DNA from: Pseudomonadota bacterium
GTDB taxonomy: Bacteria; Pseudomonadota; Alphaproteobacteria; Puniceispirillales; Puniceispirillaceae
Assembly: GCA_027620495.1 (NCBI GenBank)
Contig: JAQCEA010000004.1
Coordinates: 1 to 64,000 of the forward strand
Direction: 5' to 3'
DNA: 64,000 nt
In this document: piece by piece, positions 1-64,000 of the stretch
Layout: the number at the start of each line of letters is the position of its first letter
How positions within the stretch are numbered: the first letter of the stretch is position 1
Program-made: the position numbers and the translations under genes
Notes under the pieces: generated by a model
What the model was told of the DNA's origin: nothing
Seen by the model: only the letters and a program-made list of their open reading frames with translations
Database searches by the model: none

Positions 1-64
1 AAGATTCGAACTCCCGACCCCTAGATTCGTAGTCTAGTGCTCTATCCAGCTGAGCTACGAGCGC
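1..64 (-). tRNA. tRNA-Arg (anticodon ACG), partial at window edge
   Basis: On the minus strand the sequence folds as a tRNA: acceptor strand GCGCTCG beginning at 64, then TA, a D arm GCTC...GAGC, an anticodon stem CTAGA/TCTAG with loop CTACGAA (anticodon ACG, read as ICG) and a T arm with GTTCGAAT. The 3' acceptor half and CCA lie outside the window. The anticodon assigns it to arginine CGN codons. Confidence 0.93.
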
Positions 65-377
65 GTCTTAAAATCAGCCCCATGGTCACCCTGGCAACAT
101 CAGCCATGCAAGGGGCGTTATTGGCCTTTAAGATGGCTGCAACATAGGTCAAGCGTCCTATGCTTGCAAGCAAATATTTATCCATGCCGCGGGGCTGATC
201 TAACCGGCAAATTCCCCGCATCGTCCGCATCTGTCGCCGCGAAATAAAATGCCGCCACCGCCTCACCAAGGCTTTACAGATTTTGTCGCGGTCTCATATG
301 ATGGCGCAGCCCCTGCATGACGGCTGGTCTAAATGAACAGCGGTGCAGTGCCATATGGTAAATTTAGGACATGACGC
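65..377. other. Intergenic region, tRNA-Arg to gpt
   Basis: About 310 bases between the divergent tRNA-Arg and gpt. A short open frame on the minus strand has no recognisable protein features and is treated as spurious. A Shine-Dalgarno-like AGGA lies eight bases before the gpt start. The promoters of both flanking genes should lie here, but no convincing -35/-10 pair was found by eye. Confidence 0.5.
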
Positions 378-860
378 ATGAGTGACCAAACGGACAAAGC
401 CTTTCCAGTATCATGGGAAGAATTGCACCGCACATCTAAGGCGCTGGCCTGGCGGCTTTTGGAACTTGGCCCGTTTGAGGGGCTGGTTGCGGTAACACGC
501 GGCGGGTTGGTCCCAGCCGCTATTGTTGCCCGTGAATTGGAAATCCGGCTCATCGATACGGCCTGTATGGCGTCCTATCATGGTCAAGAACGCGGTCAGG
601 TTAAAATTTTAAAAGAGGCCGGTTTGGCTGGTGATGGCAAAGGCTGGCTGATTGTTGATGATCTGGTGGACACAGGTGAAACATCCAAAGCGTTGCGTGC
701 GTTACTGCCAAAGGCGCATTTTGCCACCGTTTATGCCAAGCCAGCCGGGCGGCCATTGGTTGATACCTTTGTGACCGAAGTATCGCAGGACACGTGGATT
801 TTCTTTCCGTGGGATATGGAACCGCAACCCTCTACGCCAATCATTGGGCGGCGGGTATAG
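378..860 (+). CDS. gpt: Xanthine-guanine phosphoribosyltransferase
   Basis: A 160-residue type I phosphoribosyltransferase, the usual size of Gpt. It salvages xanthine and guanine by transferring phosphoribose from PRPP, in the cytoplasm. The PRPP-binding loop is visible around residues 92-105 ([13 protein letters not shown]), and the N-terminal half has the family's [11 protein letters not shown] segment around residues 37-47. The C-terminal part FFPWDMEP also matches Gpt. The ATG at 378 is preceded by AGGA. It stands alone, convergent with the sensor kinase downstream. Assignment to Gpt rather than hypoxanthine phosphoribosyltransferase rests on length and these motifs. Confidence 0.93.
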
Positions 861-880
861 CCGGGTTTCACCGGGTTTCG

Positions 881-2296
881 TTATTGGTCTTCATCTGGGC
901 GGGTGCCAATGGTAATTGTCGGCATCGACGATGCCGTGCCATCGGCCTGTAATTCTGGGAATTTGCTTTGACTAAATTGGATACGAAATTCTGATCCGAC
1001 ATCTGATGAACGGCTGAGTTTCAAAATGCTATCTTGTGCCAGTGCCAGATCCCGGGCAATTGTCAGCCCCAGCCCGCCACCGCTTGATTGCCGGCTTTTG
1101 AATGGTGAAAATAATGTTGGCCAGCGATGGCGCGGAATGCCCGAACCATTATCGCTGATATCGAATATGGCCAGATGACCAGCCCGCCAGATTTCTATGG
1201 TCAGCTTGCTTGCCCCGGCCGCCCCGGCATTACGCCCTAAATTAAGCAAGATACGAAACATCATGCCGCGATCCGCATGCATGGTGGTTGGTCCGCTAAA
1301 ATCAATATCTAAAAGTGTTGCGGTCTTTACCTCTTCCAACAGGTTGATCAGGTCAAAATCGGCATAAACCGGGGCTGATGTCTGTGCCAGATAATCCAGC
1401 ATGGATTGGCATAAATCGACAGCCTGTTGCAATGACCGCAACACCAAAGGGGCCGATTTACGCACATTGTCGTCATCAGATGCCAGCAGGGCGTCACTCA
1501 CCAGCGTGGCTGAACTCAACACATTGCGGATATCATGGTTGATTTTGGCAACACCTTCACCGATTTCGGCGAGTCTTTCACGATGCTGCAGGGTGCGCAC
1601 CATATTAAGCTGTAACAGTTCTAATGCTTGCACAAGTTCGGCAAAATTTCGCGCCGCCCGCATCAATACCGGCATAGGCTGGGTCACAGTCGGGTCATCC
1701 GCCATCATATAAATGGTTTTAATCAGATCACCGATCAGCCGCTGTTCTGCCCGTCTTACAAATAACAGGCCAATGGTGATGATGAGCGGTACAGCCAAAA
1801 ATATGGCAAGCAACAGGACAAAGGAATAATCCATCGCATCATGTAAAATTTGCGATCTATCAATGATAAAGCTTGCTTGTTCATCGTCAAACGCGCCGGT
1901 AAGGGCGATGGGCCCTGAACGAATCGATGTGACCAGCGCGGCTGTTTCGTCAAACGCAAATAACGCATGATAATGCGCTGTATCAAAAGAAGTGATCGCG
2001 TTTCGCGGCATTTCATCTGGCAGGGGTGCCACACCAATGACATGCGTCCTGCCATTTTGGGTATAGGTGATTTCATATAGGTCAAAATTGCCTAGCCGGC
2101 TGAAATGGTCGGATGGCGGGGCGGCGTCATGTGCATGCAGCTCGCGCTTAAAATCATCGGCGATATTGACCCATGCCCGTTCCAGCATATAGCAGTAAAA
2201 CATTGAAAAAGAAATAACGGCGCCAATGGCAATGGTGCTGATCACGGCGACAGCAAATAACAGGGGGCGATGAACGATCAGCGGGTCAATGCGCAC
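881..2296 (-). CDS. Orphan membrane sensor histidine kinase
   Basis: 471 residues. One membrane helix at about 12-36, a periplasmic domain to about 155, and a second helix at about 157-180 give a classic periplasmic-sensor topology. A dimerisation/phosphoacceptor helix around residues 240-270 contains the H-box core NHDIRN. The ATPase domain shows an N-box NLGRNAGAAGA near 350, a G1 box DNGSGIP and a G2 box GGGLGLTIA. It should autophosphorylate and pass phosphate to a response regulator, but no regulator is adjacent, so the partner is unknown. The periplasmic domain matches nothing I recognise. The start is the ATG at 2296. Confidence 0.9.
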   Translation of the reverse strand: MRIDPLIVHRPLLFAVAVISTIAIGAVISFSMFYCYMLERAWVNIADDFKRELHAHDAAPPSDHFSRLGNFDLYEITYTQNGRTHVIGVAPLPDEMPRNAITSFDTAHYHALFAFDETAALVTSIRSGPIALTGAFDDEQASFIIDRSQILHDAMDYSFVLLLAIFLAVPLIITIGLLFVRRAEQRLIGDLIKTIYMMADDPTVTQPMPVLMRAARNFAELVQALELLQLNMVRTLQHRERLAEIGEGVAKINHDIRNVLSSATLVSDALLASDDDNVRKSAPLVLRSLQQAVDLCQSMLDYLAQTSAPVYADFDLINLLEEVKTATLLDIDFSGPTTMHADRGMMFRILLNLGRNAGAAGASKLTIEIWRAGHLAIFDISDNGSGIPRHRWPTLFSPFKSRQSSGGGLGLTIARDLALAQDSILKLSRSSDVGSEFRIQFSQSKFPELQADGTASSMPTITIGTRPDEDQ

Positions 2297-2601
2297 AAAT
2301 TTACCTCACGAATGGATGTTACAGCCGTCACACGCATGCCGGTTTGGTGCGGCCAGAACATGGTGCTGGCACTGGTTCCATCATAGGGGGGTTAGCAATT
2401 CACACCTAATCAACCAGCCGATAACTGTAATAGTCTGTCAGCTGGCCGGTTGGCATCACGTAATTGGCGCAAAATCATATCATTTGCGCCATTTTAGCCA
2501 TCTGGTTCACTGCAACGCTGGCAAATGGGGGGGATCTGTACCGGTCTTACAAACCCCCGGTCTTTTGCACGTTTTTGCCGGGCCAGATGATGCGAATAGC
2601 A
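2297..2601. other. Intergenic region between sensor kinase and rpmH promoter
   Basis: Divergent spacer of about 300 bases. It contains one clear palindrome (2466-2490, listed separately) and the short GC-rich inverted sequence CCCGG...CCGGG around 2550. No open frame here has coding character. The start-proximal half must hold the promoter of the minus-strand kinase, which was not resolved. Confidence 0.4.
2466..2490. other. Perfect 8-bp inverted repeat (hairpin or operator)
   Basis: GGCGCAAA at 2466-2473 and TTTGCGCC at 2483-2490 form an 8-bp perfect stem around a 9-base loop. It lies about 170 bases upstream of the kinase start and 110 bases before the rpmH promoter. The following ATTTTAG is a weak T-run, so it could be a poor terminator for upstream transcription or a protein-binding site. 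The sequence does not decide between these. Confidence 0.4.
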
Positions 2602-2630
2602 TTGACAGGTCGGGTTTTGCGGCCTATACC
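2602..2630 (+). promoter_or_regulatory. Sigma-70-type promoter for the rpmH operon
   Basis: TTGACA (2602-2607), a 17-base spacer, then TATACC (2625-2630): a perfect -35 and a near-consensus -10 at ideal spacing, 48 bases before the rpmH start. It should drive rpmH-rnpA-yidD-yidC and possibly yihA. Confidence 0.75.
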
Positions 2631-2677
2631 CCGCTTCAGCTAATTAACAGGTAAACAACTTGCAAAGGAGCGTTCAG

Positions 2678-2812
2678 ATGAAACGCACCTATCAGCCAAG
2701 CGTATTGGTACGCAAACGTCGTCATGGATTCCGCTCTCGGATGTCTACCGTTGGTGGTCGCCGGATATTGCGGGCACGTCATGCAAAGGGTCGTGCGCGC
2801 CTTTCTGCTTAG
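2678..2812 (+). CDS. rpmH: Large ribosomal subunit protein bL34
   Basis: 44 residues beginning [20 protein letters not shown] and ending ARLSA, very basic, matching bL34 over its whole length. It is a structural protein of the 50S subunit. The start ATG has a strong Shine-Dalgarno AAAGGAG eight bases upstream. It heads the conserved rpmH-rnpA-yidD-yidC cluster and sits 48 bases downstream of a near-consensus promoter. It is too short for ordinary ORF calling. Confidence 0.97.
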
Positions 2813-2845
2813 ATGCAGCGATGCCAGTCGAGGGATACCTGAACG

Positions 2846-3208
2846 GTGTCTAAACTCCAGTCCATGCCAGCGCGCCGGGATTTTTTGCAGGCTAGAAATC
2901 AAGGTCAAAAGGCACTCGCACGTGGCTTGGTGATTCAAGCCACAAACCGCGATTCAGACATTTGGCGTGTTGGCCTCACCGCATCAAAAAAAATAGGAAA
3001 TGCCGTGTGTCGGAACCGTGCTAGGCGCCGTATGCGCGCTTTGGCACGCCAGCATCTTGCCCCGTTGGCCCGCCCGGGTGTTGATTATGTGCTGATTGCA
3101 AGGCATGACACTGTCAGTTGTGACTGGCAGGACCTTGTTACGGGCCTTACAAAAGCCATTCGGTATTTGCATCATAAATTGCCAGACCAAGACCCGGTGT
3201 CATCATGA
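2846..3208 (+). CDS. rnpA: Ribonuclease P protein component
   Basis: 120 residues, basic, the protein subunit that helps the catalytic RNA remove 5' leaders from tRNA precursors. The family signature is present in the middle: GLTASKKIGNAVCRNRARRR at about 63-82. The listed start is GTG at 2846, giving MSKLQSMPARRDFL. The internal ATG at 2864 (MPARRDFL) is a credible alternative because homologues often begin close to that motif. The stop codon overlaps the yidD start by four bases, so the two are translationally coupled. Confidence 0.93.
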   Translation: MSKLQSMPARRDFLQARNQGQKALARGLVIQATNRDSDIWRVGLTASKKIGNAVCRNRARRRMRALARQHLAPLARPGVDYVLIARHDTVSCDWQDLVTGLTKAIRYLHHKLPDQDPVSS

Positions 3209-3492
3209 TGAAACAGATGATGCAGACAGTCAGCACAGTGCTGCGCGTATGTTTGACCGGTTTGATCCAGCTCTATCAATTCTTTCTGTCACCATTATTG
3301 GGGGCGAATTGCCGGCATTTGCCAAGCTGTTCGCACTATGCAAAAGATGCGTTAAACATGCATGGCCCCTTGCGCGGATCATACTTTGCATTAAAACGTA
3401 TTCTGCGATGCCATCCATGGGCCGAACCCATGGTTGACCCAGTGCCGTCGCCATTAAAAAAACCGACGCCCGCCGTAAAAGCTAAAGGTTGA
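3205..3492 (+). CDS. yidD: Membrane protein insertion efficiency factor
   Basis: 95 residues of the YidD family, a small amphipathic protein at the inner membrane that assists YidC-dependent insertion. The conserved core is clear: SPLLGANCRHLPSCSHYA around residues 28-45, then RCHPW and VDPVP near 69-80. There are three conserved cysteines. The start is the first ATG of an ATGATG pair overlapping the rnpA stop. It ends four bases before yidC. Confidence 0.93.
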   Translation: MMKQMMQTVSTVLRVCLTGLIQLYQFFLSPLLGANCRHLPSCSHYAKDALNMHGPLRGSYFALKRILRCHPWAEPMVDPVPSPLKKPTPAVKAKG

Positions 3493-3496
3493 ATCA

Positions 3497-5251
3497 ATGA
3501 CTCCCGAAAATCGTAATCTTATTATGGCCGTTGCCTTGTCGATGATTGTGTTGCTGGGCTGGCAGATGCTTGTCATTCAACCAGAGATGGAACGCGAAGC
3601 GGCCGAACAAGAACGAATCGCCGCCGAAATGGCAAAATCTGGCACAGCGACCCAAGCAACCGGCCAGCCAAGCGTGTATGCGGCAAACGGCACCCCCACC
3701 ATAGGCGGAAGCGCGGCGACGCCGAAAGCTGTTGAAACCGCCAAGCGGATTGTGATCGACGCGCCTTTGGTGCGCGGGTCATTTTCGGTGCGTGGGGCGC
3801 GTCTCGATGATGTGATTTTGACGGGTTATAAAGAATCGCTTGATGACGATTCGGACAATATTCACTTTTTGCAAAAAACCGGCTCTGACATGCCGTTCTT
3901 TGCTGAATTTGGATGGTCGTCATCTGACGCGAACCAGCCGATGCCCACCGCCGATAGCTTATGGTCTGCCGACCGTGATGTATTGGCGCCATCATCCCCG
4001 GTCACTTTGACATGGGAAAATGGCCAAGGGCTGACATTCACCCGCCGGATTTCGATTAATGACGATTATCTATTCATCTTTGAAGATTCGGTCACAAGTA
4101 CATTGGCCGGTGATATCACGCTCTATCCATATGGTCTGGTGCGCCGCCATGGGACACCAGCCACCACCGGCATGTATATCTTGCACGAAGGCCCATTGGG
4201 TGTGTTTGATGAGACCTTGAAAGAAGAAGATTACAGCGATTTACGTGATGCCGGGGCAAACGGCATTAAAGTGATACCTGAAACAGCTGGCGGTTGGGTG
4301 GGAATCACCGACAAATATTGGCTGGCCGCCTTATTGCCTACACAGACCAAAGGCTATAATTTTGGCTTTCAGTCTCTAGCTGGAAATAGCGATCGCTATC
4401 AGGTTGATTTTATTGACCCGAACGGGATGTTGCTGACCAATGGCGGTGTCGTCACCAGCGAGAGCCGGTTATTTGCCGGGGCCAAAAAAGTGGCACTGCT
4501 TGATTATTATGCCGACCAATTAAAAATTCCGAATTTTGATCTGGCGATTGATTTTGGCTGGTTCTATTTCCTGACCAAACCATTTTTCTATGCGATCAAT
4601 TGGTTGTTTGGTGTTTTTGGCAATTTTGGTCTGGCGGTGCTTGGCTTTACCGTCATTGTAAAACTCATCTTCTTCCCACTTGCCAATAAATCATATCGGT
4701 CTATGGCGAAGATGCGGTTACTGGCACCAAAACTGCAAACGCTTCGCGAGCGGTTTGGTGATGACCGTATGAAGCTGAACCAGGAAATGATGGCGCTTTA
4801 TAAAGCTGAACAGGTCAATCCAGCGGCTGGCTGTTTGCCAGTTTTGTTGCAGATTCCGGTGTTTTTTGCGCTGTATAAGGTGTTGTTTGTGACAATTGAA
4901 ATGCGGCACGCGCCATTTTTCGGCTGGATCGCTGATTTGTCAGCCCCTGATCCAACATCAATCTTTAACTTGTTTGGCCTGTTGCCCTATTCGGTATCAT
5001 TCTTGCCACCTTTCTTGCAGCTTGGCGTTTGGCCGATTTTGATGGGCATTTCAATGTTCCTGCAAATGCGGTTGAATCCAGTGCCACCTGATCCGATCCA
5101 AGCCAAGGTGTTTCAATTCATGCCCATTTTCTTTACCTTCTTGCTTGCAACATTTCCGGCTGGTCTGGTGATTTACTGGACATGGAACAACCTGTTATCA
5201 ATGGCACAGCAATGGTTCATCATGAAACGCGTGGCCCGCGGCGAGACATAG
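3497..5251 (+). CDS. yidC: Membrane protein insertase YidC
   Basis: 584 residues, the length of a proteobacterial YidC. An N-terminal membrane helix (about 8-27) is followed by a low-complexity linker and the large periplasmic beta domain (about 80-345). The conserved five-helix insertase domain lies at about 355-575, with the cytoplasmic coiled region MAKMRLLAPKLQTLRERFGD at about 402-421 and the NPAAGCLPVLLQIPVFFALY segment around 437-456. It inserts and folds inner-membrane proteins with or without SecYEG. The start ATG follows yidD by four bases. The 3' end overlaps the next gene. Confidence 0.97.
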   Translation: MTPENRNLIMAVALSMIVLLGWQMLVIQPEMEREAAEQERIAAEMAKSGTATQATGQPSVYAANGTPTIGGSAATPKAVETAKRIVIDAPLVRGSFSVRGARLDDVILTGYKESLDDDSDNIHFLQKTGSDMPFFAEFGWSSSDANQPMPTADSLWSADRDVLAPSSPVTLTWENGQGLTFTRRISINDDYLFIFEDSVTSTLAGDITLYPYGLVRRHGTPATTGMYILHEGPLGVFDETLKEEDYSDLRDAGANGIKVIPETAGGWVGITDKYWLAALLPTQTKGYNFGFQSLAGNSDRYQVDFIDPNGMLLTNGGVVTSESRLFAGAKKVALLDYYADQLKIPNFDLAIDFGWFYFLTKPFFYAINWLFGVFGNFGLAVLGFTVIVKLIFFPLANKSYRSMAKMRLLAPKLQTLRERFGDDRMKLNQEMMALYKAEQVNPAAGCLPVLLQIPVFFALYKVLFVTIEMRHAPFFGWIADLSAPDPTSIFNLFGLLPYSVSFLPPFLQLGVWPILMGISMFLQMRLNPVPPDPIQAKVFQFMPIFFTFLLATFPAGLVIYWTWNNLLSMAQQWFIMKRVARGET

Positions 5252-5892
5252 ACGATCTGGAAACCGGCCGGTTGCTGTTTGCTGGCAGTTGCGAATTTAT
5301 CGCCGCTGCCAATAATATGAAAGCGCTGCCGCCGGTTACCGTGCCAGAAATTTGTTTTGCCGGGCGGTCTAATGTCGGCAAATCATCTTTGGTGAATGCC
5401 TTGACGGGGCGGCGCATGCTGGCCCGCACATCGCAAACACCGGGGCGTACCCGTCAATTGATCTTTTTCAATCTGGCAAACCGGCTGCAACTGGTTGATT
5501 TGCCGGGGTATGGCTATGCGGCGGCACCAAAAACAGACATTAAGGCATGGACCGGACTGACCCGTAAATTTCTGGCGGGGCGGCCATCGCTTCAGCGCGT
5601 TTTTCTGCTGATTGACGGCCGCCGCGGTGTTGGTCGTTCAGACGAAGAAATAATGCAGTTGCTTGACGATGCGGCGGTATCTTGGGCGGTGGTGTTGACA
5701 AAATCAGACAAATTAAAGCCAACACAGATAGAAAAAACTGTCAAAGACACACATACCAAAATCAGCCGCCATGTGGCCGCCTATCCGGAAATATTTATAA
5801 CCTCATCAGAAACAAAGGATGGTATCGAATATTTACGGGCGCATATGGCCGGATTTGCCGCCCCGAAATCCACCCATCCAAATAACCCATAA
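5182..5892 (+). CDS. yihA: Ribosome-biogenesis GTP-binding protein YihA/EngB
   Basis: 236 residues from this start. It is a TRAFAC GTPase needed for 50S subunit assembly and cell division. G1 is GRSNVGKSSL near residues 61-70, G3 is DLPGYGYA near 110-117, and G4 is TKSDK near 173-177. The ATG at 5182 overlaps yidC by 70 bases; the ATG at 5212 is an equally possible start giving 226 residues. The residues common to homologues begin around GRLLFAGSCEF, so the first 28 residues are uncertain. Confidence 0.93.
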   Translation: MEQPVINGTAMVHHETRGPRRDIDDLETGRLLFAGSCEFIAAANNMKALPPVTVPEICFAGRSNVGKSSLVNALTGRRMLARTSQTPGRTRQLIFFNLANRLQLVDLPGYGYAAAPKTDIKAWTGLTRKFLAGRPSLQRVFLLIDGRRGVGRSDEEIMQLLDDAAVSWAVVLTKSDKLKPTQIEKTVKDTHTKISRHVAAYPEIFITSSETKDGIEYLRAHMAGFAAPKSTHPNNP

Positions 5893-6000
5893 CTGGCAGA
5901 TAAATGATCGGCACTTGCGCTATTGTGCGGATTGCCGATAATCAGCCAGTTGCGTCATATGCGTTTTCACCAACTGGCGTTAAATAAAAAGGCTTTAGTC

Positions 6001-6921
6001 ATGACTGTGACAGATGAACAAACACATCAAAATCTGATGATGAAAACCGGTATGCTGGTTGAGGCCCTGCCTTTTATGCGCCGCTATTCGGGCAAAACTA
6101 TTTTGGTCAAATTTGGCGGACATGCCATGGGCAAGTCGGATTATGTTGCGGCATTTGCATCTGATATCGCGCTGTTAGATCAGGTTGGCGCGCGCCCGGT
6201 TGTGGTGCATGGTGGGGGGCCACAAATTGGCGAAATGCTGGACAGATTAAAGATTGAATCCAATTTCATTGATGGCTTGCGGGTAACAGATGAAGCCACC
6301 ATTTCGGTTGTTGAAATGGTGTTGGCTGGCGGCATTAACAAAGCGCTTGTCGCGGCCGTGACGAGCGCCGGCGGGCGGGCTGTTGGCGTATCTGGTAAAG
6401 ATGGCGGCCTGATTACCGCACGCAAACTGATGGCAACGGCAAAACAGGCCGATAGTGCCATTCAAGATGCGATTGATCTTGGATTTGTTGGCGAGCCATC
6501 TTCGATTGATGTCACTGTGCTGGATGCGTTAATGCAGCATCATTTGATCCCGGTTGTTGCCCCAGTTGGCCGTGGTGAGGATGGCAAGACATATAATATC
6601 AACGCCGATACCGCGGCAGGTGCGATTGCGGCGGCGCTTCATGCCACCCGAATGTTGATGCTGACTGATGTCGCCGGTGTGTTGGACAAAAACGGTGCGT
6701 TGATCCCGGCATTGACGGTCAGCGAGGCTGAAGCCTTGATCAAAGACGGCACTGTAAAGGGCGGGATGATCCCGAAAGTTGAAACATGCGTCGATGCGGT
6801 ACGGGGCGGTGCTGAAGCGGCCGTGATCATGGATGGTCGTGCGCCCCACGCGTTGCTTGTTGAATTATTTACCGAACATGGCATGGGTACCATGATCAAA
6901 GCCGATGAGGAGGTATCATGA
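6001..6921 (+). CDS. argB: Acetylglutamate kinase
   Basis: 306 residues from ATG 6001, which has AAAAGG eight bases upstream. The open frame extends back to 5923, but that extra stretch does not look like the family. ArgB phosphorylates N-acetylglutamate in arginine synthesis. The nucleotide-binding segment VKFGGHAMG (about 36-44) and the substrate loop [13 protein letters not shown] (about 67-79) are both visible, as is the C-terminal [11 protein letters not shown]. The position after yihA is a common alphaproteobacterial order. The stop overlaps the next ATG (ATGA). Confidence 0.95.
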
Positions 6922-7604
6922 CGCAACCAATGGCACCGATAACAGATTTTCCAACCAAAATGATCAATGATTGGATTTTTGATCTGGATAATACGATTTA
7001 CCCAGCACGCACCAATTTGTTTTTGCGGGTGGCTGTGCGTATTACCGAATTTGTGGCGAATCATTATCTGGTGCCGCATGACGAGGCACGCGTTATTCAA
7101 AAGGATTTGTTCCATCGCTATGGCACCACAATGCGCGGCATGATGACCGAAGAAGCGATCTGCCCTGATACCTATTTGAATTTTGTGCATGATATTGATC
7201 TGAGCGATATGCCGCTGGATCAGGAACTTGACCGGATGATTGGTGCGCTGCCCGGCAGAAAACATATTTTTACAAATGGCACCGTCCCGCATGCCGAAAA
7301 TGTCCTGAATGCGTTTGGCATCCGCCATCATTTTGACCAGATTTTTGATATTGTTGCGGCCGATTATATCCCCAAGCCGGAACAGCATGCCTTTGATCAA
7401 TTTATGAAAAAAACTGGTATTGATCCCACCGGTGCGGTGATGATCGAAGACATGGCGCGCAATCTGCAACCCGCGGCCGCACTCGGCATGCGGACTGTAT
7501 GGCTTGATAGTGATATCGAATGGGCCACCCGCGGTTCAGATTCAGATTATGTGCATTATCGTGCTGATGATCTAAAAGGGTTTTTGGCGTCGGTAGCGGC
7601 GTAA
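6918..7604 (+). CDS. HAD-family pyrimidine 5'-nucleotidase-like hydrolase
   Basis: 228 residues. HAD motif I is FDLDNTIYP (about 20-28) with both catalytic aspartates. Motif II is FTNGT (about 116-120), motif III is the lysine of DYIPKPEQH, and motif IV is [10 protein letters not shown]. The FDLDNTLYP form and overall layout match the SDT1-type pyrimidine nucleotidases that dephosphorylate UMP/CMP. The substrate is inferred, since other HAD phosphatases share the motifs. It has a strong Shine-Dalgarno (GGAGG) and a four-base overlap with argB. Confidence 0.88.
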
Positions 7605-7711
7605 CAACAAAAGTAAAATCCGGTATCGAACAGACAGCTATTGTTTTTTTGGCGGTGTGATGCCACATCGGCTATAACATTAATCTAGTGCCGGACATGC
7701 AGGAGATAAAA

Positions 7712-8572
7712 ATGGATTTGGCCCAACTCGAAACTGAAATCAATGCCGCGTGGGATAACCGTGATGCGGTAAATGCCGACACCAAAGGTGCCGTGCGTGA
7801 AGCTGTTGTCGAGGCGCTTAACCTGCTTGATAGCGGCAAGGCCCGGGTTGCCGAGCCAACCGGCAATCATCAATGGGTTGTAAATCAATGGTTGAAAAAG
7901 GCTGTACTCTTATCGTTCAGGCTGAATGATATGCAGCTTATTCCAAGTGGTACAAATTATGTGGGTGCAGGCGAGTCAGCATGGTGGGATAAGGTCGCAC
8001 CGAAATTTAGTGGTTGGGATGAAGCCCGTTTTCGCGAAGCTGGATTTCGCGCGGTGCCGGGGTGTGTGGTCCGCCATTCCGCCTATGTTGCGCCCGGCGT
8101 GGTGATTATGCCCGGCTTTATCAATTTGGGTGCCTATGTTGATCGCGGTACAATGGTTGATACATGGGCGACGGTTGGGTCTTGTGCGCAGATTGGTAAA
8201 AATGTGCATCTTTCCGGCGGTGCTGGCATTGGCGGCGTTTTAGAACCGCTTCAGGCAGGCCCGGTCATTATCGAAGATGATTGTTTTATCGGCGCGCGTT
8301 CAGAAGTCGTTGAAGGTGTTGTTGTGGAACAAGGCGCGGTTTTGTCGATGGGTGTGTTTATTGGTGCCTCGACAAAAATTGTTGATCGCGAAACTGGTGA
8401 AATTCACATTGGACGTGTGCCAGCCTATTCGGTTGTGGTGCCGGGTAGCCTGCCCGGTAAACCGCTTGCCGATGGCCGCCCCGGGCCATCTTTGTCTTGT
8501 GCTGTGATCATCAAAAAGGTTGATGAAAAGACCCGCGCTAAAACATCTGTTAATGATTTGCTTCGAGATTGA
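7712..8572 (+). CDS. dapD: Tetrahydrodipicolinate N-succinyltransferase
   Basis: 286 residues. It transfers succinyl from CoA to tetrahydrodipicolinate in the succinylase branch of lysine/diaminopimelate synthesis. A left-handed parallel beta-helix of hexapeptide repeats is evident at about 100-220 ([20 protein letters not shown] and similar). The start was placed at ATG 7712 ([10 protein letters not shown]), six bases after AGGAG; a GTG at 7688 in the same frame is less likely. It is directly coupled to dapE: its TGA overlaps the dapE ATG. Confidence 0.95.
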
Positions 8573-9720
8573 TGACCGCCCCGTCCTATGCCGTTGATTT
8601 AGCCGCCCGCCTTATTCGCTGTCAGTCAGTGACGCCAGCCGAAGGCGGCGCGCTCACGTTGCTGGCACAAGAGCTTGACGCGCTCGGGTTTGACTGTGTC
8701 TGGTTGCCATTTGGCGAGGGGCCAGCCCGGATCGAAAATTTATTTGCTAGACGTGGGCAGGACGGGCCGCATTTTGCCTTTGCTGGTCATACGGATGTTG
8801 TGCCGGTTGGTGATGACAGCGCCTGGCGTCACGCACCATTTAGCGGCGCCCTAGAAGATGGCAAGTTATTTGGCCGCGGTGCCGCTGATATGAAAGGTGG
8901 TATTGCCGCCTTTGTCGCGGCTGTGCGCCAATTTGTCGATCTGCACCCAGCCGGGTCGATCAGCCTGATTATCACTGGTGATGAAGAAGGCGACGCTGAA
9001 TATGGCACCGTGAAAATGGTGGAATGGATGAAAGCGCATAATCATCTGCCCGATCTATGCGTTGTTGGCGAACCAACCAATCCGCAGCGGCTTGGCGATG
9101 TCATCAAAAACGGACGGCGTGGCAGTTTATCATGCCAACTGCGGGTTGATGGGGTCCAAGGCCATGTTGCCTATCCGCATCTGGCTGATAATCCGATTGT
9201 GCGTCTTTTGGCGATGCTGGCCCCGGTTAACGGTGTCACGCTGGATGACGGTAACGACTATTTCGATGCGTCAAGCGCACATGTGACAACAATCGATACT
9301 GGCAATAAGGCTGGCAATGTGATCCCGGCAACAGTGTCGGCAAGTTTCAATATCAGATTTAACACAGAACAAAGGGCTGATGATTTAATCAGCTGGCTGG
9401 AAGATCATTTTGACCAGGTGGGCGGACAATGGCAGGCCGATTGGCGGGTATCAGCCCAGCCATTTGTGACACCAGCCGGACCGCTGACAGACTTGATGAA
9501 GGCCGCCATCGGCGAGGTGACCGGCATGGTCGCTGAATTATCGACAAGCGGCGGCACATCTGATGCGCGGTTTATCACGCATTTATGCCCAGTTGCTGAA
9601 TTTGGTTTGGTGGGTCAGACTATGCATAAGGTCGATGAGCATGTGTCGATCGATGATATTGATCAATTGACGGCAATTTATCTGGCTATGTTATCACGCT
9701 TTTTTGAGGTACCGCGCTAA
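8572..9720 (+). CDS. dapE: Succinyl-diaminopimelate desuccinylase
   Basis: 382 residues, M20 zinc peptidase family. It hydrolyses N-succinyl-diaminopimelate two steps after DapD. Metal ligands and catalytic residues are visible: FAGHTDVVP (about 65-73), the GRGAADMKGG stretch, ITGDEEGDAEYG with the general-base glutamate pair, and the C-terminal histidine in GLVGQTMHK. The ATG overlaps the dapD stop (TGATG). A TTG codon just upstream was not chosen. Confidence 0.95.
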   Translation: MTAPSYAVDLAARLIRCQSVTPAEGGALTLLAQELDALGFDCVWLPFGEGPARIENLFARRGQDGPHFAFAGHTDVVPVGDDSAWRHAPFSGALEDGKLFGRGAADMKGGIAAFVAAVRQFVDLHPAGSISLIITGDEEGDAEYGTVKMVEWMKAHNHLPDLCVVGEPTNPQRLGDVIKNGRRGSLSCQLRVDGVQGHVAYPHLADNPIVRLLAMLAPVNGVTLDDGNDYFDASSAHVTTIDTGNKAGNVIPATVSASFNIRFNTEQRADDLISWLEDHFDQVGGQWQADWRVSAQPFVTPAGPLTDLMKAAIGEVTGMVAELSTSGGTSDARFITHLCPVAEFGLVGQTMHKVDEHVSIDDIDQLTAIYLAMLSRFFEVPR

Positions 9721-10277
9721 TGTCTGCATCATCTGGCCTGTCGCCACAAATCTTGCTTGGCCAAATTGCGGTCAGCCTGCGGGTTATGGCTGGTCGGCAA
9801 CCTTTAGCTGGCAGCTTTGGTGCAGATACGCCTGCCTTATGGCAAGCCATTGGCGCTGGTATGGTTTTTACCTTATTGGTCACGATTTATCCCGGTGTTG
9901 GGTCCAGCCTGTCATTATTTGCCGCCACTTTTATCGCGCAATTTATCGGCGTTGTGTTGATGCTTTTGTTGATGCATATGATTTTACGCGGCGTTGGCAG
10001 GCCGCAAAAATTCCTACCCTTTGCCGTACCATTTTTATGGATTGAAAATGTGCAACAGCTGTTTGGCGGGATGATTCAAAATCTGGTGATCCTCGCATCC
10101 GATCATACGATTTTGCTGTTGATTTTGCCGCTGGCTATCTGGACCTGTTACTGGATGTGGCGCATTGGCCGTGATGTCATTGGAAAAGGCGGGTTTTTGG
10201 CGGCGGCGCTTGTTGGGTTGTCGATGATGGTGGATGTGACCTTGCTATTTGCCGTGCAAAGCCGCGCCCTGCCCTAG
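9720..10277 (+). CDS. Integral membrane protein of unknown function
   Basis: 185 residues, strongly hydrophobic, with about four to five predicted membrane helices (roughly 45-65, 66-90, 100-120, 123-145 and 155-178). The start ATG shares a base with the dapE stop (TAATG), so it is translated as the last gene of dapD-dapE. I do not recognise the family; it has the general look of a YIP1-like small membrane protein, but no motif proves that. Its last 33 bases overlap the convergent truA gene. Confidence 0.8.
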   Translation: MSASSGLSPQILLGQIAVSLRVMAGRQPLAGSFGADTPALWQAIGAGMVFTLLVTIYPGVGSSLSLFAATFIAQFIGVVLMLLLMHMILRGVGRPQKFLPFAVPFLWIENVQQLFGGMIQNLVILASDHTILLLILPLAIWTCYWMWRIGRDVIGKGGFLAAALVGLSMMVDVTLLFAVQSRALP

Positions 10278-11021
10278 ATTGGCATATTCTACCCCCACTA
10301 GATAAAGACCCCACGGCGGGGCGGTTGGTCCGGCGGCGGCTCGGTCACGGGCGGCAAGTGCCTGTTGCACATCCATAACATCCCATTTTCCAACTCCGAC
10401 AAGCGCCAATGTGCCGGTAATATTGCGCACCTGATGATACAGAAATGAGCGGGCTTCGGCATGGATATGAATCTCGTCACCCACCTGTTCGACATTCAAT
10501 TTATCGAGTGTTCGCACCGGCGATTCAGCCTGACATTGGCTGGCTCGAAAGCTGGTGAAATCATGGCGGCCAACAAGATATTGCGCGGCATCGTGCATGC
10601 GGTCGCTATCAAGTGGTTGGCGATGATGCCATACCCGCCCAAGATCAAGCGCAGGCTTTTGACGTTGCGGAAAAATACGGTAAAGATAGCGCCGGCCCGT
10701 TGCTGAAAATCTGGCATGGATGGTGGCCGGTACCTCGCGGGCGTGGAGAATGGTTACCGGCACCTCGCCAAGATGCGCGTTCAATGCCTGCATTACCCGA
10801 TTGGCGTCAAATCTGTCTGGTACATCTAGATGCGCAACCTGACCGGTGGCATGCACACCAGAATCGGTGCGCCCCGCCCCAGCAACCGGTGTTGGGGCGC
10901 CTATAAAAGCCTCGGCGGCGGCTTCTATCGCGGCTTGAACCGAACCGCCATTATCCTGACGTTGCCAGCCAACAAAGGGGCCACCATCATATTCAATTGT
11001 GATCAAAATTCGTCTGGTCAT
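10245..11021 (-). CDS. truA: tRNA pseudouridine(38-40) synthase
   Basis: 258 residues, the normal size for TruA, which isomerises uridines 38-40 in the anticodon stem-loop of many tRNAs. The catalytic aspartate lies in GAGRTDSGVHATGQ (about 48-61). The RRYLYRI and FLYHQVRN segments are also typical. It is the last gene of a def-fmt-truA operon, nine bases after fmt. Its 3' end overlaps the 3' end of the opposing membrane-protein gene by 33 bases. Confidence 0.95.
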   Translation of the reverse strand: MTRRILITIEYDGGPFVGWQRQDNGGSVQAAIEAAAEAFIGAPTPVAGAGRTDSGVHATGQVAHLDVPDRFDANRVMQALNAHLGEVPVTILHAREVPATIHARFSATGRRYLYRIFPQRQKPALDLGRVWHHRQPLDSDRMHDAAQYLVGRHDFTSFRASQCQAESPVRTLDKLNVEQVGDEIHIHAEARSFLYHQVRNITGTLALVGVGKWDVMDVQQALAARDRAAAGPTAPPWGLYLVGVEYANLGQGAALHGK

Positions 11022-11029
11022 GATTTAGG

Positions 11030-11983
11030 TCACACGGCCGGTGCGGCGAGCATCTGGCCAATCACCAGCTTATGCCCATTTAAAAAATCGCCCACATGCA
11101 TGGGCTTTTTGCCAGCTGGCTGTAGCTGTTCAATCGCCAGTACACCATCGCCGGTAGCTACATGCAGGGCGGCTTTGCTGATGCCGACAATGCTGCCAGC
11201 TGGGGCGTGCGCCGGGCGAGTCATATTTGTGGGACGGGCCTGTAAAATGCGAAGCCTGCCTTTTGGCCCCAGACACCATGCCCCGGGAAAAGGGGTAAAC
11301 GCCCGGATATGGCAATCAAGCTTGGCGTTATCACAGGCCCAATCAATTTCCGCCTCTTGCGGGGTAATTTTTGCGGCATATCGCGCCTGACTGTCATCTT
11401 GTGGTTCTGCCGTTGTTTGCAAATTGGTGATATCTGCAACCACATCATCAAGCGTCTCGGCGTTCAGCACGGCCAGTTTATCATGCAGGCTGCCCGCAGT
11501 TTCGGCCGGGTCAATTTTGCATGAACGCCGCATCAGCACTTTGCCAGTGTCCAGCCCTTCATCCATCAGCATGGCTGAAATGCCGGTCACAGCATCTCCA
11601 GCGGCAATGGCACGCTGGATAGGCGCCGCGCCGCGCCAGCGCGGCAATAATGATGCGTGTCCATTGATACAGCCTAGCTTTGGTATGTTTAACACAATCT
11701 TTGGCAATAACAGCCCATAGGCAACAACAACAAATAGATCAGCCTTATGCGCGACAAGTTGCTGTTGTACATCGTCGGTTTTCAGCGATGCTGGTGAAAA
11801 TAATGCCAGTGATTTTTCAGCGGCATAGGCGGCAACTGGCACCGGCGTTGATTTCATGCCGCGCCCAGCAGGCTTGGCCGGTTGGGTATAGACCGCGCAG
11901 ATATCGTGGGTTTCGGCCAGTTTTTGCAGCGCCGGGATGGCAAAATCTGGGCTGCCCATAAACACAATCCGATAGCGCGGCAT
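11030..11983 (-). CDS. fmt: Methionyl-tRNA formyltransferase
   Basis: 317 residues. It formylates initiator Met-tRNA using 10-formyl-tetrahydrofolate. The N-terminal Rossmann-like domain begins RIVFMGSPDFA, and the catalytic region holds INGHASLLPRWRGAAPIQRA (about 107-126) with the expected asparagine, histidine and the later aspartate. The C-terminal domain is the usual tRNA-binding module. It is downstream of def with 23 bases between them, the standard pairing of formylation and deformylation genes. Confidence 0.96.
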   Translation of the reverse strand: MPRYRIVFMGSPDFAIPALQKLAETHDICAVYTQPAKPAGRGMKSTPVPVAAYAAEKSLALFSPASLKTDDVQQQLVAHKADLFVVVAYGLLLPKIVLNIPKLGCINGHASLLPRWRGAAPIQRAIAAGDAVTGISAMLMDEGLDTGKVLMRRSCKIDPAETAGSLHDKLAVLNAETLDDVVADITNLQTTAEPQDDSQARYAAKITPQEAEIDWACDNAKLDCHIRAFTPFPGAWCLGPKGRLRILQARPTNMTRPAHAPAGSIVGISKAALHVATGDGVLAIEQLQPAGKKPMHVGDFLNGHKLVIGQMLAAPAV

Positions 11984-12006
11984 GGCGATCCCCTTATTGG
12001 TGATTC

Positions 12007-12555
12007 CTATGAAGCGGTTGTCTGGCGCAATTCTTTCATCACCCGGCGTGTGATCATATCGCGTTTCAGGCGAGAGATGTGATCAATAAATAAAACACCA
12101 TTCAAATGATCAATTTCATGCTGGATGCAGGCGGCCAACAGCCCACCGGCTGTTAATGTCTGCGTTGTGCCTGTTTCATCTAGGTATCTAATCGACACTT
12201 CGGCTGGCCGTTTTACCTCGGCAGTTTGATCGGGGATGGAAAGACAACCCTCTTCCAAAACAGATTGCTCTTCGGACAGGGCAATGATTTCCGGATTGAC
12301 CATTTTATAAAGTTCAGGCGCATCATCCTTGCCACAATCAATCACCACAAGACGCTGACTGACATTGATTTGTGGTGCGGCAAGGCCAATCCCCGGCGCG
12401 TCATACATGGTCGCCGCCATATCATCTAGAAGCTGGCGCACACCATCGGTGATCTCGTCAACAGGCTTGGCAATCTGGCGCAAGATCGGATCAGGAATTT
12501 TGACAATCGGGATAAGCTTGGTTGCGGCTGGCATAGCGGGTAATCCTGCTGGCAT
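12007..12555 (-). CDS. def: Peptide deformylase
   Basis: 182 residues. It removes the formyl group from nascent proteins. All three family motifs are present: GIGLAAPQ (about 55-62), EEGCLSIP (about 100-107, metal-binding cysteine) and QHEIDHLNG (about 144-152, two metal histidines and the catalytic glutamate). The first residues MPAGLPAMPAAT are extra relative to most homologues, so the start could be the second methionine. It heads def-fmt-truA and is divergent from rmuC. Confidence 0.95.
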   Translation of the reverse strand: MPAGLPAMPAATKLIPIVKIPDPILRQIAKPVDEITDGVRQLLDDMAATMYDAPGIGLAAPQINVSQRLVVIDCGKDDAPELYKMVNPEIIALSEEQSVLEEGCLSIPDQTAEVKRPAEVSIRYLDETGTTQTLTAGGLLAACIQHEIDHLNGVLFIDHISRLKRDMITRRVMKELRQTTAS

Positions 12556-12681
12556 AAATAAGTTGGCGACTGGCGCTTACCCTGCATTAGAAGATGGTGC
12601 CGTTGCAGTCAAGCCGATTGCGTGTCACATTAAAGCCGAGACACCGGGCAGATGGCCTGAACAGCACAAAGGATCGCATAG

Positions 12682-13785
12682 ATGACGGCGTTTGAAATCG
12701 GCTTGCTGGCGGCGCTGGTTGTGATGATTGGTTTGCTGGTGGTTATGCTTCGTAACCGGCAGCCGGGTGGCGGTGCTGATTTGGCTGAATTGCGCGGCCA
12801 GCTGGCGCAGATATCAAGCCAATCAGGGGCATTACAAAATCTGATTGCTGATCAAATGGCGCAAAGTGAGGGGCGGCTTGGCACGCGTCTTGAACAATCA
12901 TTACGTGACCAGAATGACCGCACAACAAAATCGCTGACCAGTATGGCGGAAAAACTGGCGGTGATTACCGAGGCCAATGCCCATATTTCGACCTTAACTG
13001 GTCAGGTGTCACAATTACAAAATATTCTGTCAAACAAACAGGCACGCGGCAGCTTTGGTGAAGTGCAGTTGGAAAATCTGGTGCGCGATGCGCTGCCGGA
13101 CAGCGCCTATGATTTTCAGGTGACGTTAAGCAATGGTCGACGGGTTGATTGTTTTTTAAAATTGCCAAACCCGCCGGGGCCGATTGCCATTGATTCAAAA
13201 TTTCCACTTGAATCCTATCGCCAGCTTGTCGCGGCAAGTGATGACGCCGCCAAAGATGCGGCGCGGCGGCGGCTAGAGGCAGATGTAAAGAAACATATTT
13301 CTGATATTGCGAGCAAATATATTATCCCCGGCGAAACGGCCGAAAGTGCGATTTTGTTTCTGCCATCCGAATCGGTCTATGCCGAAATCAATATTCAATT
13401 GCCAAAGCTGGTTGAGGCCAGCCGCCGGGCGCATGTCTATATGGCCGGGCCGGACAATCTGATGCTGATATTGCATACGGTGCGGGCGATTTTGCGTGAC
13501 GCCCGGATGCATGAAGCGGCGGGGATGATCCAAACACAGGTTGATTTGATGATGCAGGATGTGAACCGGCTGGACGAACGGGTGAATAAATTGGCCACCC
13601 ATTTCAGCCAGGCCGAACGTGATATTAACGATATTCAAACCTCAACGCGTAAAATCACCGCACGCGGCGATAAAATTGCTGAAATTGAGGTTATGGATGC
13701 GGCACAGGCTACATCCCCGTCAAGACCATCTGCAACGTCATCAGCAAATGTGACGGCAAAGGCCCAGCAGGATTTGCTCGGCTAG
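12682..13785 (+). CDS. rmuC: DNA recombination protein RmuC
   Basis: 367 residues. An N-terminal membrane helix (about 5-24) is followed by a coiled-coil region (about 35-125) and then the RmuC nuclease-like domain (about 125-320), with the typical RGSFGEVQLENLV and AIDSKFPLESY segments and FLPSESVYAE. RmuC is a proposed DNA-processing protein that limits inverted-repeat rearrangement; its exact activity is not settled. It is monocistronic here, between divergent def and convergent recR. Confidence 0.93.
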   Translation: MTAFEIGLLAALVVMIGLLVVMLRNRQPGGGADLAELRGQLAQISSQSGALQNLIADQMAQSEGRLGTRLEQSLRDQNDRTTKSLTSMAEKLAVITEANAHISTLTGQVSQLQNILSNKQARGSFGEVQLENLVRDALPDSAYDFQVTLSNGRRVDCFLKLPNPPGPIAIDSKFPLESYRQLVAASDDAAKDAARRRLEADVKKHISDIASKYIIPGETAESAILFLPSESVYAEINIQLPKLVEASRRAHVYMAGPDNLMLILHTVRAILRDARMHEAAGMIQTQVDLMMQDVNRLDERVNKLATHFSQAERDINDIQTSTRKITARGDKIAEIEVMDAAQATSPSRPSATSSANVTAKAQQDLLG

Positions 13786-13789
13786 GGGG

Positions 13790-14386
13790 TTAGGATACTA
13801 GTTTGGCGCGGGCTTTAAGCGCTTGGGCAAGCGTTCCATCATCCAGATAATCAAGCTCTCCACCAACCGGCACGCCATGTGCCAGTCTTGTTACCTCAAC
13901 GCTGGTAGCGGCCAATCTTTCTGCAATGTAATGCGCTGTGGTTTGTCCATCGACTGTCGCTGACAGCGCCAAAATCACCTCGGTCGCGGCCAATCTATCG
14001 GCCCGGCGCAACAATTTATCGATATGCAAATCATCCGGCCCACGCCCGTCAAGCGCGCTTAATGTGCCGCCTAAAATATGATAAACACCCCGATAGACAG
14101 CGGCACGTTCCATCGCCCATAAATCACCAACATCTTCAACCACACAAATACAGCTATGGTCGCGTTGTGGATCGAGGCAAATGCTGCATTTGTCGCCATG
14201 GTCAAGATTGCCACATTCGGCACAGGCCCGAACCTGGCTAGCGACATCAAACAAATCTTGCGCCAAAGGCACCATCAACCGGTCCCGGTTTTTCAATAAA
14301 TATAATACAGCACGGCGGGCTGACCGCGGGCCGAGTCCCGGCAGGCGCGCTAGTTTGCGAATCAGTTGATCAAGCGAAGCATGCAT
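13790..14386 (-). CDS. recR: Recombination protein RecR
   Basis: 198 residues, full length. RecR loads RecA at gaps with RecF/RecO. A helix-hairpin-helix (LARLPGLGPRSARR, about 12-25), a four-cysteine zinc finger (CAECGNLDHGDKCSIC, about 55-70) and a Toprim domain (VVEDVGDLWAMER, about 83-95) appear in the expected order. It is the last gene of dnaX-ybaB-recR, two bases after ybaB. Confidence 0.96.
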   Translation of the reverse strand: MHASLDQLIRKLARLPGLGPRSARRAVLYLLKNRDRLMVPLAQDLFDVASQVRACAECGNLDHGDKCSICLDPQRDHSCICVVEDVGDLWAMERAAVYRGVYHILGGTLSALDGRGPDDLHIDKLLRRADRLAATEVILALSATVDGQTTAHYIAERLAATSVEVTRLAHGVPVGGELDYLDDGTLAQALKARAKLVS

Positions 14387-14387
14387 A

Positions 14388-14714
14388 TCAGAATGGTAAA
14401 TTCATACCTGGCGGCAAAGGCAGGCCACCGGTAATGTCTTTCAGCAATCGGGCTTTTTCCGCACTGGCAGCGGCCTGTGCGTTACGGGTCGCCAAGCAAA
14501 TCAAATCTTCAAGCATTTCTGCGTCATCCGGGTCAATCACGCTTGGGTCAATCTTGATGGCATGCAAGGCCCCACTTCCGGTCACTGTCGCCGTGACATA
14601 ATCATTGCTAGCACTGGCAGAAAAATGCTGTGCGTCAAGCTTGGCCTGCAGGGTTTCCAGCCGCGCTTGCATATCTTGCACCTTCTTCATCATGCCGGCC
14701 ATATTGCGCATCAT
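14388..14714 (-). CDS. ybaB: Nucleoid-associated protein, YbaB/EbfC family
   Basis: 108 residues. A small dimeric DNA-binding protein with an N-terminal amphipathic helix rich in methionine, lysine and glutamine, then the VTGSGALHAIKIDPSV core typical of the family (about 45-62). Its start overlaps the dnaX stop by four bases and it precedes recR, the conserved three-gene order. Confidence 0.94.
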   Translation of the reverse strand: MMRNMAGMMKKVQDMQARLETLQAKLDAQHFSASASNDYVTATVTGSGALHAIKIDPSVIDPDDAEMLEDLICLATRNAQAAASAEKARLLKDITGGLPLPPGMNLPF

Positions 14715-16441
14715 CCTGACATCTCCTCATCATCGACACTGGCAGTGTCATCGGCGTTTTGTGGGTCTATTTCTGGGCTGGCGGCAGGTGTAATGGCGTC
14801 AATCGTGGCACCGGGAAACACCGCCATAATTTTTGTCACAAGCGGGTCCATGGTGATGGCATCATGCACCTTTGCGGCCGCTTCGGCGGCGTCTTCGGCC
14901 AATGTTTTGGCCCCGTCTTTATCGGATAGTGAGACCAGCCATCTTTGGCCGGTCCACTGACCTAATTGTTTGGCAAGATCGCCAGCCAATGTATCCGGGG
15001 CATTGCCTGTAAGGGCAATTTCCAAGCGCCCTTGTTGCAAGCCGACAAGCCGCACATGATTGCGGATGCGTGCGGCGAGCAGCATTTCATTATTTGCTTC
15101 GGCCAGTGTCACAATGTCAATCAGGCTTTGCGGCATCGCTGGCTGACCGGCGGCATGGGTTTCTGGTTGATCGGGGGGTGAAGTTTCGGCCGCGGGTGCC
15201 TCGTTCTGGTGTTTTGCCTGCGTGCTGGTTTCTGCAGGCGCGGATTGCGGCGGTGTTTTGGGTGATGGTGCTGTATGTTGGGTGGTGGGGGCTGTGGGCA
15301 GTTTTTGTAAAATATCGCCGGGTGTTGGCATTAACGCGGCGTGCGCCAGACGGATAATCAGCATTTCACAACTTGCCGCCGAGTCAGGGGCGTGCGTTAG
15401 CTCACCATGCCCTTTCAGCAACAATTGCCACGCCCGTCCAAGCCGAGCAATGCCGAAATCGGCAAGGTCAAACACGGTCTGTTTATCGCTGTCAATCAGA
15501 TCATCTGATGGCGCTCCAGCGGCGTGCATGCTGGCAAGATGGATCAAATCCAGCAAATCCGCCACAAGCATTTCAGGTTCAGCACCGCGTGCATAGGCAT
15601 TGGCAAATGCTGTCAATGCGGTGGTTGTATCACCAGCTAGCGCGGCTGTTAATACCGCTTGTGAATCGCTTCGGCCCGGCCGTCCCAGCATATCGGCGAC
15701 CATTTCTGGGGTGAGCGCATCGGCTGTCATAGCGGCGGCCTGATCCAACAGCGATAGGGCATCGCGCACTGAACCTTCGGCGGCACGCGCGATCATCGCT
15801 AGTGCCTCGGGACGTGCCGCAATCTTTTCTTTTGCGCAAATCGAGGCAAGATGATCAACCAGCATCACCGCTGGTACACGCCGCAAGTCATAGCGTTGGC
15901 ACCGCGATAAAATCGTTACTGGTACTTTTCGGATTTCGGTTGTGGCAAAAATAAATTTCACCGCATCGGGTGGTTCTTCCAATGTTTTCAACAAGGCGTT
16001 GAAAGCGTTTTTTGACATCATATGAACTTCATCAATGATGTAAATTTTGTAGCGTGCTGAAACTGGCCGATACCCAACGCCCTCAATAATCTCGCGGGCA
16101 TCATCAACACCTGTATGGCTGGCCGCATCCATTTCCAAAACATCGACATGACGCCCGCTGGCAATGGCCAGACAAGGTTCGCACTGGCCACAAGGTTCAA
16201 GTGTAGGGCCACCACTGCCGTCTGTGCCGATACAGTTTAAGCCCTTTGCCAGAAGCCGGGCGGTCGAGGTTTTGCCAATGCCCCGCACCCCGGTCAGAAC
16301 AAAGGCATGCGCCAACCGGCCCAATGTCAACGCATTGCTTAACGTACGCACAAGCGCATCTTGCCCGATCAATTCAGAAAAAGTTTCGGGACGATATTTA
16401 CGCGCCAGCACACGATAGGTTTGTTGGGTGGTGTCATTCAT
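14711..16441 (-). CDS. dnaX: DNA polymerase III subunit gamma/tau
   Basis: 576 residues. Clamp-loader AAA+ ATPase. Walker A is GVRGIGKTS (about 50-58), a four-cysteine zinc module lies at about 69-88 (CIGTDGS...CGQCEPC), Walker B is IIDEVHMM (about 132-139), and sensor 1 is ATTEIRK. The C-terminal 200 residues hold a proline/alanine-rich linker and a tau-like domain. No clear slippery A-run that would produce a short gamma form was noticed. It starts the dnaX-ybaB-recR operon. Confidence 0.95.
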   Translation of the reverse strand: MNDTTQQTYRVLARKYRPETFSELIGQDALVRTLSNALTLGRLAHAFVLTGVRGIGKTSTARLLAKGLNCIGTDGSGGPTLEPCGQCEPCLAIASGRHVDVLEMDAASHTGVDDAREIIEGVGYRPVSARYKIYIIDEVHMMSKNAFNALLKTLEEPPDAVKFIFATTEIRKVPVTILSRCQRYDLRRVPAVMLVDHLASICAKEKIAARPEALAMIARAAEGSVRDALSLLDQAAAMTADALTPEMVADMLGRPGRSDSQAVLTAALAGDTTTALTAFANAYARGAEPEMLVADLLDLIHLASMHAAGAPSDDLIDSDKQTVFDLADFGIARLGRAWQLLLKGHGELTHAPDSAASCEMLIIRLAHAALMPTPGDILQKLPTAPTTQHTAPSPKTPPQSAPAETSTQAKHQNEAPAAETSPPDQPETHAAGQPAMPQSLIDIVTLAEANNEMLLAARIRNHVRLVGLQQGRLEIALTGNAPDTLAGDLAKQLGQWTGQRWLVSLSDKDGAKTLAEDAAEAAAKVHDAITMDPLVTKIMAVFPGATIDAITPAASPEIDPQNADDTASVDDEEMSG

Positions 16442-16521
16442 GTGACAATACGCACCTTATCGCAAGATCACCAAAGCAAACAATGGTTCGCCGACCACTG
16501 GTCAGGCCAGAAGGCAGAATA

Positions 16522-16617
16522 AAGCGGAAGACTGGGCAACCCATAAACATCCTACTGCGGCTGCTTCCTCTCGGACCTGACCGGGTTGGCAGGGAATATG
16601 TCTACCCAGACTTCCTT
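16522..16617 (-). ncRNA. ffs: Small signal recognition particle RNA (4.5S type)
   Basis: On the minus strand the SRP domain IV core is recognisable: GGTCAGGTCCGAGAGGAAGC (within 16562-16583) matches the Ffh-binding asymmetric loop and tetraloop region of bacterial 4.5S RNA. Flanking arms GAAGTCTGGGTA (5', from 16614) and GGGTTGCCCAGTCTTC (3', to 16527) pair to close a long hairpin. The ends are approximate. It lies between dnaX and pheA, a usual neighbourhood in alphaproteobacteria. Confidence 0.9.
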
Positions 16618-16698
16618 TGTCTTGTATGAAACAAACCGGACTGTACGACAAGTATTTTATCAGCTTTTTACAAAACCGGGCGGGTGGCAACCGGGGCG

Positions 16699-17556
16699 TT
16701 AGCTTTGCCGATGGCGATCCGGGCTGGCGGCATAGGTGCCAAGCACTCTGACTTCGTCCTTCATGCAATAAAATTGCAATTCTTCCATCGCATGTACCAT
16801 CGCTGGTTCATCAATATGGCCTTCGACATCCATATAAAATTGCGCACGTTCGCTGACCCCGGGGCGCAAATAGGATTCAAGCTTTGTTAGATTGATGCCG
16901 TTCGTCGCAAATCCGCCAAGCGCCTTGTATAACGCCGCTGGTACACTGCGAAGCTGAAACACCAGCGTGGTGATCATCGCCGCATCACTGATTTCGGGTA
17001 TGATGGGATCGGCCGCCATGATCAAAAACCGTGTGGTGTTTTTTTTGTCGTCCTCAAGCGAGTCTATTATAATATCCAGATCATAAATTTCTGCCGCCAA
17101 TCGAGAGGCAACAGCCGCCACCGTCGGGTCACCAGTCGCGGCCACGTCTTTGGCAGCACCGGCGGTGTCAGCGTGCATAATCGGGGTCAATCCCAATTTG
17201 CGGATATGCTGGCGGCATTGTGCTAGCCCTTGTGCATGACTATGCACAGTTTTCAGCTTGTCTAATTGACTGCCGCGCGGGGCCAGAAGATGGTGATTTA
17301 CCCGCTGAAAATGCTCGCCAATGATATGCAAGCCTGATTCAGGCAACAGATGGTGAATATCAGCCACCCGCCCGGCTGTTGAATTTTCTACCGGCACCAT
17401 CGCCAAGGCGGCCTGTCCGTCCTGAACTTGGCTCAGCATATCTTCAAACGAGGCACAGGCAACCGCATCCATATCAGGTTTTACGGCTTGACAGGCCATA
17501 TGCGAATAGGCCCCCGGAACACCCTGAAAGGCAATTTTCTGTGAAACGTCTGACAC
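16699..17556 (-). CDS. pheA: Prephenate dehydratase
   Basis: 285 residues from a GTG start at 17556 (encoding MSDVSQKIAFQGVPG), chosen because AAGGGA lies about seven bases upstream; an in-frame ATG exists at 17613. It is a monofunctional prephenate dehydratase making phenylpyruvate for phenylalanine synthesis. The catalytic segment KNTTRFLI is present (about 172-179). The ACT regulatory domain follows (about 190-275) with GINLTKLESYLRPG, the phenylalanine-binding region, so feedback inhibition is expected. It follows kdsB on the same strand. Confidence 0.94.
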   Translation of the reverse strand: MSDVSQKIAFQGVPGAYSHMACQAVKPDMDAVACASFEDMLSQVQDGQAALAMVPVENSTAGRVADIHHLLPESGLHIIGEHFQRVNHHLLAPRGSQLDKLKTVHSHAQGLAQCRQHIRKLGLTPIMHADTAGAAKDVAATGDPTVAAVASRLAAEIYDLDIIIDSLEDDKKNTTRFLIMAADPIIPEISDAAMITTLVFQLRSVPAALYKALGGFATNGINLTKLESYLRPGVSERAQFYMDVEGHIDEPAMVHAMEELQFYCMKDEVRVLGTYAASPDRHRQS

Positions 17557-17654
17557 GATATTTCCCTTTGGTTGACGTTGTGTGGTTATCCTAATGTAGG
17601 ACGCTATCGTCAAGCTGTGTTTTTCCTATCTTGGCCAATCTAGTCATCGCCAAT

Positions 17655-18404
17655 CTAGCCGCGGTGCATGGAGGCAAGGCGCTGTCTGACGGCTTGTAAA
17701 TCTTCAGCTGTATCCACGCCGCCCGGCGCGCTGTCAATTTCGGCAACGGCAATATGCATACCAGCTTCCAAGGCACGTAATTGTTCTAATTTTTCCGCCA
17801 GTTCAAGTGGCGAGGGCGGCAACGCCACAAACCGCGCCAATGCAGGCCGGTACCATCCATAAACACCAACATGGTGGTATTTGTCACTGGTACCGGTTGG
17901 TATGCTGGCCCGGCTGAAATAGAGCGCATCACCATAACCATGATCTTTCCAACTAACAACGGCTTTTACGACCTGTGGTTTTTCAGCCTCTTCAGCGCTC
18001 GACTTGGTGACAAGCGTGGCAAGATCGCAACCCTTATGGTCAAGTACGGCGGCAAGCTGATGCGGTATTTCAGCTGGCATGTCAGGCAAATCACCTTGCA
18101 GGTTCAAAATATGCTGAAACTGCTGGTGCGGGTCAATTTTTTCAACGGCCTCAAAAACGCGGTCCGATCCAGATGGATGATCCGCCCGTGTCAACACCGC
18201 TTTGCCGCCGGCTTGTTCGATCACATCAGCAATGCTGCGATCATCTGTCGCAACATAGACCGGTGCCAAATCAGCCGCCATCGCCCGTTCCCAAACATGC
18301 TGAATCATTGGCTTTCCGGCAATATCAGCAAGTGGTTTATTTGGCAGGCGACTAGCCGCCATGCGGGCCGGAATTATAATGATTTTTGCGTGTTTGTTTG
18401 CCAT
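17655..18404 (-). CDS. kdsB: 3-deoxy-manno-octulosonate cytidylyltransferase
   Basis: 249 residues. It activates KDO with CTP to CMP-KDO for lipopolysaccharide inner core, so the cell has an LPS outer membrane. The N-terminal IIPARMAASRLPNKPL (about 10-25) is the nucleotide-binding signature. ATDDRSIAD and RADHPSGSDRV (about 72-86) and the NLQGDLP motif (about 104-110) are also diagnostic. It is divergent from the cytochrome gene. Confidence 0.95.
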   Translation of the reverse strand: MANKHAKIIIIPARMAASRLPNKPLADIAGKPMIQHVWERAMAADLAPVYVATDDRSIADVIEQAGGKAVLTRADHPSGSDRVFEAVEKIDPHQQFQHILNLQGDLPDMPAEIPHQLAAVLDHKGCDLATLVTKSSAEEAEKPQVVKAVVSWKDHGYGDALYFSRASIPTGTSDKYHHVGVYGWYRPALARFVALPPSPLELAEKLEQLRALEAGMHIAVAEIDSAPGGVDTAEDLQAVRQRLASMHRG

Positions 18405-18625
18405 GATGTTGGCAATTCATCACAAATTTGTCGCCAGCGCAAAATAAAACAACGAAAATATCATCATAAACCCGTTGTTAAGGGGTTGAGACACTGCGCA
18501 AATTTGGGTAATGAATCAAGCCAACGCACCGCAACCAGTTGGGCGGTTATGGTCAAATATAAACAGGGATGGGCCAGCCGGACCCATTCCGGATTATTTC
18601 AGGGGCCCGGTATCGGGGATGACGC

Positions 18626-19195
18626 ATGGATGAATTGCGCTTAAATAAGGTTTTTGCAGGCTTTTTAAGTGCCGGATTGTTAATTATGGCCGGTGTGCAA
18701 ATCGCGCATGTTTTGGTGCCAGACCAGCAACTGGCTGAAAATTCTTATGTGATAGAGGTGCCAGAAGCAACTGACGTAGCTGACGCCGCACCACAGGATA
18801 CAGGCCCTGAACCGATTTTGGCATTGTTGGCCTCGGCCGATGTGGCGGCTGGTGAAAAGCTGGCAAAAAAATGTACAGCGTGCCATGTGTTTGAAGCTGG
18901 CGGGGCTAACAAAGTGGGCCCGGCTTTGTGGAGCATTGTGAATAAGGCCAAAGCGAGCGCTGATGGATTTGCCTATTCAGCGGCATTGGCAGAATTTGGT
19001 GGCACATGGGACTATCAGTCTTTGAATGCATTTTTAGCCAAGCCAAAAGCCTATATCAGCGGCACGAAAATGAATTTTGCTGGTCTGAAAAAACCAGAAG
19101 ACCGGGCCAATATGGTGGCGTGGTTGCGGACGATGGCTGACAGCCAAGCCCCGTTGCCTACAGCAGAAGATATTGCAGCAGAAAGTGGCAGCTAA
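18626..19195 (+). CDS. Membrane-anchored cytochrome c (CycM/c552 type)
   Basis: 189 residues. An N-terminal uncleaved helix (about 8-30) anchors the protein in the inner membrane. A low-complexity linker leads to one class I cytochrome c domain (about 72-175) with heme site CTACH and the axial methionine in GTKMNFAGL. Such proteins carry electrons from the bc1 complex to terminal oxidase. The cycM-kdsB-pheA neighbourhood is conserved in alphaproteobacteria. It overlaps the downstream phosphatase gene. The second cytochrome at 56550 is a soluble homologue. Confidence 0.92.
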   Translation: MDELRLNKVFAGFLSAGLLIMAGVQIAHVLVPDQQLAENSYVIEVPEATDVADAAPQDTGPEPILALLASADVAAGEKLAKKCTACHVFEAGGANKVGPALWSIVNKAKASADGFAYSAALAEFGGTWDYQSLNAFLAKPKAYISGTKMNFAGLKKPEDRANMVAWLRTMADSQAPLPTAEDIAAESGS

Positions 19196-20024
19196 TTCGA
19201 TTCTAACGGTGCCTGCAGGTGTGACCTCAGTTGCCCAGCTTGCGCCTGCGGATATGGTGAAATTTCTGGCCGGTTTGCCGCAGGTAAGCCGGCCTTTTAT
19301 TGCCAATTGGTTTCGCCAAAACCCGCAAACGACACAAAAAGCCGATCAATCCCCGGTAACAATTGCCGATCAAGAAACCGAAACCGCACTTCGCGATGTT
19401 ATCGCCGCCACATTTCCTGATGATGCCATTCAAGGCGAGGAATTTGGCATAACAGGTGATGGTGATTCGCCGCGCTTTTGCTGGGTCATTGACCCGATTG
19501 ATGGCACCAAAGCATTTATCAGTGGCAAGCCCATTTTTGGCACGTTGGTCGGTGTCACCGATCGCGGCGTGCCGCTTGCTGGGATGATTGATATGCCGAT
19601 TCTCGAAGAAACCTATATCGGCCATGTCATCGACCAAAATCAGCCTTTTTGTCAGCTGAACGGGGTAAGGGTGCGGCCATCAAATTGCACGGATCTGAAC
19701 GCCGCTCGCATTGCCACCACATCGCCCATGGCGTTATCGGCATCGGGTCTGGCCGGGTTTAATCATCTGGCCGCACAGGCGGCGGTGACAAATTATGGCG
19801 GCGATTGTCATAATTATGCGCTATTGGCGACTGGTCATATTGATCTGGTGATGGAAGACAGTCTGGCCCCGCATGATATCATGGCGGTTGTGGCAGTGAT
19901 GCAGGCGGCTGGTGCGACTGTCACTGATATAGCTGGCCGGCCTATTATGCATGGCCAGTCAACGAGCATTCTGGCCGCGGCAACAACAAGGTTGCATGCG
20001 GAGGCGCTTGCCGCGCTGGCATAG
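19173..20024 (+). CDS. hisN: Histidinol-phosphatase, inositol monophosphatase family
   Basis: 283 residues from TTG 19173. Metal-binding motifs of the family are present: GEEFG (about 89-93) and WVIDPIDGTKAFISGKPIFG (about 104-123), the latter in the form typical of HisN rather than SuhB. The C-terminal PHDIMAVVAVMQAAGA holds the last metal aspartate. The start is uncertain: no ATG lies near the expected position until 19254, which would give 257 residues, near the normal HisN size. The 5' end overlaps the cytochrome gene, suggesting translational coupling. Confidence 0.85.
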   Translation: MQQKVAANSILTVPAGVTSVAQLAPADMVKFLAGLPQVSRPFIANWFRQNPQTTQKADQSPVTIADQETETALRDVIAATFPDDAIQGEEFGITGDGDSPRFCWVIDPIDGTKAFISGKPIFGTLVGVTDRGVPLAGMIDMPILEETYIGHVIDQNQPFCQLNGVRVRPSNCTDLNAARIATTSPMALSASGLAGFNHLAAQAAVTNYGGDCHNYALLATGHIDLVMEDSLAPHDIMAVVAVMQAAGATVTDIAGRPIMHGQSTSILAAATTRLHAEALAALA

Positions 20025-20062
20025 CAGGCGAGGTTAATAGGCACCTTGTTGCCGAGGAGGTC

Positions 20063-20995
20063 ATGATGATCACGATTGCGTTTTACAGCGCTGGCGATAG
20101 CTGGAATGACTGGGCGCAACGCTTGGCACCGCATTTGCCATCAATTCAGTTTGTAGATTTGATGTCTGATGATGCGATGCAGGCTGATATTGCTTTGGTC
20201 TGGGCACCGCCATCAGGCCGGCTGGCGGCCCTGCCAAAGTTACGCGGAATCATCATGCAGGGTCAGGGTGTAGACCATATGATGGCAGATGCCTCGGTAC
20301 CGCGTGATATTCCGTTGGTACGTCTGGTTGATCCAGATATGTCGGCAGCGCTCAGCCATTGGGCGATTCTGGCGGCGCTCGATTTTTGGCGGGATGGTTC
20401 CTATTACCGTGCACAGCAACGGCAAAAAATATGGGCATCAAAACCCCAACGCCCGGCCCAAGGCGGCGTTGTTGGGATAATGGGGGTCGGCGCGATTGGA
20501 TCGGTGATTGCGGCGCGGTTTGCTGGGCTTGGCTTTCGGGCCAAAGGCTGGGCTCGGACCCCGCGCCAGCTTGATCAGGTGGCGGTCTATGCTGGCATGG
20601 ATGAGCTGGATGATTTTCTCCAAGATGTTCAGATTCTTGTATCGGTGCTACCGCTTACGCCGGAAACACGCGGCATTATGAATGCGGATCTTTTTGCCAA
20701 ATTGGCACCTGGGGCCTGTGTGATTAATGGCGGGCGTGGCCCGCAAATTGTCGATGATGATTTATTGGCGGCACTTGATTCCGGGCAAGTTGGGGCGGCT
20801 GTTCTTGATGTCTTTGCAACCGAACCTTTGCCAGAGGCGCACCCATTTTGGTCACATGATAAAGTCACTGTCTGGCCACATGTCGCGGCCCAAACCAATC
20901 CAGAAACCGCGGCCCAGCAAGTGGCCGCCGCCATTGATGCGATGATGGCGGGCAAGGCCCCGGCCAATCAGGTTGATTGGCAGCGCGGCTATTAA
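20063..20995 (+). CDS. Glyoxylate/hydroxypyruvate reductase A-like dehydrogenase
   Basis: 310 residues of the D-2-hydroxyacid dehydrogenase family. The NAD(P)-binding glycine motif GIMGVGAIGSVIAARFAGLG is at about 137-156. The catalytic arginine lies in INGGRGPQIV (about 219-228), the glutamate in FATEPLPEAHPFW (about 252-264) and the histidine in WPHVAAQT (about 273-280). The closest pattern is GhrA, which reduces glyoxylate and hydroxypyruvate; the substrate is inferred. A strong GAGGAGG precedes the ATGATG start. It converges with the aminopeptidase gene, overlapping by four bases. Confidence 0.87.
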   Translation: MMITIAFYSAGDSWNDWAQRLAPHLPSIQFVDLMSDDAMQADIALVWAPPSGRLAALPKLRGIIMQGQGVDHMMADASVPRDIPLVRLVDPDMSAALSHWAILAALDFWRDGSYYRAQQRQKIWASKPQRPAQGGVVGIMGVGAIGSVIAARFAGLGFRAKGWARTPRQLDQVAVYAGMDELDDFLQDVQILVSVLPLTPETRGIMNADLFAKLAPGACVINGGRGPQIVDDDLLAALDSGQVGAAVLDVFATEPLPEAHPFWSHDKVTVWPHVAAQTNPETAAQQVAAAIDAMMAGKAPANQVDWQRGY

Positions 20996-22386
20996 CGATC
21001 TGCCGCCAGCGTTCTGATATAGTCAAAAACCGCACGCAAGCCCATGGCCTCGCCGCCTTTGGGCCGCCCGGGGCGCGCTGCCAAATTCCATGCCATCACG
21101 TCAATATGCGCCCAGTTGGTCGCCCGGCCAGCAAACCGCCGCAAAAATAAAGCTGCGGTAATTGCACCGCCATAACCCGATAAGCCGGTGCTTGATAAAG
21201 CCGCGTAACCAGCATCAAGGTGACGGTCATAATCATCAAACAAAGGCAATTGCCATAGCGGGTCAGCACTGCGCTGGCTGGCTGCAAGAAGATCATTAGC
21301 GGTGTCCTGATTATTTGCAAATAAGGCGGGTAGTTCGGTACCAAGCGCGACCCGCGCCGCGCCGGTCAATGTGGCAAAGTCAATCATAAAATCTGGCTGA
21401 TCTTCAATCGCATAATCAAGCGCATCGGCCAGAACCAGACGGCCTTCGGCATCGGTGTTGCCGACCTCTACCTTGACGCCAGCCCGCGTATCAATGACAT
21501 CAAGCGGCCGCATCGCCCGGTCAGAAACCGCATTTTCGGCGGCGGCAATCAGCACCCGTAGCTGGATTTTGGTGCCACATGTCATCAGCGCCGCGGCCAA
21601 CCCCAATACCGTCGCCGCCCCGCCCATGTCCTTTTTCATCATTTCCATGGCCTTTGATGGCTTGAGGTCAAGCCCGCCAGAATCAAAGGTGATGCCTTTG
21701 CCAACAAGCGTAATCTTTGGCCCGCTGTCGCCCCATTGCATATCAATCAGCCGCGGCCCGATTTCGGCGGCACGACCAACGGTGTGAATGGCTGGAAATG
21801 CGGCGGCAAGCTGGTCACCTTCATAGGTTGTGATGGTGGCTTGATGCGTCGCCGCCAATTGCCGGGCCGCTGTTTCAAGTTCTGCTGGGGTCAGATGATT
21901 TGATGGTAAATTAATCAGGTCTCGGCAAAGGTAAGTACCGCTGAGCAACCCATCAAGCCATGCAACAGGGACATTTTTTGGGCATAGTAGCTGGTTCAGC
22001 GGTGTTTTTGTTTTATCGCGATACCGATCAAACCGATAGTTCGCCAACCCCCAGCCCAATGCCAATTGGCCAAGCTGGTCATGATCAATCGATTTGTCAT
22101 AGACCTGCAGGTTCCAGACAGCGTTTGGCAGTGATGATGATAATTTCGCGCCATTCCATATATAGGGGGCATCAACAACGCCAACCGCCTGTTCAATATG
22201 CCCATCACTGTCCGGCAAGCAGATAGCAACGCCGGGCTTGGGCGTGAAATTTTGCGCGGCCAGCCAGTTTTGCTGACGAGACCCAAGGCTAGCATGCCAG
22301 CGATCATAAAAATCAGGCGTGATGATATGAAGATCATATGCCGTATCTGATGCCTCGGTTAGGCCGTAATGTTGTAATCTGCTCAT
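20992..22386 (-). CDS. Leucyl aminopeptidase family protein (M17)
   Basis: 464 residues from ATG 22386 (MSRLQHYG), preceded by AGGA; an in-frame TTG lies at 22407. A dizinc aminopeptidase with the M17 catalytic signatures GKGITFDSGGLDLKPS (about 229-244), MKKDMGGAA (about 250-258) and the sequence NTDAEGRLVLADAL (about 311-324). It trims amino-terminal residues from peptides in the cytoplasm. The N-terminal half is divergent, as in the PepB/LAP-like subgroup, so I leave the symbol blank. Confidence 0.9.
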   Translation of the reverse strand: MSRLQHYGLTEASDTAYDLHIITPDFYDRWHASLGSRQQNWLAAQNFTPKPGVAICLPDSDGHIEQAVGVVDAPYIWNGAKLSSSLPNAVWNLQVYDKSIDHDQLGQLALGWGLANYRFDRYRDKTKTPLNQLLCPKNVPVAWLDGLLSGTYLCRDLINLPSNHLTPAELETAARQLAATHQATITTYEGDQLAAAFPAIHTVGRAAEIGPRLIDMQWGDSGPKITLVGKGITFDSGGLDLKPSKAMEMMKKDMGGAATVLGLAAALMTCGTKIQLRVLIAAAENAVSDRAMRPLDVIDTRAGVKVEVGNTDAEGRLVLADALDYAIEDQPDFMIDFATLTGAARVALGTELPALFANNQDTANDLLAASQRSADPLWQLPLFDDYDRHLDAGYAALSSTGLSGYGGAITAALFLRRFAGRATNWAHIDVMAWNLAARPGRPKGGEAMGLRAVFDYIRTLAADR

Positions 22387-22475
22387 CTCATCTGTCCTGT
22401 TAGGCAAAGCTGGGGTACATATCCAAAATATTACTGTTGATGCATTAGCATTGGGTATTCGCGTTGTTTCGGGGG

Positions 22476-23819
22476 CTAGCCTGCTTGTGCATATACCCGG
22501 TCAATATGCCACCAAAGGCTGGCGCCGCGAAGCCCCAAATACCCGACAAAGGCGGCCAATAACCCATGCAAGCCCCACGGGTCTAGGAAAAGCAACGCAA
22601 TACCAAGGCCACTTGCCGAAAAAATCATCGCATTGCGCATATCTTGCCCACGTGTGGCACCCACAAAAATGCCATCAAGCTGAAATGCCATAAATGATGC
22701 GGGTGCCAGCAAACAGGCCCACAGCCAATGGCTTTGCGCGTACACGGTCAATGCCGTTTGCGTGGTAAATAATCGCAGGATGACCGTATCACCAAGCCAT
22801 AATATAGCGGCGATAACCAACGCCAGACCAGCGGCAAGGCTGTTGGTGCGTTTGATCACAATTTGCAAATCGGGCAGATTGCGCTTGCCAATCGCCTCGC
22901 CAACCAGCGCTTCGGCGGCATAGGCAAATGCATCAAGCGCAAAGGCTTGAATACCAAATAAAGTCAACACAAGCTGGCATGTGGCAAGGTCAAGATCGCC
23001 AAGCTTGGCGGCCTGATTTAGCACCATGGCCTCGCATAAAACCAACAACGCGGTGCGGATAAAAATATCGCGCCCTAGCCCAAAAAAACGACGATAGGCA
23101 ACGCGGTCACAAATCGCTGTTAAAAACAGGCTGATTTCTAAAAACCTGCCAACACCAATTCGTGATCCCGGCCGGTTTATATACCAGATCATAAATAAAA
23201 AGCCGCTCCATTGGGCGACAACTGATGCGATGGCCACCCCATTGACCGCCATGCCTAGACCCAAAACAAATACAAAATCCAGCAGCAGATTGATCAGATT
23301 GACAATCAGCAATAACAACATGCCGCCAAACATTTGCTGGCGCCCATATAATACGCCGAGCAACACCATATTGCCGAGCGCCGCTGGTGCCGCAAACAGC
23401 CTGATGGTGGCGTATTCAACCATCAAGGATTCGACAAGCTGACTAGCGGAAAAGACAGTAACCGCGATGCTGGTGATCACCGGCGTTGCCAGAATAATGC
23501 CAATGCCAATGGCAAACGCCAAAACCAGCCCGCGCACCATAATTCTGGCAATTTGTGCGGCGGCATCTTCTCCTTGCGACTGGGCCACAAGACCGGTGGT
23601 ACCCATGCGCAAAAATCCCATGCCAAAATAGATGGCATTAAACAGCATCATCCCCAGCCCCACACCACCGATAAAGGCCGGATCATCAATGCGCCCCATC
23701 ATGGCCACATCAACCGCCCCAACCAAAGGCACCGTTACATTGGAAATGATGATGGGCCATGCCAGATGCCAGATATGCCGCCAGCTTGTATGATTGTTAG
23801 GTGTGGATTTGCGCATCAT
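22476..23819 (-). CDS. MATE-family multidrug efflux transporter
   Basis: 447 residues with about twelve membrane helices in two similar halves, the DinF/NorM layout. The first helix begins HIWHLAWPIIISNVTVPLVG, a typical MATE opening. Export of cationic drugs or metabolites coupled to sodium or protons is inferred. The start is one of two adjacent ATG codons (23819 or 23816) after AAAAAGG. The open frame reaches 23957 but that extension is unlike the family. Confidence 0.88.
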   Translation of the reverse strand: MMRKSTPNNHTSWRHIWHLAWPIIISNVTVPLVGAVDVAMMGRIDDPAFIGGVGLGMMLFNAIYFGMGFLRMGTTGLVAQSQGEDAAAQIARIMVRGLVLAFAIGIGIILATPVITSIAVTVFSASQLVESLMVEYATIRLFAAPAALGNMVLLGVLYGRQQMFGGMLLLLIVNLINLLLDFVFVLGLGMAVNGVAIASVVAQWSGFLFMIWYINRPGSRIGVGRFLEISLFLTAICDRVAYRRFFGLGRDIFIRTALLVLCEAMVLNQAAKLGDLDLATCQLVLTLFGIQAFALDAFAYAAEALVGEAIGKRNLPDLQIVIKRTNSLAAGLALVIAAILWLGDTVILRLFTTQTALTVYAQSHWLWACLLAPASFMAFQLDGIFVGATRGQDMRNAMIFSASGLGIALLFLDPWGLHGLLAAFVGYLGLRGASLWWHIDRVYAQAG

Positions 23820-24024
23820 CAGCCTTTTTTCACAAGTCACGGGGCCAGCGCCAGATGGGCCCGCAAACTTATCTATGACGCATAGTGCCTTAGCTTTAGA
23901 TATTGTAAATATTATTTTTTCAATTCGTGATGAACTTGCATCTGTCGGTGTTTTCAAGCTTGTCGGGTGCAGGCCAAGTTGCTACTTCTGTATGCCACAA
24001 GCTTTCAACAAAAGGTTTGGATAG

Positions 24025-25686
24025 GTGGCTTTTTTTCATGCACGTACCGCGCTTTATGCCTTGCTGGCGCTGGTCACGATCACGGTCTTTACCGGCCAGC
24101 ATCTGGTGCCGCCGATGGACCGTGATGAGTCACGATTTGCTCAAGCCAGTCGGCAAATGTTGCAGTCTGGTGATTATGTGACAATCCGTTTTCAAGATGA
24201 ATTGCGTGCGAAAAAACCAGCTGGCATTTACTGGATGCAGTCGGCATCGGCGGCGCTGCTTGGCGATGCAGATATTGCGTCTTACCGATTTGTAAATTTG
24301 CTGGCACTTCTTGTCAGTATTTTCATGCTTTATCATGTTGGTTTGCGGCTATATGAACCGGCAATCGCGCTGGCGGCCAGCACGGCGTTTGCCAGCGGGT
24401 TTCTGGTGCTTGCTGAATCGCATTTGGCAAAAACCGATACGGTCTTAATGCTGCTGGTGATGATACAGCAATGGGCCTTGATGCGGATTTATCTTGACCG
24501 CGACAAAGCCGCCACCAAACCGCCGCCAGATTGGATTTTCTTCTGGACCGCGCTGGCGACTGGCATATTGGTCAAAGGCCCGGTTGCCCCAGCCATTGCA
24601 ATTTTGACAATTGGTAGTTTAAGCCTGTGGCATCGCGGCACCCGGTGGGTCAAGCCGTTACGGATTTGGCGCGGCCTCATCTTGATGGCGGTCATATGTT
24701 TGCCATGGGCTATTCTGGTGACGATCGCCACTGATGGTGCCTTTCTGGACATTGCGGTGACAGGTGATTTTCTGGCAAAGGTGAAATCTGGTCAGGAATC
24801 GCATGGGGCCCCGCCGCTTACCTATTTGGCACTTTTTGGCGTGCTGTTATGGCCAGCCTCAATGCTGTTGCCATCAGCGGTGATTCATTTCAAATCCATG
24901 TTGGCACATGATCGCACACGGTTTTTGCTGGCGTGGCTTGTGCCATTTTGGGTGCTGATTGAATTGATCCCGACAAAATTACCGCATTATCCATTGCCGG
25001 TGGTACCAGCGGCGGTATTATTATTGCTATGGTCTGTCGACCGGGTGGTGACTTTGTCATCTGTGCGGCAAAAGCTTTATCTGTCCGGTCAATATTTATT
25101 TTTGGCTTTTGGTATGGTGCTTGTTGCCGCGGTTATGGCCGCTGCGGTGATGTTTGGCGGCCAAACTGTGCGGCTAGCGGTTGGTCTGGCTGTGGCCGCT
25201 TTGTTGCTTGCTGGGCTAGCAGTTTGGCAGGGGCATCGCTGGATCCAGACTGGTGACTATCTGCATCTTATGGCGCTGTTTATCGCGGGCATGCTGGTGC
25301 ATTTTACCATTTTTGCTGGTGTTGTGCCGCAACTTGCCCGTGTTCACGTGGCGACTGGCATAGCAGAACGCCTTGCCAGTTCTGGCAGTCAGCCTGCGGC
25401 AATTGCCGCGGCTGGTTATCACGAGCCGTCTTTGGTGTTTTTGCTTGGCCGCGATGTGTTGCTTGTCGACAGCCGCGAGGCGGCGCTGTTTCTGGCAGAG
25501 GCACCAGATGGTGTGGCGCTTGTCGAAGCCCGTCAACAAGACGCTTTCCTTGATATGGCGCGGCGCCTTGAATTGCGGCTGGCGGCACCTGAACAGCTAT
25601 CTGGCTATAATATGTCAAAGGGCCAAGACGTGGTTATTCTGATTTATCGGCGAGAGATATTTGACGCCACCTCTGACAACGAGTAA
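24025..25686 (+). CDS. ArnT/PMT-like glycosyltransferase (GT83 type)
   Basis: 553 residues. An N-terminal helix is followed by the periplasmic loop MDRDESRFAQASRQMLQSGD (about 31-50), the conserved acidic/arginine region of ArnT-like enzymes, then about ten membrane helices and a C-terminal periplasmic domain. These enzymes move a sugar from polyprenyl phosphate onto lipid A or another periplasmic acceptor. The start is GTG 24025 after AAAGG. The two genes that follow (a DPM1-like transferase and an LpxB-N-like protein) probably supply and handle the lipid-linked sugar. Confidence 0.87.
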   Translation: MAFFHARTALYALLALVTITVFTGQHLVPPMDRDESRFAQASRQMLQSGDYVTIRFQDELRAKKPAGIYWMQSASAALLGDADIASYRFVNLLALLVSIFMLYHVGLRLYEPAIALAASTAFASGFLVLAESHLAKTDTVLMLLVMIQQWALMRIYLDRDKAATKPPPDWIFFWTALATGILVKGPVAPAIAILTIGSLSLWHRGTRWVKPLRIWRGLILMAVICLPWAILVTIATDGAFLDIAVTGDFLAKVKSGQESHGAPPLTYLALFGVLLWPASMLLPSAVIHFKSMLAHDRTRFLLAWLVPFWVLIELIPTKLPHYPLPVVPAAVLLLLWSVDRVVTLSSVRQKLYLSGQYLFLAFGMVLVAAVMAAAVMFGGQTVRLAVGLAVAALLLAGLAVWQGHRWIQTGDYLHLMALFIAGMLVHFTIFAGVVPQLARVHVATGIAERLASSGSQPAAIAAAGYHEPSLVFLLGRDVLLVDSREAALFLAEAPDGVALVEARQQDAFLDMARRLELRLAAPEQLSGYNMSKGQDVVILIYRREIFDATSDNE

Positions 25687-25724
25687 AAGCGTCACATAGT
25701 CATCGCTAACCGGTATCTAACTGC

Positions 25725-26540
25725 ATGTCAGCTTCTGTGTCTTCTGCCCTTTCGTCCAATCCTGTTGAAATTTCCGTGCTTGTGCCGGTGATGAATGAGG
25801 CTGGCAATATTGCGCCGCTTATTGATGAGATATGTGCTGTTTTTAAGGGGCGCCGGTTTGAGATCATTTATATCGATGATGCAAGTACTGATAACACCGC
25901 CGCTGAGCTTTCTGCCTTGCTAGAAAAAGTGCCGCAATTACGGGTGTTGCGCCATGCCAAAAGATCGGGGCAGAGCGCGGCGATATGGTCCGGGTTATGG
26001 CAGGCGCGCGGGGGGCTGATCGGGGTTCTTGATGGTGATGGACAAAATGTACCCGCCGATTTTCCGGCATTGGAAACGGCCTTGCTGAACCAAGGCGACA
26101 CCCCCGCTATGGCGGCCGGTATTCGCCAGCGCCGTAATGATAGTCAGGCCCGGCTTTTGGCGTCGCGCGCGGCAAAATGGATCCGCGCCAGCTTGCTGTC
26201 TGATACGCATCCTGACTCTGGGTGCGGTATTAAAATCTTGCCGCGTAGCCTGTTTTTGCAGCTTCCGTTTTTCAACCATATGCATCGGTTTATGCCGAGC
26301 CTAGTGCGGCGTCATGGTGGCAGCGTGATCGGTGTGCCGGTGGCGCATCGGCCGCGTCAAGTTGGCAATTCAAAATATCGTATACTTGACCGGTTAATTG
26401 TTGGCATATCTGACGTGCTTGGTGTGATCTGGTTATTACGCCGCGCCCCGGCTATTGGCGCTGTTACCGAATTAGGTCAGCCCGCGCGCCCGGCGAAGAA
26501 AACGTCACAATCTGCATCGTCGAAAAAGGGACCGCGTTAA
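25725..26540 (+). CDS. DPM1-like polyprenyl-phosphate glycosyltransferase (GT2)
   Basis: 271 residues. A family 2 glycosyltransferase with VPVMNEAGNI (about 20-29), IDDASTDNT (about 51-59) and the DxD-type site LDGDGQNVPADF (about 102-113). Unlike ArnC it lacks clear C-terminal membrane helices and ends in a basic, alanine/serine/lysine-rich tail. Expected to load a sugar from a nucleotide donor onto undecaprenyl-type phosphate at the inner leaflet. Its TAA overlaps the next ATG. Confidence 0.87.
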   Translation: MSASVSSALSSNPVEISVLVPVMNEAGNIAPLIDEICAVFKGRRFEIIYIDDASTDNTAAELSALLEKVPQLRVLRHAKRSGQSAAIWSGLWQARGGLIGVLDGDGQNVPADFPALETALLNQGDTPAMAAGIRQRRNDSQARLLASRAAKWIRASLLSDTHPDSGCGIKILPRSLFLQLPFFNHMHRFMPSLVRRHGGSVIGVPVAHRPRQVGNSKYRILDRLIVGISDVLGVIWLLRRAPAIGAVTELGQPARPAKKTSQSASSKKGPR

Positions 26541-26914
26541 TGATCGCCACGCTATCAGCCTATATAGAGGCCGGTGCCACTTCGTTGGCCAATGCCCTTT
26601 TATTCATCTTGCCATTTTTGCCAGCAAGCCTTGCCGAACAGCCAGAACAAATCATGGTGGTTGTTGGTTTTGCCGGGCAAGGATTGTTTGCGATGCGGTT
26701 CATTTTGCAATGGCTGACATCAGAAGGACAGGGACGGTCGGTGATCCCAGTGGCATTTTGGTATTTTTCAATAGGCGGCGGCAGTGTCTTGTTGCTTTAC
26801 GCCATCTGGCGGCAAGACCCAGTGATTATCTGCGGTCAGGGTCTTGGCCTGTTTATCTATTTTCGAAATTTATATTTTATTCACCGGACAAGAGGTGATG
26901 AGGAAGCAGGCTAG
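26540..26914 (+). CDS. LpxB N-terminal-domain-like small membrane protein (LAB_N)
   Basis: 124 residues with three to four helices. The segment GLFAMRFILQWLTSEGQGRSVIP followed by FWYFSIGGG and ends YFRNLYFI is characteristic of the lipid-A-disaccharide-synthase N-terminal domain family, which occurs as free small proteins. It overlaps the GT2 gene by one base (TAATG). In such clusters it is thought to act with the DPM1-like enzyme, possibly as a flippase or membrane anchor; that role is inferred. Confidence 0.85.
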   Translation: MIATLSAYIEAGATSLANALLFILPFLPASLAEQPEQIMVVVGFAGQGLFAMRFILQWLTSEGQGRSVIPVAFWYFSIGGGSVLLLYAIWRQDPVIICGQGLGLFIYFRNLYFIHRTRGDEEAG

Positions 26915-26954
26915 CGCCCGCTTTCTTAATGGCCACCCTCTATAGCGCGGTTTG

Positions 26955-27374
26955 TTATAGCGTGGTTTGGGCCTTGTCCATGATGATGTCCCAATGTGCG
27001 GCAGATACCGTCGTTACCGATAATCGTGATTGGCGAACCAACGCCATATCCTGAAGCCGTTCATCCCCTTTGATATCTGCCAGCGTCACTGGCATGTGCA
27101 AAGATTTTACCGCTTTTACTGTTACCATGCCAAACCGGCCAGATGCATCGGTTGGATCAGGATGATACAAGGCGCAAACTTCAACAATGCCAACAATTTG
27201 TTTTTCATTTACCGAATGATAAAAAAATGCCAGATCGCCAATGGCCATGGCCTTCATGTTATTTGAAGCCTGATAATTGCGGACACCATCCCAGCCTTCA
27301 CCCTGTTCGCCGCGATCAAGCTGATTCTGCCATGACCAAGTTGATGGTTCTGATTTCATAAGCCAATATTGCAT
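26955..27374 (-). CDS. EVE-domain protein
   Basis: 139 residues, a single EVE domain of the PUA-like fold. The opening MQYWLMKSEPSTWSW, the middle WDGVRNYQASNNM (about 29-41) and GDLAFFYHS (about 46-54) are diagnostic. EVE domains bind modified bases in RNA or DNA; the ligand here is unknown. It is the third gene after tsaD and gpsA, a common alphaproteobacterial order. Confidence 0.92.
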   Translation of the reverse strand: MQYWLMKSEPSTWSWQNQLDRGEQGEGWDGVRNYQASNNMKAMAIGDLAFFYHSVNEKQIVGIVEVCALYHPDPTDASGRFGMVTVKAVKSLHMPVTLADIKGDERLQDMALVRQSRLSVTTVSAAHWDIIMDKAQTTL

Positions 27375-27420
27375 CGGGTCACCTCATTTATTCTCATTTA
27401 TCATATTTGGTTTATGCGGT

Positions 27421-28395
27421 TTATTCGGTATGGGCCGGGCGTGCCAGTAACCCGGCGACAATCTGATGTAAATCTTCACCATGATTGACCAATTTATCGA
27501 CCGCGTTGGTAATTGGCACATCAATATTATGATGTGCGGCAAGATGGGCGAGGGCGGCAACGGTACGGCTGCCTTCGGCAAGCTGACCACTTGGGGCTTC
27601 GCCGCGGCCTAGCGCCATGCCAAACGCCATATTGCGTGAATGTGGCCCGGCACAAGTCAGCGCCAGATCGCCAACGCCAGCAAGACCGTAAATCGTATCG
27701 CTTTTCGCCCCCAAAACAGATGAAAACCGCGCGATCTCGGATAGGCCGCGGGTTAGAATAGCGGCTTTTGCATTGTCGCCAAGACCAAGCCCAACTGCGC
27801 ATCCGGCGGCAATGGCAATCACATTTTTCATGGCACCAGCCAGCGCAACACCAACCGAATCCGTGTTGCGATAGACCCGCAAATTACTGCCTTCAAAGGC
27901 ATCTTGAATGGCTTTGGTGGCGGTTTCTTTGCCCGCCGCAACAAGGGCCGCTGGCAAGCCTGAAAACACCTCGTCAGCAAAGCTTGGCCCAGAAAATACC
28001 ACAACCTCATGCCGCGGAATCATGCTTTGTGCCAGCGTGGTCAGCAACATGGCACCGCCCTGATTGTCGCTGACAATGCCCTTGGCACATAGCGCCACAA
28101 TCGCTGGCGGTGCGCTAGCCTGTATGGTGTTTATTATGTCAAAACTCTCGGCATTTGCCTGTACTGGCACGGCCACAAAAATCATTGTGGCGGCGGCAAG
28201 GCAGTTGTGATCTGTGGTGGCGGCAAGTGGCGCGATCGGCGCACAATCTGGCAGTTTTTGGCAACGCCCCTGTGCCAACATATCAACGGTTTGCTGATTG
28301 CGCGCCAAAACTGTGACAGGCTGTTGCACCCGTTGCAGGCTACTAGCGATGGCGGCGCCCCAACTGCCCCCGCCAATAACGACAAAATGGGTCAT
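27421..28395 (-). CDS. gpsA: Glycerol-3-phosphate dehydrogenase [NAD(P)+]
   Basis: 324 residues. It reduces dihydroxyacetone phosphate to sn-glycerol-3-phosphate, the phospholipid backbone. The N-terminal glycine motif VIGGGSWGAAIA (about 5-16), FSGPSFADEV (about 133-142) and the catalytic lysine in GAMKNVIAIAAG (about 187-198) are present. Its ATG overlaps the tsaD stop by four bases. Confidence 0.95.
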   Translation of the reverse strand: MTHFVVIGGGSWGAAIASSLQRVQQPVTVLARNQQTVDMLAQGRCQKLPDCAPIAPLAATTDHNCLAAATMIFVAVPVQANAESFDIINTIQASAPPAIVALCAKGIVSDNQGGAMLLTTLAQSMIPRHEVVVFSGPSFADEVFSGLPAALVAAGKETATKAIQDAFEGSNLRVYRNTDSVGVALAGAMKNVIAIAAGCAVGLGLGDNAKAAILTRGLSEIARFSSVLGAKSDTIYGLAGVGDLALTCAGPHSRNMAFGMALGRGEAPSGQLAEGSRTVAALAHLAAHHNIDVPITNAVDKLVNHGEDLHQIVAGLLARPAHTE

Positions 28396-29480
28396 GCGCG
28401 CACCCCGCGCCCTGGTGGGGGGCTAGCATGGCTATCAAGCGGCCAGCGGGGTCGGGGGGCAAAATCAAAATCGTCCGAATCAGCCCCATCTTGGTGATGC
28501 CGTTCAAGCGCGGCCCAGGCAATCATTGCGGCATTGTCGGTACAAAGCGCGGCTGGCGGTACCGATAGACGAAAGCCGTTTTTCGCCGCGGTATCGGCAA
28601 GCTGTTCAAAAATATATCTATTTGCCGCAACGCCGCCGGCGATCACCAGCACTGGCGGCGTGTCCGGCGAATTAGCAAGATAGTCAGTGGCAAATTGGTG
28701 CATGGCTTTCTGGCTACGATCAGCAAGGCAATCGGCAATCGCCGCTTGCAGGCTGGCGGCCAAATCATGAAGTGGTGCCTGATCAACCCCGCCAAGCTGT
28801 TTCAGCTTGTTGGCCAAGGCGGTTTTTAGTCCGGAAAAGGAAAAATGACAATGATCTGCACCTTTAAGTGGGCGGGCAAGCGCGATCGTCCCAGCGTTAC
28901 CCAGACGCGCGGCCTTTTCAATGGCTGGGCCGCCGGGATATCCAAGCCCCATGATTTTGGCGCATTTATCAAATGCCTCACCAGCGGCATCATCCATTGT
29001 TGTGCCATAGCGGTGATATCGCCCAGGGCCAGCAACCGCCAATAATTGCGTGTGGCCGCCCGATACCAGCAATAACAGATAGGGAAATTCTATTGAATCT
29101 GTCAGCCTTGCGCTCAACGCATGACCTTCTAGATGGTTAACGGCATAATAGGGACGCTGGCGCGCCGCTGCGATGGCTTTTGCCGTTACCGTACCAACCG
29201 CCACCCCGCCAATCAGGCCGGGGCCAGCGGTGGCCGCAAAGCCGTCAATATCAGCAAGCACAAGCCCAGCCTTTTGCAAGGCCCGATCAATCACAACATC
29301 AATGGTTTCAAGATGCGCACGTGCGGCCACTTCCGGTACCACCCCGCCATATTCAGCATGTTGGTCCATTTGCGAGGCTATTTCATTGGCGTAAATTGTT
29401 TTATCACTGCCAATGATTGCCGCGGCTGTTTCGTCACAACTGCTCTCAATGCCAAGCATGATAAAGGGGCGATCTGCCAT
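28392..29480 (-). CDS. tsaD: tRNA threonylcarbamoyladenosine biosynthesis protein TsaD
   Basis: 362 residues. It transfers the threonylcarbamoyl group to A37 of ANN-decoding tRNAs. The N-terminal LGIESSCDETAAAI (about 8-21), the metal-binding VNHLEGHALSARL (about 112-124), LLVSGGHTQL and GGVAANRY (about 283-290) are all present. It heads tsaD-gpsA-EVE and is divergent from hemC, a conserved arrangement. Confidence 0.96.
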   Translation of the reverse strand: MADRPFIMLGIESSCDETAAAIIGSDKTIYANEIASQMDQHAEYGGVVPEVAARAHLETIDVVIDRALQKAGLVLADIDGFAATAGPGLIGGVAVGTVTAKAIAAARQRPYYAVNHLEGHALSARLTDSIEFPYLLLLVSGGHTQLLAVAGPGRYHRYGTTMDDAAGEAFDKCAKIMGLGYPGGPAIEKAARLGNAGTIALARPLKGADHCHFSFSGLKTALANKLKQLGGVDQAPLHDLAASLQAAIADCLADRSQKAMHQFATDYLANSPDTPPVLVIAGGVAANRYIFEQLADTAAKNGFRLSVPPAALCTDNAAMIAWAALERHHQDGADSDDFDFAPRPRWPLDSHASPPPGRGVRA

Positions 29481-29621
29481 TGGTCATGTTTCCTGAAAAT
29501 TATGCTGTGTCACCATAGCGGTCTCACCATATCTGAAGCTGTAGCCATATGCCAGTGTTGTTGCCATTTCATCATCTGGGATGGTTTTTCACTTTGCAAA
29601 TTTGGGTGCGGATGATTAGAC

Positions 29622-30566
29622 ATGGCAGCTATGACAGATCACGCCGATATATTTGATGCCGCGCCGTTGCGGTTGGCCAGCCGCGCGTCACAATTAGCCA
29701 TGGCACAGGCCGAGATGGTTTGTGCCGCCCTCGCACCAATCGCGGTAACGGTGCGCCCGGTCACCACGTCTGGCGACCGTATTCTTGATCGTCCGTTAAT
29801 CGAGGCAGGTGGCAAAGGCCTGTTTATCAAAGAACTGGAACGTTCACTGCTTGGCGGCGAAGCTGATCTGGCTGTACATTCAATGAAAGATATGGAAGCG
29901 CATTTTGCACCGCATACAGAAATTGGCGCGGTGTTGGCACGCGAAGACCGGCGCGACGCGCTTGTCGGGGCCTATCAGTCGCTTGATGAATTGCCAAAAG
30001 CCGCCTGTGTGGGTACCGCATCGGTGCGGCGTGCGGCAATTTTGCTTCATCATCGTCCGGATCTGCAGATCAAACTCATCCGCGGCAATATTAACCGCCG
30101 GTTAGGCTTGCTGGAACATGGCGAATTTGATGCCATAATTTTGGCGGTGGCGGGCATAAAACGGCTTGGTCTCGATGTGGCATATAGCCCGATTGACCCG
30201 GCGATCATGCCATCGGCGGTGGCACAAGGTGCGCTTGCGGTGCAAATTCGCACGCCCTTTGATGATCGAAGTGCCGCGGTTAAAGATGTCGTATCAGCGC
30301 TAACCTGCCCAAAAAGTATGGCCGAAGTCACTGCAGAACGCGCCTTGCTGGCCTATCTTGACGGGTCTTGCCAGACACCTATTGCCGCGAGTGCCAGATT
30401 AAATGGGAGTCAGATGCTAGAGTTGGATGGCATGATCCTCAGCACAGATGGACAAGCCGCGCATCGTATGCAGATGGATGCCCCCGTTGGTGATGCCGAG
30501 GCACTTGGCAAAGTTGTCGGTGCAAAATTGCTGGAAATGGCAGGTGGCCGGGGCTTTCTTGCCTAA
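29622..30566 (+). CDS. hemC: Hydroxymethylbilane synthase (porphobilinogen deaminase)
   Basis: 314 residues. It joins four porphobilinogens in heme synthesis. RLASRASQLAMAQAE (about 17-31), AVHSMKDME (about 85-93) with the catalytic aspartate region, and the dipyrromethane-cofactor cysteine in YLDGSCQTPIAA (about 245-256) are visible. The start ATG has no strong Shine-Dalgarno; a second in-frame ATG is four codons on. It leads hemC-hemD-mitofilin-like-hemY. Confidence 0.95.
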   Translation: MAAMTDHADIFDAAPLRLASRASQLAMAQAEMVCAALAPIAVTVRPVTTSGDRILDRPLIEAGGKGLFIKELERSLLGGEADLAVHSMKDMEAHFAPHTEIGAVLAREDRRDALVGAYQSLDELPKAACVGTASVRRAAILLHHRPDLQIKLIRGNINRRLGLLEHGEFDAIILAVAGIKRLGLDVAYSPIDPAIMPSAVAQGALAVQIRTPFDDRSAAVKDVVSALTCPKSMAEVTAERALLAYLDGSCQTPIAASARLNGSQMLELDGMILSTDGQAAHRMQMDAPVGDAEALGKVVGAKLLEMAGGRGFLA

Positions 30567-30621
30567 CGCCATGGGGGCGATGCCGCATTGTGCGTGGGTG
30601 ATAGATTTGCGATAAAAAACC

Positions 30622-31392
30622 ATGGCTGATTTTATCATCACTATACGCCCGGAACCTGACGCTAGCCGTGATGCTGACTGGTTGCACCGTTATCAGGTCC
30701 CAGCCATGGCAGTTCCGGTTATGCGCGCCGAACAACAGACATTTAAGCTGCCAGATTCGCCACCATTTCAAGCCATTGTCTTTACCAGTCGCCACGCGGT
30801 TGCTGCAATTGGCGGGATGGCCGGAATTGCCGAGATGACCACGCTTGGGGCGCTGCGATCATTGCCGGTTTATGCGGTGGGGCGCCGCACCGCACAGGCC
30901 GCACGGCAAGCTGGATTTGACCATGTGATGGCAGGGCCCAGCGATGGCAACGCCCTAGTGCCATTGATGGTGGCCAATCTTAATCCAAATGCTGGTGACA
31001 TATTATGGCCGAGTGCCAGCATAATCAGTTTTGATATCGCCAGCCGTCTTGCCGATTTTGGCTATTCGGTGCGTCAGATACCTGTCTATGCAATGGTGGC
31101 CACAACGAATCTTGCCAGTGATTTACCCGCCCGGCTCGCGGCTTGTTCATCTGCCGCGGTGGTTGCCATGTCATCGCGGTCGATAGATTTGTTTTCACAG
31201 ATGTTGCGCACCAGCCAATGTGCAGGCTATCGCAAACGCATTACGGTGATTGCCGGCAGCAAGGCGATTGCCGCCGCCGCCGGATCAGGATGGGCCGATA
31301 TCATTGTGGCAAAGGCACCGCGCCGCAGCCGCGTTTTGGCCATCGCAACATTTCTGCACCGCAGGCGTGGTAAGATGCCGCGTACGTTGTAA
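30622..31392 (+). CDS. hemD: Uroporphyrinogen-III synthase
   Basis: 256 residues. The family is poorly conserved, but the position directly after hemC, the opening IITIRPEPDASRDADWL and the central FTSRHAV...YAVGRRTAQAARQAGF pattern (about 53-98) support it. It closes and inverts ring D of hydroxymethylbilane. The C-terminal half shows VAMSSRSIDLF and the SKAIAAAAGSGW region that homologues share. Confidence 0.9.
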   Translation: MADFIITIRPEPDASRDADWLHRYQVPAMAVPVMRAEQQTFKLPDSPPFQAIVFTSRHAVAAIGGMAGIAEMTTLGALRSLPVYAVGRRTAQAARQAGFDHVMAGPSDGNALVPLMVANLNPNAGDILWPSASIISFDIASRLADFGYSVRQIPVYAMVATTNLASDLPARLAACSSAAVVAMSSRSIDLFSQMLRTSQCAGYRKRITVIAGSKAIAAAAGSGWADIIVAKAPRRSRVLAIATFLHRRRGKMPRTL

Positions 31393-31492
31393 ATCGACTA
31401 GCATGTTGCCCGGGCATAAGGTTTAATAGCACCCGTGTAAGGTAAATGTGTACCATAAATTATTTTGCAGACCCTGCAGGGTGGACCATCCG

Positions 31493-32614
31493 ATGGCTGA
31501 GCCGAAAAAAACCTCTGAAAAAGCAAAACGCTCGTCCGGGCCGTCTGCAACCGCCAAACCCAAAGATGAGGTGATTGAAGGGGCGGCTGTTGAAAAGCCA
31601 GCCGCGGCACAATCAACGCCGCCTGTGAACGAATCAGCCAAACCGCAAAACCAATCATCAACCAGTCAAGACCGCCGCCGGTCAACAATGCTGGTATCGC
31701 AGAGTGTGGCCGTGGTGATGGCCGGAATCGCGGTTGTGGTGGCGCTGATTGCATTGGCGGTATCTGTTGTGACCTATCAGCAGACAGCCGACGAAATCGC
31801 ATCTGGCCAGCCCGTGCCAACTGCAGCAATCAATGATGTTGATCAGGCCGATCTGGACAAGCTTGGTCAACGGCTTGACAGCCTTGCGGCGCTAATCGCG
31901 AAAAATGCGGGTCGCTATGAATCACTGCAACAGGAACTTGCCAACGCGGCATCGTCAAGGCCAACAGAAACGCCAGATATGACCAGTCTGGATGATTTAA
32001 TCGCCAGGCTGGCGGCACTTGAAGCGGCAAGTGCCAATCAGATAGCGGCACCGGCTGTAACCGATGAACCAGCCACGCAAGGCGGGTTTGACAAACGCCA
32101 GATTGGGCTATTCGCGGCGGCGGGGTTGCTTGCCGAAAATCTGGCTGGTCGCAATCTAGAAATTTGGGCCAGTGTGTTGGATGATTTGCAATGGCCGGGC
32201 GTTGACGCGGTTAATCGTGATATCATCCGCGGCGCGGCGCGCGTGCCGGTGGACTCGCGTGCTGATCTTCTCAGCCTTGGTCGGTTGCAATTGGCGCCAA
32301 TGGTGCAACGGTTGAACAAGGCTGATGACGGATCTGGATTATTGGAACAGGCGCGCGCCCGGCTTGCTAATTTGATACAGTTGCGCCGTACTGGCGGCGG
32401 CAGTGATCAGCCAGAAACAGTGTTAGCATCTTTTGAATCGGCGTTAGACCATGCAGATTTTGATGCGGCTTTTGCCGCCGCTACCATCTGGTCATCTGCT
32501 GGGCTTGATGGGCTGGAATCATGGTTGACGGCCGCACAACGCCGGCATGATCTTGATCAAGCAGTAAACAGGTTGGTGGCCATATTAGTGCAGCATGCTG
32601 CCGGACAAAGCTGA
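31493..32614 (+). CDS. Mitofilin/HemX-like membrane protein
   Basis: 373 residues from ATG 31493 (AGGGTGG upstream; the frame opens earlier at a GTG). A hydrophilic lysine/proline-rich N-terminus of about 60 residues, one membrane helix (about 68-90), a coiled coil (about 105-165) and a helical C-terminal domain form the layout of alphaproteobacterial mitofilin-like proteins encoded between hemD and hemY. They are linked to inner-membrane organisation. No catalytic motif is seen. It overlaps the hemY start by one base (TGATG). Confidence 0.87.
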   Translation: MAEPKKTSEKAKRSSGPSATAKPKDEVIEGAAVEKPAAAQSTPPVNESAKPQNQSSTSQDRRRSTMLVSQSVAVVMAGIAVVVALIALAVSVVTYQQTADEIASGQPVPTAAINDVDQADLDKLGQRLDSLAALIAKNAGRYESLQQELANAASSRPTETPDMTSLDDLIARLAALEAASANQIAAPAVTDEPATQGGFDKRQIGLFAAAGLLAENLAGRNLEIWASVLDDLQWPGVDAVNRDIIRGAARVPVDSRADLLSLGRLQLAPMVQRLNKADDGSGLLEQARARLANLIQLRRTGGGSDQPETVLASFESALDHADFDAAFAAATIWSSAGLDGLESWLTAAQRRHDLDQAVNRLVAILVQHAAGQS

Positions 32615-33843
32615 TGTTTGTCAGATTATTATCGCTTTTTATTTTGATTATGCTGGCGGCTGGTGCGGCCAGTTGGTTAATGGCACAGCCCGGCAGCCTG
32701 TCGATCGAATGGCTTGGCTGGCAGATGGAAATGCGCAGCAGTCTGGCGGTGACGCTGGTGATTGTTTTTGCCCTGCTTTTGGTGTTTTTCGACCGTCTGC
32801 AGCGTGCGTTGCGATCGATGCCGGGCTGGCTTGGTGGGCGGTGGCGTGAACGCCGGGATACTGCCGGGCACCGGGCGCTGACACTAGGGTTGATGGCGGT
32901 TTCAGCTGGCGAACCGATGGAAGCGCGCAAACAGGCCGCGCGCGCACGACGTCTGCTGAATGCTCCCCAGCTGACGGGGCTTTTATCCGCACAAGCGGCG
33001 CATCTGGCTGGCGATCATGCCGCGGCGCGGCGCTATTTTACCGCCCTCACAAATGACAAGGACATCGCATTTTTGGGGCAAATCGGGCTTATGCGACTGG
33101 CACTTGATGCCAAAGATTCGCCCGCCGCACTTGCCGCTGGTGGCAAGGCGCTTGATCTGAAACCACAATCGGCATTGGCGGCCGCGCAATTATTGCAATT
33201 GCATGCAGATCAACAGAATTGGACAGCGGCGCTAGAGGTGATCGCCATTGTGATCAAAGACCGGAAAAAGCAAACCGGAACGGTGCCTGAACTGTTGTCG
33301 CGGCAACGCACCGCATTATTATATCTAGACGGCCTGACCGCGTTGGAAACCGAGGATGATGCCGCGCATGCATCCGGCCAATTTACCGCGGCGTTGCGCC
33401 ATGACCCAGCATTTCTGCCAGCTATTTTTGCGCTGGCAGATCTTTATCTCAGCGGCGCTGGCAACCGCAAAGCGACAAAGCTGTTGGAACATTCATTTAG
33501 GCTTGTGCCGCATAGCGAAATTGCCGATCGGCTATTGGCATTGTGGGATGATAATGATGGCAACAGCATCGCACGATTGATCAAATTGATTCCAAAACAG
33601 CCAGAACCGGTGCAACAAGCGGCGTATCATATCGTTAGCGATATTGCCGCCAGCAAAGGGCTTGATGGTGAAGCCAAACGTTTGCGCGCCTTGCATGATG
33701 CCAGCGTGGCGGCGTTTGGCTGGCAATGCGGTGTTTGTAAGAGCCGCCATGATTCCTGGCATAGCCATTGCCCGTCATGCGGACAATTTGCCGGGCTAAC
33801 ATGGCAACAGCCAGAAAAGGTCACGCCATTGCTTGGGGATTAA
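32614..33843 (+). CDS. hemY: HemY-family TPR membrane protein with C-terminal zinc ribbon
   Basis: 409 residues. Two N-terminal membrane helices (about 5-22 and 40-60), then TPR-like helical repeats (about 80-330). The end of the protein carries CGVC (about 372-375) and CPSC (about 386-389), a four-cysteine zinc ribbon or rubredoxin-like knuckle like that at the end of LapB. This is the hemC-associated HemY, unrelated to protoporphyrinogen oxidase. Its role in heme or envelope control is unclear; the metal tail suggests LapB-like interaction. Confidence 0.9.
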   Translation: MFVRLLSLFILIMLAAGAASWLMAQPGSLSIEWLGWQMEMRSSLAVTLVIVFALLLVFFDRLQRALRSMPGWLGGRWRERRDTAGHRALTLGLMAVSAGEPMEARKQAARARRLLNAPQLTGLLSAQAAHLAGDHAAARRYFTALTNDKDIAFLGQIGLMRLALDAKDSPAALAAGGKALDLKPQSALAAAQLLQLHADQQNWTAALEVIAIVIKDRKKQTGTVPELLSRQRTALLYLDGLTALETEDDAAHASGQFTAALRHDPAFLPAIFALADLYLSGAGNRKATKLLEHSFRLVPHSEIADRLLALWDDNDGNSIARLIKLIPKQPEPVQQAAYHIVSDIAASKGLDGEAKRLRALHDASVAAFGWQCGVCKSRHDSWHSHCPSCGQFAGLTWQQPEKVTPLLGD

Positions 33844-33880
33844 CGGTTTTGCAGGCGGGTGCGTTTTGATGATGTGCCGT

Positions 33881-33910
33881 TTGGCCGGGTTTGGCCGGGT
33901 TTGGCCGGGT
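33881..33910 (+). repeat. Three tandem copies of a 10-bp unit
   Basis: The unit TTGGCCGGGT occurs three times in a row without mismatch, beginning 38 bases after the hemY stop. It lies in non-coding sequence before the tRNA-Thr promoter. Probably slippage-prone. Confidence 0.9.
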
Positions 33911-33994
33911 GAAATGGAATGGGGTGCGTTGTGATGGCGGCAAAACAGGCCATGTGGCAAGGTAACTTTGCTACTGGTGACGGCATCTTACCTG

Positions 33995-34024
33995 TTGCGG
34001 GAATTTGTGCGAACAAGCTATAAG
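33995..34024 (+). promoter_or_regulatory. Candidate promoter of tRNA-Thr
   Basis: TTGCGG (33995-34000), an 18-base spacer and TATAAG (34019-34024), about 80 bases before the tRNA. An 8-bp inverted pair, GCATCTTA (33983-33990) and TAAGATGC (34021-34028), brackets it and overlaps the -10. Confidence 0.4.
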
Positions 34025-34106
34025 ATGCGGTAACGCGCGGCGTTTCTGGTGATCGGGGTTGTGTCAGCCAATGGTGATAGGTGCCGACGCATGTTGCCGC
34101 GCGGCC

Positions 34107-34180
34107 GCCGGATTAGTTAAATGGCATAACAGACCATTCGTAATGGTTAGTTGGGGGTTCGATTCCCTCATCCGGCACCA
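34107..34180 (+). tRNA. tRNA-Thr (anticodon CGT), with encoded CCA
   Basis: Acceptor GCCGGAT (34107-34113) pairs with ATCCGGC (34170-34176), followed by A and CCA. The D arm is GTT...AAC, the anticodon stem GACCA/TGGTT has loop TTCGTAA (anticodon CGT), and the T arm is GGGGG TTCGATT CCCTC. It decodes ACG. The last 14 bases are part of the left attachment repeat of the adjoining element, which therefore used this gene's 3' end as its target and left it complete. Confidence 0.93.
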
Positions 34181-34184
34181 GTTT
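34167..34184 (+). repeat. Left attachment site (attL core)
   Basis: CTCATCCGGCACCAGTTT, the end of tRNA-Thr and four to seven bases beyond it. Identical to 35484-35501. Confidence 0.85.
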
Positions 34185-34209
34185 TTCACAAAAAGAGCCG
34201 AGGTTCGAG

Positions 34210-34226
34210 GTTCAAGTCTCTGAATT
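34210..34226 (+). repeat. Left copy of 17-bp inverted repeat (putative arm site)
   Basis: GTTCAAGTCTCTGAATT, the exact reverse complement of 35443-35459. It begins 25 bases inside the left att core. Confidence 0.8.
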
Positions 34227-34266
34227 CCTTTAATTAACGTTTTAGGAACGACAGGGGCTGTAGACA

Positions 34267-35415
34267 ATGGTGTATACAAGGTCACCAGATTATCTATACC
34301 GCCGGAATGGCATCTATTACTTCACACGCAATGTACCATCAGATTTAAAGGCTCGGTTCAACAAGGGCCGTGTGGTTGTGTCTTTGCACACACGGTCAGA
34401 GGTTAGGGCGCAGAGAGCAGCTTCGGCTCTATCTGATCGGCTCGAGAGATACTTCGAATCGCTTAGGCTGGAACGGTTTCATTCACAAGAGCTTGGCCTG
34501 AAGTTTGGCGGTGTTCCAGATGCACCGTTAGATAGTGCGGACACGAATATCAGCGATGCACTGGAACTTTACATCAGGCTCAAAGGCGCAGGGCGAGACC
34601 GCCTATTCGCCAAAACATCAACGCGCAATGTCGGCTACCTAATAGAATGTATTGGTGATGTTGGGTTATCATCAATTAAGCCGGTAAATGCTGGTCAGTT
34701 CAGAGACCATCTCATTGCTAAGGGTTTGGCATCAACTTCAATCAGGCGTGTTCTGTCGTCTGTTAAGGCTATCTATAACCTAGCCTCTACAGAGCTTGGC
34801 ATAGCCAACCCCAATCCTTTCTCAGGGATATTCATCCCAGAGGATAATGCCGCCAGTGGGAGGCTGCCCGTACCACTGGATGCCATCCGGTTAATCCAGC
34901 ATGAGTGCTTTCAAGTTGATGACCCTCAGCGTTGGTTGATCGCAGTCATAAGTGATACTGGCATGAGATTGTCAGAAGCTGCAGGTCTCCTGACTGAAGA
35001 CATTAAACTGGATGCAGATGTGCCCCACATAACACTCCGCAAGCACCCGTGGCGGTCATTGAAAACGGCTTCTAGTGAAAGAGATATTCCATTGGTGGGG
35101 AGCGCGTATGAAGCGGCAATAAGGATTGTCGATGTAGGTCATAAATATGCTTTTGCCAGATACTGCGACGAGACGAAGTGCAATGCCAACTCTGCTAGCG
35201 CTGCTTTGAATAAATGGCTTAAACAAAGGATACCAGAGGGCTGCGTTATCCATAGCTTTAGGCATAGTTTGAGAGATAGGTTAAGGGCAGTTGAATGCCC
35301 TTGAGACATCATTGACGCCATCGGCGGTTGGACAACTGCTGGCATAGGCCATAAATATGGAAGTGGTTATGATCTTGCCGTTAAGTATCGGTGGATGAAG
35401 ATGCTGGAGGGATAA
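34267..35415 (+). pseudogene. Tyrosine recombinase (phage-type integrase) with one in-frame TGA
   Basis: Reading from ATG 34267, 345 residues are open to TGA 35302-35304; the same frame then continues 37 codons to TAA 35413-35415. The N-terminal SAM-like DNA-binding part has YLYRRNGIYYFTRNVPSDL. The catalytic domain shows the arginine in DTGMRLSEAAGL (about 237-248), a lysine in LRKHPWR and HSFRHSLRDR (about 330-339, H-x-x-R). After the TGA come IGGWTTAGIGHKYG, which includes the second histidine, and a tyrosine-containing tail, so the terminated product lacks the nucleophile. AGG/AGA arginine codons are frequent, unlike the flanking genes, a sign of foreign origin. It is probably inactive unless the stop is read through. 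Confidence 0.88.
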
Positions 35416-35442
35416 ACCAAGTTCAGAGAACGAAGATTCCAT

Positions 35443-35459
35443 AATTCAGAGACTTGAAC
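35443..35459 (-). repeat. Right copy of 17-bp inverted repeat (putative arm site)
   Basis: AATTCAGAGACTTGAAC, exact reverse complement of 34210-34226, ending 24 bases before the right att core. The near-equal offset on both sides is the main evidence for a recombinase-binding role. Confidence 0.8.
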
Positions 35460-35483
35460 TTGCCTGAGGTAGGCATCGAACTT

Positions 35484-35501
35484 CTCATCCGGCACCAGTT
35501 T
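35484..35501 (+). repeat. Right attachment site (attR core)
   Basis: Second copy of the 18-bp core. Upstream bases GGCATCGAACTT weakly resemble the tRNA T arm, so this side looks like a decayed tRNA-Thr 3' end. The next gene's stop codon is 13 bases away. Confidence 0.85.
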
Positions 35502-35513
35502 CCGCTAACGCTG

Positions 35514-36308
35514 TTATTGAAATTGATATGCAGATATTTTGGCGCCCAAAACAGTATCATTGAAATCAATCATGCTTTTGCCGCCAGTTGCAGCGCCCGC
35601 GATCACATGAAGTGGCATCAAATGTTCTTCTCTGGGGTGGCAAAGCCGTGCAGATGGGGCCGCCGCCCAGTTTAGCAATGCTGCTTCTCTTTGTTCAGAT
35701 GGCATCAGAATGCTGTTAGAAAGCCAATTATCAAACGCATCTGAGCCTATCACCTCTGTTCTTCCCATTAACGCACCAACATCGTGGTAACTCATACCAG
35801 AGCCAATGATCAACACACCTTGATCACGCAATGGTTGAAGCAACCTTCCAACTTGCAGATGCGTCTTTGGTGACAGGGTCGGACAAAGCGACACTTGAAT
35901 AGTGGGAATGTTCGCCTCGGGGAAAGCAAGCAACAGTGGAATAAAAATGCCATGGTCAAACCCTCGGTCTTCATCCACCGCACATGCAATGCCACCATCA
36001 TTCAGAATGGCGGACATTTGATTGGCTAAATCCCTGTTTCCTTTGGCGGGCCACTTCAATTCATAGGTATGAGGGGAAAACCCATGGTAGTCATATATCA
36101 GTCCGGGGTTTGGATTGCCGGTAACTTTGATTGTGTCTTCTTCCCAATGTGCTGAAATAACGATGATGGCTTTGATGTCATCACGCACATTATTTGCAAA
36201 TGATTTGAGATATTGCGCCATTCCATCCCAGACGCCTTTTGGATGCCAATCCATAAAAAAGCATGGGCCACCACCATGCGGGATGAAAAAAGTTGGCAAT
36301 CTTACCAT
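35514..36308 (-). CDS. Class III extradiol (LigB/DODA-type) dioxygenase
   Basis: 264 residues from ATG 36308 (MVRLPTFFIPHGGGPC); GTG and ATG codons further upstream also keep the frame. Matches the 4,5-DOPA dioxygenase/YgiD group: the metal histidine in FIPHGGGP, a second in VVISAHWEED (about 57-66), DHGIFIPLLL (about 125-134) and the late GSGMSYHD (about 168-175). These enzymes open catechol-type rings using Fe(II) or zinc; the substrate is not evident. It lies just outside the right att site, and its codon use is more AT-rich than the housekeeping genes, so it may be part of the same acquired patch. Confidence 0.85.
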   Translation of the reverse strand: MVRLPTFFIPHGGGPCFFMDWHPKGVWDGMAQYLKSFANNVRDDIKAIIVISAHWEEDTIKVTGNPNPGLIYDYHGFSPHTYELKWPAKGNRDLANQMSAILNDGGIACAVDEDRGFDHGIFIPLLLAFPEANIPTIQVSLCPTLSPKTHLQVGRLLQPLRDQGVLIIGSGMSYHDVGALMGRTEVIGSDAFDNWLSNSILMPSEQREAALLNWAAAPSARLCHPREEHLMPLHVIAGAATGGKSMIDFNDTVLGAKISAYQFQ

Positions 36309-36469
36309 CTGGTCTACCCACATCACTTGCAACACCTAACAATGCTTCAATTACTACAGAGGTGTCATATGATTTGTTGGGCAGATGGTGCCGGATGAGG
36401 TTGTATGTTTCCTATTATCGGTACCAGCCCAGTACGTAACTGAAACTATCCATAGAATCTCATTTGTAA

Positions 36470-36673
36470 CTGCATAGGTCAACACGCTGTTTTGGTTATC
36501 TCGTGGTTTGGCCCGATGCCGCCTCTTTTATCGACCGGCCGCGCGATTTGGCGGCTAGGTGCCAAAAAATAATGCGTTCATCTGATCCCATCACCCATCT
36601 GCATGTGATGCGCGATTACGCACCAAAAAAATTGGCCGAAATTGAAAGTTTGTGCAATTATTTTTTAAAATAA
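36470..36673 (+). pseudogene. Unidentified coding remnant (C-terminal fragment)
   Basis: One frame stays open for 67 codons ending at TAA 36671-36673 and reads like protein: LVVWPDAASFIDRPRDLAAR and then DPITHLHVMRDYAPKKLAEI. It has no upstream start; an in-frame stop precedes it at 36467. An internal ATG at 36572 would give a 33-residue peptide without a ribosome site. I do not recognise the family. It is likely the tail of a lost gene next to the broken carbonic anhydrase. Confidence 0.35.
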
Positions 36674-36783
36674 TGTCTAAAAGTAAATTTTTTCACAAAA
36701 ATTGTATTTTTTTATTCAAATTACAAAAATATTTTGCCATTCACGAGAAAGAGAAATCAAAAACCGTAGATGAGGTCAATAAA

Positions 36784-37365
36784 ATGAGCAAAATCGTCAC
36801 GGAAATCGTAGAGGCGAATAAAAAATATGCCGCTAATTTTGGCGACAGGGGGAATCTGGCGCTGCCGCCAGCCCGCGGATTTGCGATTTTAATCTGCATG
36901 GATGCCAGGCTTGACCCTGCCCAATATGCCGGGCTTGCCGAAGGTAACGCCGATGTGATCCGCAATGCCGGTGGCCGGGCCAGTGACGATGCCATTCGGT
37001 CCTTGGTCATCTCGCATAAATTGCTTGGCACAAATGAATGGTTTGTTATTCACCACACCGATTGCGGCATGGAGTTGTTTACATCTGACATCATCTCAGG
37101 GCTTCTTTAAACCAGCCTTGAGACGGCCGAAATCACCGCGTCTGGGTGGCAAAATAAATCCACTACAGGCGGCTCAGTTGCGGGAAAATATATCAACTGG
37201 CTGACCTTTGAAAATAACGCAAAATCTGTGGTTGAAGATGTGCAAAGAATACGCAATCACCCATTGGTGCCGAGATATATTCCGATTTATGGCTACATCT
37301 ATGATTGTAAAACAGGTCTTTTGGCAGAGGTGGCTGATGCTTCGGTTGCTGGCCAACCATTATGA
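36784..37365 (+). pseudogene. Beta-carbonic anhydrase with one in-frame TAA
   Basis: From ATG 36784 the frame is open for 108 codons, hits TAA at 37108-37110 and then continues in the same frame 84 codons to TGA 37363-37365. The first part has the zinc site CMDARLDP (about 39-46) and HHTDCGME (about 93-100). The part after the stop still matches the family: [11 protein letters not shown] and [15 protein letters not shown]. Carbonic anhydrase interconverts CO2 and bicarbonate. A single base change would restore a 193-residue enzyme. The AT-rich open frame upstream of 36784 is not considered part of it. Confidence 0.85.
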
Positions 37366-37402
37366 TTAGCAGATGAATGTTTTTTTAACATAGGGGATAA
37401 AT

Positions 37403-38053
37403 ATGGGTGTACGGATAAATGACGTGGTGCCTGATCTTGAGGTCGAGACAGATATAGGCCGTTTCAGCTTGCATCAATGGATTGGCGATTCTTGGGCGAT
37501 TTTATTTTCCCATCCAAAGGATTTTACGCCGGTATGCACGACCGAATTTAGCGCGGTAGCAAAACTTGAAGATGCGTGGAAAGCCCGCAACACAAAGGTG
37601 CTTGGCGTATCGGTCGATAGCATTGATGATCACAAAAAATGGAAAGAGGACATTGCCGCCTATGGCAATCACATACCGTCATTTCCCATTATTGGTGACG
37701 TTGATTTGGTCGTTTCAAAAGCCTTTGATATGTTGCCGGGCGACGCCTATTTGCCAGATGGCCGAACGCCAAATGACACTGCGACTGTCCGGTCGGTTTT
37801 TATTATGGGGCCAGACAAACAGCTAAAGCTGTCGATGACATACCCCATGACGGTTGGCAGAAATTTTGCCGAAGTCATCCGCGCGCTTGATGCCTTGCAA
37901 CTATCCACCAGCAAAGGCGTTGCAACACCAGCAGATTGGCAGGTCGGTCAGGATGTCATTATCCCGGTTGCGGTGAATGATACGGACGCGGAAACCAAGT
38001 TTGGTAAGTTTGAAAAACGATTATCTTATCTAAGAACGGTCAAGCTTGGTTGA
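37403..38053 (+). CDS. Peroxiredoxin, 1-Cys (Prx6) type
   Basis: 216 residues. Reduces hydroperoxides with the peroxidatic cysteine in HPKDFTPVCTTEF (about 37-49). The long C-terminal domain and MTYPMTVGRNFAEVIRALDA (about 146-165) match the Prx6 group, and no conserved resolving cysteine is seen. The start ATG 37403 is preceded by GGGGAT. It stands alone. Confidence 0.94.
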   Translation: MGVRINDVVPDLEVETDIGRFSLHQWIGDSWAILFSHPKDFTPVCTTEFSAVAKLEDAWKARNTKVLGVSVDSIDDHKKWKEDIAAYGNHIPSFPIIGDVDLVVSKAFDMLPGDAYLPDGRTPNDTATVRSVFIMGPDKQLKLSMTYPMTVGRNFAEVIRALDALQLSTSKGVATPADWQVGQDVIIPVAVNDTDAETKFGKFEKRLSYLRTVKLG

Positions 38054-38086
38054 TGCAGGCGTGCCGCGCCTGCGCCACCCTTGTTA

Positions 38087-39013
38087 TCAGGGCAAATCTT
38101 GCTGTGCCAACACAATCACAATGCCGGCTATCATAATAAATATGATGCCTGCAATGCTGATGAGATCTGGCATGATATCCCAGAACATCCAGCCAAAAAT
38201 CCCTACCGACAAAAGATAGGCGTATTCATAAATAGCCGCATAGCTGGTCTTGGCAATTTGATAGGCCCGGGTCATCAACGACAGCGCCAGTGACGCGCCC
38301 ACGGCAATCACCAACATCCATACCCAGAAACCCGTGTCAACGAATTGCCATCCGGTATAGAGAAATGGCGCTTGTGTGCGTAATGCGTCTGGCACCGGAA
38401 ACAGGGCAAAAGAACACGCCACCAAACCACCACAAAATCCGATGGCCACAAAAAACGACATTAAAATCGCCATTGGGCTTTCACCGCCAAGATATCGATA
38501 GGTGATAATCGATCCTAATGCATAGGATGCGCCCGAAAGCACCGGCAGCATGTGAAATAGGGAAAAGCCAGCCTGCCCCGGCTTTAAGATCAACAACACG
38601 CCAGCCGTGCCAATAGCGACGGCGAGGGCCCGCCGCCACCCGATACGTTCTTTAAAAAATAGGGATGAAAAAAGCAGCACAAAAATTGGCGAGGTAAATA
38701 ACCCAGCGCCAGCTTCGGCAATTGGCATCATCGGCATCACGCTGAAATAAACAAGTATCGCGATCACCATAAAGGCTGTTCGGGCGATCATTGGCTTCCA
38801 GCGCACGGGCATGATCGAATAGCCCAAAAAACGGCTGACGGCGGCAATCAGTAGAATCGCAAAAAGTGATCTGCTGAAATGAAATTGACCAACGCCAACT
38901 TGATCAGATACCAGCAATGTTAAATTGTCAGAAAATCCAAAGATGGAAATGCCCAAAACCAGCAACAAGGCACCACGATTTTCTGGTGAGGTTTTATCAA
39001 ACCACGCAAACAT
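38087..39013 (-). CDS. DMT-superfamily (EamA) transporter
   Basis: 308 residues with about ten membrane helices in two EamA repeats (about 8-145 and 155-300). The substrate is unknown; such carriers export or exchange amino acids and metabolites. It starts at ATG 39013 and is convergent with the peroxiredoxin. A second, distinct EamA protein is at 48072-48956. Confidence 0.88.
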   Translation of the reverse strand: MFAWFDKTSPENRGALLLVLGISIFGFSDNLTLLVSDQVGVGQFHFSRSLFAILLIAAVSRFLGYSIMPVRWKPMIARTAFMVIAILVYFSVMPMMPIAEAGAGLFTSPIFVLLFSSLFFKERIGWRRALAVAIGTAGVLLILKPGQAGFSLFHMLPVLSGASYALGSIITYRYLGGESPMAILMSFFVAIGFCGGLVACSFALFPVPDALRTQAPFLYTGWQFVDTGFWVWMLVIAVGASLALSLMTRAYQIAKTSYAAIYEYAYLLSVGIFGWMFWDIMPDLISIAGIIFIMIAGIVIVLAQQDLP

Positions 39014-39398
39014 TGATCGCCATGTTCCTATGCCAGATTGGCTCTTTTATTTTTAATATGATCATTGAACAGCGATTCATCGGCAAGTCAACTATATTAG
39101 CACCGCCGCACCAGCGGTCTGCGTGTCACGCATAATCAGCTACGATAGATGGGGCCAATATTTTTGATTATTATCTGTCACACCGATCAGCGCACCGATG
39201 GCACCTGATGGTGCGTATTTGTGTATTTGGCATGTTGGTTTTGCCGCTTTGCCATGCAATTGTTGGTTTTTTTCCAATCTGCGCGGGTGCCAGCGGCGTC
39301 ATAGTTTCATTGCCATTCGCAAAAAATCTGCTAGTCTTTTGCCACTAACCGAGATGCCAGCGGACATCGAGGGACATATCATTTGGAGGAAATTAACA
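39014..39398 (+). other. Intergenic region upstream of the TRAP operon
   Basis: About 385 bases without a gene between the divergent EamA transporter and dctP. An open frame extends back from dctP to 39198 but lacks protein-like composition. A candidate promoter lies at 39310-39337 and a strong Shine-Dalgarno GGAGG at about 39384. Confidence 0.5.
39310..39337 (+). promoter_or_regulatory. Candidate promoter of dctP
   Basis: TTGCCA (39310-39315), 16-base spacer, TAGTCT (39332-39337), about 60 bases before the start codon. Plausible but not close to consensus. Confidence 0.35.
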
Positions 39399-40517
39399 AT
39401 GAAACGTAGAGATTTTATCGCCAAAGGCGGCATTATTGGTGCCGGCGTTGTTGGCGTAGCGGCCCTGTCAGGCTGTGAAGAGAAAAAAGAAGTTGCCGCC
39501 CCAGCGGTGGTTGCTGATCGTATTGAAATTGCCATGGTATCAACATGGCCGCGCGATTTTCCGGGTCTAGGGACTGGTGCCCAGCGTTTCGCGCAACGTC
39601 TTTCAGACGTATCTGACGGCCGTATTCAAGTTACTTATTATGCCGCTGGCGAGCGTGTTGGTGCGTTTGACTCATTTGACGAAGTGGCCTCTGGCAACGC
39701 ACAGGCCTATCACGCTGCCGATTATTACTGGAAAGGCAAGCACCCCGGTTGGGCGTATTTCACCGCTGTGCCTTTTGGCTTGACCTATCCAGAAATGAAA
39801 TCTTGGTTGCACTGGATGGGCGGTCAGGAACTGCATGACGAATTGGCTGGCGAATTTGGCCTGAAATGTCTGCCAGCGGGCAATACTGGAGTTCAGTGGG
39901 GCGGCTGGTTCAACAAGGAAATCAATTCAGGTGAAGATCTGAAAGGTTTGAAAATGCGTATTCCGGGCCTTGGCGGTGACGTCATGGCTAAACTGGGCGC
40001 CTCTCCCGTATCACTCCCTGGTGGCCAGATATATGAAAACCTTGTTTCAGGTGCAATTGATGCGACTGAATGGGTTGGCCCATGGAATGATGAAGCCATG
40101 AAGTTCTATGAAGCTGCGAAATATTACTACTTCCCAGGTATGCATGAACCAGCTTCACAACTTCACGCCGGTTTCAACGCCTCATTCTGGGGCAGCTTGA
40201 ACAAGTCAGACCAAGCATTGATCGAAGCTGTAGCACAGGGCGAAGACAATAACATTATGGCGGAATATAATGCCAAGAACGGTGCCGCACTTGAGCGTCT
40301 TGTAAAGGATCAAGGTGTTATTGTGAAAGAATTCAACGACGATGTTTACGCAGCATTCAAGCGTGGTTCTGAAGAGGTTTTTGAAGAGGTGCAATCACAT
40401 TCAGCTCTTGCCAAGAAGATCCATGAATCAATGGTGAACGCACGTAAGACAGTTGGTGATTACATCCAGTTGAACGACGTTTCTTACACAAACAAGCGTA
40501 ACGCTGCGCTGGGCTAA
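39399..40517 (+). CDS. dctP: TRAP transporter solute-binding protein (DctP), Tat lipoprotein-like
   Basis: 372 residues from ATG 39399, preceded by GGAGG. The N-terminus MKRRDFIAKGG has a twin-arginine motif, then a hydrophobic stretch and a lipobox-like ALSGC, so export by Tat and lipid attachment are likely. The mature domain is of the mannitol/chloroaromatic TRAP family: MRIPGLGGDVMAKLGASPVS and LPGGQIYENLVSGAIDATEW (about 186-226) form the ligand site with the carboxylate-binding arginine. It captures an organic acid in the periplasm and delivers it to DctQM. A terminator follows. Confidence 0.93.
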   Translation: MKRRDFIAKGGIIGAGVVGVAALSGCEEKKEVAAPAVVADRIEIAMVSTWPRDFPGLGTGAQRFAQRLSDVSDGRIQVTYYAAGERVGAFDSFDEVASGNAQAYHAADYYWKGKHPGWAYFTAVPFGLTYPEMKSWLHWMGGQELHDELAGEFGLKCLPAGNTGVQWGGWFNKEINSGEDLKGLKMRIPGLGGDVMAKLGASPVSLPGGQIYENLVSGAIDATEWVGPWNDEAMKFYEAAKYYYFPGMHEPASQLHAGFNASFWGSLNKSDQALIEAVAQGEDNNIMAEYNAKNGAALERLVKDQGVIVKEFNDDVYAAFKRGSEEVFEEVQSHSALAKKIHESMVNARKTVGDYIQLNDVSYTNKRNAALG

Positions 40518-40527
40518 GCTAGATTGA

Positions 40528-40557
40528 GGGCTGCCGGAATCTTCTGGCAGCCCTTTT
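40528..40557 (+). terminator. Rho-independent terminator/attenuator between dctP and dctQ
   Basis: GGGCTGCC (40528-40535) and GGCAGCCC (40546-40553) form a GC-rich hairpin with a 10-base loop followed by TTTT. Located 10 bases after dctP and 30 bases before dctQ. It probably lets dctP be made in excess over the membrane subunits. Confidence 0.8.
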
Positions 40558-40587
40558 ATGCTAAACTATTTTTAAGAAATTTCGGTG

Positions 40588-41604
40588 ATGGCGTTTTTGT
40601 CTCAAAATGCTCTTTTTTCTGCGTTGCGCATGGTCGGCCTTGCCAGCGCGTTTTTGGCACTTATTTTTGTCATTAATAATTTTCTGATTTTTGGTATCGA
40701 CGCGCCGGGGTTGATCAATACGCTCCGCCTTGGTGATCTATTTGGCGTTGATAGACCGAAACAGGGATATAATATTGGCCAGACGCTGCTTGGCATTGTG
40801 CAAACGGGCATTGTTGGGCTTGGCATTGCCTATGCCATCTGGCGCGGTATGAAACCGAATAATTTACGCATTGATGCCAACTGGATGGACGATATGTCAG
40901 CCTATATCGTCAGGCTAGCGTTCTGGGCGGTCTTGTTGGTTGGTATCGCCGATGCAGTGCTGTCTTTTTTGCGGGTCGAGGGGTTTCATGTGGTGCTGTT
41001 TGGCGAGGCGGGCGGTGCGGCCATTGCCTTGCCGAGCGAACGCGGCTTGTTTGTGCATATCCCGTTAATTTTTCTGTCTGGTCTGATCGCGTTGAAAGAA
41101 AAATCAGTGTCGCTTGTATGGCTGACGCTGCTTGTTGTTGTCGCTGAATTTTTGATTGTTGTGGCCCGGTTCATCTATGGATATGAACAGACCTTTATGG
41201 GCGATCTGGTGCGGTTTTGGTATGCGGCGGTATTTCTTTTTGCCTCTGCCTATACATTAAAAGAAGACGGCCATGTGCGTGTCGATGTGCTGTATGCCAG
41301 CTTGAAACGCCAGACCAAATCAAAGCTAAATATCATTGGCACGGTGTTTTTTGGTATCCCCTTATGCTGGCTGATATTGGTGCGCGGCCTGTGGGGCAAA
41401 TCCAGCCTGATTAACAGCCCGATGATGAATTTCGAAACCTCAATGAGTGGGTTTGGCATGTATGTCAAATATCTCATGGCTGCGTTTCTTGTGGTCTTTG
41501 CGCTGAGCATGATTTTTCAATTTACGTCTTATCTTTTCCACTCGCTGGCAGATATCGAAGAAAATCTGTCTGATGACGAAGCTGGTGAGGAGGTTGTTGC
41601 CTGA
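40588..41604 (+). CDS. dctQ: TRAP transporter small permease (DctQ)
   Basis: 338 residues from ATG 40588 (a GTG lies one codon before). Longer than the common 160-220-residue DctQ. The N-terminal 170 residues have additional membrane helices (about 12-32, 68-88, 112-135), and the C-terminal part (about 185-325) is the typical four-helix DctQ with FIYGYEQTFMGDLVRFWYAA. This extended form goes with the mannitol/chloroaromatic DctP type. It shares a base with dctM (TGATG). Confidence 0.88.
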   Translation: MAFLSQNALFSALRMVGLASAFLALIFVINNFLIFGIDAPGLINTLRLGDLFGVDRPKQGYNIGQTLLGIVQTGIVGLGIAYAIWRGMKPNNLRIDANWMDDMSAYIVRLAFWAVLLVGIADAVLSFLRVEGFHVVLFGEAGGAAIALPSERGLFVHIPLIFLSGLIALKEKSVSLVWLTLLVVVAEFLIVVARFIYGYEQTFMGDLVRFWYAAVFLFASAYTLKEDGHVRVDVLYASLKRQTKSKLNIIGTVFFGIPLCWLILVRGLWGKSSLINSPMMNFETSMSGFGMYVKYLMAAFLVVFALSMIFQFTSYLFHSLADIEENLSDDEAGEEVVA

Positions 41605-44255
41605 TGGAACTTGTTTTCCTCGCCCTGTTATTTTTATTGATGATGTATGCACTTGGGTCTGGCTATCCAGTTGCCTTTGCACTTCCCGGGTCAGCCATTG
41701 TTACAATTATTCTTGCCGGTCTCACCGGATTGCTGATCGAAGGTGACAGCGGGGCCTATTTCATTCAAGACGGCCCGATCGAATGGTTAACCGCGGGCGT
41801 TACTAATTTTCGTGGTATTTATTGGGAGGTTGAACGCGATACGCTGATCGCCATCCCCTTGTTTATTTTCATGGGCATTATGCTGCAGCGGTCAAAGATT
41901 GCCGAAGATTTGCTGGTGACCATGGCCCAGCTTTTTGGCCCAATCCCCGGCGGTCTGGGGATATCGGTGGTTTTTGTTGGCGGCCTATTGGCGGCAACAA
42001 CCGGCATTGTGGGGGCAACGGTCGTGGCCATGGGGCTTATTTCCTTGCCAGCGATGTTGCGGAATAATTATTCAAAGCCGCTGGCAACTGGGGCGATTTG
42101 TGCATCCGGCACATTAGGCCAGATTATTCCCCCGTCCATCGTATTAATCATTCTGGCAGACCAATTGGCGAGCGCCGCTGATCAGGCGGCTACCATGCGT
42201 AAAGACCTCTATAAACAAGCCACAGGCCAGTTCAGCATGCCATCTGAATTCAACATTATCTCAACCAGTGCCGGCGATATGTTCCTTGGGGCGTTTTTGC
42301 CGGGCATCATTCTTGTTGGGCTATATATGGTCTATATTCTGGTGGCGGCATTGATTCGGCCAAAATTGGCACCAGCCGTACCCTATGACGGAAAATTGCT
42401 GGAAAAAACATTTATGATCAAGGTGGCGCTGGCGCTGGTGCCGCCATTGCTGCTGATTTTTCTCGTTCTTGGTTCAATTATTGCCGGTATTGCCACGGTC
42501 AATCAGGCCGGGGCGATTGGTGCGATTGGTGCCATGCTGATGTCTGGCTATAAATTGCGTGAGGGTACAAAAACCGCATTTTATCCAGCGATCCTGACCA
42601 TTGCCTCATTATTGTTAATCTGGCTGATCTCGGCCAATTTCAATCTCAATATCAAGACCATCAATGAAACGTCAGATTGGTTTGGCCTTGCCATAGTTAC
42701 CGTTGGGGTGATTGGCTTGCTGACCGGCATAGGCTGGAGCGGCTGGCGCGCCTATGTCACCGAAGACACATTGCGCGATGTGATGAAAGAAACAGCCAAA
42801 ACAACTTCGTTGGTGTTCATCATCCTGCTTGGTGCGGCGATGTTGACCGCGGCATTCCGCGGATTTGGCGGCGAAGAGGTCGTAAAGCATTTTCTGTCTA
42901 GTTTGCCCGGTGGTTTTTGGGCGCAATTTATTGTCGTGATGCTGGTGATTTTCCTATTGGGATTTTTCCTCGATTTTATCGAAATTGCCGTTGTGGTGGT
43001 GCCGATTGTAGCGCCAATTTTGTTGGCTGATCCATCTGCCAATGTCACCGCGGTTTGGCTTGGTGTGATGATTGGGCTGAATATCCAGACATCATTTTTA
43101 ACGCCGCCATTTGGCTTTGCGCTGTTCTATCTGCGCGGTGTGGCCAGCAAAGCCGTCAAGACACTGGACATGTATAAAGGTGTCGTTCCCTTTATTGCCT
43201 TGCAGATTGCCGGGCTGGCGATTGTTGGCTTTAATCCGGGGTTGGTCAATTATCTGCCGACCAAAACATTCCTGTCGAGCGAAACCGCACCGCCGCCAAA
43301 AAATCCGCGGCTCCAACTATGCCTTGAAGATTATTTGTTTGAATTTTATGACGCAAACAAAGATGCCTATTCGGCCGAGCTTAATCGTTTGAAATCAGCC
43401 GATCTGTCGGCCTTGCCGCAAGCGAAACAAGACGCTTTGGCGCAGAATATCAAAAATGCTGGCATGATTTTTGATCTGGTCGGTAATATTGAAAATGCCA
43501 AAGCCGCCATCGATCAGGCAGCGCTTCCCTATGCGCCAATTCATCGCGAGGTGCGCGCCATAGAGCGTGTTATCCGGCAAGATGAAGCCGAAATTAAACA
43601 GCTTCAGCGCGATTTGCGGGTTACTGATAGTGTGAGCAAAAGAAACAAAATCAGCACACGCATTGCCGGGCTTCAAAATGACATTGCAGAACAGCGCAAA
43701 TTGATCCCGTCAGATTGGCAAAATACCAATAGAGAGTTCAAAAAGCTGACTGCCGAGCTGAACTCGTCCCGAACCAAATTCCGCCGTCAGTCTGATCAAA
43801 CTTATGTTGGTATTCGTCTGTTGACAGCGTCGATTGATGCTGAAGGTGAATTGGCCGCTATTGCTGACCGGGTCCGGCAAATGCGGGCGTCGGCGGCTAC
43901 ATCATCACCTGCAGATATTTTGGATGATGTGAAAGACGTTTATGACGCGCTGAACAAAATTCCAGATGCAGAAGAAGCGGCAAAGCCATTATCTGATGCA
44001 CGGCGCGCGCTTGATGATGCGGCACCAGATCTGGCAAAGGCACGGGCGCATATTGATATGAGCCTAGCCATTATTGATGATGAATTGGCGTGGCGCAGGG
44101 CCGCAAAATCAGGTCTTTATGCCGAGCTTTTAGCATTTGAAACCTATACCCGATCCAATTTGGGATTGCGTGAACAGGACCGTTTGTCGCCAGCGCAGGT
44201 GGATTTTGTGACACCATGTTTGGCCCAGCATAGGGATCTGGCATTGCAATTCTAG
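41604..44255 (+). CDS. dctM: TRAP transporter large permease (DctM) with long C-terminal extension
   Basis: 883 residues, about double the common 430. Residues 1-555 contain the transporter core with many membrane helices, including FVGGLLAATTGIVGATVVAM (about 115-134) and ICASGTLGQIIPPSIVLII (about 167-185), the conserved sodium/substrate elements. A hydrophilic insertion separates two halves near 195-220. From about 560 onward the protein is soluble, rich in alanine, lysine, glutamate and aspartate, with heptad-like stretches (about 660-745) suggesting coiled coil. The extension has no membrane helix and no domain that I recognise. Confidence 0.9.
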   Translation: MELVFLALLFLLMMYALGSGYPVAFALPGSAIVTIILAGLTGLLIEGDSGAYFIQDGPIEWLTAGVTNFRGIYWEVERDTLIAIPLFIFMGIMLQRSKIAEDLLVTMAQLFGPIPGGLGISVVFVGGLLAATTGIVGATVVAMGLISLPAMLRNNYSKPLATGAICASGTLGQIIPPSIVLIILADQLASAADQAATMRKDLYKQATGQFSMPSEFNIISTSAGDMFLGAFLPGIILVGLYMVYILVAALIRPKLAPAVPYDGKLLEKTFMIKVALALVPPLLLIFLVLGSIIAGIATVNQAGAIGAIGAMLMSGYKLREGTKTAFYPAILTIASLLLIWLISANFNLNIKTINETSDWFGLAIVTVGVIGLLTGIGWSGWRAYVTEDTLRDVMKETAKTTSLVFIILLGAAMLTAAFRGFGGEEVVKHFLSSLPGGFWAQFIVVMLVIFLLGFFLDFIEIAVVVVPIVAPILLADPSANVTAVWLGVMIGLNIQTSFLTPPFGFALFYLRGVASKAVKTLDMYKGVVPFIALQIAGLAIVGFNPGLVNYLPTKTFLSSETAPPPKNPRLQLCLEDYLFEFYDANKDAYSAELNRLKSADLSALPQAKQDALAQNIKNAGMIFDLVGNIENAKAAIDQAALPYAPIHREVRAIERVIRQDEAEIKQLQRDLRVTDSVSKRNKISTRIAGLQNDIAEQRKLIPSDWQNTNREFKKLTAELNSSRTKFRRQSDQTYVGIRLLTASIDAEGELAAIADRVRQMRASAATSSPADILDDVKDVYDALNKIPDAEEAAKPLSDARRALDDAAPDLAKARAHIDMSLAIIDDELAWRRAAKSGLYAELLAFETYTRSNLGLREQDRLSPAQVDFVTPCLAQHRDLALQF

Positions 44256-44293
44256 GCGATTACATGATCACGTAAAAAGGGGGAGAGGACGCA

Positions 44294-45415
44294 TTGTCAA
44301 AAGGTATTAATACACAAGCTGTTTTGGCAATGCGCGGTGCTGGATATTATTCCGAGCGCACTGCCGGTGCGCGTCATGTAATCAATGACGCCGGTACAAT
44401 GGTGATTGAGGCGCTAGCCCAGACCCCGCAAACACCGCGGCTTCGTATTGCTGATTATGGCGCGGCTGACGGTGGGACCAGCCGTGAAATGTGGGATATG
44501 GTGATCGGGCATCACCGTGCCAACGGCGATAACCGGCAGATTGAAATGCTCTATACCGATTTGGCGAGCAATGATTTTTCAACCTTGTTTCGGATGATGC
44601 AGGGTATGCAGGGTGACCCGGGCCACGCCTATCAAAGCCGATATGAGAATGTGTTTGTGCATGGCTGTGGCACCGGATTTCACAGGCAATTAATGGCTGA
44701 TGCCTCGCTTAATTTAGGGTTTAGCGCCACCGCCATGCATTATGTGTCGGTAAAGCCCATGGAAATTCCCACCCATTTGCATGCGGCATGTGCCGACCCG
44801 GAAAGCCGCGCGGCCTATGCCCAGCAGGCGGCGCAAGATTGGGAACATATCTTGTTGGCGCGTGCGGCCGAATTGATCGTGGGCGGACGGTTTATATGTC
44901 TTAATTTTGGCATTGATGAACAGGGCCGATATCTTGGCAACACCGGCGGTCAACATATGTTTGATCATTTTCACAAATATTGGCTGGGCTTATTTGAGGA
45001 TGGGTCGATTACGGCTGATGAATATAAACGGGCAAGCTTTGCGCAATATTACCGGACGATGGATGAATTCTGCGCCCCCTTTAATGACCCTGATAGCGCT
45101 GTGCGTAAGGCGGGGCTAAAACTGAAATCCTGTCACAGTAAATTAACCAAATGCCCCTATGAAGCCGCGTTTTTGGCGGCCGGGGGTGTTGGCGGTACGA
45201 TGTCAAACATAGATTACGCAAATAGTCTGATTCCAACGATGCGATCATGGTCTGAAACTGTGTTTCGCACGGCACTAGAGGGCCGGGATGAAGATGACAT
45301 CAATCAGATTGTTAATCGCTTTTATGATGCATACCGCGACGACGTCGCCGCCAACCCAAGCGGGCATGCGATGGATTATGTCCATATTATATTAGACATT
45401 GAAAAAACGGCCTGA
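44294..45415 (+). CDS. SABATH-family SAM-dependent carboxyl methyltransferase
   Basis: 373 residues. The N-terminus AMRGAGYYSERTAG (about 12-25) and the SAM-binding segment LRIADYGAADGGTSREMW (about 50-67) match the SABATH family, which in plants methylates the carboxyl of salicylate, jasmonate, indole-acetate and others. YTDLASNDFSTLF (about 86-98) and a late FCLNFG-like strand (ICLNFG) also fit. The start is TTG 44294, supported by GGGAGAGG eight bases upstream and no better start. It is 38 bases after dctM, so it is most likely in the TRAP operon. The substrate is unknown; a carboxylate taken up by the transporter is the obvious guess. Confidence 0.85.
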   Translation: MSKGINTQAVLAMRGAGYYSERTAGARHVINDAGTMVIEALAQTPQTPRLRIADYGAADGGTSREMWDMVIGHHRANGDNRQIEMLYTDLASNDFSTLFRMMQGMQGDPGHAYQSRYENVFVHGCGTGFHRQLMADASLNLGFSATAMHYVSVKPMEIPTHLHAACADPESRAAYAQQAAQDWEHILLARAAELIVGGRFICLNFGIDEQGRYLGNTGGQHMFDHFHKYWLGLFEDGSITADEYKRASFAQYYRTMDEFCAPFNDPDSAVRKAGLKLKSCHSKLTKCPYEAAFLAAGGVGGTMSNIDYANSLIPTMRSWSETVFRTALEGRDEDDINQIVNRFYDAYRDDVAANPSGHAMDYVHIILDIEKTA

Positions 45416-45418
45416 GGG

Positions 45419-47014
45419 CTAATAGCCCATGGCGCACCCATCTTTGCGCGGGTCTGACCCGGCATGCAATAGCCCCGTTTCCCAATCAATATAAATGGCC
45501 TGTGACCCGCCAATTGGCTTGCGGGCGGGCTGGATGTTATGACCGCGGGCGCGCAAGGCGGCACGCATTTCTTCGCTGATTGGCTCTTCCACCTCGACAA
45601 CATCGCTAAATGGGTCTGGGAAAAAGCGGGCACAATCCTGCGCTTCTTGAATATCCATGCCATAATCCAATAGCCGGGTCAGAAACTGCATGTGACCAAA
45701 GGCTTGATATTCACCGCCCATCACACCAAAAGACATCACTGTTTTCCCGTCTTTGGTTGCCATGCCGGGAATGATGGTATGAAGCGGACGCTTGCTGGGC
45801 GCAATGCAATTTGGATGGCCGGGTTCGACAACAAAGCCTTGCCCACGACATTGCAGAACAATGCCCGATTCAGGCGTCATCAGCCCCGCACCAAAGCTGT
45901 GAAACACGGTGTTGATAAAGCTACAGGCATTGCGGTCTTTATCAACAACCGAGATATAGACGGTGTGCTTATGTGGTGGCAGGGTTGTTGCCGGCAAGTC
46001 AGCATGCGCCTTTTCCGGCTGAATTTGCGCGCGAATAGCGGCGGCATAATCAGCGCTAAGCATTTGGTCAACAGGTACCGCGCTGAATTCTGGATCAGCT
46101 AGATACAGGTTCCTGTCACGATAGGTCATCCGGCCCGCTTCAATTTCGTGATGAATCCGGTCAATCGATAGCGGGTGATCGCCAAATTTATCAACGCCAG
46201 ACATGATGTTTAACAGCATCAGCGCAATCACGCCCTGACCATTTGGGGGGCATTCCCAGATATCATAGCCGCGGAAGTTGGTTTTTATCGGCGTAACATA
46301 ATTGGCCAGCGCTTGATCTAGATCATCTTGTGTATGAACGCCGCCAAGTGATTGTAATTTATTTAAAATATCTTCAGAAACCCAGCCTTTATAAAATCCA
46401 TCGCGTCCATGTTCGGCAATGGTTTGTAATGTTTTGGCAAGGTTTGGATTGCGGCACAGATCGCCATGTTGAAAATCTTCACCATTTTTTAGATAAACCG
46501 AGGCAATATCGGCATCACCAGCCAACAAATCATGGCAGTCGGCAAAATCATCTGCCACCCGTTGGCCAATTGGAAATCCATCACGGGCATAGCCAATCGC
46601 CGGTTGCAGCAATGTGCCAAGCGGCGTCTTGCCATAATCGCGGTTGAGTTGCACCCACGCATCAATGGCCGTTGGCACCGTGACCGAATGGGGTGATTGC
46701 TGTTCAATTTTGCTGATGCCCTGTTGCAAAAGCCAGTCGGCAGACAGCCCCATCGGCGCACGCCCCGACCCGTTCATGGCGATGACGCGGTCGCTGCCAG
46801 CTTGCGAATATAGGCAGAAACAATCGCCGCCGATACTGGTGGATTGCGGTTCGACAACAGCCTGAACGGCACAAGCCGCAATCGCTGCATCCATCGCATT
46901 TCCGCCATTCTGCAGAACCGAGACAGCGGCCTGAGTGGATAACGGGCTGGATGTGCTGGCCATGCCATGCGGGGCAAGAACGGGAGACCGGCCGGGGCGT
47001 TGCAAACTGCGCAT
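45419..47014 (-). CDS. Gamma-glutamyltransferase family protein
   Basis: 531 residues, Ntn-hydrolase family (PF01019 type). The proenzyme splits before a threonine near KHTVYISVVDKD (about 351-362); the small-subunit residues PLHTIIPGMATKDGK (about 407-421) and FGVMGGEYQAFGH (about 425-437) follow. It cleaves gamma-glutamyl bonds of glutathione or similar amides. No obvious signal peptide, so the cell location is uncertain; it may be a cytoplasmic acylase. Convergent with the SABATH gene, three bases apart. A methyl ester or glutamyl substrate link between them is only speculation. Confidence 0.87.
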   Translation of the reverse strand: MRSLQRPGRSPVLAPHGMASTSSPLSTQAAVSVLQNGGNAMDAAIAACAVQAVVEPQSTSIGGDCFCLYSQAGSDRVIAMNGSGRAPMGLSADWLLQQGISKIEQQSPHSVTVPTAIDAWVQLNRDYGKTPLGTLLQPAIGYARDGFPIGQRVADDFADCHDLLAGDADIASVYLKNGEDFQHGDLCRNPNLAKTLQTIAEHGRDGFYKGWVSEDILNKLQSLGGVHTQDDLDQALANYVTPIKTNFRGYDIWECPPNGQGVIALMLLNIMSGVDKFGDHPLSIDRIHHEIEAGRMTYRDRNLYLADPEFSAVPVDQMLSADYAAAIRAQIQPEKAHADLPATTLPPHKHTVYISVVDKDRNACSFINTVFHSFGAGLMTPESGIVLQCRGQGFVVEPGHPNCIAPSKRPLHTIIPGMATKDGKTVMSFGVMGGEYQAFGHMQFLTRLLDYGMDIQEAQDCARFFPDPFSDVVEVEEPISEEMRAALRARGHNIQPARKPIGGSQAIYIDWETGLLHAGSDPRKDGCAMGY

Positions 47015-47157
47015 AATGTTTCCTTTGCCATAATAAAAAGACTAGCATTAGATGAGAGGCATACCGCATTTCGCTACAAACCTGCAACTATTTAACGGCT
47101 GTCTTTATGGGGGGTGATGCGGGCGTGAAAGTGCCGACGAATAAGGAGAGAAAACCT

Positions 47158-48045
47158 ATGAAAATTGGCTTTATCGGGCTTGGCAATATGGGCGCACCAA
47201 TGGCCAAAAATCTGGCACAAGCTGGCCATGCTATTACCGGGTTTGATGTGAATTTTGATCAGGCGAAAGCATGCCAAGATAGTCTTGTCGTTGCGGGTAC
47301 CGCGGCCGATGCCGCCACTGGTCAAGATGTTGTGATCACAATGCTGCCAAATGGTGCCGCGTTATATCAAGTGGCGCGTGAGATTGTGCCGGTTATGGCG
47401 CCATCATCATGTTTTATAGATTGTTCTACGGTTGATATTCAGACAACCAAACAGGTTGCCGAGATGATAGAGGCGGCTGGGCTTCGCGGTCTTGATGCGC
47501 CGGTATCGGGCGGCGTTGGCGGTGCCACGGCGGGCACGCTGACATTTATGGTTGGCGGGGCCGCTGATACCTTGGCATTGGTGATGCCGTTATTTGACAT
47601 TATGGGCGGACGGGTCATTCATTGCGGCGATGCGGGCGCTGGGCAGGCGGCAAAAATATGTAACAACATGATTCTTGGGGCGACGATGATTGCCACATGT
47701 GAAGCCTTTGCACTTGCCGATCAGCTTGGGCTTGACCGACAGCGGCTTTTTGACGTTGTCAGCACCTCATCTGGCAGTTCATGGTCTATGAACAGCTATT
47801 GCCCGGCACCAGATATTGGCCCACAAAGCCCGGCAGATCATGCCTATCGGCCCGGCTTTTCCACCGCCATGATGGTAAAGGATCTGGCCTTGGCCCAAGA
47901 TGCCGCTAGCATGACCGAGACCAATACACGTATTGGCAAGCTGGCCTTGCAAATCTATCAGCAATTTGCCAGCCAGCCTGAACATGCTGAACAGGATTTT
48001 TCAGCCATCTTGAATGACATTAAAAACACACCCCACAAGCCATAA
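47158..48045 (+). CDS. mmsB: 3-hydroxyisobutyrate dehydrogenase
   Basis: 295 residues from ATG 47158, with AAGGAG upstream. Beta-hydroxyacid dehydrogenase family: NAD-binding FIGLGNMGAPMAKNLAQAGH (about 4-23), catalytic DAPVSGGVGGATAGTL (about 116-131), and the lysine in GAGQAAKICNNM (about 164-175). This combination is typical of valine-degrading MmsB. The paralogue at 58556 is less specific. Confidence 0.9.
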   Translation: MKIGFIGLGNMGAPMAKNLAQAGHAITGFDVNFDQAKACQDSLVVAGTAADAATGQDVVITMLPNGAALYQVAREIVPVMAPSSCFIDCSTVDIQTTKQVAEMIEAAGLRGLDAPVSGGVGGATAGTLTFMVGGAADTLALVMPLFDIMGGRVIHCGDAGAGQAAKICNNMILGATMIATCEAFALADQLGLDRQRLFDVVSTSSGSSWSMNSYCPAPDIGPQSPADHAYRPGFSTAMMVKDLALAQDAASMTETNTRIGKLALQIYQQFASQPEHAEQDFSAILNDIKNTPHKP

Positions 48046-48071
48046 TGCCCGGCCAGCCTGACGTTGATTGA

Positions 48072-48956
48072 TCAGCCCTTTAATGCGGCGCTATTGCGCT
48101 GATGTTCGGCCTGCAAATTGACCAAAACCGCGGTAAAAATAAGTATGGCACCAAAAACAACCGCCCATTCAAATGCTTCATCATAGGCCAAAAACCCAAT
48201 CAGGCTGATCAGCGGCAAGCGCAGAAAATCAAACGGTATAACAACGATGGCCGGGGCTAGTGCTAGCGCCTTTGTAATACAAAAATGCGCCGTTAATCCG
48301 CCAATGCCAACCGTCAACACCCAGATATAATCAATGCCGTGCGGCATCGACAGGCCGCCGGTCACCGCAATCGCCGCCGCCCCCATGCCAAGCTGCATAA
48401 CTGTCAGCCAGAATAAAATGCAGGTTATCGATTGATCAATGGTCAGTTTCTTTGTCGCCATTAATGAACAGGCAAAACAAATGGCACATGCCATCGCCGC
48501 TAAAATTGCTGGATTGAGTTCATTCACATCTGGTCTGGCAACAATCAGCACGCCAGCAAAGCCAATCACAACAGACAATAAACGGCGCTGTGTGAGCGCC
48601 TCGCCAAGGAACAGGGGCGCTAACAGAGCCACCCATAAAGGTGTTGAAAATTCCAGCGCAAATAATTGTGAAAACGGAATAAAAGCAACCGCCAGAAACC
48701 ATAAATTCTGACCGGTGAAATGCGCCGTATTGCGCAGCATATGCAGGCCAAGCCGATCAGTTTTTATTTGCCGCAATGTGCCAGCAAAAGACCCAATCAT
48801 CAGCACGATCACCAATCCAATCAATGACCGGAAAAACATGATTTCAAATGTGTTTAGTTCAGGCGCTAGTTCCCGGCCAGAAATGGCCATCAGGCTGAAT
48901 GACACCATCGCCCCGATCATCCAAGACGCGGCTTTAAGAGGCTGTGACGTTGCCAT
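48072..48956 (-). CDS. DMT-superfamily (EamA) transporter
   Basis: 294 residues from ATG 48956 (GAAGGTG upstream); the frame opens further back but the extra 40 residues are not hydrophobic or conserved. About ten helices in two EamA repeats, with RSLIGLVIVLMIGSF and the FLAVAFIPFSQLFALEFSTP region typical of RhaT/EamA exporters. Substrate unknown. Confidence 0.87.
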   Translation of the reverse strand: MATSQPLKAASWMIGAMVSFSLMAISGRELAPELNTFEIMFFRSLIGLVIVLMIGSFAGTLRQIKTDRLGLHMLRNTAHFTGQNLWFLAVAFIPFSQLFALEFSTPLWVALLAPLFLGEALTQRRLLSVVIGFAGVLIVARPDVNELNPAILAAMACAICFACSLMATKKLTIDQSITCILFWLTVMQLGMGAAAIAVTGGLSMPHGIDYIWVLTVGIGGLTAHFCITKALALAPAIVVIPFDFLRLPLISLIGFLAYDEAFEWAVVFGAILIFTAVLVNLQAEHQRNSAALKG

Positions 48957-49255
48957 GTTGTGATCACCTTCATAATTGTCACAGGCACAGGCCTGCGCAT
49001 ATCTTAGATTTAGCTTATCGATATAGACCTGCAATTCTATCTGCGCAAGTAAGGCCCGATCATGCCCGCATGGCAAAATCGTGATGTATAATCATCACAT
49101 GGCGCGGTTTTTGTGTGCCTTATCATGGTTTTGTTCTGGGCAGGGCTAGATGTCTGCAAAACGCCATGCTACGCCTGAATGAACATTGACGCGCTGGGGT
49201 GTTTTAAAAACCCAGCTATTCGCAATATGAATGGTGGCCTACCATAGGAGATTAG
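48957..49255. other. Intergenic region between EamA transporter and ABM-like gene
   Basis: About 300 bases. Contains a small hairpin, GCTGGG (49193-49198) and CCCAGC (49211-49216), and AGGAG five bases before the next start. TTGACG occurs at 49186-49191 but without a good -10 at proper spacing. No coding sequence is recognised. Confidence 0.4.
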
Positions 49256-49927
49256 ATGCGGCAAGAAGAACAATCCGTTTTTGGGCTGTTTTTTGAAGTG
49301 CGGCCCAAGCCGCGACAACGGCAGTCTTATTTTGATCATGTGGAACGGTTAAAACCAATATTGGCGGGCCATGAAGGTCTGTTGTGGATGCAGCGGTATC
49401 AATCGATTGATGAGGCCGCGCTGATTTTATCGCACCAATATTGGGCGGGCGAAGCGGCGCTTGCTGGATGGCGGCGCGATCGCGACCATCGCCATGCACA
49501 AATTCAGGGCATGACCCATATTTTTGCAGATTATCGGATTCGCGTGGGGCCGCGTATTTGGCATTGGGACGGCACTGCGAAATTTGATGACTTGCCGCAT
49601 GGCGATCCCCCGATTGACCCGCCAGTTGACCCGCCAGTTGATCAGCCGGTTGGCAAACCAGTTAGTAAATCAGATAAGGCATTTATTTTGACGTTGCACA
49701 TGGCGGCAGATGCGAATATTCCGCCGCTGGCACCAAGCCTTGACATCACTGGTCACTTTCATGCTTTGGCGGATGAAAAATCGACGCTGATTATGGCTGT
49801 ATGCAGCGATTTGTCAGCAGCACTTGGCCAGTCGATAAAGCAGAGTGGGGCCAGCCGCGCGGCATTGTTTGCACCAACACGCGATTATGGATTGTTTGAC
49901 AGGGACGCGGCGCCGCTGGCACGCTGA
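49256..49927 (+). CDS. ABM-like (dimeric alpha-beta barrel) protein of unknown function
   Basis: 223 residues. The N-terminal 100 residues look like an antibiotic-biosynthesis-monooxygenase/EthD-type domain: VFGLFFEVRPKPRQRQSYFD, LKPILAGHEGLLWMQRY and SHQYWAGEAALAGWRRD in order. A proline/valine/aspartate repeat linker (PPVDPPVDQPV, near 124) leads to a second region (about 140-223), which may be another ferredoxin-like half. ABM domains occur in small oxidative or heme-related enzymes; nothing here shows the reaction. It is 34 bases upstream of an amidase gene and probably co-transcribed. Confidence 0.7.
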   Translation: MRQEEQSVFGLFFEVRPKPRQRQSYFDHVERLKPILAGHEGLLWMQRYQSIDEAALILSHQYWAGEAALAGWRRDRDHRHAQIQGMTHIFADYRIRVGPRIWHWDGTAKFDDLPHGDPPIDPPVDPPVDQPVGKPVSKSDKAFILTLHMAADANIPPLAPSLDITGHFHALADEKSTLIMAVCSDLSAALGQSIKQSGASRAALFAPTRDYGLFDRDAAPLAR

Positions 49928-49961
49928 GCGCCATCGGTGGCTAACACAGGGAATAGATGAC

Positions 49962-51281
49962 ATGACAACAGCGGTGCAAATGGTGCAGATGATTCGTCAA
50001 GGTGAGACCACTGCCGTTGGCCTTGTATCAGCGGCCTTTGACAAAATTGCAGAGACCAATGATGCGTTGCAGGCATGGGCATGGCTGGATCGAGATGCGG
50101 CACTGGCACACGCCGCAGCGCTTGATTCCCTGCGCCAGTCAGGCCGGACAATGGGGCCGCTACATGGCGTGCCAGTTGGGTTAAAAGATATCATTGATAC
50201 CGCGGCAATGCCGACAGCTTGCGGCAGTCAGCCATTGGCTGGCCGTCAGCCTGATGCGGATGCGTTTCTGGTATCACGGTTGCGCAGTGCTGGCGCGGTT
50301 GTTATTGGCAAAACCACAACCACCGCCTTTGCATTTATGGACCCTGCGGCAACCCGCAACCCGCATAATTATGATTATAGTCCCGGCGGGTCTTCGGCGG
50401 GATCGGCCGCCGCCGTGGCCGCTGGACATGTGCCGGTGGCGGTGGGTACCCAGACCAATGGGTCAGTCATCCGCCCGGCATCTTTTTGCGGTGTTTATGC
50501 GGTCAAACCATCGTTCGGCATGATTTCAAGAGACGGTGTGTTAAGAACATCGCAAACATTTGATCAGGTTGGGGTGTTTGCCAATGCGCTAGAAGATGCG
50601 GCGCTGGTCACCGATGTTTTGGCAGATTTCGACCCACATGATGAGGGGTGTTTTTGGCGGCCTCGTCCCCAGCTTTGTGCTGGTCTGGCGTCCCTGCGGT
50701 CACAAGACCCACATTTTGCCTGGTTTGATATGCCCTATTTTGACCGTCTGGCAGCAGATGCGCATGCTGGCTTGATGGATACTGTGGCACGTCTTGGCAA
50801 CCGTGTTGAACAGGTTTCGGCGCCGATCTCATTCGCCGAACTGATCGAAGCGCATGCGGTGATTCAAACCTATGAAATCCCCCGCAACCTTGATCGGATT
50901 CGGCAGGAGTTTGGCGATATTTTTCCGCCAGAGCTTGGTAAATTGATGGCACATGGTGCCACCATTAGTGACAAGGCCTATGACGATGCTATGCAATGTC
51001 GCATGGCCGCGATCGATTATTTTGCATCATGCTTTGACAAGTTTGATGCGGTGTTGACGCCTGCCGCGCTTGGTGAAGCGCCTTTATTCAGCGAGTCAAT
51101 TACCGGCAATCCCATCTGTTCGACAGTCTGGACGCTGGCGGGTCTGCCATGTGTGACACTGCCGTTGTTGAGGTCGGCGCATGAGATGCCAATAGGGGTA
51201 CAATTGGTTGGTGCCGCCGAGGCAGATGACAAATTATTTGGTGTGGCCAACTGGCTAGATGGCTATCTTCGCCAGAAATAA
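49962..51281 (+). CDS. Amidase signature family enzyme
   Basis: 439 residues from ATG 49962. The catalytic Ser-cisSer-Lys triad is visible: lysine in GVPVGLKDIID (about 66-76), cis-serine and nucleophile serine in PGGSSAGSAAAVAAGHVPVA (about 140-159) with GTQTNGSVIRPAS. These enzymes hydrolyse amides. Substrate is not apparent; it is one of several nitrogen-catabolic genes here and could act on an amide or ureido compound. GatA was considered, but gatB/gatC are absent nearby. Confidence 0.87.
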   Translation: MTTAVQMVQMIRQGETTAVGLVSAAFDKIAETNDALQAWAWLDRDAALAHAAALDSLRQSGRTMGPLHGVPVGLKDIIDTAAMPTACGSQPLAGRQPDADAFLVSRLRSAGAVVIGKTTTTAFAFMDPAATRNPHNYDYSPGGSSAGSAAAVAAGHVPVAVGTQTNGSVIRPASFCGVYAVKPSFGMISRDGVLRTSQTFDQVGVFANALEDAALVTDVLADFDPHDEGCFWRPRPQLCAGLASLRSQDPHFAWFDMPYFDRLAADAHAGLMDTVARLGNRVEQVSAPISFAELIEAHAVIQTYEIPRNLDRIRQEFGDIFPPELGKLMAHGATISDKAYDDAMQCRMAAIDYFASCFDKFDAVLTPAALGEAPLFSESITGNPICSTVWTLAGLPCVTLPLLRSAHEMPIGVQLVGAAEADDKLFGVANWLDGYLRQK

Positions 51282-51301
51282 TCACCGCGCCAGAGCCTAA
51301 A

Positions 51302-52582
51302 TCACCGCATGGCAAGCACGCCCGCAACAGCCCTTTCCACCGCCATTTTGGTTTGTTCAATATCGCTGTCGGTCAGGGCCAAAGACGGGTACATTTTTGT
51401 TGGTGATTTCAGCATGCCATGTTGGCGCAAAATCTTGTTGTAAGTTGCCGCTTGTTCCGGTTGCTGGTTTGTGGCTGAACGATAGTCAACGCAATCTGCG
51501 GTGGTGAACAACACATCAAACAAGGTGGCATCACCGCAAATTTTATGATCGATGCCAGCCGCTGTTAACGCGTCGCTTTGTAAATTTTGCAGGTCAGTGC
51601 CGATTGCCACAAGCCGTTCATATTGGCCCGGTCGACGCAAAATCTCCATGGTTTTGCGCCCGGCCACCGCGGCCACCGGATTGCCCGATAAGGTGCCAAG
51701 CTGCATTAACCATTTGTCATGGCCAACGATGGCTTTATCAAAATGCTTCATAATATCCGCGCTGGCACCAATGGCGGCGAGTGGAAACCCACCCCCGATA
51801 ATTTTACCCAATGTGCAAATATCAGGCGTGACGCCATATTTTTCTTGCGCGCCGCCATAGGCCAATCTGAAACTGGTGACGATTTCATCAAATATCAGCA
51901 ACACGCCATATTTGTCGCACAGCGCCCGCAACCCGGCCAAAAAGCCAGCCAATGGCGGAATGATACGTTGCAATGGTTCAACAATAATCGCGGCAATGTC
52001 ATGATGTTCGCCCAATAATGACGCGACCGCATCAAGATCGTTAAATGGTGCGATCAGCATCTGTTCGGCAACCGATGCTGGTATGCCCGCGCTATCTGGT
52101 ACCGCTGTTGGAAAATTGACCTTTGTCACCGGGGCCAGACTCATCTGGGCTTCGGCGCTCATGCCATGATAGCCGCCTTCAAATTTAATAATTTTTGACT
52201 TGCCACTATAGGCCCGGGCAAGGCGGATGGCATACATATCAGCCTCGCCGCCCGAGGTCACAAACCGCACCTGTTCACAGCAAGGCACCGCCGCGCATAT
52301 ATCTTCGGCCAGTTCTATACCGCGGGCATTATTGGCAAAAAATGTCATGCCTTTTGGCAGTTGTTCCAGAACGACCTCTAGCACTTCTGGATGACCATGG
52401 CCAAGCAACATTGGCCCAGAGCCAATCAAATAATCTATATATTCGGTGCCATCTTCGTCCCAGACATGGCTGCCGGCACCATGGGAAATAATGATCCCCG
52501 GGTCAAAATTGCCAAAGCCGCCAGCTGGCAACACATCTCTGGCTTTGTCGATCCATTCGTCAAGGGTGTGTATTTTTTGCAT
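51302..52582 (-). CDS. Class III aminotransferase, glutamate-1-semialdehyde aminomutase-like
   Basis: 426 residues from ATG 52582 (MQKIHTLDEW). PLP enzyme with GSGPMLLGHGHPEVLEVV (about 54-71), FVTSGGEADMYAIRLARAYSG (within about 106-126), the aspartate of FDEIVTSFR and TLGKIIGGGFPLAA, where the lysine binds PLP (about 255). The layout resembles HemL, but neighbours are catabolic, so it more likely acts on an omega-amino acid or similar. It runs opposite to the flanking amidase and RidA genes. Confidence 0.85.
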   Translation of the reverse strand: MQKIHTLDEWIDKARDVLPAGGFGNFDPGIIISHGAGSHVWDEDGTEYIDYLIGSGPMLLGHGHPEVLEVVLEQLPKGMTFFANNARGIELAEDICAAVPCCEQVRFVTSGGEADMYAIRLARAYSGKSKIIKFEGGYHGMSAEAQMSLAPVTKVNFPTAVPDSAGIPASVAEQMLIAPFNDLDAVASLLGEHHDIAAIIVEPLQRIIPPLAGFLAGLRALCDKYGVLLIFDEIVTSFRLAYGGAQEKYGVTPDICTLGKIIGGGFPLAAIGASADIMKHFDKAIVGHDKWLMQLGTLSGNPVAAVAGRKTMEILRRPGQYERLVAIGTDLQNLQSDALTAAGIDHKICGDATLFDVLFTTADCVDYRSATNQQPEQAATYNKILRQHGMLKSPTKMYPSLALTDSDIEQTKMAVERAVAGVLAMR

Positions 52583-52680
52583 CCGATTAATCCACAACCA
52601 TGTCGGCAGCACCAAGACAATCAAGATCGGGCCTGACGCCTAGCCCGATACCGTTTGGCGGTGCAATGCGGCCATGTTGC

Positions 52681-52836
52681 CGGGCCGGTCAGGTGTTTGT
52701 CAATGAATGGTATGCTGGCGGTGTTGAAACACCGTTTGGCGGCTATGGGAAATCAGGCTATGGCCGGGAAAAAGGCCGTGAAGCCCTGTGGAACTATGTT
52801 CAAACCAAAAATATTGCGGTGCGCCGTAAACCATAG
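52681..52836 (+). pseudogene. Aldehyde dehydrogenase C-terminal remnant
   Basis: About 52 codons match the end of an aldehyde dehydrogenase: RAGQVFVNEWY, PFGGYGKSGYGREKG and EALWNYVQTKNI. The catalytic cysteine region, NAD-binding part and any credible start are missing; upstream sequence in this frame is unrelated. It is 98 bases from the divergent aminotransferase start. Probably the leftover of a deleted gene of the same catabolic cluster. Confidence 0.8.
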
Positions 52837-52957
52837 CAATTGCAATTTTGTGAATCGGTTGATGCCGTTTGTCATGATGCCACATGTCAACAAATGCTAT
52901 ACATACCTGTAACCCTGATCTAAGATTTTTTCGAATAATTTTAGTGGGGAGACATAA

Positions 52958-53311
52958 ATGACACTTGAACGCTTGCAAACAAATGATCGTATGAGTCAGG
53001 CGGTAATCCACAATGATACGGTCTATCTTGCCGGTCAGGTCGCGCTGAGCGCACCCGGGGCATCAGTTGCCGATCAAACCCGTGCTATTCTCAAGCAAAT
53101 TGACGATTTGCTGGCGGCGGCTGGAACTGACAAGTCAAAGGCCATTACGGCGACGATCTGGTTGTGCAACATGGATGATTTTGCCGAAATGAATTCAGTA
53201 TGGGATGAGTGGTCAAAAGGTGGCAATGCCCCGTGCCGGGCAGCAGTTGAATCACCCCGGCTTGCTGCCCCTGAATTTACTGTAGAGATTGGGTTGATTG
53301 CCGCGCGGTAA
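52958..53311 (+). CDS. RidA/YjgF family protein
   Basis: 117 residues. RidA-type enzymes hydrolyse reactive enamines/imines made by PLP or flavin enzymes. The arginine and glutamate of the active site are in PCRAAVESPRLAAPEF (about 92-107). VYLAGQVAL (about 23-31) and IDDLLAAAGTDKS (about 52-64) are typical. Start ATG with GGGGAG upstream. It directly precedes a D-amino-acid dehydrogenase gene, a functional fit since that enzyme makes imines. Confidence 0.92.
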   Translation: MTLERLQTNDRMSQAVIHNDTVYLAGQVALSAPGASVADQTRAILKQIDDLLAAAGTDKSKAITATIWLCNMDDFAEMNSVWDEWSKGGNAPCRAAVESPRLAAPEFTVEIGLIAAR

Positions 53312-53342
53312 CGATCAGGCGCGATGTAATCAACGATCGTAG

Positions 53343-54590
53343 ATGCACATAGTTGTTTTGGGCGCAGGTGTCGTGGGTGTTACCACGGCCTATCAGCTTC
53401 TCAATGATGGCCATTCGGTCACGGTTATCGATCGCGCGTCTTCACCCGGACAATATACAAGCTTTGCCAATGCCGGGTTGGTGGCACCCGGTCATGCCTA
53501 TGCTTGGGGGTCGCCCGCGGCCCCTAAAATGATGTGGCAATCGCTGTTGCGTAATGACCAGGCGATCCGTCTTAAACCGAAACTATCTATGCGGCAATGG
53601 CGCTGGGTGCTGGCATTTCTAGCGGAATGCACAGCTGAACGCGCCGCCGCCAATACGCGCATTAAAGCCCGGCTTTGCCAATATTCACAAACTATGCTGG
53701 ATGTGGTGGTTTTGGAAACCGGGGTCAGCTATGCCGGCCGATCGGGCGGGTTGATCTATTTCTATCGCACGCCTGAAAAACTGGCGGCAGCCAGCCAGAA
53801 AGCTGATATCCTGCGCAGTCAGGGATTGACCATTCATGAATTAACCGGCGATCAGGTGATTGCCACTGACCCGGGGTTGGCCAGCGCTGGTGATGCCATT
53901 GCTGGTGGGTTATTTGCGCCAACAGATGCCAGCGGTGATGCGTATTTATTTACCAAGGCGCTGGCATAGATATGCAAAGCGAGGGGGTGTGTTTTTTTAT
54001 ATGACACCGAGATCATTGATTTTTTGAAAGACCGTCATGGTGTAAAGGCGGTGCACACAAAATCTGGCGATATCAGCGCTGATGCCTTTGTTTTATGTCT
54101 TGGTGTTTTCAGCCCATTGCTTGTTGAAAAGCTGGGGATGTCGCTGCCGGTCTATCCGGTCAAAGGCTATTCAGTGACCGTTGCGGCAGATGATTTGCCT
54201 ATTTCTCCGACTCTGGGCGGTGTGGATGAAGAAAATCTGCTCGCTTATTGCCCCATGGATAAGCGTCTACGGCTCACCGCAACAGCTGAGATTTCAGGCT
54301 ATTCAACAAACCACAAACCGTCAGATTTTTCGGTAATGCTCACAAAGGCGCGTGAATTATTTGGTGACAGGTTAGGTGCATCAGCTATTGATTATTGGGC
54401 AGGGTTGCGACCCATGACGCCCACTGGTTTGCCGATTATCGACCGCGCGCCGGTTGATAATCTATTTATTAACACTGGCCATGGTCATATGGGCTGGACA
54501 ATGTCAAACGGATGTGCGCGGATGGTGGCAGATATGATTGGCCAAAAACCGTTGGCTCATTCAAATGAGGGGATGCGATATGGCAAATGA
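53343..54590 (+). pseudogene. dadA: D-amino-acid dehydrogenase (DadA-like) with one in-frame TAG
   Basis: From ATG 53343 the frame is open for 208 codons to TAG 53967-53969, then continues in the same frame, without another stop, to TGA 54588-54590, 415 amino-acid positions in all, normal DadA length. The first part has the FAD motif VVLGAGVVGVTTAYQLL (about 3-19) and FANAGLVAPGHAYAW. The second has VLCLGVFSPLLVEKLG, YPVKGYSVT and DYWAGLRPMTPTGLPII. DadA oxidises D-amino acids to keto acids at the membrane. The TAG sits at KALA-stop-ICKARG, where homologues have a continuous helix, so it is a nonsense mutation, not a frameshift. Confidence 0.88.
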
Positions 54591-55347
54591 AACACAGTTA
54601 ATTGAAAATTTACCGTTCACAACGAGTCGTGTTATCGCCGCGCGGGCGCGAATCGGTATGGTGGTGCTGGCAACAGATTATACACTCGAACATGAATTAC
54701 GTCAGATGGTCAATCTGCCGGGTGTTGATTTTTATCACGCACGGATTGCCAATTCGCCAAATATTTCACCAGATAGCTTGCGGGCAATGGGACCCTTAAT
54801 CACCTCGACAGCTGAACTAATTTTGCCCGGCGATACGCTAGATGTGTTAGCCTTTGCCTGTACATCGGCGTCCATCGTTTTAGGCACGCCAACGGTGGCC
54901 AAAAATTTAAATGCCGCCAAGCCAGAAGCAAAAACAACCAACCCGGCATTTGCCGCCTTTCATGCCTTTCGTGCCTTGGGGGCCAAACGTATTGCGGTGC
55001 TGACGCCCTATGCAAAACATGTCAATGACATGGTGCAAAAATCAATAGAAGAGGCTGGATTTGATGTGCCTGTTTTTGGCAGTTTTAACGAGCCACATGA
55101 CCCGACAGTTGCCGCCATTGATAGCCAGAGTCTGCAATCCGCGATTGCCAAAATCACCACTGGGCACGATGTCGATGCGGTGTTCATTTCATGTACATCG
55201 GTGCGGATCGCGGCCGATGTTGCGGCGATAGAAAGCGCATTAGGCATCCCGGTGACATCGTCTAATCATGCTTTGGCATGGCATTGTCTGCGTCTGGCTG
55301 GGGTTGATGATAAATTGCCTGAATTGGGCCGTTTATTCAGCTTGTAG
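54580..55347 (+). CDS. Asp/Glu racemase-superfamily protein, maleate isomerase/arylmalonate decarboxylase-like
   Basis: 255 residues from ATG 54580 (GAGGGG upstream), overlapping the end of the DadA gene. Two catalytic-type cysteines sit in FACTSAS (about 95-101) and ISCTSVR (about 206-212), the pair used by maleate cis-trans isomerase and the racemases; arylmalonate decarboxylase and ectoine-utilisation EutA belong to the same group. LITSTAELILPGD and IPVTSSNHALAWHCLRLAG are also typical. The two-cysteine pattern favours an isomerase or racemase over the decarboxylase. Substrate unknown. Confidence 0.82.
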   Translation: MANETQLIENLPFTTSRVIAARARIGMVVLATDYTLEHELRQMVNLPGVDFYHARIANSPNISPDSLRAMGPLITSTAELILPGDTLDVLAFACTSASIVLGTPTVAKNLNAAKPEAKTTNPAFAAFHAFRALGAKRIAVLTPYAKHVNDMVQKSIEEAGFDVPVFGSFNEPHDPTVAAIDSQSLQSAIAKITTGHDVDAVFISCTSVRIAADVAAIESALGIPVTSSNHALAWHCLRLAGVDDKLPELGRLFSL

Positions 55348-55359
55348 ATGCGCTGTATC

Positions 55360-56304
55360 CTACAGCCATGTGATCAGCAAAAATAATGTAACTGGCACGG
55401 TGACGCTGGCACAAATGGTGGTGATCATAATCGCGGTGGCGGTCCGGCCGATATAGACATTGTAAAATTGCGATAACGCAAACACATTCGCGGCAATTGG
55501 CAGGCTGGCGAATAGCACCGCAAGCTGTATCCATAGCGGGTCAATTGGCTGGGGCGACGGCCATATTAAAAATGCCGCCGCAATCAGCGCGGGATGGATA
55601 ATTAATTTAAGCAGGCTGATGGCGGAAAGTTCGGTTAGGGCGGCGCGTATTGGTTGCCCGACAAGGGTTATGCCAAGTGCAAATAGCGCTGTTGGTGCGG
55701 CGGCACCAGCTAGCATTTTCAGAAATTGTTCTGGCAGTACGGCAAGCTGAAACCCGCTGGCAGAAAAGCCAAGACCAGCCAAAACGGCAAGCAATAGCGG
55801 GTTGCGGAGCATCGATAGAATCGTATCACGCAACGCGCGGCCTAAATGGCCCGAAGCGGCGTCATGTGACAATAATGTTGTCATAACCAATAGGGTGATG
55901 GTGTCACAGACAAGTATCAGTGAAATTGGCGCGGCGGCCTGTTCGCCAAAGGCAAGAATCGCCATTGGCACGCCAATATAGCCATAATTAGGATAGGCGG
56001 TATTCAGGCAAAATAAGCCGCGTTGCTGGGGCGTCAACCGAACGACATAGGTGGCAAAGATACCAGCGATAAGAAACATAGAGATGGTGACAAGCTCATA
56101 TCGCAAAACAAAGCCGATATGAAACAAGGCTGTCACGTCAATCGAGGTGATGGCAATGAACATAAATGGCGGCAATACAACAAAGAAAGCAAAACGTGCC
56201 AAAGTCCGGCCGCTGTCTTCGGAAAACCAACCACGCAGGCGGGCCAAGCTACCGCATAAAATAATCGCGAAAAATGGGATGGTAATGGAAAGAACGTCGA
56301 GCAT
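55360..56304 (-). CDS. AEC-family auxin-efflux-carrier-like transporter
   Basis: 314 residues with about ten helices, five plus five. NTAYPNYGYIGVPMAILAFG (about 98-117) is the conserved AEC segment, and the C-terminal half ends with the SQFYNVYIGRTATAIMITT region. AEC carriers move small organic acids such as malate or other metabolites. Convergent with the racemase-like gene, 12 bases apart. Confidence 0.88.
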   Translation of the reverse strand: MLDVLSITIPFFAIILCGSLARLRGWFSEDSGRTLARFAFFVVLPPFMFIAITSIDVTALFHIGFVLRYELVTISMFLIAGIFATYVVRLTPQQRGLFCLNTAYPNYGYIGVPMAILAFGEQAAAPISLILVCDTITLLVMTTLLSHDAASGHLGRALRDTILSMLRNPLLLAVLAGLGFSASGFQLAVLPEQFLKMLAGAAAPTALFALGITLVGQPIRAALTELSAISLLKLIIHPALIAAAFLIWPSPQPIDPLWIQLAVLFASLPIAANVFALSQFYNVYIGRTATAIMITTICASVTVPVTLFLLITWL

Positions 56305-56549
56305 CGCCTGTCAACTCTGGTAACATCATTCAGGTTATATAGGGGCTGGGGCTGAAAACATAGACGTATTTGTCAGTCGGCCGATCAATCATAAGCGTGG
56401 GTTTTGTCGAAAAATCACTGGGGATCAAAGAAAATATTTTTTGCCAATAACCGCATTGGTGGGCGGTGGTTCAAAAGATTGACGTGACGCATGGGGCCAT
56501 CTGATGCTATCACTATTGCCAATTATTTTGAATTAGGGATGGATTACCA

Positions 56550-56930
56550 ATGAAATTTATTAAGACACTTCCCCTCATCGTGCTGGGTTTTGGTTTGTCA
56601 GTAACCCCCGCATTGGCGTCTGGAGATGTGGCCGCTGGTGAGAAAGTATTTAAAAAATGCAAAGCCTGTCATGTGGTTGATGCTGAAAAACATAAAACTG
56701 GGCCGCATTTGGTCAATATTATGGGCAGAACCGCTGGTAGTGCTGACGGGTTTAAAAAATATTCAGACGCGATGAAATCAAGTGGCATTGTCTGGAATGA
56801 AGAGACACTTGATGCCTATCTTGAAAATCCAAAAGCCTATGTTAAAGGCACGCGCATGGCCTTTGCTGGTTTGCGCAAAGAAGAAGACCGCGTCAACGTT
56901 ATTGCTTATTTAAAAAGCTATTCAAAATAA
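56550..56930 (+). CDS. Soluble class I cytochrome c (c2/c550 type)
   Basis: 126 residues. A Sec signal peptide (about 1-24, cleavage after ALA) leads to a single heme domain with CKACH (about 40-44), the GPHL segment, and the axial methionine in GTRMAFAGL (about 104-112). It resembles the CycM domain at 18626, so both may serve the bc1-to-oxidase path, one soluble and one anchored. A weak promoter candidate, TTGACG at 56479-56484, lies upstream. Confidence 0.93.
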
Positions 56931-56952
56931 CCTGTGATGTTGGGCATCAGCC

Positions 56953-56990
56953 GGGGCGTGGTGATGGGTTTTTGTCACACATCACCCCCG
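56953..56990. terminator. Possible bidirectional hairpin terminator
   Basis: GGTGATG (56960-56966) pairs with CATCACC (56980-56986), with GC-rich flanks extending the stem. It lies between convergent genes, but no good T-run follows on either strand, so it is only a candidate. Confidence 0.35.
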
Positions 56991-57026
56991 GGCCTATGCC
57001 AGCTATGCGAAATGCGAGTGGCGCAC

Positions 57027-58286
57027 CTAGCCTTGCTTTTGGCCATGGCGAATTGCTGGTACAATCCAAAACATTGACAGCCCGATCAGGGCAAAGAATA
57101 GGCTGATCACAAATCCGGTATTGTAACCGCCGGTGGTGTCATAGAGAAAACCGGCCATAAACGCCCCAATTGCCGCGCCGCAACCTTGACCGATATTGGT
57201 CGCGCCAAAAATTGATGCAAGGCCGCGCCCGGCAAACAGCTCTGCCATTTGGGTGGTGATAATGGGCCCGCGTGCACCAGCCGAAAGTCCAAAACACAAA
57301 ACAAATAATGCCAACACCCCCCAATGTGGCATATGTTGCAAAGACGCCAGTGCGACGATGCCAATAATGGTCAAACCGTAACTGCCTGTCGCCACCAGAT
57401 GACGCGGGTAGCGGTCGGCGAGCATGCCGGTAAGCGCAATCCCAATTATCGTAAGCATGCCGATGCTGCCAAAGGCAAGCGCGGCTTGCACAGCGCTAAA
57501 ATTCTGTTCGATGAGATAGGCAACGGTCTGCAATGAAACCGCAAAGACTGAGATAGCTGACGCCCCAAAAATGACAAAAAACCCCCAAAATTCTGGCAGG
57601 CGTACGGCCTCTGCTAGGCTTGGCCCTCGGGGTGCTTTTATGGGCTGGACTGCGGCGCCATCAATTGGATTTTCAGGTGCAATCATGCCCGCGGCAATCC
57701 GCTGCCATGGCAAAAAAACCATCACGATAAAGACGATGATAAACCCAAGGCTGGCCAGCCCATAGGCCTGTTGCCACCCAAAGCGCTGTATCGCCAACTG
57801 CGCCGCTGGTGCCAGCAACATCACGCCAATACCTTGCCCGGAATAAGCAATAGATAGCACCGTGCCACGGCGTCGGTGAAACCAGCGCGAAATCAGGCTT
57901 TGTGTCGGCACAATTCCCACCATTGCCGCACCAATGCCACCGCAAACGCCGATCACCAGATAAAAACTTGCCAATGAGTCAAGCTTGCCAGCAAAGCCAT
58001 AACACCCGGCCAACAGTGTCAGGCCAATCATATAATTAAACCGCGGCCCAAATCGGTCAAAGACCAAACCGGACAAGAGTGAACCAAATCCGAATGCCAC
58101 CATATAAATGGCATAGATTGATGTAACATTCGCCCGGTTCCAGCCAAAGGTCTCGCTTAACGGCAGCAAAAAAATGGCATAGGTTTCCCCCATGCCGCGG
58201 CTGCTGGCGATCATCGCCAAGCAAAAAGCAAAAACAAATAAAGCTGCCAGTGAGTCTGGCATGCGCCGGGTGGGTTTTGAAACCAT
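57027..58286 (-). CDS. MFS transporter (monocarboxylate/oxalate-formate type)
   Basis: 419 residues from ATG 58286 (MVSKPTRRMPD); the frame continues upstream to 58331 but that part is not membrane-like. About twelve helices in two six-helix halves, with the loop GLVFDRFGPRF (about 73-83) as the MFS signature and a second in GMLADRYPRHLVAT. It resembles the OFA family. Substrate unknown. Confidence 0.87.
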   Translation of the reverse strand: MVSKPTRRMPDSLAALFVFAFCLAMIASSRGMGETYAIFLLPLSETFGWNRANVTSIYAIYMVAFGFGSLLSGLVFDRFGPRFNYMIGLTLLAGCYGFAGKLDSLASFYLVIGVCGGIGAAMVGIVPTQSLISRWFHRRRGTVLSIAYSGQGIGVMLLAPAAQLAIQRFGWQQAYGLASLGFIIVFIVMVFLPWQRIAAGMIAPENPIDGAAVQPIKAPRGPSLAEAVRLPEFWGFFVIFGASAISVFAVSLQTVAYLIEQNFSAVQAALAFGSIGMLTIIGIALTGMLADRYPRHLVATGSYGLTIIGIVALASLQHMPHWGVLALFVLCFGLSAGARGPIITTQMAELFAGRGLASIFGATNIGQGCGAAIGAFMAGFLYDTTGGYNTGFVISLFFALIGLSMFWIVPAIRHGQKQG

Positions 58287-58555
58287 CAAAAATGCGAGAT
58301 CCAGAGAGGGACAGACACAAAATTTATGCAAAATTCTTCTTCGTCACTATCAAACGCTCGGTTGCTAAGGTCAATAGGCTGGATAGGTGTAAAAAGCCGT
58401 ATTAAACGAGATAGAGATGTAAAAAAATCTATCCAATTTTTGGCGCTGTCATATGTTTTTAACGAGACATATGCCGCCATCAGTTTACAGTATAGATCAC
58501 CGCGGAGCGCCCGCCATTTACTTGGAACAAACTGGATGAGGGTATAAAAAGAGAT

Positions 58556-59485
58556 ATGGGTATGCAGCAATTGTCATATGACTGGCCCTGGACAAAATCA
58601 TCACCACGTCTGGGGTTTATCGGGCTTGGCAATATGGGGGCGGCGCTTGCCATGCGGCTTGTTGGCCAGCCTTTATCCGTGTTTGATAATGACCCGGCAA
58701 AATGTGATGTTTTTGCTAGCAAAGGCGTTGATGTGGCCGGGTCACTGGCCGAACTGGCAACAAATAGCGATATTATTTTTACCTGTTTGCCAACATCGGC
58801 AATAACCGAAACCGTATTGTTCGGGCCGGATGGCCTGTCTTCTCATTTATCTTCACATCATATCATTGTTGATATGACATCTGGTGATCCGGCACAAAGC
58901 CGCGATCAGGCCGGGCGGCTGGCAGACGCAGATATCTGTTTTGCTGACGCCCCGGTCAGTGGTGGCCCACGCGGGGCCAGAGATGGGGTGATTGCGATTA
59001 TGGTTGGTGGCGCTGTCCCGCTATACAACGTGTTGCATCCGGTATTATCGGTGATTAGCTGTAATATTTTTCACGCCGGTGATGTTGGTGCCGGGCATGC
59101 GCTGAAAGCTGGGAATAATTTGCTTAATCTGATTTGCCGGATGGCCACATTTGAGGTGGTGTCGCTGTTGGTGAATGCAGGCGTTGCGCCGGATAAGGCT
59201 GTTGATATTTTGCAAAAAAGTTCTGGCCGTAATTATGCCACGGAAATTACCCTGCCCGACAATATTTTGTCTGGCAAAATGCATCAGGGCTTTTCCATGG
59301 CATTAATGCAGAAAGATGCTGGCCTTGCCCTTTCCATGGCGGCAAATTTGAAACAAGCCATGCCGCTTGGTGACACCGCATTAAACGCATTACAAACAGC
59401 GATTGATGCCCATGGCATCGACGCTGATATGAGCCTTGTCGCCCTATCTTATGAAGACGCGACGGGCGCCCGTATCCGCCCTTAG
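58556..59485 (+). CDS. NAD-binding beta-hydroxyacid dehydrogenase (HIBADH family)
   Basis: 309 residues. FIGLGNMGAALAMRLVG (about 21-37) binds NAD(P), APVSGGPRGARDGVIAIMVG (about 139-158) holds the substrate serine/glycines, and the catalytic lysine is in GAGHALKAGNNLLN (about 182-195). Related to MmsB, tartronate-semialdehyde reductase and GLYR; the precise substrate cannot be told. The start is ATG 58556, with AAGAG nearby. Confidence 0.85.
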   Translation: MGMQQLSYDWPWTKSSPRLGFIGLGNMGAALAMRLVGQPLSVFDNDPAKCDVFASKGVDVAGSLAELATNSDIIFTCLPTSAITETVLFGPDGLSSHLSSHHIIVDMTSGDPAQSRDQAGRLADADICFADAPVSGGPRGARDGVIAIMVGGAVPLYNVLHPVLSVISCNIFHAGDVGAGHALKAGNNLLNLICRMATFEVVSLLVNAGVAPDKAVDILQKSSGRNYATEITLPDNILSGKMHQGFSMALMQKDAGLALSMAANLKQAMPLGDTALNALQTAIDAHGIDADMSLVALSYEDATGARIRP

Positions 59486-59562
59486 GCAGGATGACCTGAC
59501 ACCAGCTGTTGACTTAAATTGCTATAGAACGACTAGTCTGGCTGAAAACAAAGGATATATGG

Positions 59563-60012
59563 ATGAAATTAACAGTTTATCTTTCTGGCGAAATTCACAC
59601 AAACTGGCGCGATGATGTCGAAACAGCCTGTCGGCAAAAAGGCCTTGATATTAGGTTTTTAGCACCGGTCACAGATCATGCGGCGTCGGATGATTGCGGC
59701 GTACATATCCTTGGTGGTGAAACAGATAAATTTTGGCATGATCACAAAGGTGCCAAACTGAACGCTATGCGCACCCGCACCGCCATTGGCAGAAGTGATG
59801 TTGTTGTTGTGCGGTTTGGCGATCAATACAAACAATGGAATGCGGCGTTTGATGCTGGCTATGCGGCGGCGCTTGGCAAATCATTGATCATTATGCATGG
59901 TGCGGATCATCAGCATGCGCTGAAAGAAGTCGATGGGGCGGCGCTGGCTGTTGTAGAAACCTCGGATCAGGTGGCGGCGATTCTGCATTATGTGCGTGAT
60001 GGCGTGCTGTAA
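59563..60012 (+). CDS. YtoQ family protein
   Basis: 149 residues, matching the small YtoQ family over its length: LTVYLSGEIHTNWRDD (about 3-18), FLAPVTDHAASDDCGVHILG (about 33-52), and VVVRFGDQYKQWNAAFDAGY (about 85-104). Structurally related to nucleoside 2-deoxyribosyltransferase-like folds, but function is not established. It is followed by a dipeptidase gene 40 bases downstream. Confidence 0.9.
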   Translation: MKLTVYLSGEIHTNWRDDVETACRQKGLDIRFLAPVTDHAASDDCGVHILGGETDKFWHDHKGAKLNAMRTRTAIGRSDVVVVRFGDQYKQWNAAFDAGYAAALGKSLIIMHGADHQHALKEVDGAALAVVETSDQVAAILHYVRDGVL

Positions 60013-60052
60013 TGCCTGTGTTGGAACAAAAACACCTGAACGAGGATAGACC

Positions 60053-61114
60053 ATGCCAGCACTGACCATGCCGCCTATTTTTGATGGCCATAATGATATT
60101 TTATCGGTGCTATATCAATCATCAGCCTATCCAGATATTGCCGCTTTTGGCCGGTCTATGCCGGGCCATTTGGACCTTAAAAAGGTGCAGGCTGGAGGGT
60201 TTGCCGGTGGCTTTTTTGCGATCTGGGTGCCGTCGCCAATCGACGCCATGGCAAAACAGGCAATGATGAATCAACCGTCTTATGACCTGCCATTGCCGCC
60301 AACGATAGATACAGGCTCGGCGCTTGGCGTGGCACTGGCACAAGCGGCCTTGTTGCATCGGCTTGAGGCGGCAGGCTGGCTGCATATTTGCACATCAACC
60401 GCAAGCATTGAGACAGCGTTGGCCGCGGGCAAGCTGGCGGCGATCATGCATATGGAAGGCGCTGAGGCGATTGACCGTGACTTTGTCAATCTGGACATGT
60501 TTCGCCGGGCGGGATTGCGCTCGCTAGGGCCGGTATGGAGTCGCCCTAACCATTTTGGATATGGGGTGCCGTTCAGGTTTCCTAGCAGTGGCGATATTGG
60601 CCCGGGGCTAACCGAAGATGGTGTTCGACTGGTTCATTATTGCGACCAGCATGGGGTGCTTATTGATTTATCGCATATGAATGAGGCTGGGTTTTGGGAT
60701 GTCGCCAAACATAGCCAGCGACCGCTTGTGGCCACACATTCAAACGCATATGCCATCAGCCCGCATGCCCGCAATCTTACCGATCGGCAATTGGTGGCGA
60801 TTGCCGAGAGCGATGGTATGGTCGGGTTAAATTTTGCCGTTGCCTTTTTAAATGAAGATGGGCAGATGCGCGCCGATACCAGCTTTGAGGTCATGCTGCG
60901 CCATCTTGACCATTTGATCACGCAGCTTGGCGAGGACCGGGTGGGTCTGGGGTCGGATTTTGATGGTACAAAAGTGCCAGATGCCATTGGCACCGCTGCT
61001 GGTTTGCCGGGGTTGCGGGCGGCGATGCGGGACCATGGCTATGACGCGGCATTGATGGAAAAGCTGTGCTATCGCAACTGGCTTCGGGTTTTAGATAAAA
61101 TCTGGATTGATTAG
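60053..61114 (+). CDS. Membrane dipeptidase (renal dipeptidase, M19)
   Basis: 353 residues. Zinc dipeptidase with the opening FDGHNDILSVLY (about 6-17, metal His/Asp), MHMEGAEAI (about 143-151, bridging glutamate), DLSHMNEAGFWDV (about 204-216) and PLVATHSNAYAIS (about 223-235). Bacterial members can cleave D-containing dipeptides, which would suit the D-amino-acid genes upstream, though this is inference. No signal peptide. The 3' end overlaps the convergent acyl-CoA dehydrogenase by four bases. Confidence 0.92.
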   Translation: MPALTMPPIFDGHNDILSVLYQSSAYPDIAAFGRSMPGHLDLKKVQAGGFAGGFFAIWVPSPIDAMAKQAMMNQPSYDLPLPPTIDTGSALGVALAQAALLHRLEAAGWLHICTSTASIETALAAGKLAAIMHMEGAEAIDRDFVNLDMFRRAGLRSLGPVWSRPNHFGYGVPFRFPSSGDIGPGLTEDGVRLVHYCDQHGVLIDLSHMNEAGFWDVAKHSQRPLVATHSNAYAISPHARNLTDRQLVAIAESDGMVGLNFAVAFLNEDGQMRADTSFEVMLRHLDHLITQLGEDRVGLGSDFDGTKVPDAIGTAAGLPGLRAAMRDHGYDAALMEKLCYRNWLRVLDKIWID

Positions 61115-62271
61115 CTGCGCTGGTTAAATCGCTTGCCGACAAGCGCGGCGGCAATGTTGATTTTTTGAATATCAATCGACCCGCCAGCAATCCCCCATCC
61201 CCACGCATCGCGCATTTTTTGTTCCATTGGATAGGATTTTGAAAACCCATAGCCGCCCATCAGCTGAACCGCGGCGCTGGTGACGTCGCGGGCGATTTCG
61301 TTGGCATAGCATTTGGCGATCGAGCTATCGGCGATTGTTGGCAAGGATTGTTCGGCATTGCTGACCGCGCGGTACAGCAACAGCCGGGCGGCATCGAGCT
61401 TCATCTTCATTTGTGCCAGCTGTAATTGTACGGCCTGAAATTCTATGATGGGTTTGCCAAATTGTTCCCGTTCTTGCACATAATCTAGCACATAATCAAA
61501 GGCTGATTGACCGCAGGCCAGGCTCATTGTGGTATTGCCGCATCGTTCCAGATCAAATGCCTCCATCAATTGACGAAAGCCACCAGCTGGCACGATGATA
61601 TTGCTGGCAGGCAATTCTACATCGTCAAAATACATGTCAGCGCTGGGAATACCGCGCCATCCCATATGTGATTCAGCCGCCCCAAAGCTGAAGCCATCTG
61701 TATCTTTTTCAACAAGAACCGCGCCAATACCTTTGGCACCCGGCGCATCTGACATACGGCAATAGACAACATAGGCATCAGCATGACCGGCCCCTGAACA
61801 CCAGCGTTTATTGCCATTTAGAATAATTTTGTCACCGTCCAGTCTGGCGGTTGTTTTAAGATCGGTCAGCGCCGTCCCCGCCTGTGGTTCCGACATTGAA
61901 ACCGCCACGACCATATCGCCACGACATACCGCTGGAAGAATACGCTGGCGTAATTCTTCTGGGGCAAAATGTGCGATCGCTAGGCTGGGGCCAAAGCTGG
62001 CCTCAAACACCGGAAAGGCGGCGGCAACTGAAACCTTTGCCAGCTCTTCTAACACCAACACAGCCTCGAAATGACCCAATCCAGCCCCACCATAGCGGGT
62101 TGGCAAATTCATCCCCAAAAACCCCATTTCAGCAAATTTTTGACGCAGCGCGTGGCTGGCTGGCACATCATGCTGTTCAATATGTTTGGCCTCGGCAGAC
62201 AAGATATCTGCGGCAAATTTTCTTGCCGTTGATTGCAACATCTGCTGTTCGTCATTTAGTGAAAAATCCAT
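61111..62271 (-). CDS. Acyl-CoA dehydrogenase
   Basis: 386 residues, full length. FAD-binding segments VVAVSMSEPQAGTALTD (about 117-133) and GNKRWCSGAGHADAYVVY (about 153-170), and the C-terminal LMGGYGFSKSYPMEQKMRDA (about 340-359), are typical of short/branched-chain members. It oxidises an acyl-CoA to the enoyl-CoA. The divergent class III CoA-transferase is probably a partner for activating the acid. Confidence 0.93.
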   Translation of the reverse strand: MDFSLNDEQQMLQSTARKFAADILSAEAKHIEQHDVPASHALRQKFAEMGFLGMNLPTRYGGAGLGHFEAVLVLEELAKVSVAAAFPVFEASFGPSLAIAHFAPEELRQRILPAVCRGDMVVAVSMSEPQAGTALTDLKTTARLDGDKIILNGNKRWCSGAGHADAYVVYCRMSDAPGAKGIGAVLVEKDTDGFSFGAAESHMGWRGIPSADMYFDDVELPASNIIVPAGGFRQLMEAFDLERCGNTTMSLACGQSAFDYVLDYVQEREQFGKPIIEFQAVQLQLAQMKMKLDAARLLLYRAVSNAEQSLPTIADSSIAKCYANEIARDVTSAAVQLMGGYGFSKSYPMEQKMRDAWGWGIAGGSIDIQKINIAAALVGKRFNQRS

Positions 62272-62426
62272 ATTATCATATCCAGATTTTAGCTATGCCG
62301 CTGGGTATTGGTGCGGCAATGATGTGGTCGGGGATGCGGCCGATACAGGCCGCGTTTATGATGGCAAGGGTGCCAAGTTTGGCCTAATGTGTAAATCGAA
62401 AACAGGTAATATAAGAGGCAATATTT

Positions 62427-63665
62427 ATGGCACAGCAAGATCAACAGCCAATGGCACTTGCCGGAGTTAGAGTTCTTGACCTTAGTCGCATTTTGGCTGG
62501 CCCGTACGCCACGCAATTATTTGCTGATCTTGGGGCGGATGTTGTCAAGGTTGAAAACCCAGATGGCGGTGATGATACCAGACGCTGGGGGCCGCCCTTT
62601 ACCACAAAGGCAGATGGCGGTCGCGGTGATGCGGCTTATTTTTCTGCATGCAATCGCAACAAAAGATCAATCACCGTTGATTTTGCCAGTAAAGCGGGGG
62701 CGGATTTATTGCGCGATCTTGCCGCCAAAGCTGATATTATTGTGGAAAATTTCCGCCCCGGGGGGTTGCAAAAATATGGGCTTGATTACGCCAGTATCGC
62801 CGCTATTAACCCGGGCATCATTTATTGTTCAATCACTGGATTTGGTCAAACCGGCCCCTATGCCAACCGCCCGGGATATGATTTTTTGATTCAAGGTATG
62901 GGCGGGTTGATGAGCATCACCGGCCAGCCTGATGGTAGCCCCGGTGCGGGGCCGGTCAAGGTCGGTGTCGCCGTATGTGATTTATTTACCGGGCTATTTA
63001 CCGCCAATGCCGCATTGGCCGCGCTGGCCTATCGCAACCGCACCGGCAAGGGGCAGCATATCGATTGCGCGCTTCTTGATAGCCAAGTTGCGATGCTGGC
63101 GAACCAATCGGCAAATTGGCTGAATGCTGAATTCTGTCCAACACGTATGGGCAACCATCATCCAAGCGTGGTGCCTTATACTGTCTATAAAGCGGCTGAT
63201 GGGTTTGTCATTGTGGCCTGCGGAAATGACAAACAATTTATCAGGCTGACAGCCGCGCTTGGGGTGCCAGCATTGGCCGATGACGAAGCTTTCATTACAA
63301 ATGAGGCGCGCATAAAAAACCGTGACCGCCTTGATACAGAATTAGGCGATGCGATTGCGGCATTTGATCGCGAAACGGTGATCAGATTGCTGGAACAGGC
63401 CGGTGTGTCATGCGGCCCGATCAACGATATCGCCGAAGTGTTTGATGACCCACAAGTGCAGGCACGCGGGCTTCGCATTGATCAGCGAAGATCGGATAAT
63501 AGCCCCATTTCAAGCAACGCATTTCCAGCAAAATTGAGCGAAACGCCAGCCCATTATCACAGCGCACCACCGCTTCTTGGCGAGCATAATGATGAAGTGT
63601 TGCGGCAATGGGCTGACCTGTCGGACGAGGCCATTGCCGCGCTTCGCTCGGCCAAGGTTATTTGA
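62427..63665 (+). CDS. Class III (CaiB/BaiF family) CoA transferase
   Basis: 412 residues. VRVLDLSRILAGPYATQLFA (about 14-33) begins the CoA-binding fold, VENFRPGG (about 109-116) follows, and the catalytic aspartate is in NRPGYDFLIQGMGGLMSITG (about 149-168). It transfers CoA between carboxylic acids. Substrate unknown. Divergent from the acyl-CoA dehydrogenase over 155 bases, which contain no other gene. Confidence 0.93.
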   Translation: MAQQDQQPMALAGVRVLDLSRILAGPYATQLFADLGADVVKVENPDGGDDTRRWGPPFTTKADGGRGDAAYFSACNRNKRSITVDFASKAGADLLRDLAAKADIIVENFRPGGLQKYGLDYASIAAINPGIIYCSITGFGQTGPYANRPGYDFLIQGMGGLMSITGQPDGSPGAGPVKVGVAVCDLFTGLFTANAALAALAYRNRTGKGQHIDCALLDSQVAMLANQSANWLNAEFCPTRMGNHHPSVVPYTVYKAADGFVIVACGNDKQFIRLTAALGVPALADDEAFITNEARIKNRDRLDTELGDAIAAFDRETVIRLLEQAGVSCGPINDIAEVFDDPQVQARGLRIDQRRSDNSPISSNAFPAKLSETPAHYHSAPPLLGEHNDEVLRQWADLSDEAIAALRSAKVI

Positions 63666-64000
63666 CTATCCGCCGAATTTGTCTTTCATCGCACCAAAGA
63701 TAGATTTCAGCCGCGGTGACACCGCACAATCTGCCACCAGCACCATGTTTGGTGACACAAGTTCAGGCACGCCATCATATGTAAAATCAGGAAATGCCGG
63801 GCTAACAGATAATTTAACTTTGGCATTTTCCGGTAAACGCATCACCGCGACACCATTGAAAAATTTACTGCGTTTGCGTTGCTGTGGGGCTTCAACGATA
63901 AAGGCAGCATCAGTGACACTACATTCATTTTTCAAACGGATTTCAACATCGATAATCTTTACCGGTTCTAGATTTTCGCTAAAGCTGGGAATCAGCACAT
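63666..64000 (-). CDS. Hypothetical protein, truncated at the window edge
   Basis: About 110 codons are visible and the frame runs off the window, so the true start may be outside. The C-terminus holds strands such as KIIDVEIRLKNECSV and VMRLPENAKVKLSVSPAF, suggesting a beta-rich domain with no membrane helix. I do not recognise the family. Its stop is adjacent to the CoA-transferase stop. Confidence 0.6.
   Translation of the reverse strand, partial: VLIPSFSENLEPVKIIDVEIRLKNECSVTDAAFIVEAPQQRKRSKFFNGVAVMRLPENAKVKLSVSPAFPDFTYDGVPELVSPNMVLVADCAVSPRLKSIFGAMKDKFGG

Follow-up and report, generated by a model that had tools for sequence, protein, structure and literature searches.

The tRNA-Thr locus in the window

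The window, i.e. the whole stretch of 64,000 nucleotides analysed here, belongs to a genome assembly of 2.40 Mb in 48 contigs (G000:C47). A tRNA-Thr(CGT) gene with encoded CCA, found by ARAGORN at 34107-34180 on the forward strand, is intact and is the target of integration. A preliminary description of this DNA had pointed out that an 18-bp perfect direct repeat, copied from the end of this intact tRNA gene, brackets a single tyrosine recombinase gene, and these observations have been reproduced in the present analysis. The 18-mer CTCATCCGGCACCAGTTT is present exactly at 34167-34184 and 35484-35501, and no further match with up to two mismatches was found in the window (shuffle mean 0.00). 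The left copy, composed of the 14-nt core CTCATCCGGCACCA and GTTT, is the attL core, and the right copy is attR-like, both on the forward strand; a core copied from the tRNA 3' end therefore stands at both ends of the unit, as in tRNA-targeting integrative elements. An empty site at this locus would read as the tRNA core joined to GTTTCCGCTAACG.

Between tRNA and int lies a P' arm (34181-34266, +) homologous to the P' arms of the loci L034, L035, and L037, and the right direct core is preceded by a P arm (35450-35483, +) of the …GACTTGAACTTGCC…GGCATCGAACTT family. Several features were absent from the preliminary description: an in-frame stop codon in int, remnants of attachment sites reaching to approximately 36507, beyond the right direct core, a third core in inverted orientation (36386-36399, -), and a 17-bp perfect inverted repeat, the left arm of which is within P' (34210-34226, +) and the right arm of which (35443-35459, +) we read as a remnant of an inverted P' arm. 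The core CTCATCCGGCACCA has exactly three copies in the whole 2.4-Mb genome, at 34167 (+), 35484 (+), and 36386 (-), and all of them, two direct and one inverted, are at this locus. Approximately 200 bp before tRNA-Thr, three tandem copies of GTTTGGCCGGGT with 10-bp spacing are found (33879-33910).

The recombinase ORF (34267-35304, +), the one recombinase ORF between the direct repeats, contains DUF6538 (E 1.1e-19) and Phage_integrase (E 4.7e-9) domains and is ended by the in-frame TGA at 35302-35304. The remainder of the frame (DIIDAIGGWTTAGIGHKYGSGY..., 35305-35415, +) matches the conserved C-terminus of relatives and encodes GGWTTAGIGHKYGSGY, i.e. the GGW...GHKYGSGY part, in which G-G-W and the first Y are invariant in 12 aligned relatives and are taken by us as part of the catalytic His/Trp and Tyr region. 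Since this region lies past the TGA, the ORF ends before the catalytic C-terminus of a functional recombinase and an inactive product is to be expected, barring readthrough of the stop or a sequence error at the TGA. In a close relative (G014:C9, 78% amino acid identity over residues 108-343), int is likewise interrupted.

Beyond the right core, an ORF of a LigB-family dioxygenase (35514-36335, -) separates the second core from the inverted one. When read on the minus strand, the inverted core at 36386 shows the order P arm-core-P' arm. Its P side is a remnant (36400-36507, -) with 78% identity over 90 bp (36407-36496) to the P arm of L037, a locus whose P' arm and int start match those of the window (78% over 300 bp), and its P' side (36303-36385, -) resembles the P' arm of another integrase, L099, which adjoins tRNA-Thr(TGT) in the same genome. 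Because the two sides match different integrases, the locus probably contains debris of more than one element. Past int, the window thus retains the core of inverted orientation (36386-36399) and its P remnant, but a foreign P' arm and ligB intervene.

The ligB ORF start sits where an int start would be expected (36250-36399, -), the sequence before ligB resembles the P' arm and int start region of L099, and a similar leader precedes ligB in L011 (G037). For a specific past inversion of the ligB segment, the matches are divided: by in-silico inversion of 35498-36385, the junction matches to L028, L029, and L032 rise from 68, 65, and 65 to 101, 97, and 88 bits, respectively, and that to L108 falls from 87 to 68 bits. 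A carbonic-anhydrase-like ORF (36652-37110), which adjoins the att debris and covers only positions 3-67 of the 156 positions of the Pfam domain, is possibly broken.

Inverted attachment sites around related integrases

The following procedure has been used for related integrases: up to 250 bp upstream of int was aligned to the opposite strand of the downstream sequence, over up to 3 kb, and matches of at least 28 bp were counted. The 145 candidates were reduced to 114 distinct loci by dropping 31 duplicates and to 100 testable loci by dropping 14 with too little flank, as 300 bp after and 100 bp before int were demanded; int matches below approximately 320 residues, the partial loci L144 and L156 (2 of 80), and the window itself were also dropped. 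Inverted copies of core and P' arm enclose int in 78 of the 100 distinct testable relatives, with a median length of 86 bp (30-265) and a median identity of 98.4% (100% in 30 cases), and direct copies were found at two loci. When at least 1.5 kb is present downstream, the inverted copy is found in 50 of 67 loci, and 22 of the 100 distinct loci have no repeat around int, two of which have less than 500 bp, and four less than 1 kb, after int. Among the 55 copies at loci with a tRNA immediately before int, 49 start 13-27 nt within the tRNA 3' end. The tRNAs used in the 100-locus set are Thr, Phe, Leu, Arg, Gly, Asn, and Ser, and tRNA-SeC is used in L355. As a control, 20 loci of PF13356 (P4-type) integrases in the same order, picked from places listed in a search, were analysed under the same settings; no inverted copy was found (0/20), and 15 of these had a tRNA upstream.

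The int of the window is a DUF6538 integrase belonging to the clade of this double-attP family, and it adjoins a tRNA 3' end. Among 20 DUF6538 loci picked from a class-wide search, the repeat was found in five, one of which (L354) is taken as the same as L199; it was missing in six loci with shorter integrases, two of them with almost no downstream sequence, and in all nine with long integrases (499-614 aa). One distant integrase having the repeat is that of G299 (L378), which has 22% identity and uses tRNA-Ser. In a tally of 146 entries, which were not deduplicated and included the window, int points away from the adjoining tRNA in 99 and towards it in two (one locus counted twice), and the remaining 45 have no such tRNA. 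The one locus with the int 3' end facing the tRNA (tRNA-Arg(CCG)) is L133 1698-3970 (= L167), where an inverted core is present and the P' arms are not shared.

Hosts of the family include SAR116, Rhodobacterales, and three metagenome contigs labelled Gammaproteobacteria. A spread of the family on plasmids is unsupported, one plasmid record (Ruegeria sp. TM1040) having been found to carry a family int at an E limit of 1e-40. A phage origin is likewise unsupported; among 55 viral_contigs loci, one matched at 44% and the rest at 31% or less, and two phage records matched at 30%. Contigs end within 1.5 kb after int in 33 of the 100 testable loci, vs 10 with an end within 1.5 kb before int.

The same tRNA site was compared among 61 genomes (one per species, that of the window included), 41 of which have some match when up to five candidate places were scored in each. 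A large island here in related genomes, with the unit as one of its ends, had been named in the preliminary description as speaking against its reading, and two of these genomes, G003 and G011, partly show such a case at tRNA-Thr(CGT). In G003, a single contig of 2.59 Mb, a tandem island with an integrase at its tRNA-proximal end has the order tRNA-core-P'1-int1-[P'1 rc, core rc, P1 rc]-two cargo ORFs-P1-core-P'2-int2-..., where rc denotes the reverse complement; the inverted P1 copies (197 bp) and the P' copies (72 bp) are each 100% identical. In G011, tRNA-core-P'-int is followed by an inverted copy of core and P' (92 bp, 100%) and then by the contig end. Inverted cores are also present in G035 and G022, with more diverged arms, and the contigs of G008, G016, and G026 stop at or near tRNA-Thr(CGT). 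In G005, tRNA-Thr is followed by 2.3 kb to the contig end in which neither core nor int was found, and this is possibly an empty site. In the second element of G003 (L030 9931-15713), the P arms of the inverted site and of the following core differ in type, which would fit an exchange of modules at the core.

Complete elements and their cargo

Intact elements have the order tRNA-core-P'-int-[P' rc, core rc, P rc]-cargo-P-core-flank, in which attL and int are followed by a full second attP that points the other way, then by cargo and attR. The cargo of 11 elements is bracketed by a second inverted repeat consisting of core and P arm (189-2,316 bp, 94.7-100% identical), which overlaps the first repeat by 12-28 bp, approximately the core, in ten elements and by 58 bp in L158. 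Lengths and identities of this second repeat are 358 bp and 99.4% in L081, 281 bp and 94.7% in L158, 255 bp and 96.5% in L166, 189 bp and 99.5% in L196, 394 bp and 99.0% in L132, 291 bp and 99.7% in L324, 213 bp and 98.1% in L327, and 197 bp and 100% in L030. Ruegeria sp. TM1040 has its element (L340 13890-26659) at tRNA-Phe on a megaplasmid recorded as circular; repeats of 85 and 1,148 bp, both 100% identical, enclose a set of type I restriction-modification genes, and both repeat copies contain a gene annotated as BRO family. Ruegeria HKCCA6707 has a P-side repeat of 2,316 bp (99.96%) around type I restriction-modification genes, at the end of which the contig ends, and G299 (L378, reverse strand 1235-8488) has repeats of 160 and 705 bp, both 100% identical. 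The first repeat of L378 extends 47 bp into the int gene. In L371, type I restriction-modification genes lie between long, perfect or near-perfect inverted repeats, which contain a duplicated 634-aa gene without Pfam match.

The second, P-side repeat was not seen in R. conchae (38.5 kb), Pseudooceanicola (19.9 kb), AG-335-B03 contig 5 (19.9 kb), a 37-kb stretch at tRNA-Arg of G003, and L320 and L328 (19.5 kb each), and it is partial in AG-335-B03 contig 8 (83%). A strict test on 46 loci having more than 3 kb of further sequence, a set which is not fully deduplicated, detected it in 9. The two copies in HKCCA6707 differ at approximately one base in 2,316, while 129 bp of one arm is 89% identical between HKCCA6707 and R. 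conchae. Because the copies are near identical within an element and the arm is only 89% identical between species, this suggests that recombination or recent duplication, and not selection on the sites alone, maintains the likeness of the copies.

The cargo of L324 includes a primase-helicase-like protein (AEP-TOTE, DUF5906). A 450-aa protein of phrog_4756, the function of which is given as unknown in PHROG, is present in 17 of the 61 genomes of the family, though not in every case within a demonstrated element; examples are at L166:13353-14699(-), L196:16061-17419, and L081:4463-5809(-). We presume that its DYSQ and HDSF motifs are family-A-polymerase-like, and apicoplast PolA chains are among the top Foldseek hits of its predicted model (mean pLDDT 66), with E 0.03 or worse; tentatively, this protein may be family-A-polymerase-like. 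The recurring replication-type cargo genes would be compatible with, rather than proof of, a replicating circle.

Origin of the unit in the window

With fair probability, the unit is a stump left on the tRNA-proximal side by the decay of an integrative element from the family having int between inverted attachment sites. Because the window has no inverted core and P' arm directly after int, which is the family hallmark, and retains a 17-bp inverted remnant alone, we infer this descent from the arms and the sequence. The right arm reads AATTCAGAGACTTGAACTTGCCTGAGGTAGGCATCGAACTT-core. From the 10-bp motif AGACTTGAAC rightwards, it agrees with the seven other P arms of the window type (L027, L028, L029, L032, L033, L036, and L090), all of which have GGAGTTTTT to the left of AGACTTGAAC. 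The window has AATTCAG at this place, which is what its own P' arm gives when reverse-complemented, and AAGTCTCTGAATTCC is common to the window, L034, L035, and L037 (4/4). The right arm thus looks like a fusion junction of a P arm to a piece of a P' arm. The inverted P' fragment lies at +31 to +47 from the int end, and inverted P' copies begin at +31 in L122 and at +26 in L121. The inverted core with its P remnant (36386-36507) and the pattern found across the family also favour this origin; the complex history of the island, with a P' arm of another int type beside the inverted core and ligB intervening, counts against it.

Most likely, a deletion would have joined the P' arm of an internal inverted site to a P arm at the shared motif AGACTTGAAC, and the simplest route is recombination of a P arm with the internal inverted attP at this motif. 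Such a deletion would have taken out the inverted core beside int together with the cargo and left two direct cores around int, so that an element with inverted cores would have turned into a cargo-less one with direct cores, as initially perceived. No intermediate of this deletion was found in the genomes compared.

The preliminary description had left the choice between a minimal mobile element and a compact remnant. The premature stop and the arm fusion speak for the latter, and the former is improbable. A genuine integrase-only element with attP of P-core-P' and a 1.3-kb circle, which moved as such and has since been inactivated by the stop, is an unlikely origin. The perfect 18-bp direct repeats, the presence of both arms, the lack of any other recognisable gene between them, and the same kind of P-core arm at seven other loci agree with it, and an independent 1.3-kb mobile unit is still conceivable because direct cores and arms persist. 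Against this stand the fusion signature in the right P arm, the inverted attachment site, and in G003 the cargo, of relatives at tRNA-Thr(CGT), and the broken int. Furthermore, the search for the same 1.3-kb unit elsewhere, which had been proposed as a check, detected no second copy in the genome itself and none in 60 related genomes with up to five places scored in each. The unit is a case of ordinary decay, most likely the broken leftover of a tRNA-targeting mobile element, and it matters mainly as a clue to the family to which this stump would belong.

Possible roles of the inverted attP

In intact members, Int would release the element in circular form, carrying a pair of near-identical attP sites in inverted orientation, and re-integrate this circle at tRNA 3' ends; the two sites, predicted from the integrated forms of the 11 relatives above, would split the circle into an int half and a cargo half. 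In the yeast 2-micron plasmid, two identical inverted repeats with the Flp/FRT target halve the circle, and the recombinase gene lies beside one of them. By analogy, we tentatively put forward, as a possibility short of a likelihood, that the unit in the window is the stump of an undescribed bacterial class of tRNA-integrating elements working in a similar way, in which Int would invert the int half relative to the cargo half while the circle replicates and thereby amplify copies, and in which int and cargo modules might be swapped at the shared core. The architecture predicts two attP of identical sequence in the circle and a flip of the int segment. If true, this would give a reason for the copies staying identical, for the exchange of int and cargo modules, and perhaps for the contig breaks after int.

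Two other roles appear less probable. One, which we regard as rather improbable, is that, in a single-stranded form of the element, the inverted pair would anneal to give a double-stranded attP, as in attP(+) of CTXphi, for which two inversely oriented attP sequences are reported to pair within one strand (PMC4246890). The two repeats together do span P-core-P', but P-side repeats of up to 1,148 and 2,316 bp with genes included are more than a folded site should need, and no relaxase or filamentous-phage gene was found in the 20 of 33 cargo ORFs listed for seven elements or in the annotated TM1040 element. The other, to which slightly less weight still is given, is that, while the element is integrated, the int segment acts as a reversible switch owing to the inverted attP. 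Inverted cores of a tyrosine recombinase are expected substrates for inversion, and in vitro inversion of DNA flanked by inverted att sites is reported for Int-pTN3 of Thermococcus (PMC5495485). Free inversion would, however, place int in either orientation about equally, and its orientation is almost fixed (99 vs 2 entries). Since the attP copies are near identical, Int alone should not distinguish them; it follows that elements integrated in reverse are disfavoured by selection, or else that the second copy arises in the course of the cycle.

An origin of the inverted repeats as artefacts, from whole-genome amplification or from assembly, is hardly credible: many SAR116 records have isolate names of the single-cell type and single-cell assemblies can contain inverted chimeras, but the same structure is found in the circular TM1040 megaplasmid record and in the single-contig genomes G003 and G020, and the repeat starts at a constant place near the tRNA 3' end in the 49 of 55 tRNA cases given above.

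Comparison with known systems

No mention of DUF6538, and no description of int between inverted att sites of its own element, was found in the literature searched, which lay mostly outside subscription journals and did not include the original tycheposon paper. The family with double attP looks undescribed, and a prior description elsewhere is possible. If it is real and active, widespread marine tRNA islands carry two inverted copies of their own attachment site, a design which we otherwise know from the yeast 2-micron plasmid.

With tRNA-targeting islands in general, the family shares the int beside the tRNA 3' end, the core copied from the tRNA, and, in the relatives, the order attL-int-cargo-attR; the differences are that the relatives add a complete inverted attP 3' of int and that the unit in the window is cargo-less with a broken int. 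Tycheposons are likewise marine, bordered by tRNAs, and equipped with a tyrosine recombinase and varied cargo, whereas in the portion of text available the recombinase is named xerD and an inverted att site is unmentioned (PMC10872708). Strand-biased circularizing elements (SEs), Tn554, and RIT elements are also tyrosine recombinase elements with inverted terminal sequences, but these, as far as the accessible part of the source describes them, are short repeats at both termini (13-19 bp and imperfect in SEs, 34 bp in RIT), in contrast to a second full attP inside the element of the present family (PMC10214605). CTXphi attP(+) shares the two attP copies of inverse orientation (PMC4246890), but the phage is reported to use the host XerC/XerD, whereas the family's own int lies between the attP copies. 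Likeness of the integrase to Flp is not claimed here, and the family differs from the yeast 2-micron plasmid in that it is bacterial, integrates at tRNA genes, and has int alone in one half of its predicted circle.
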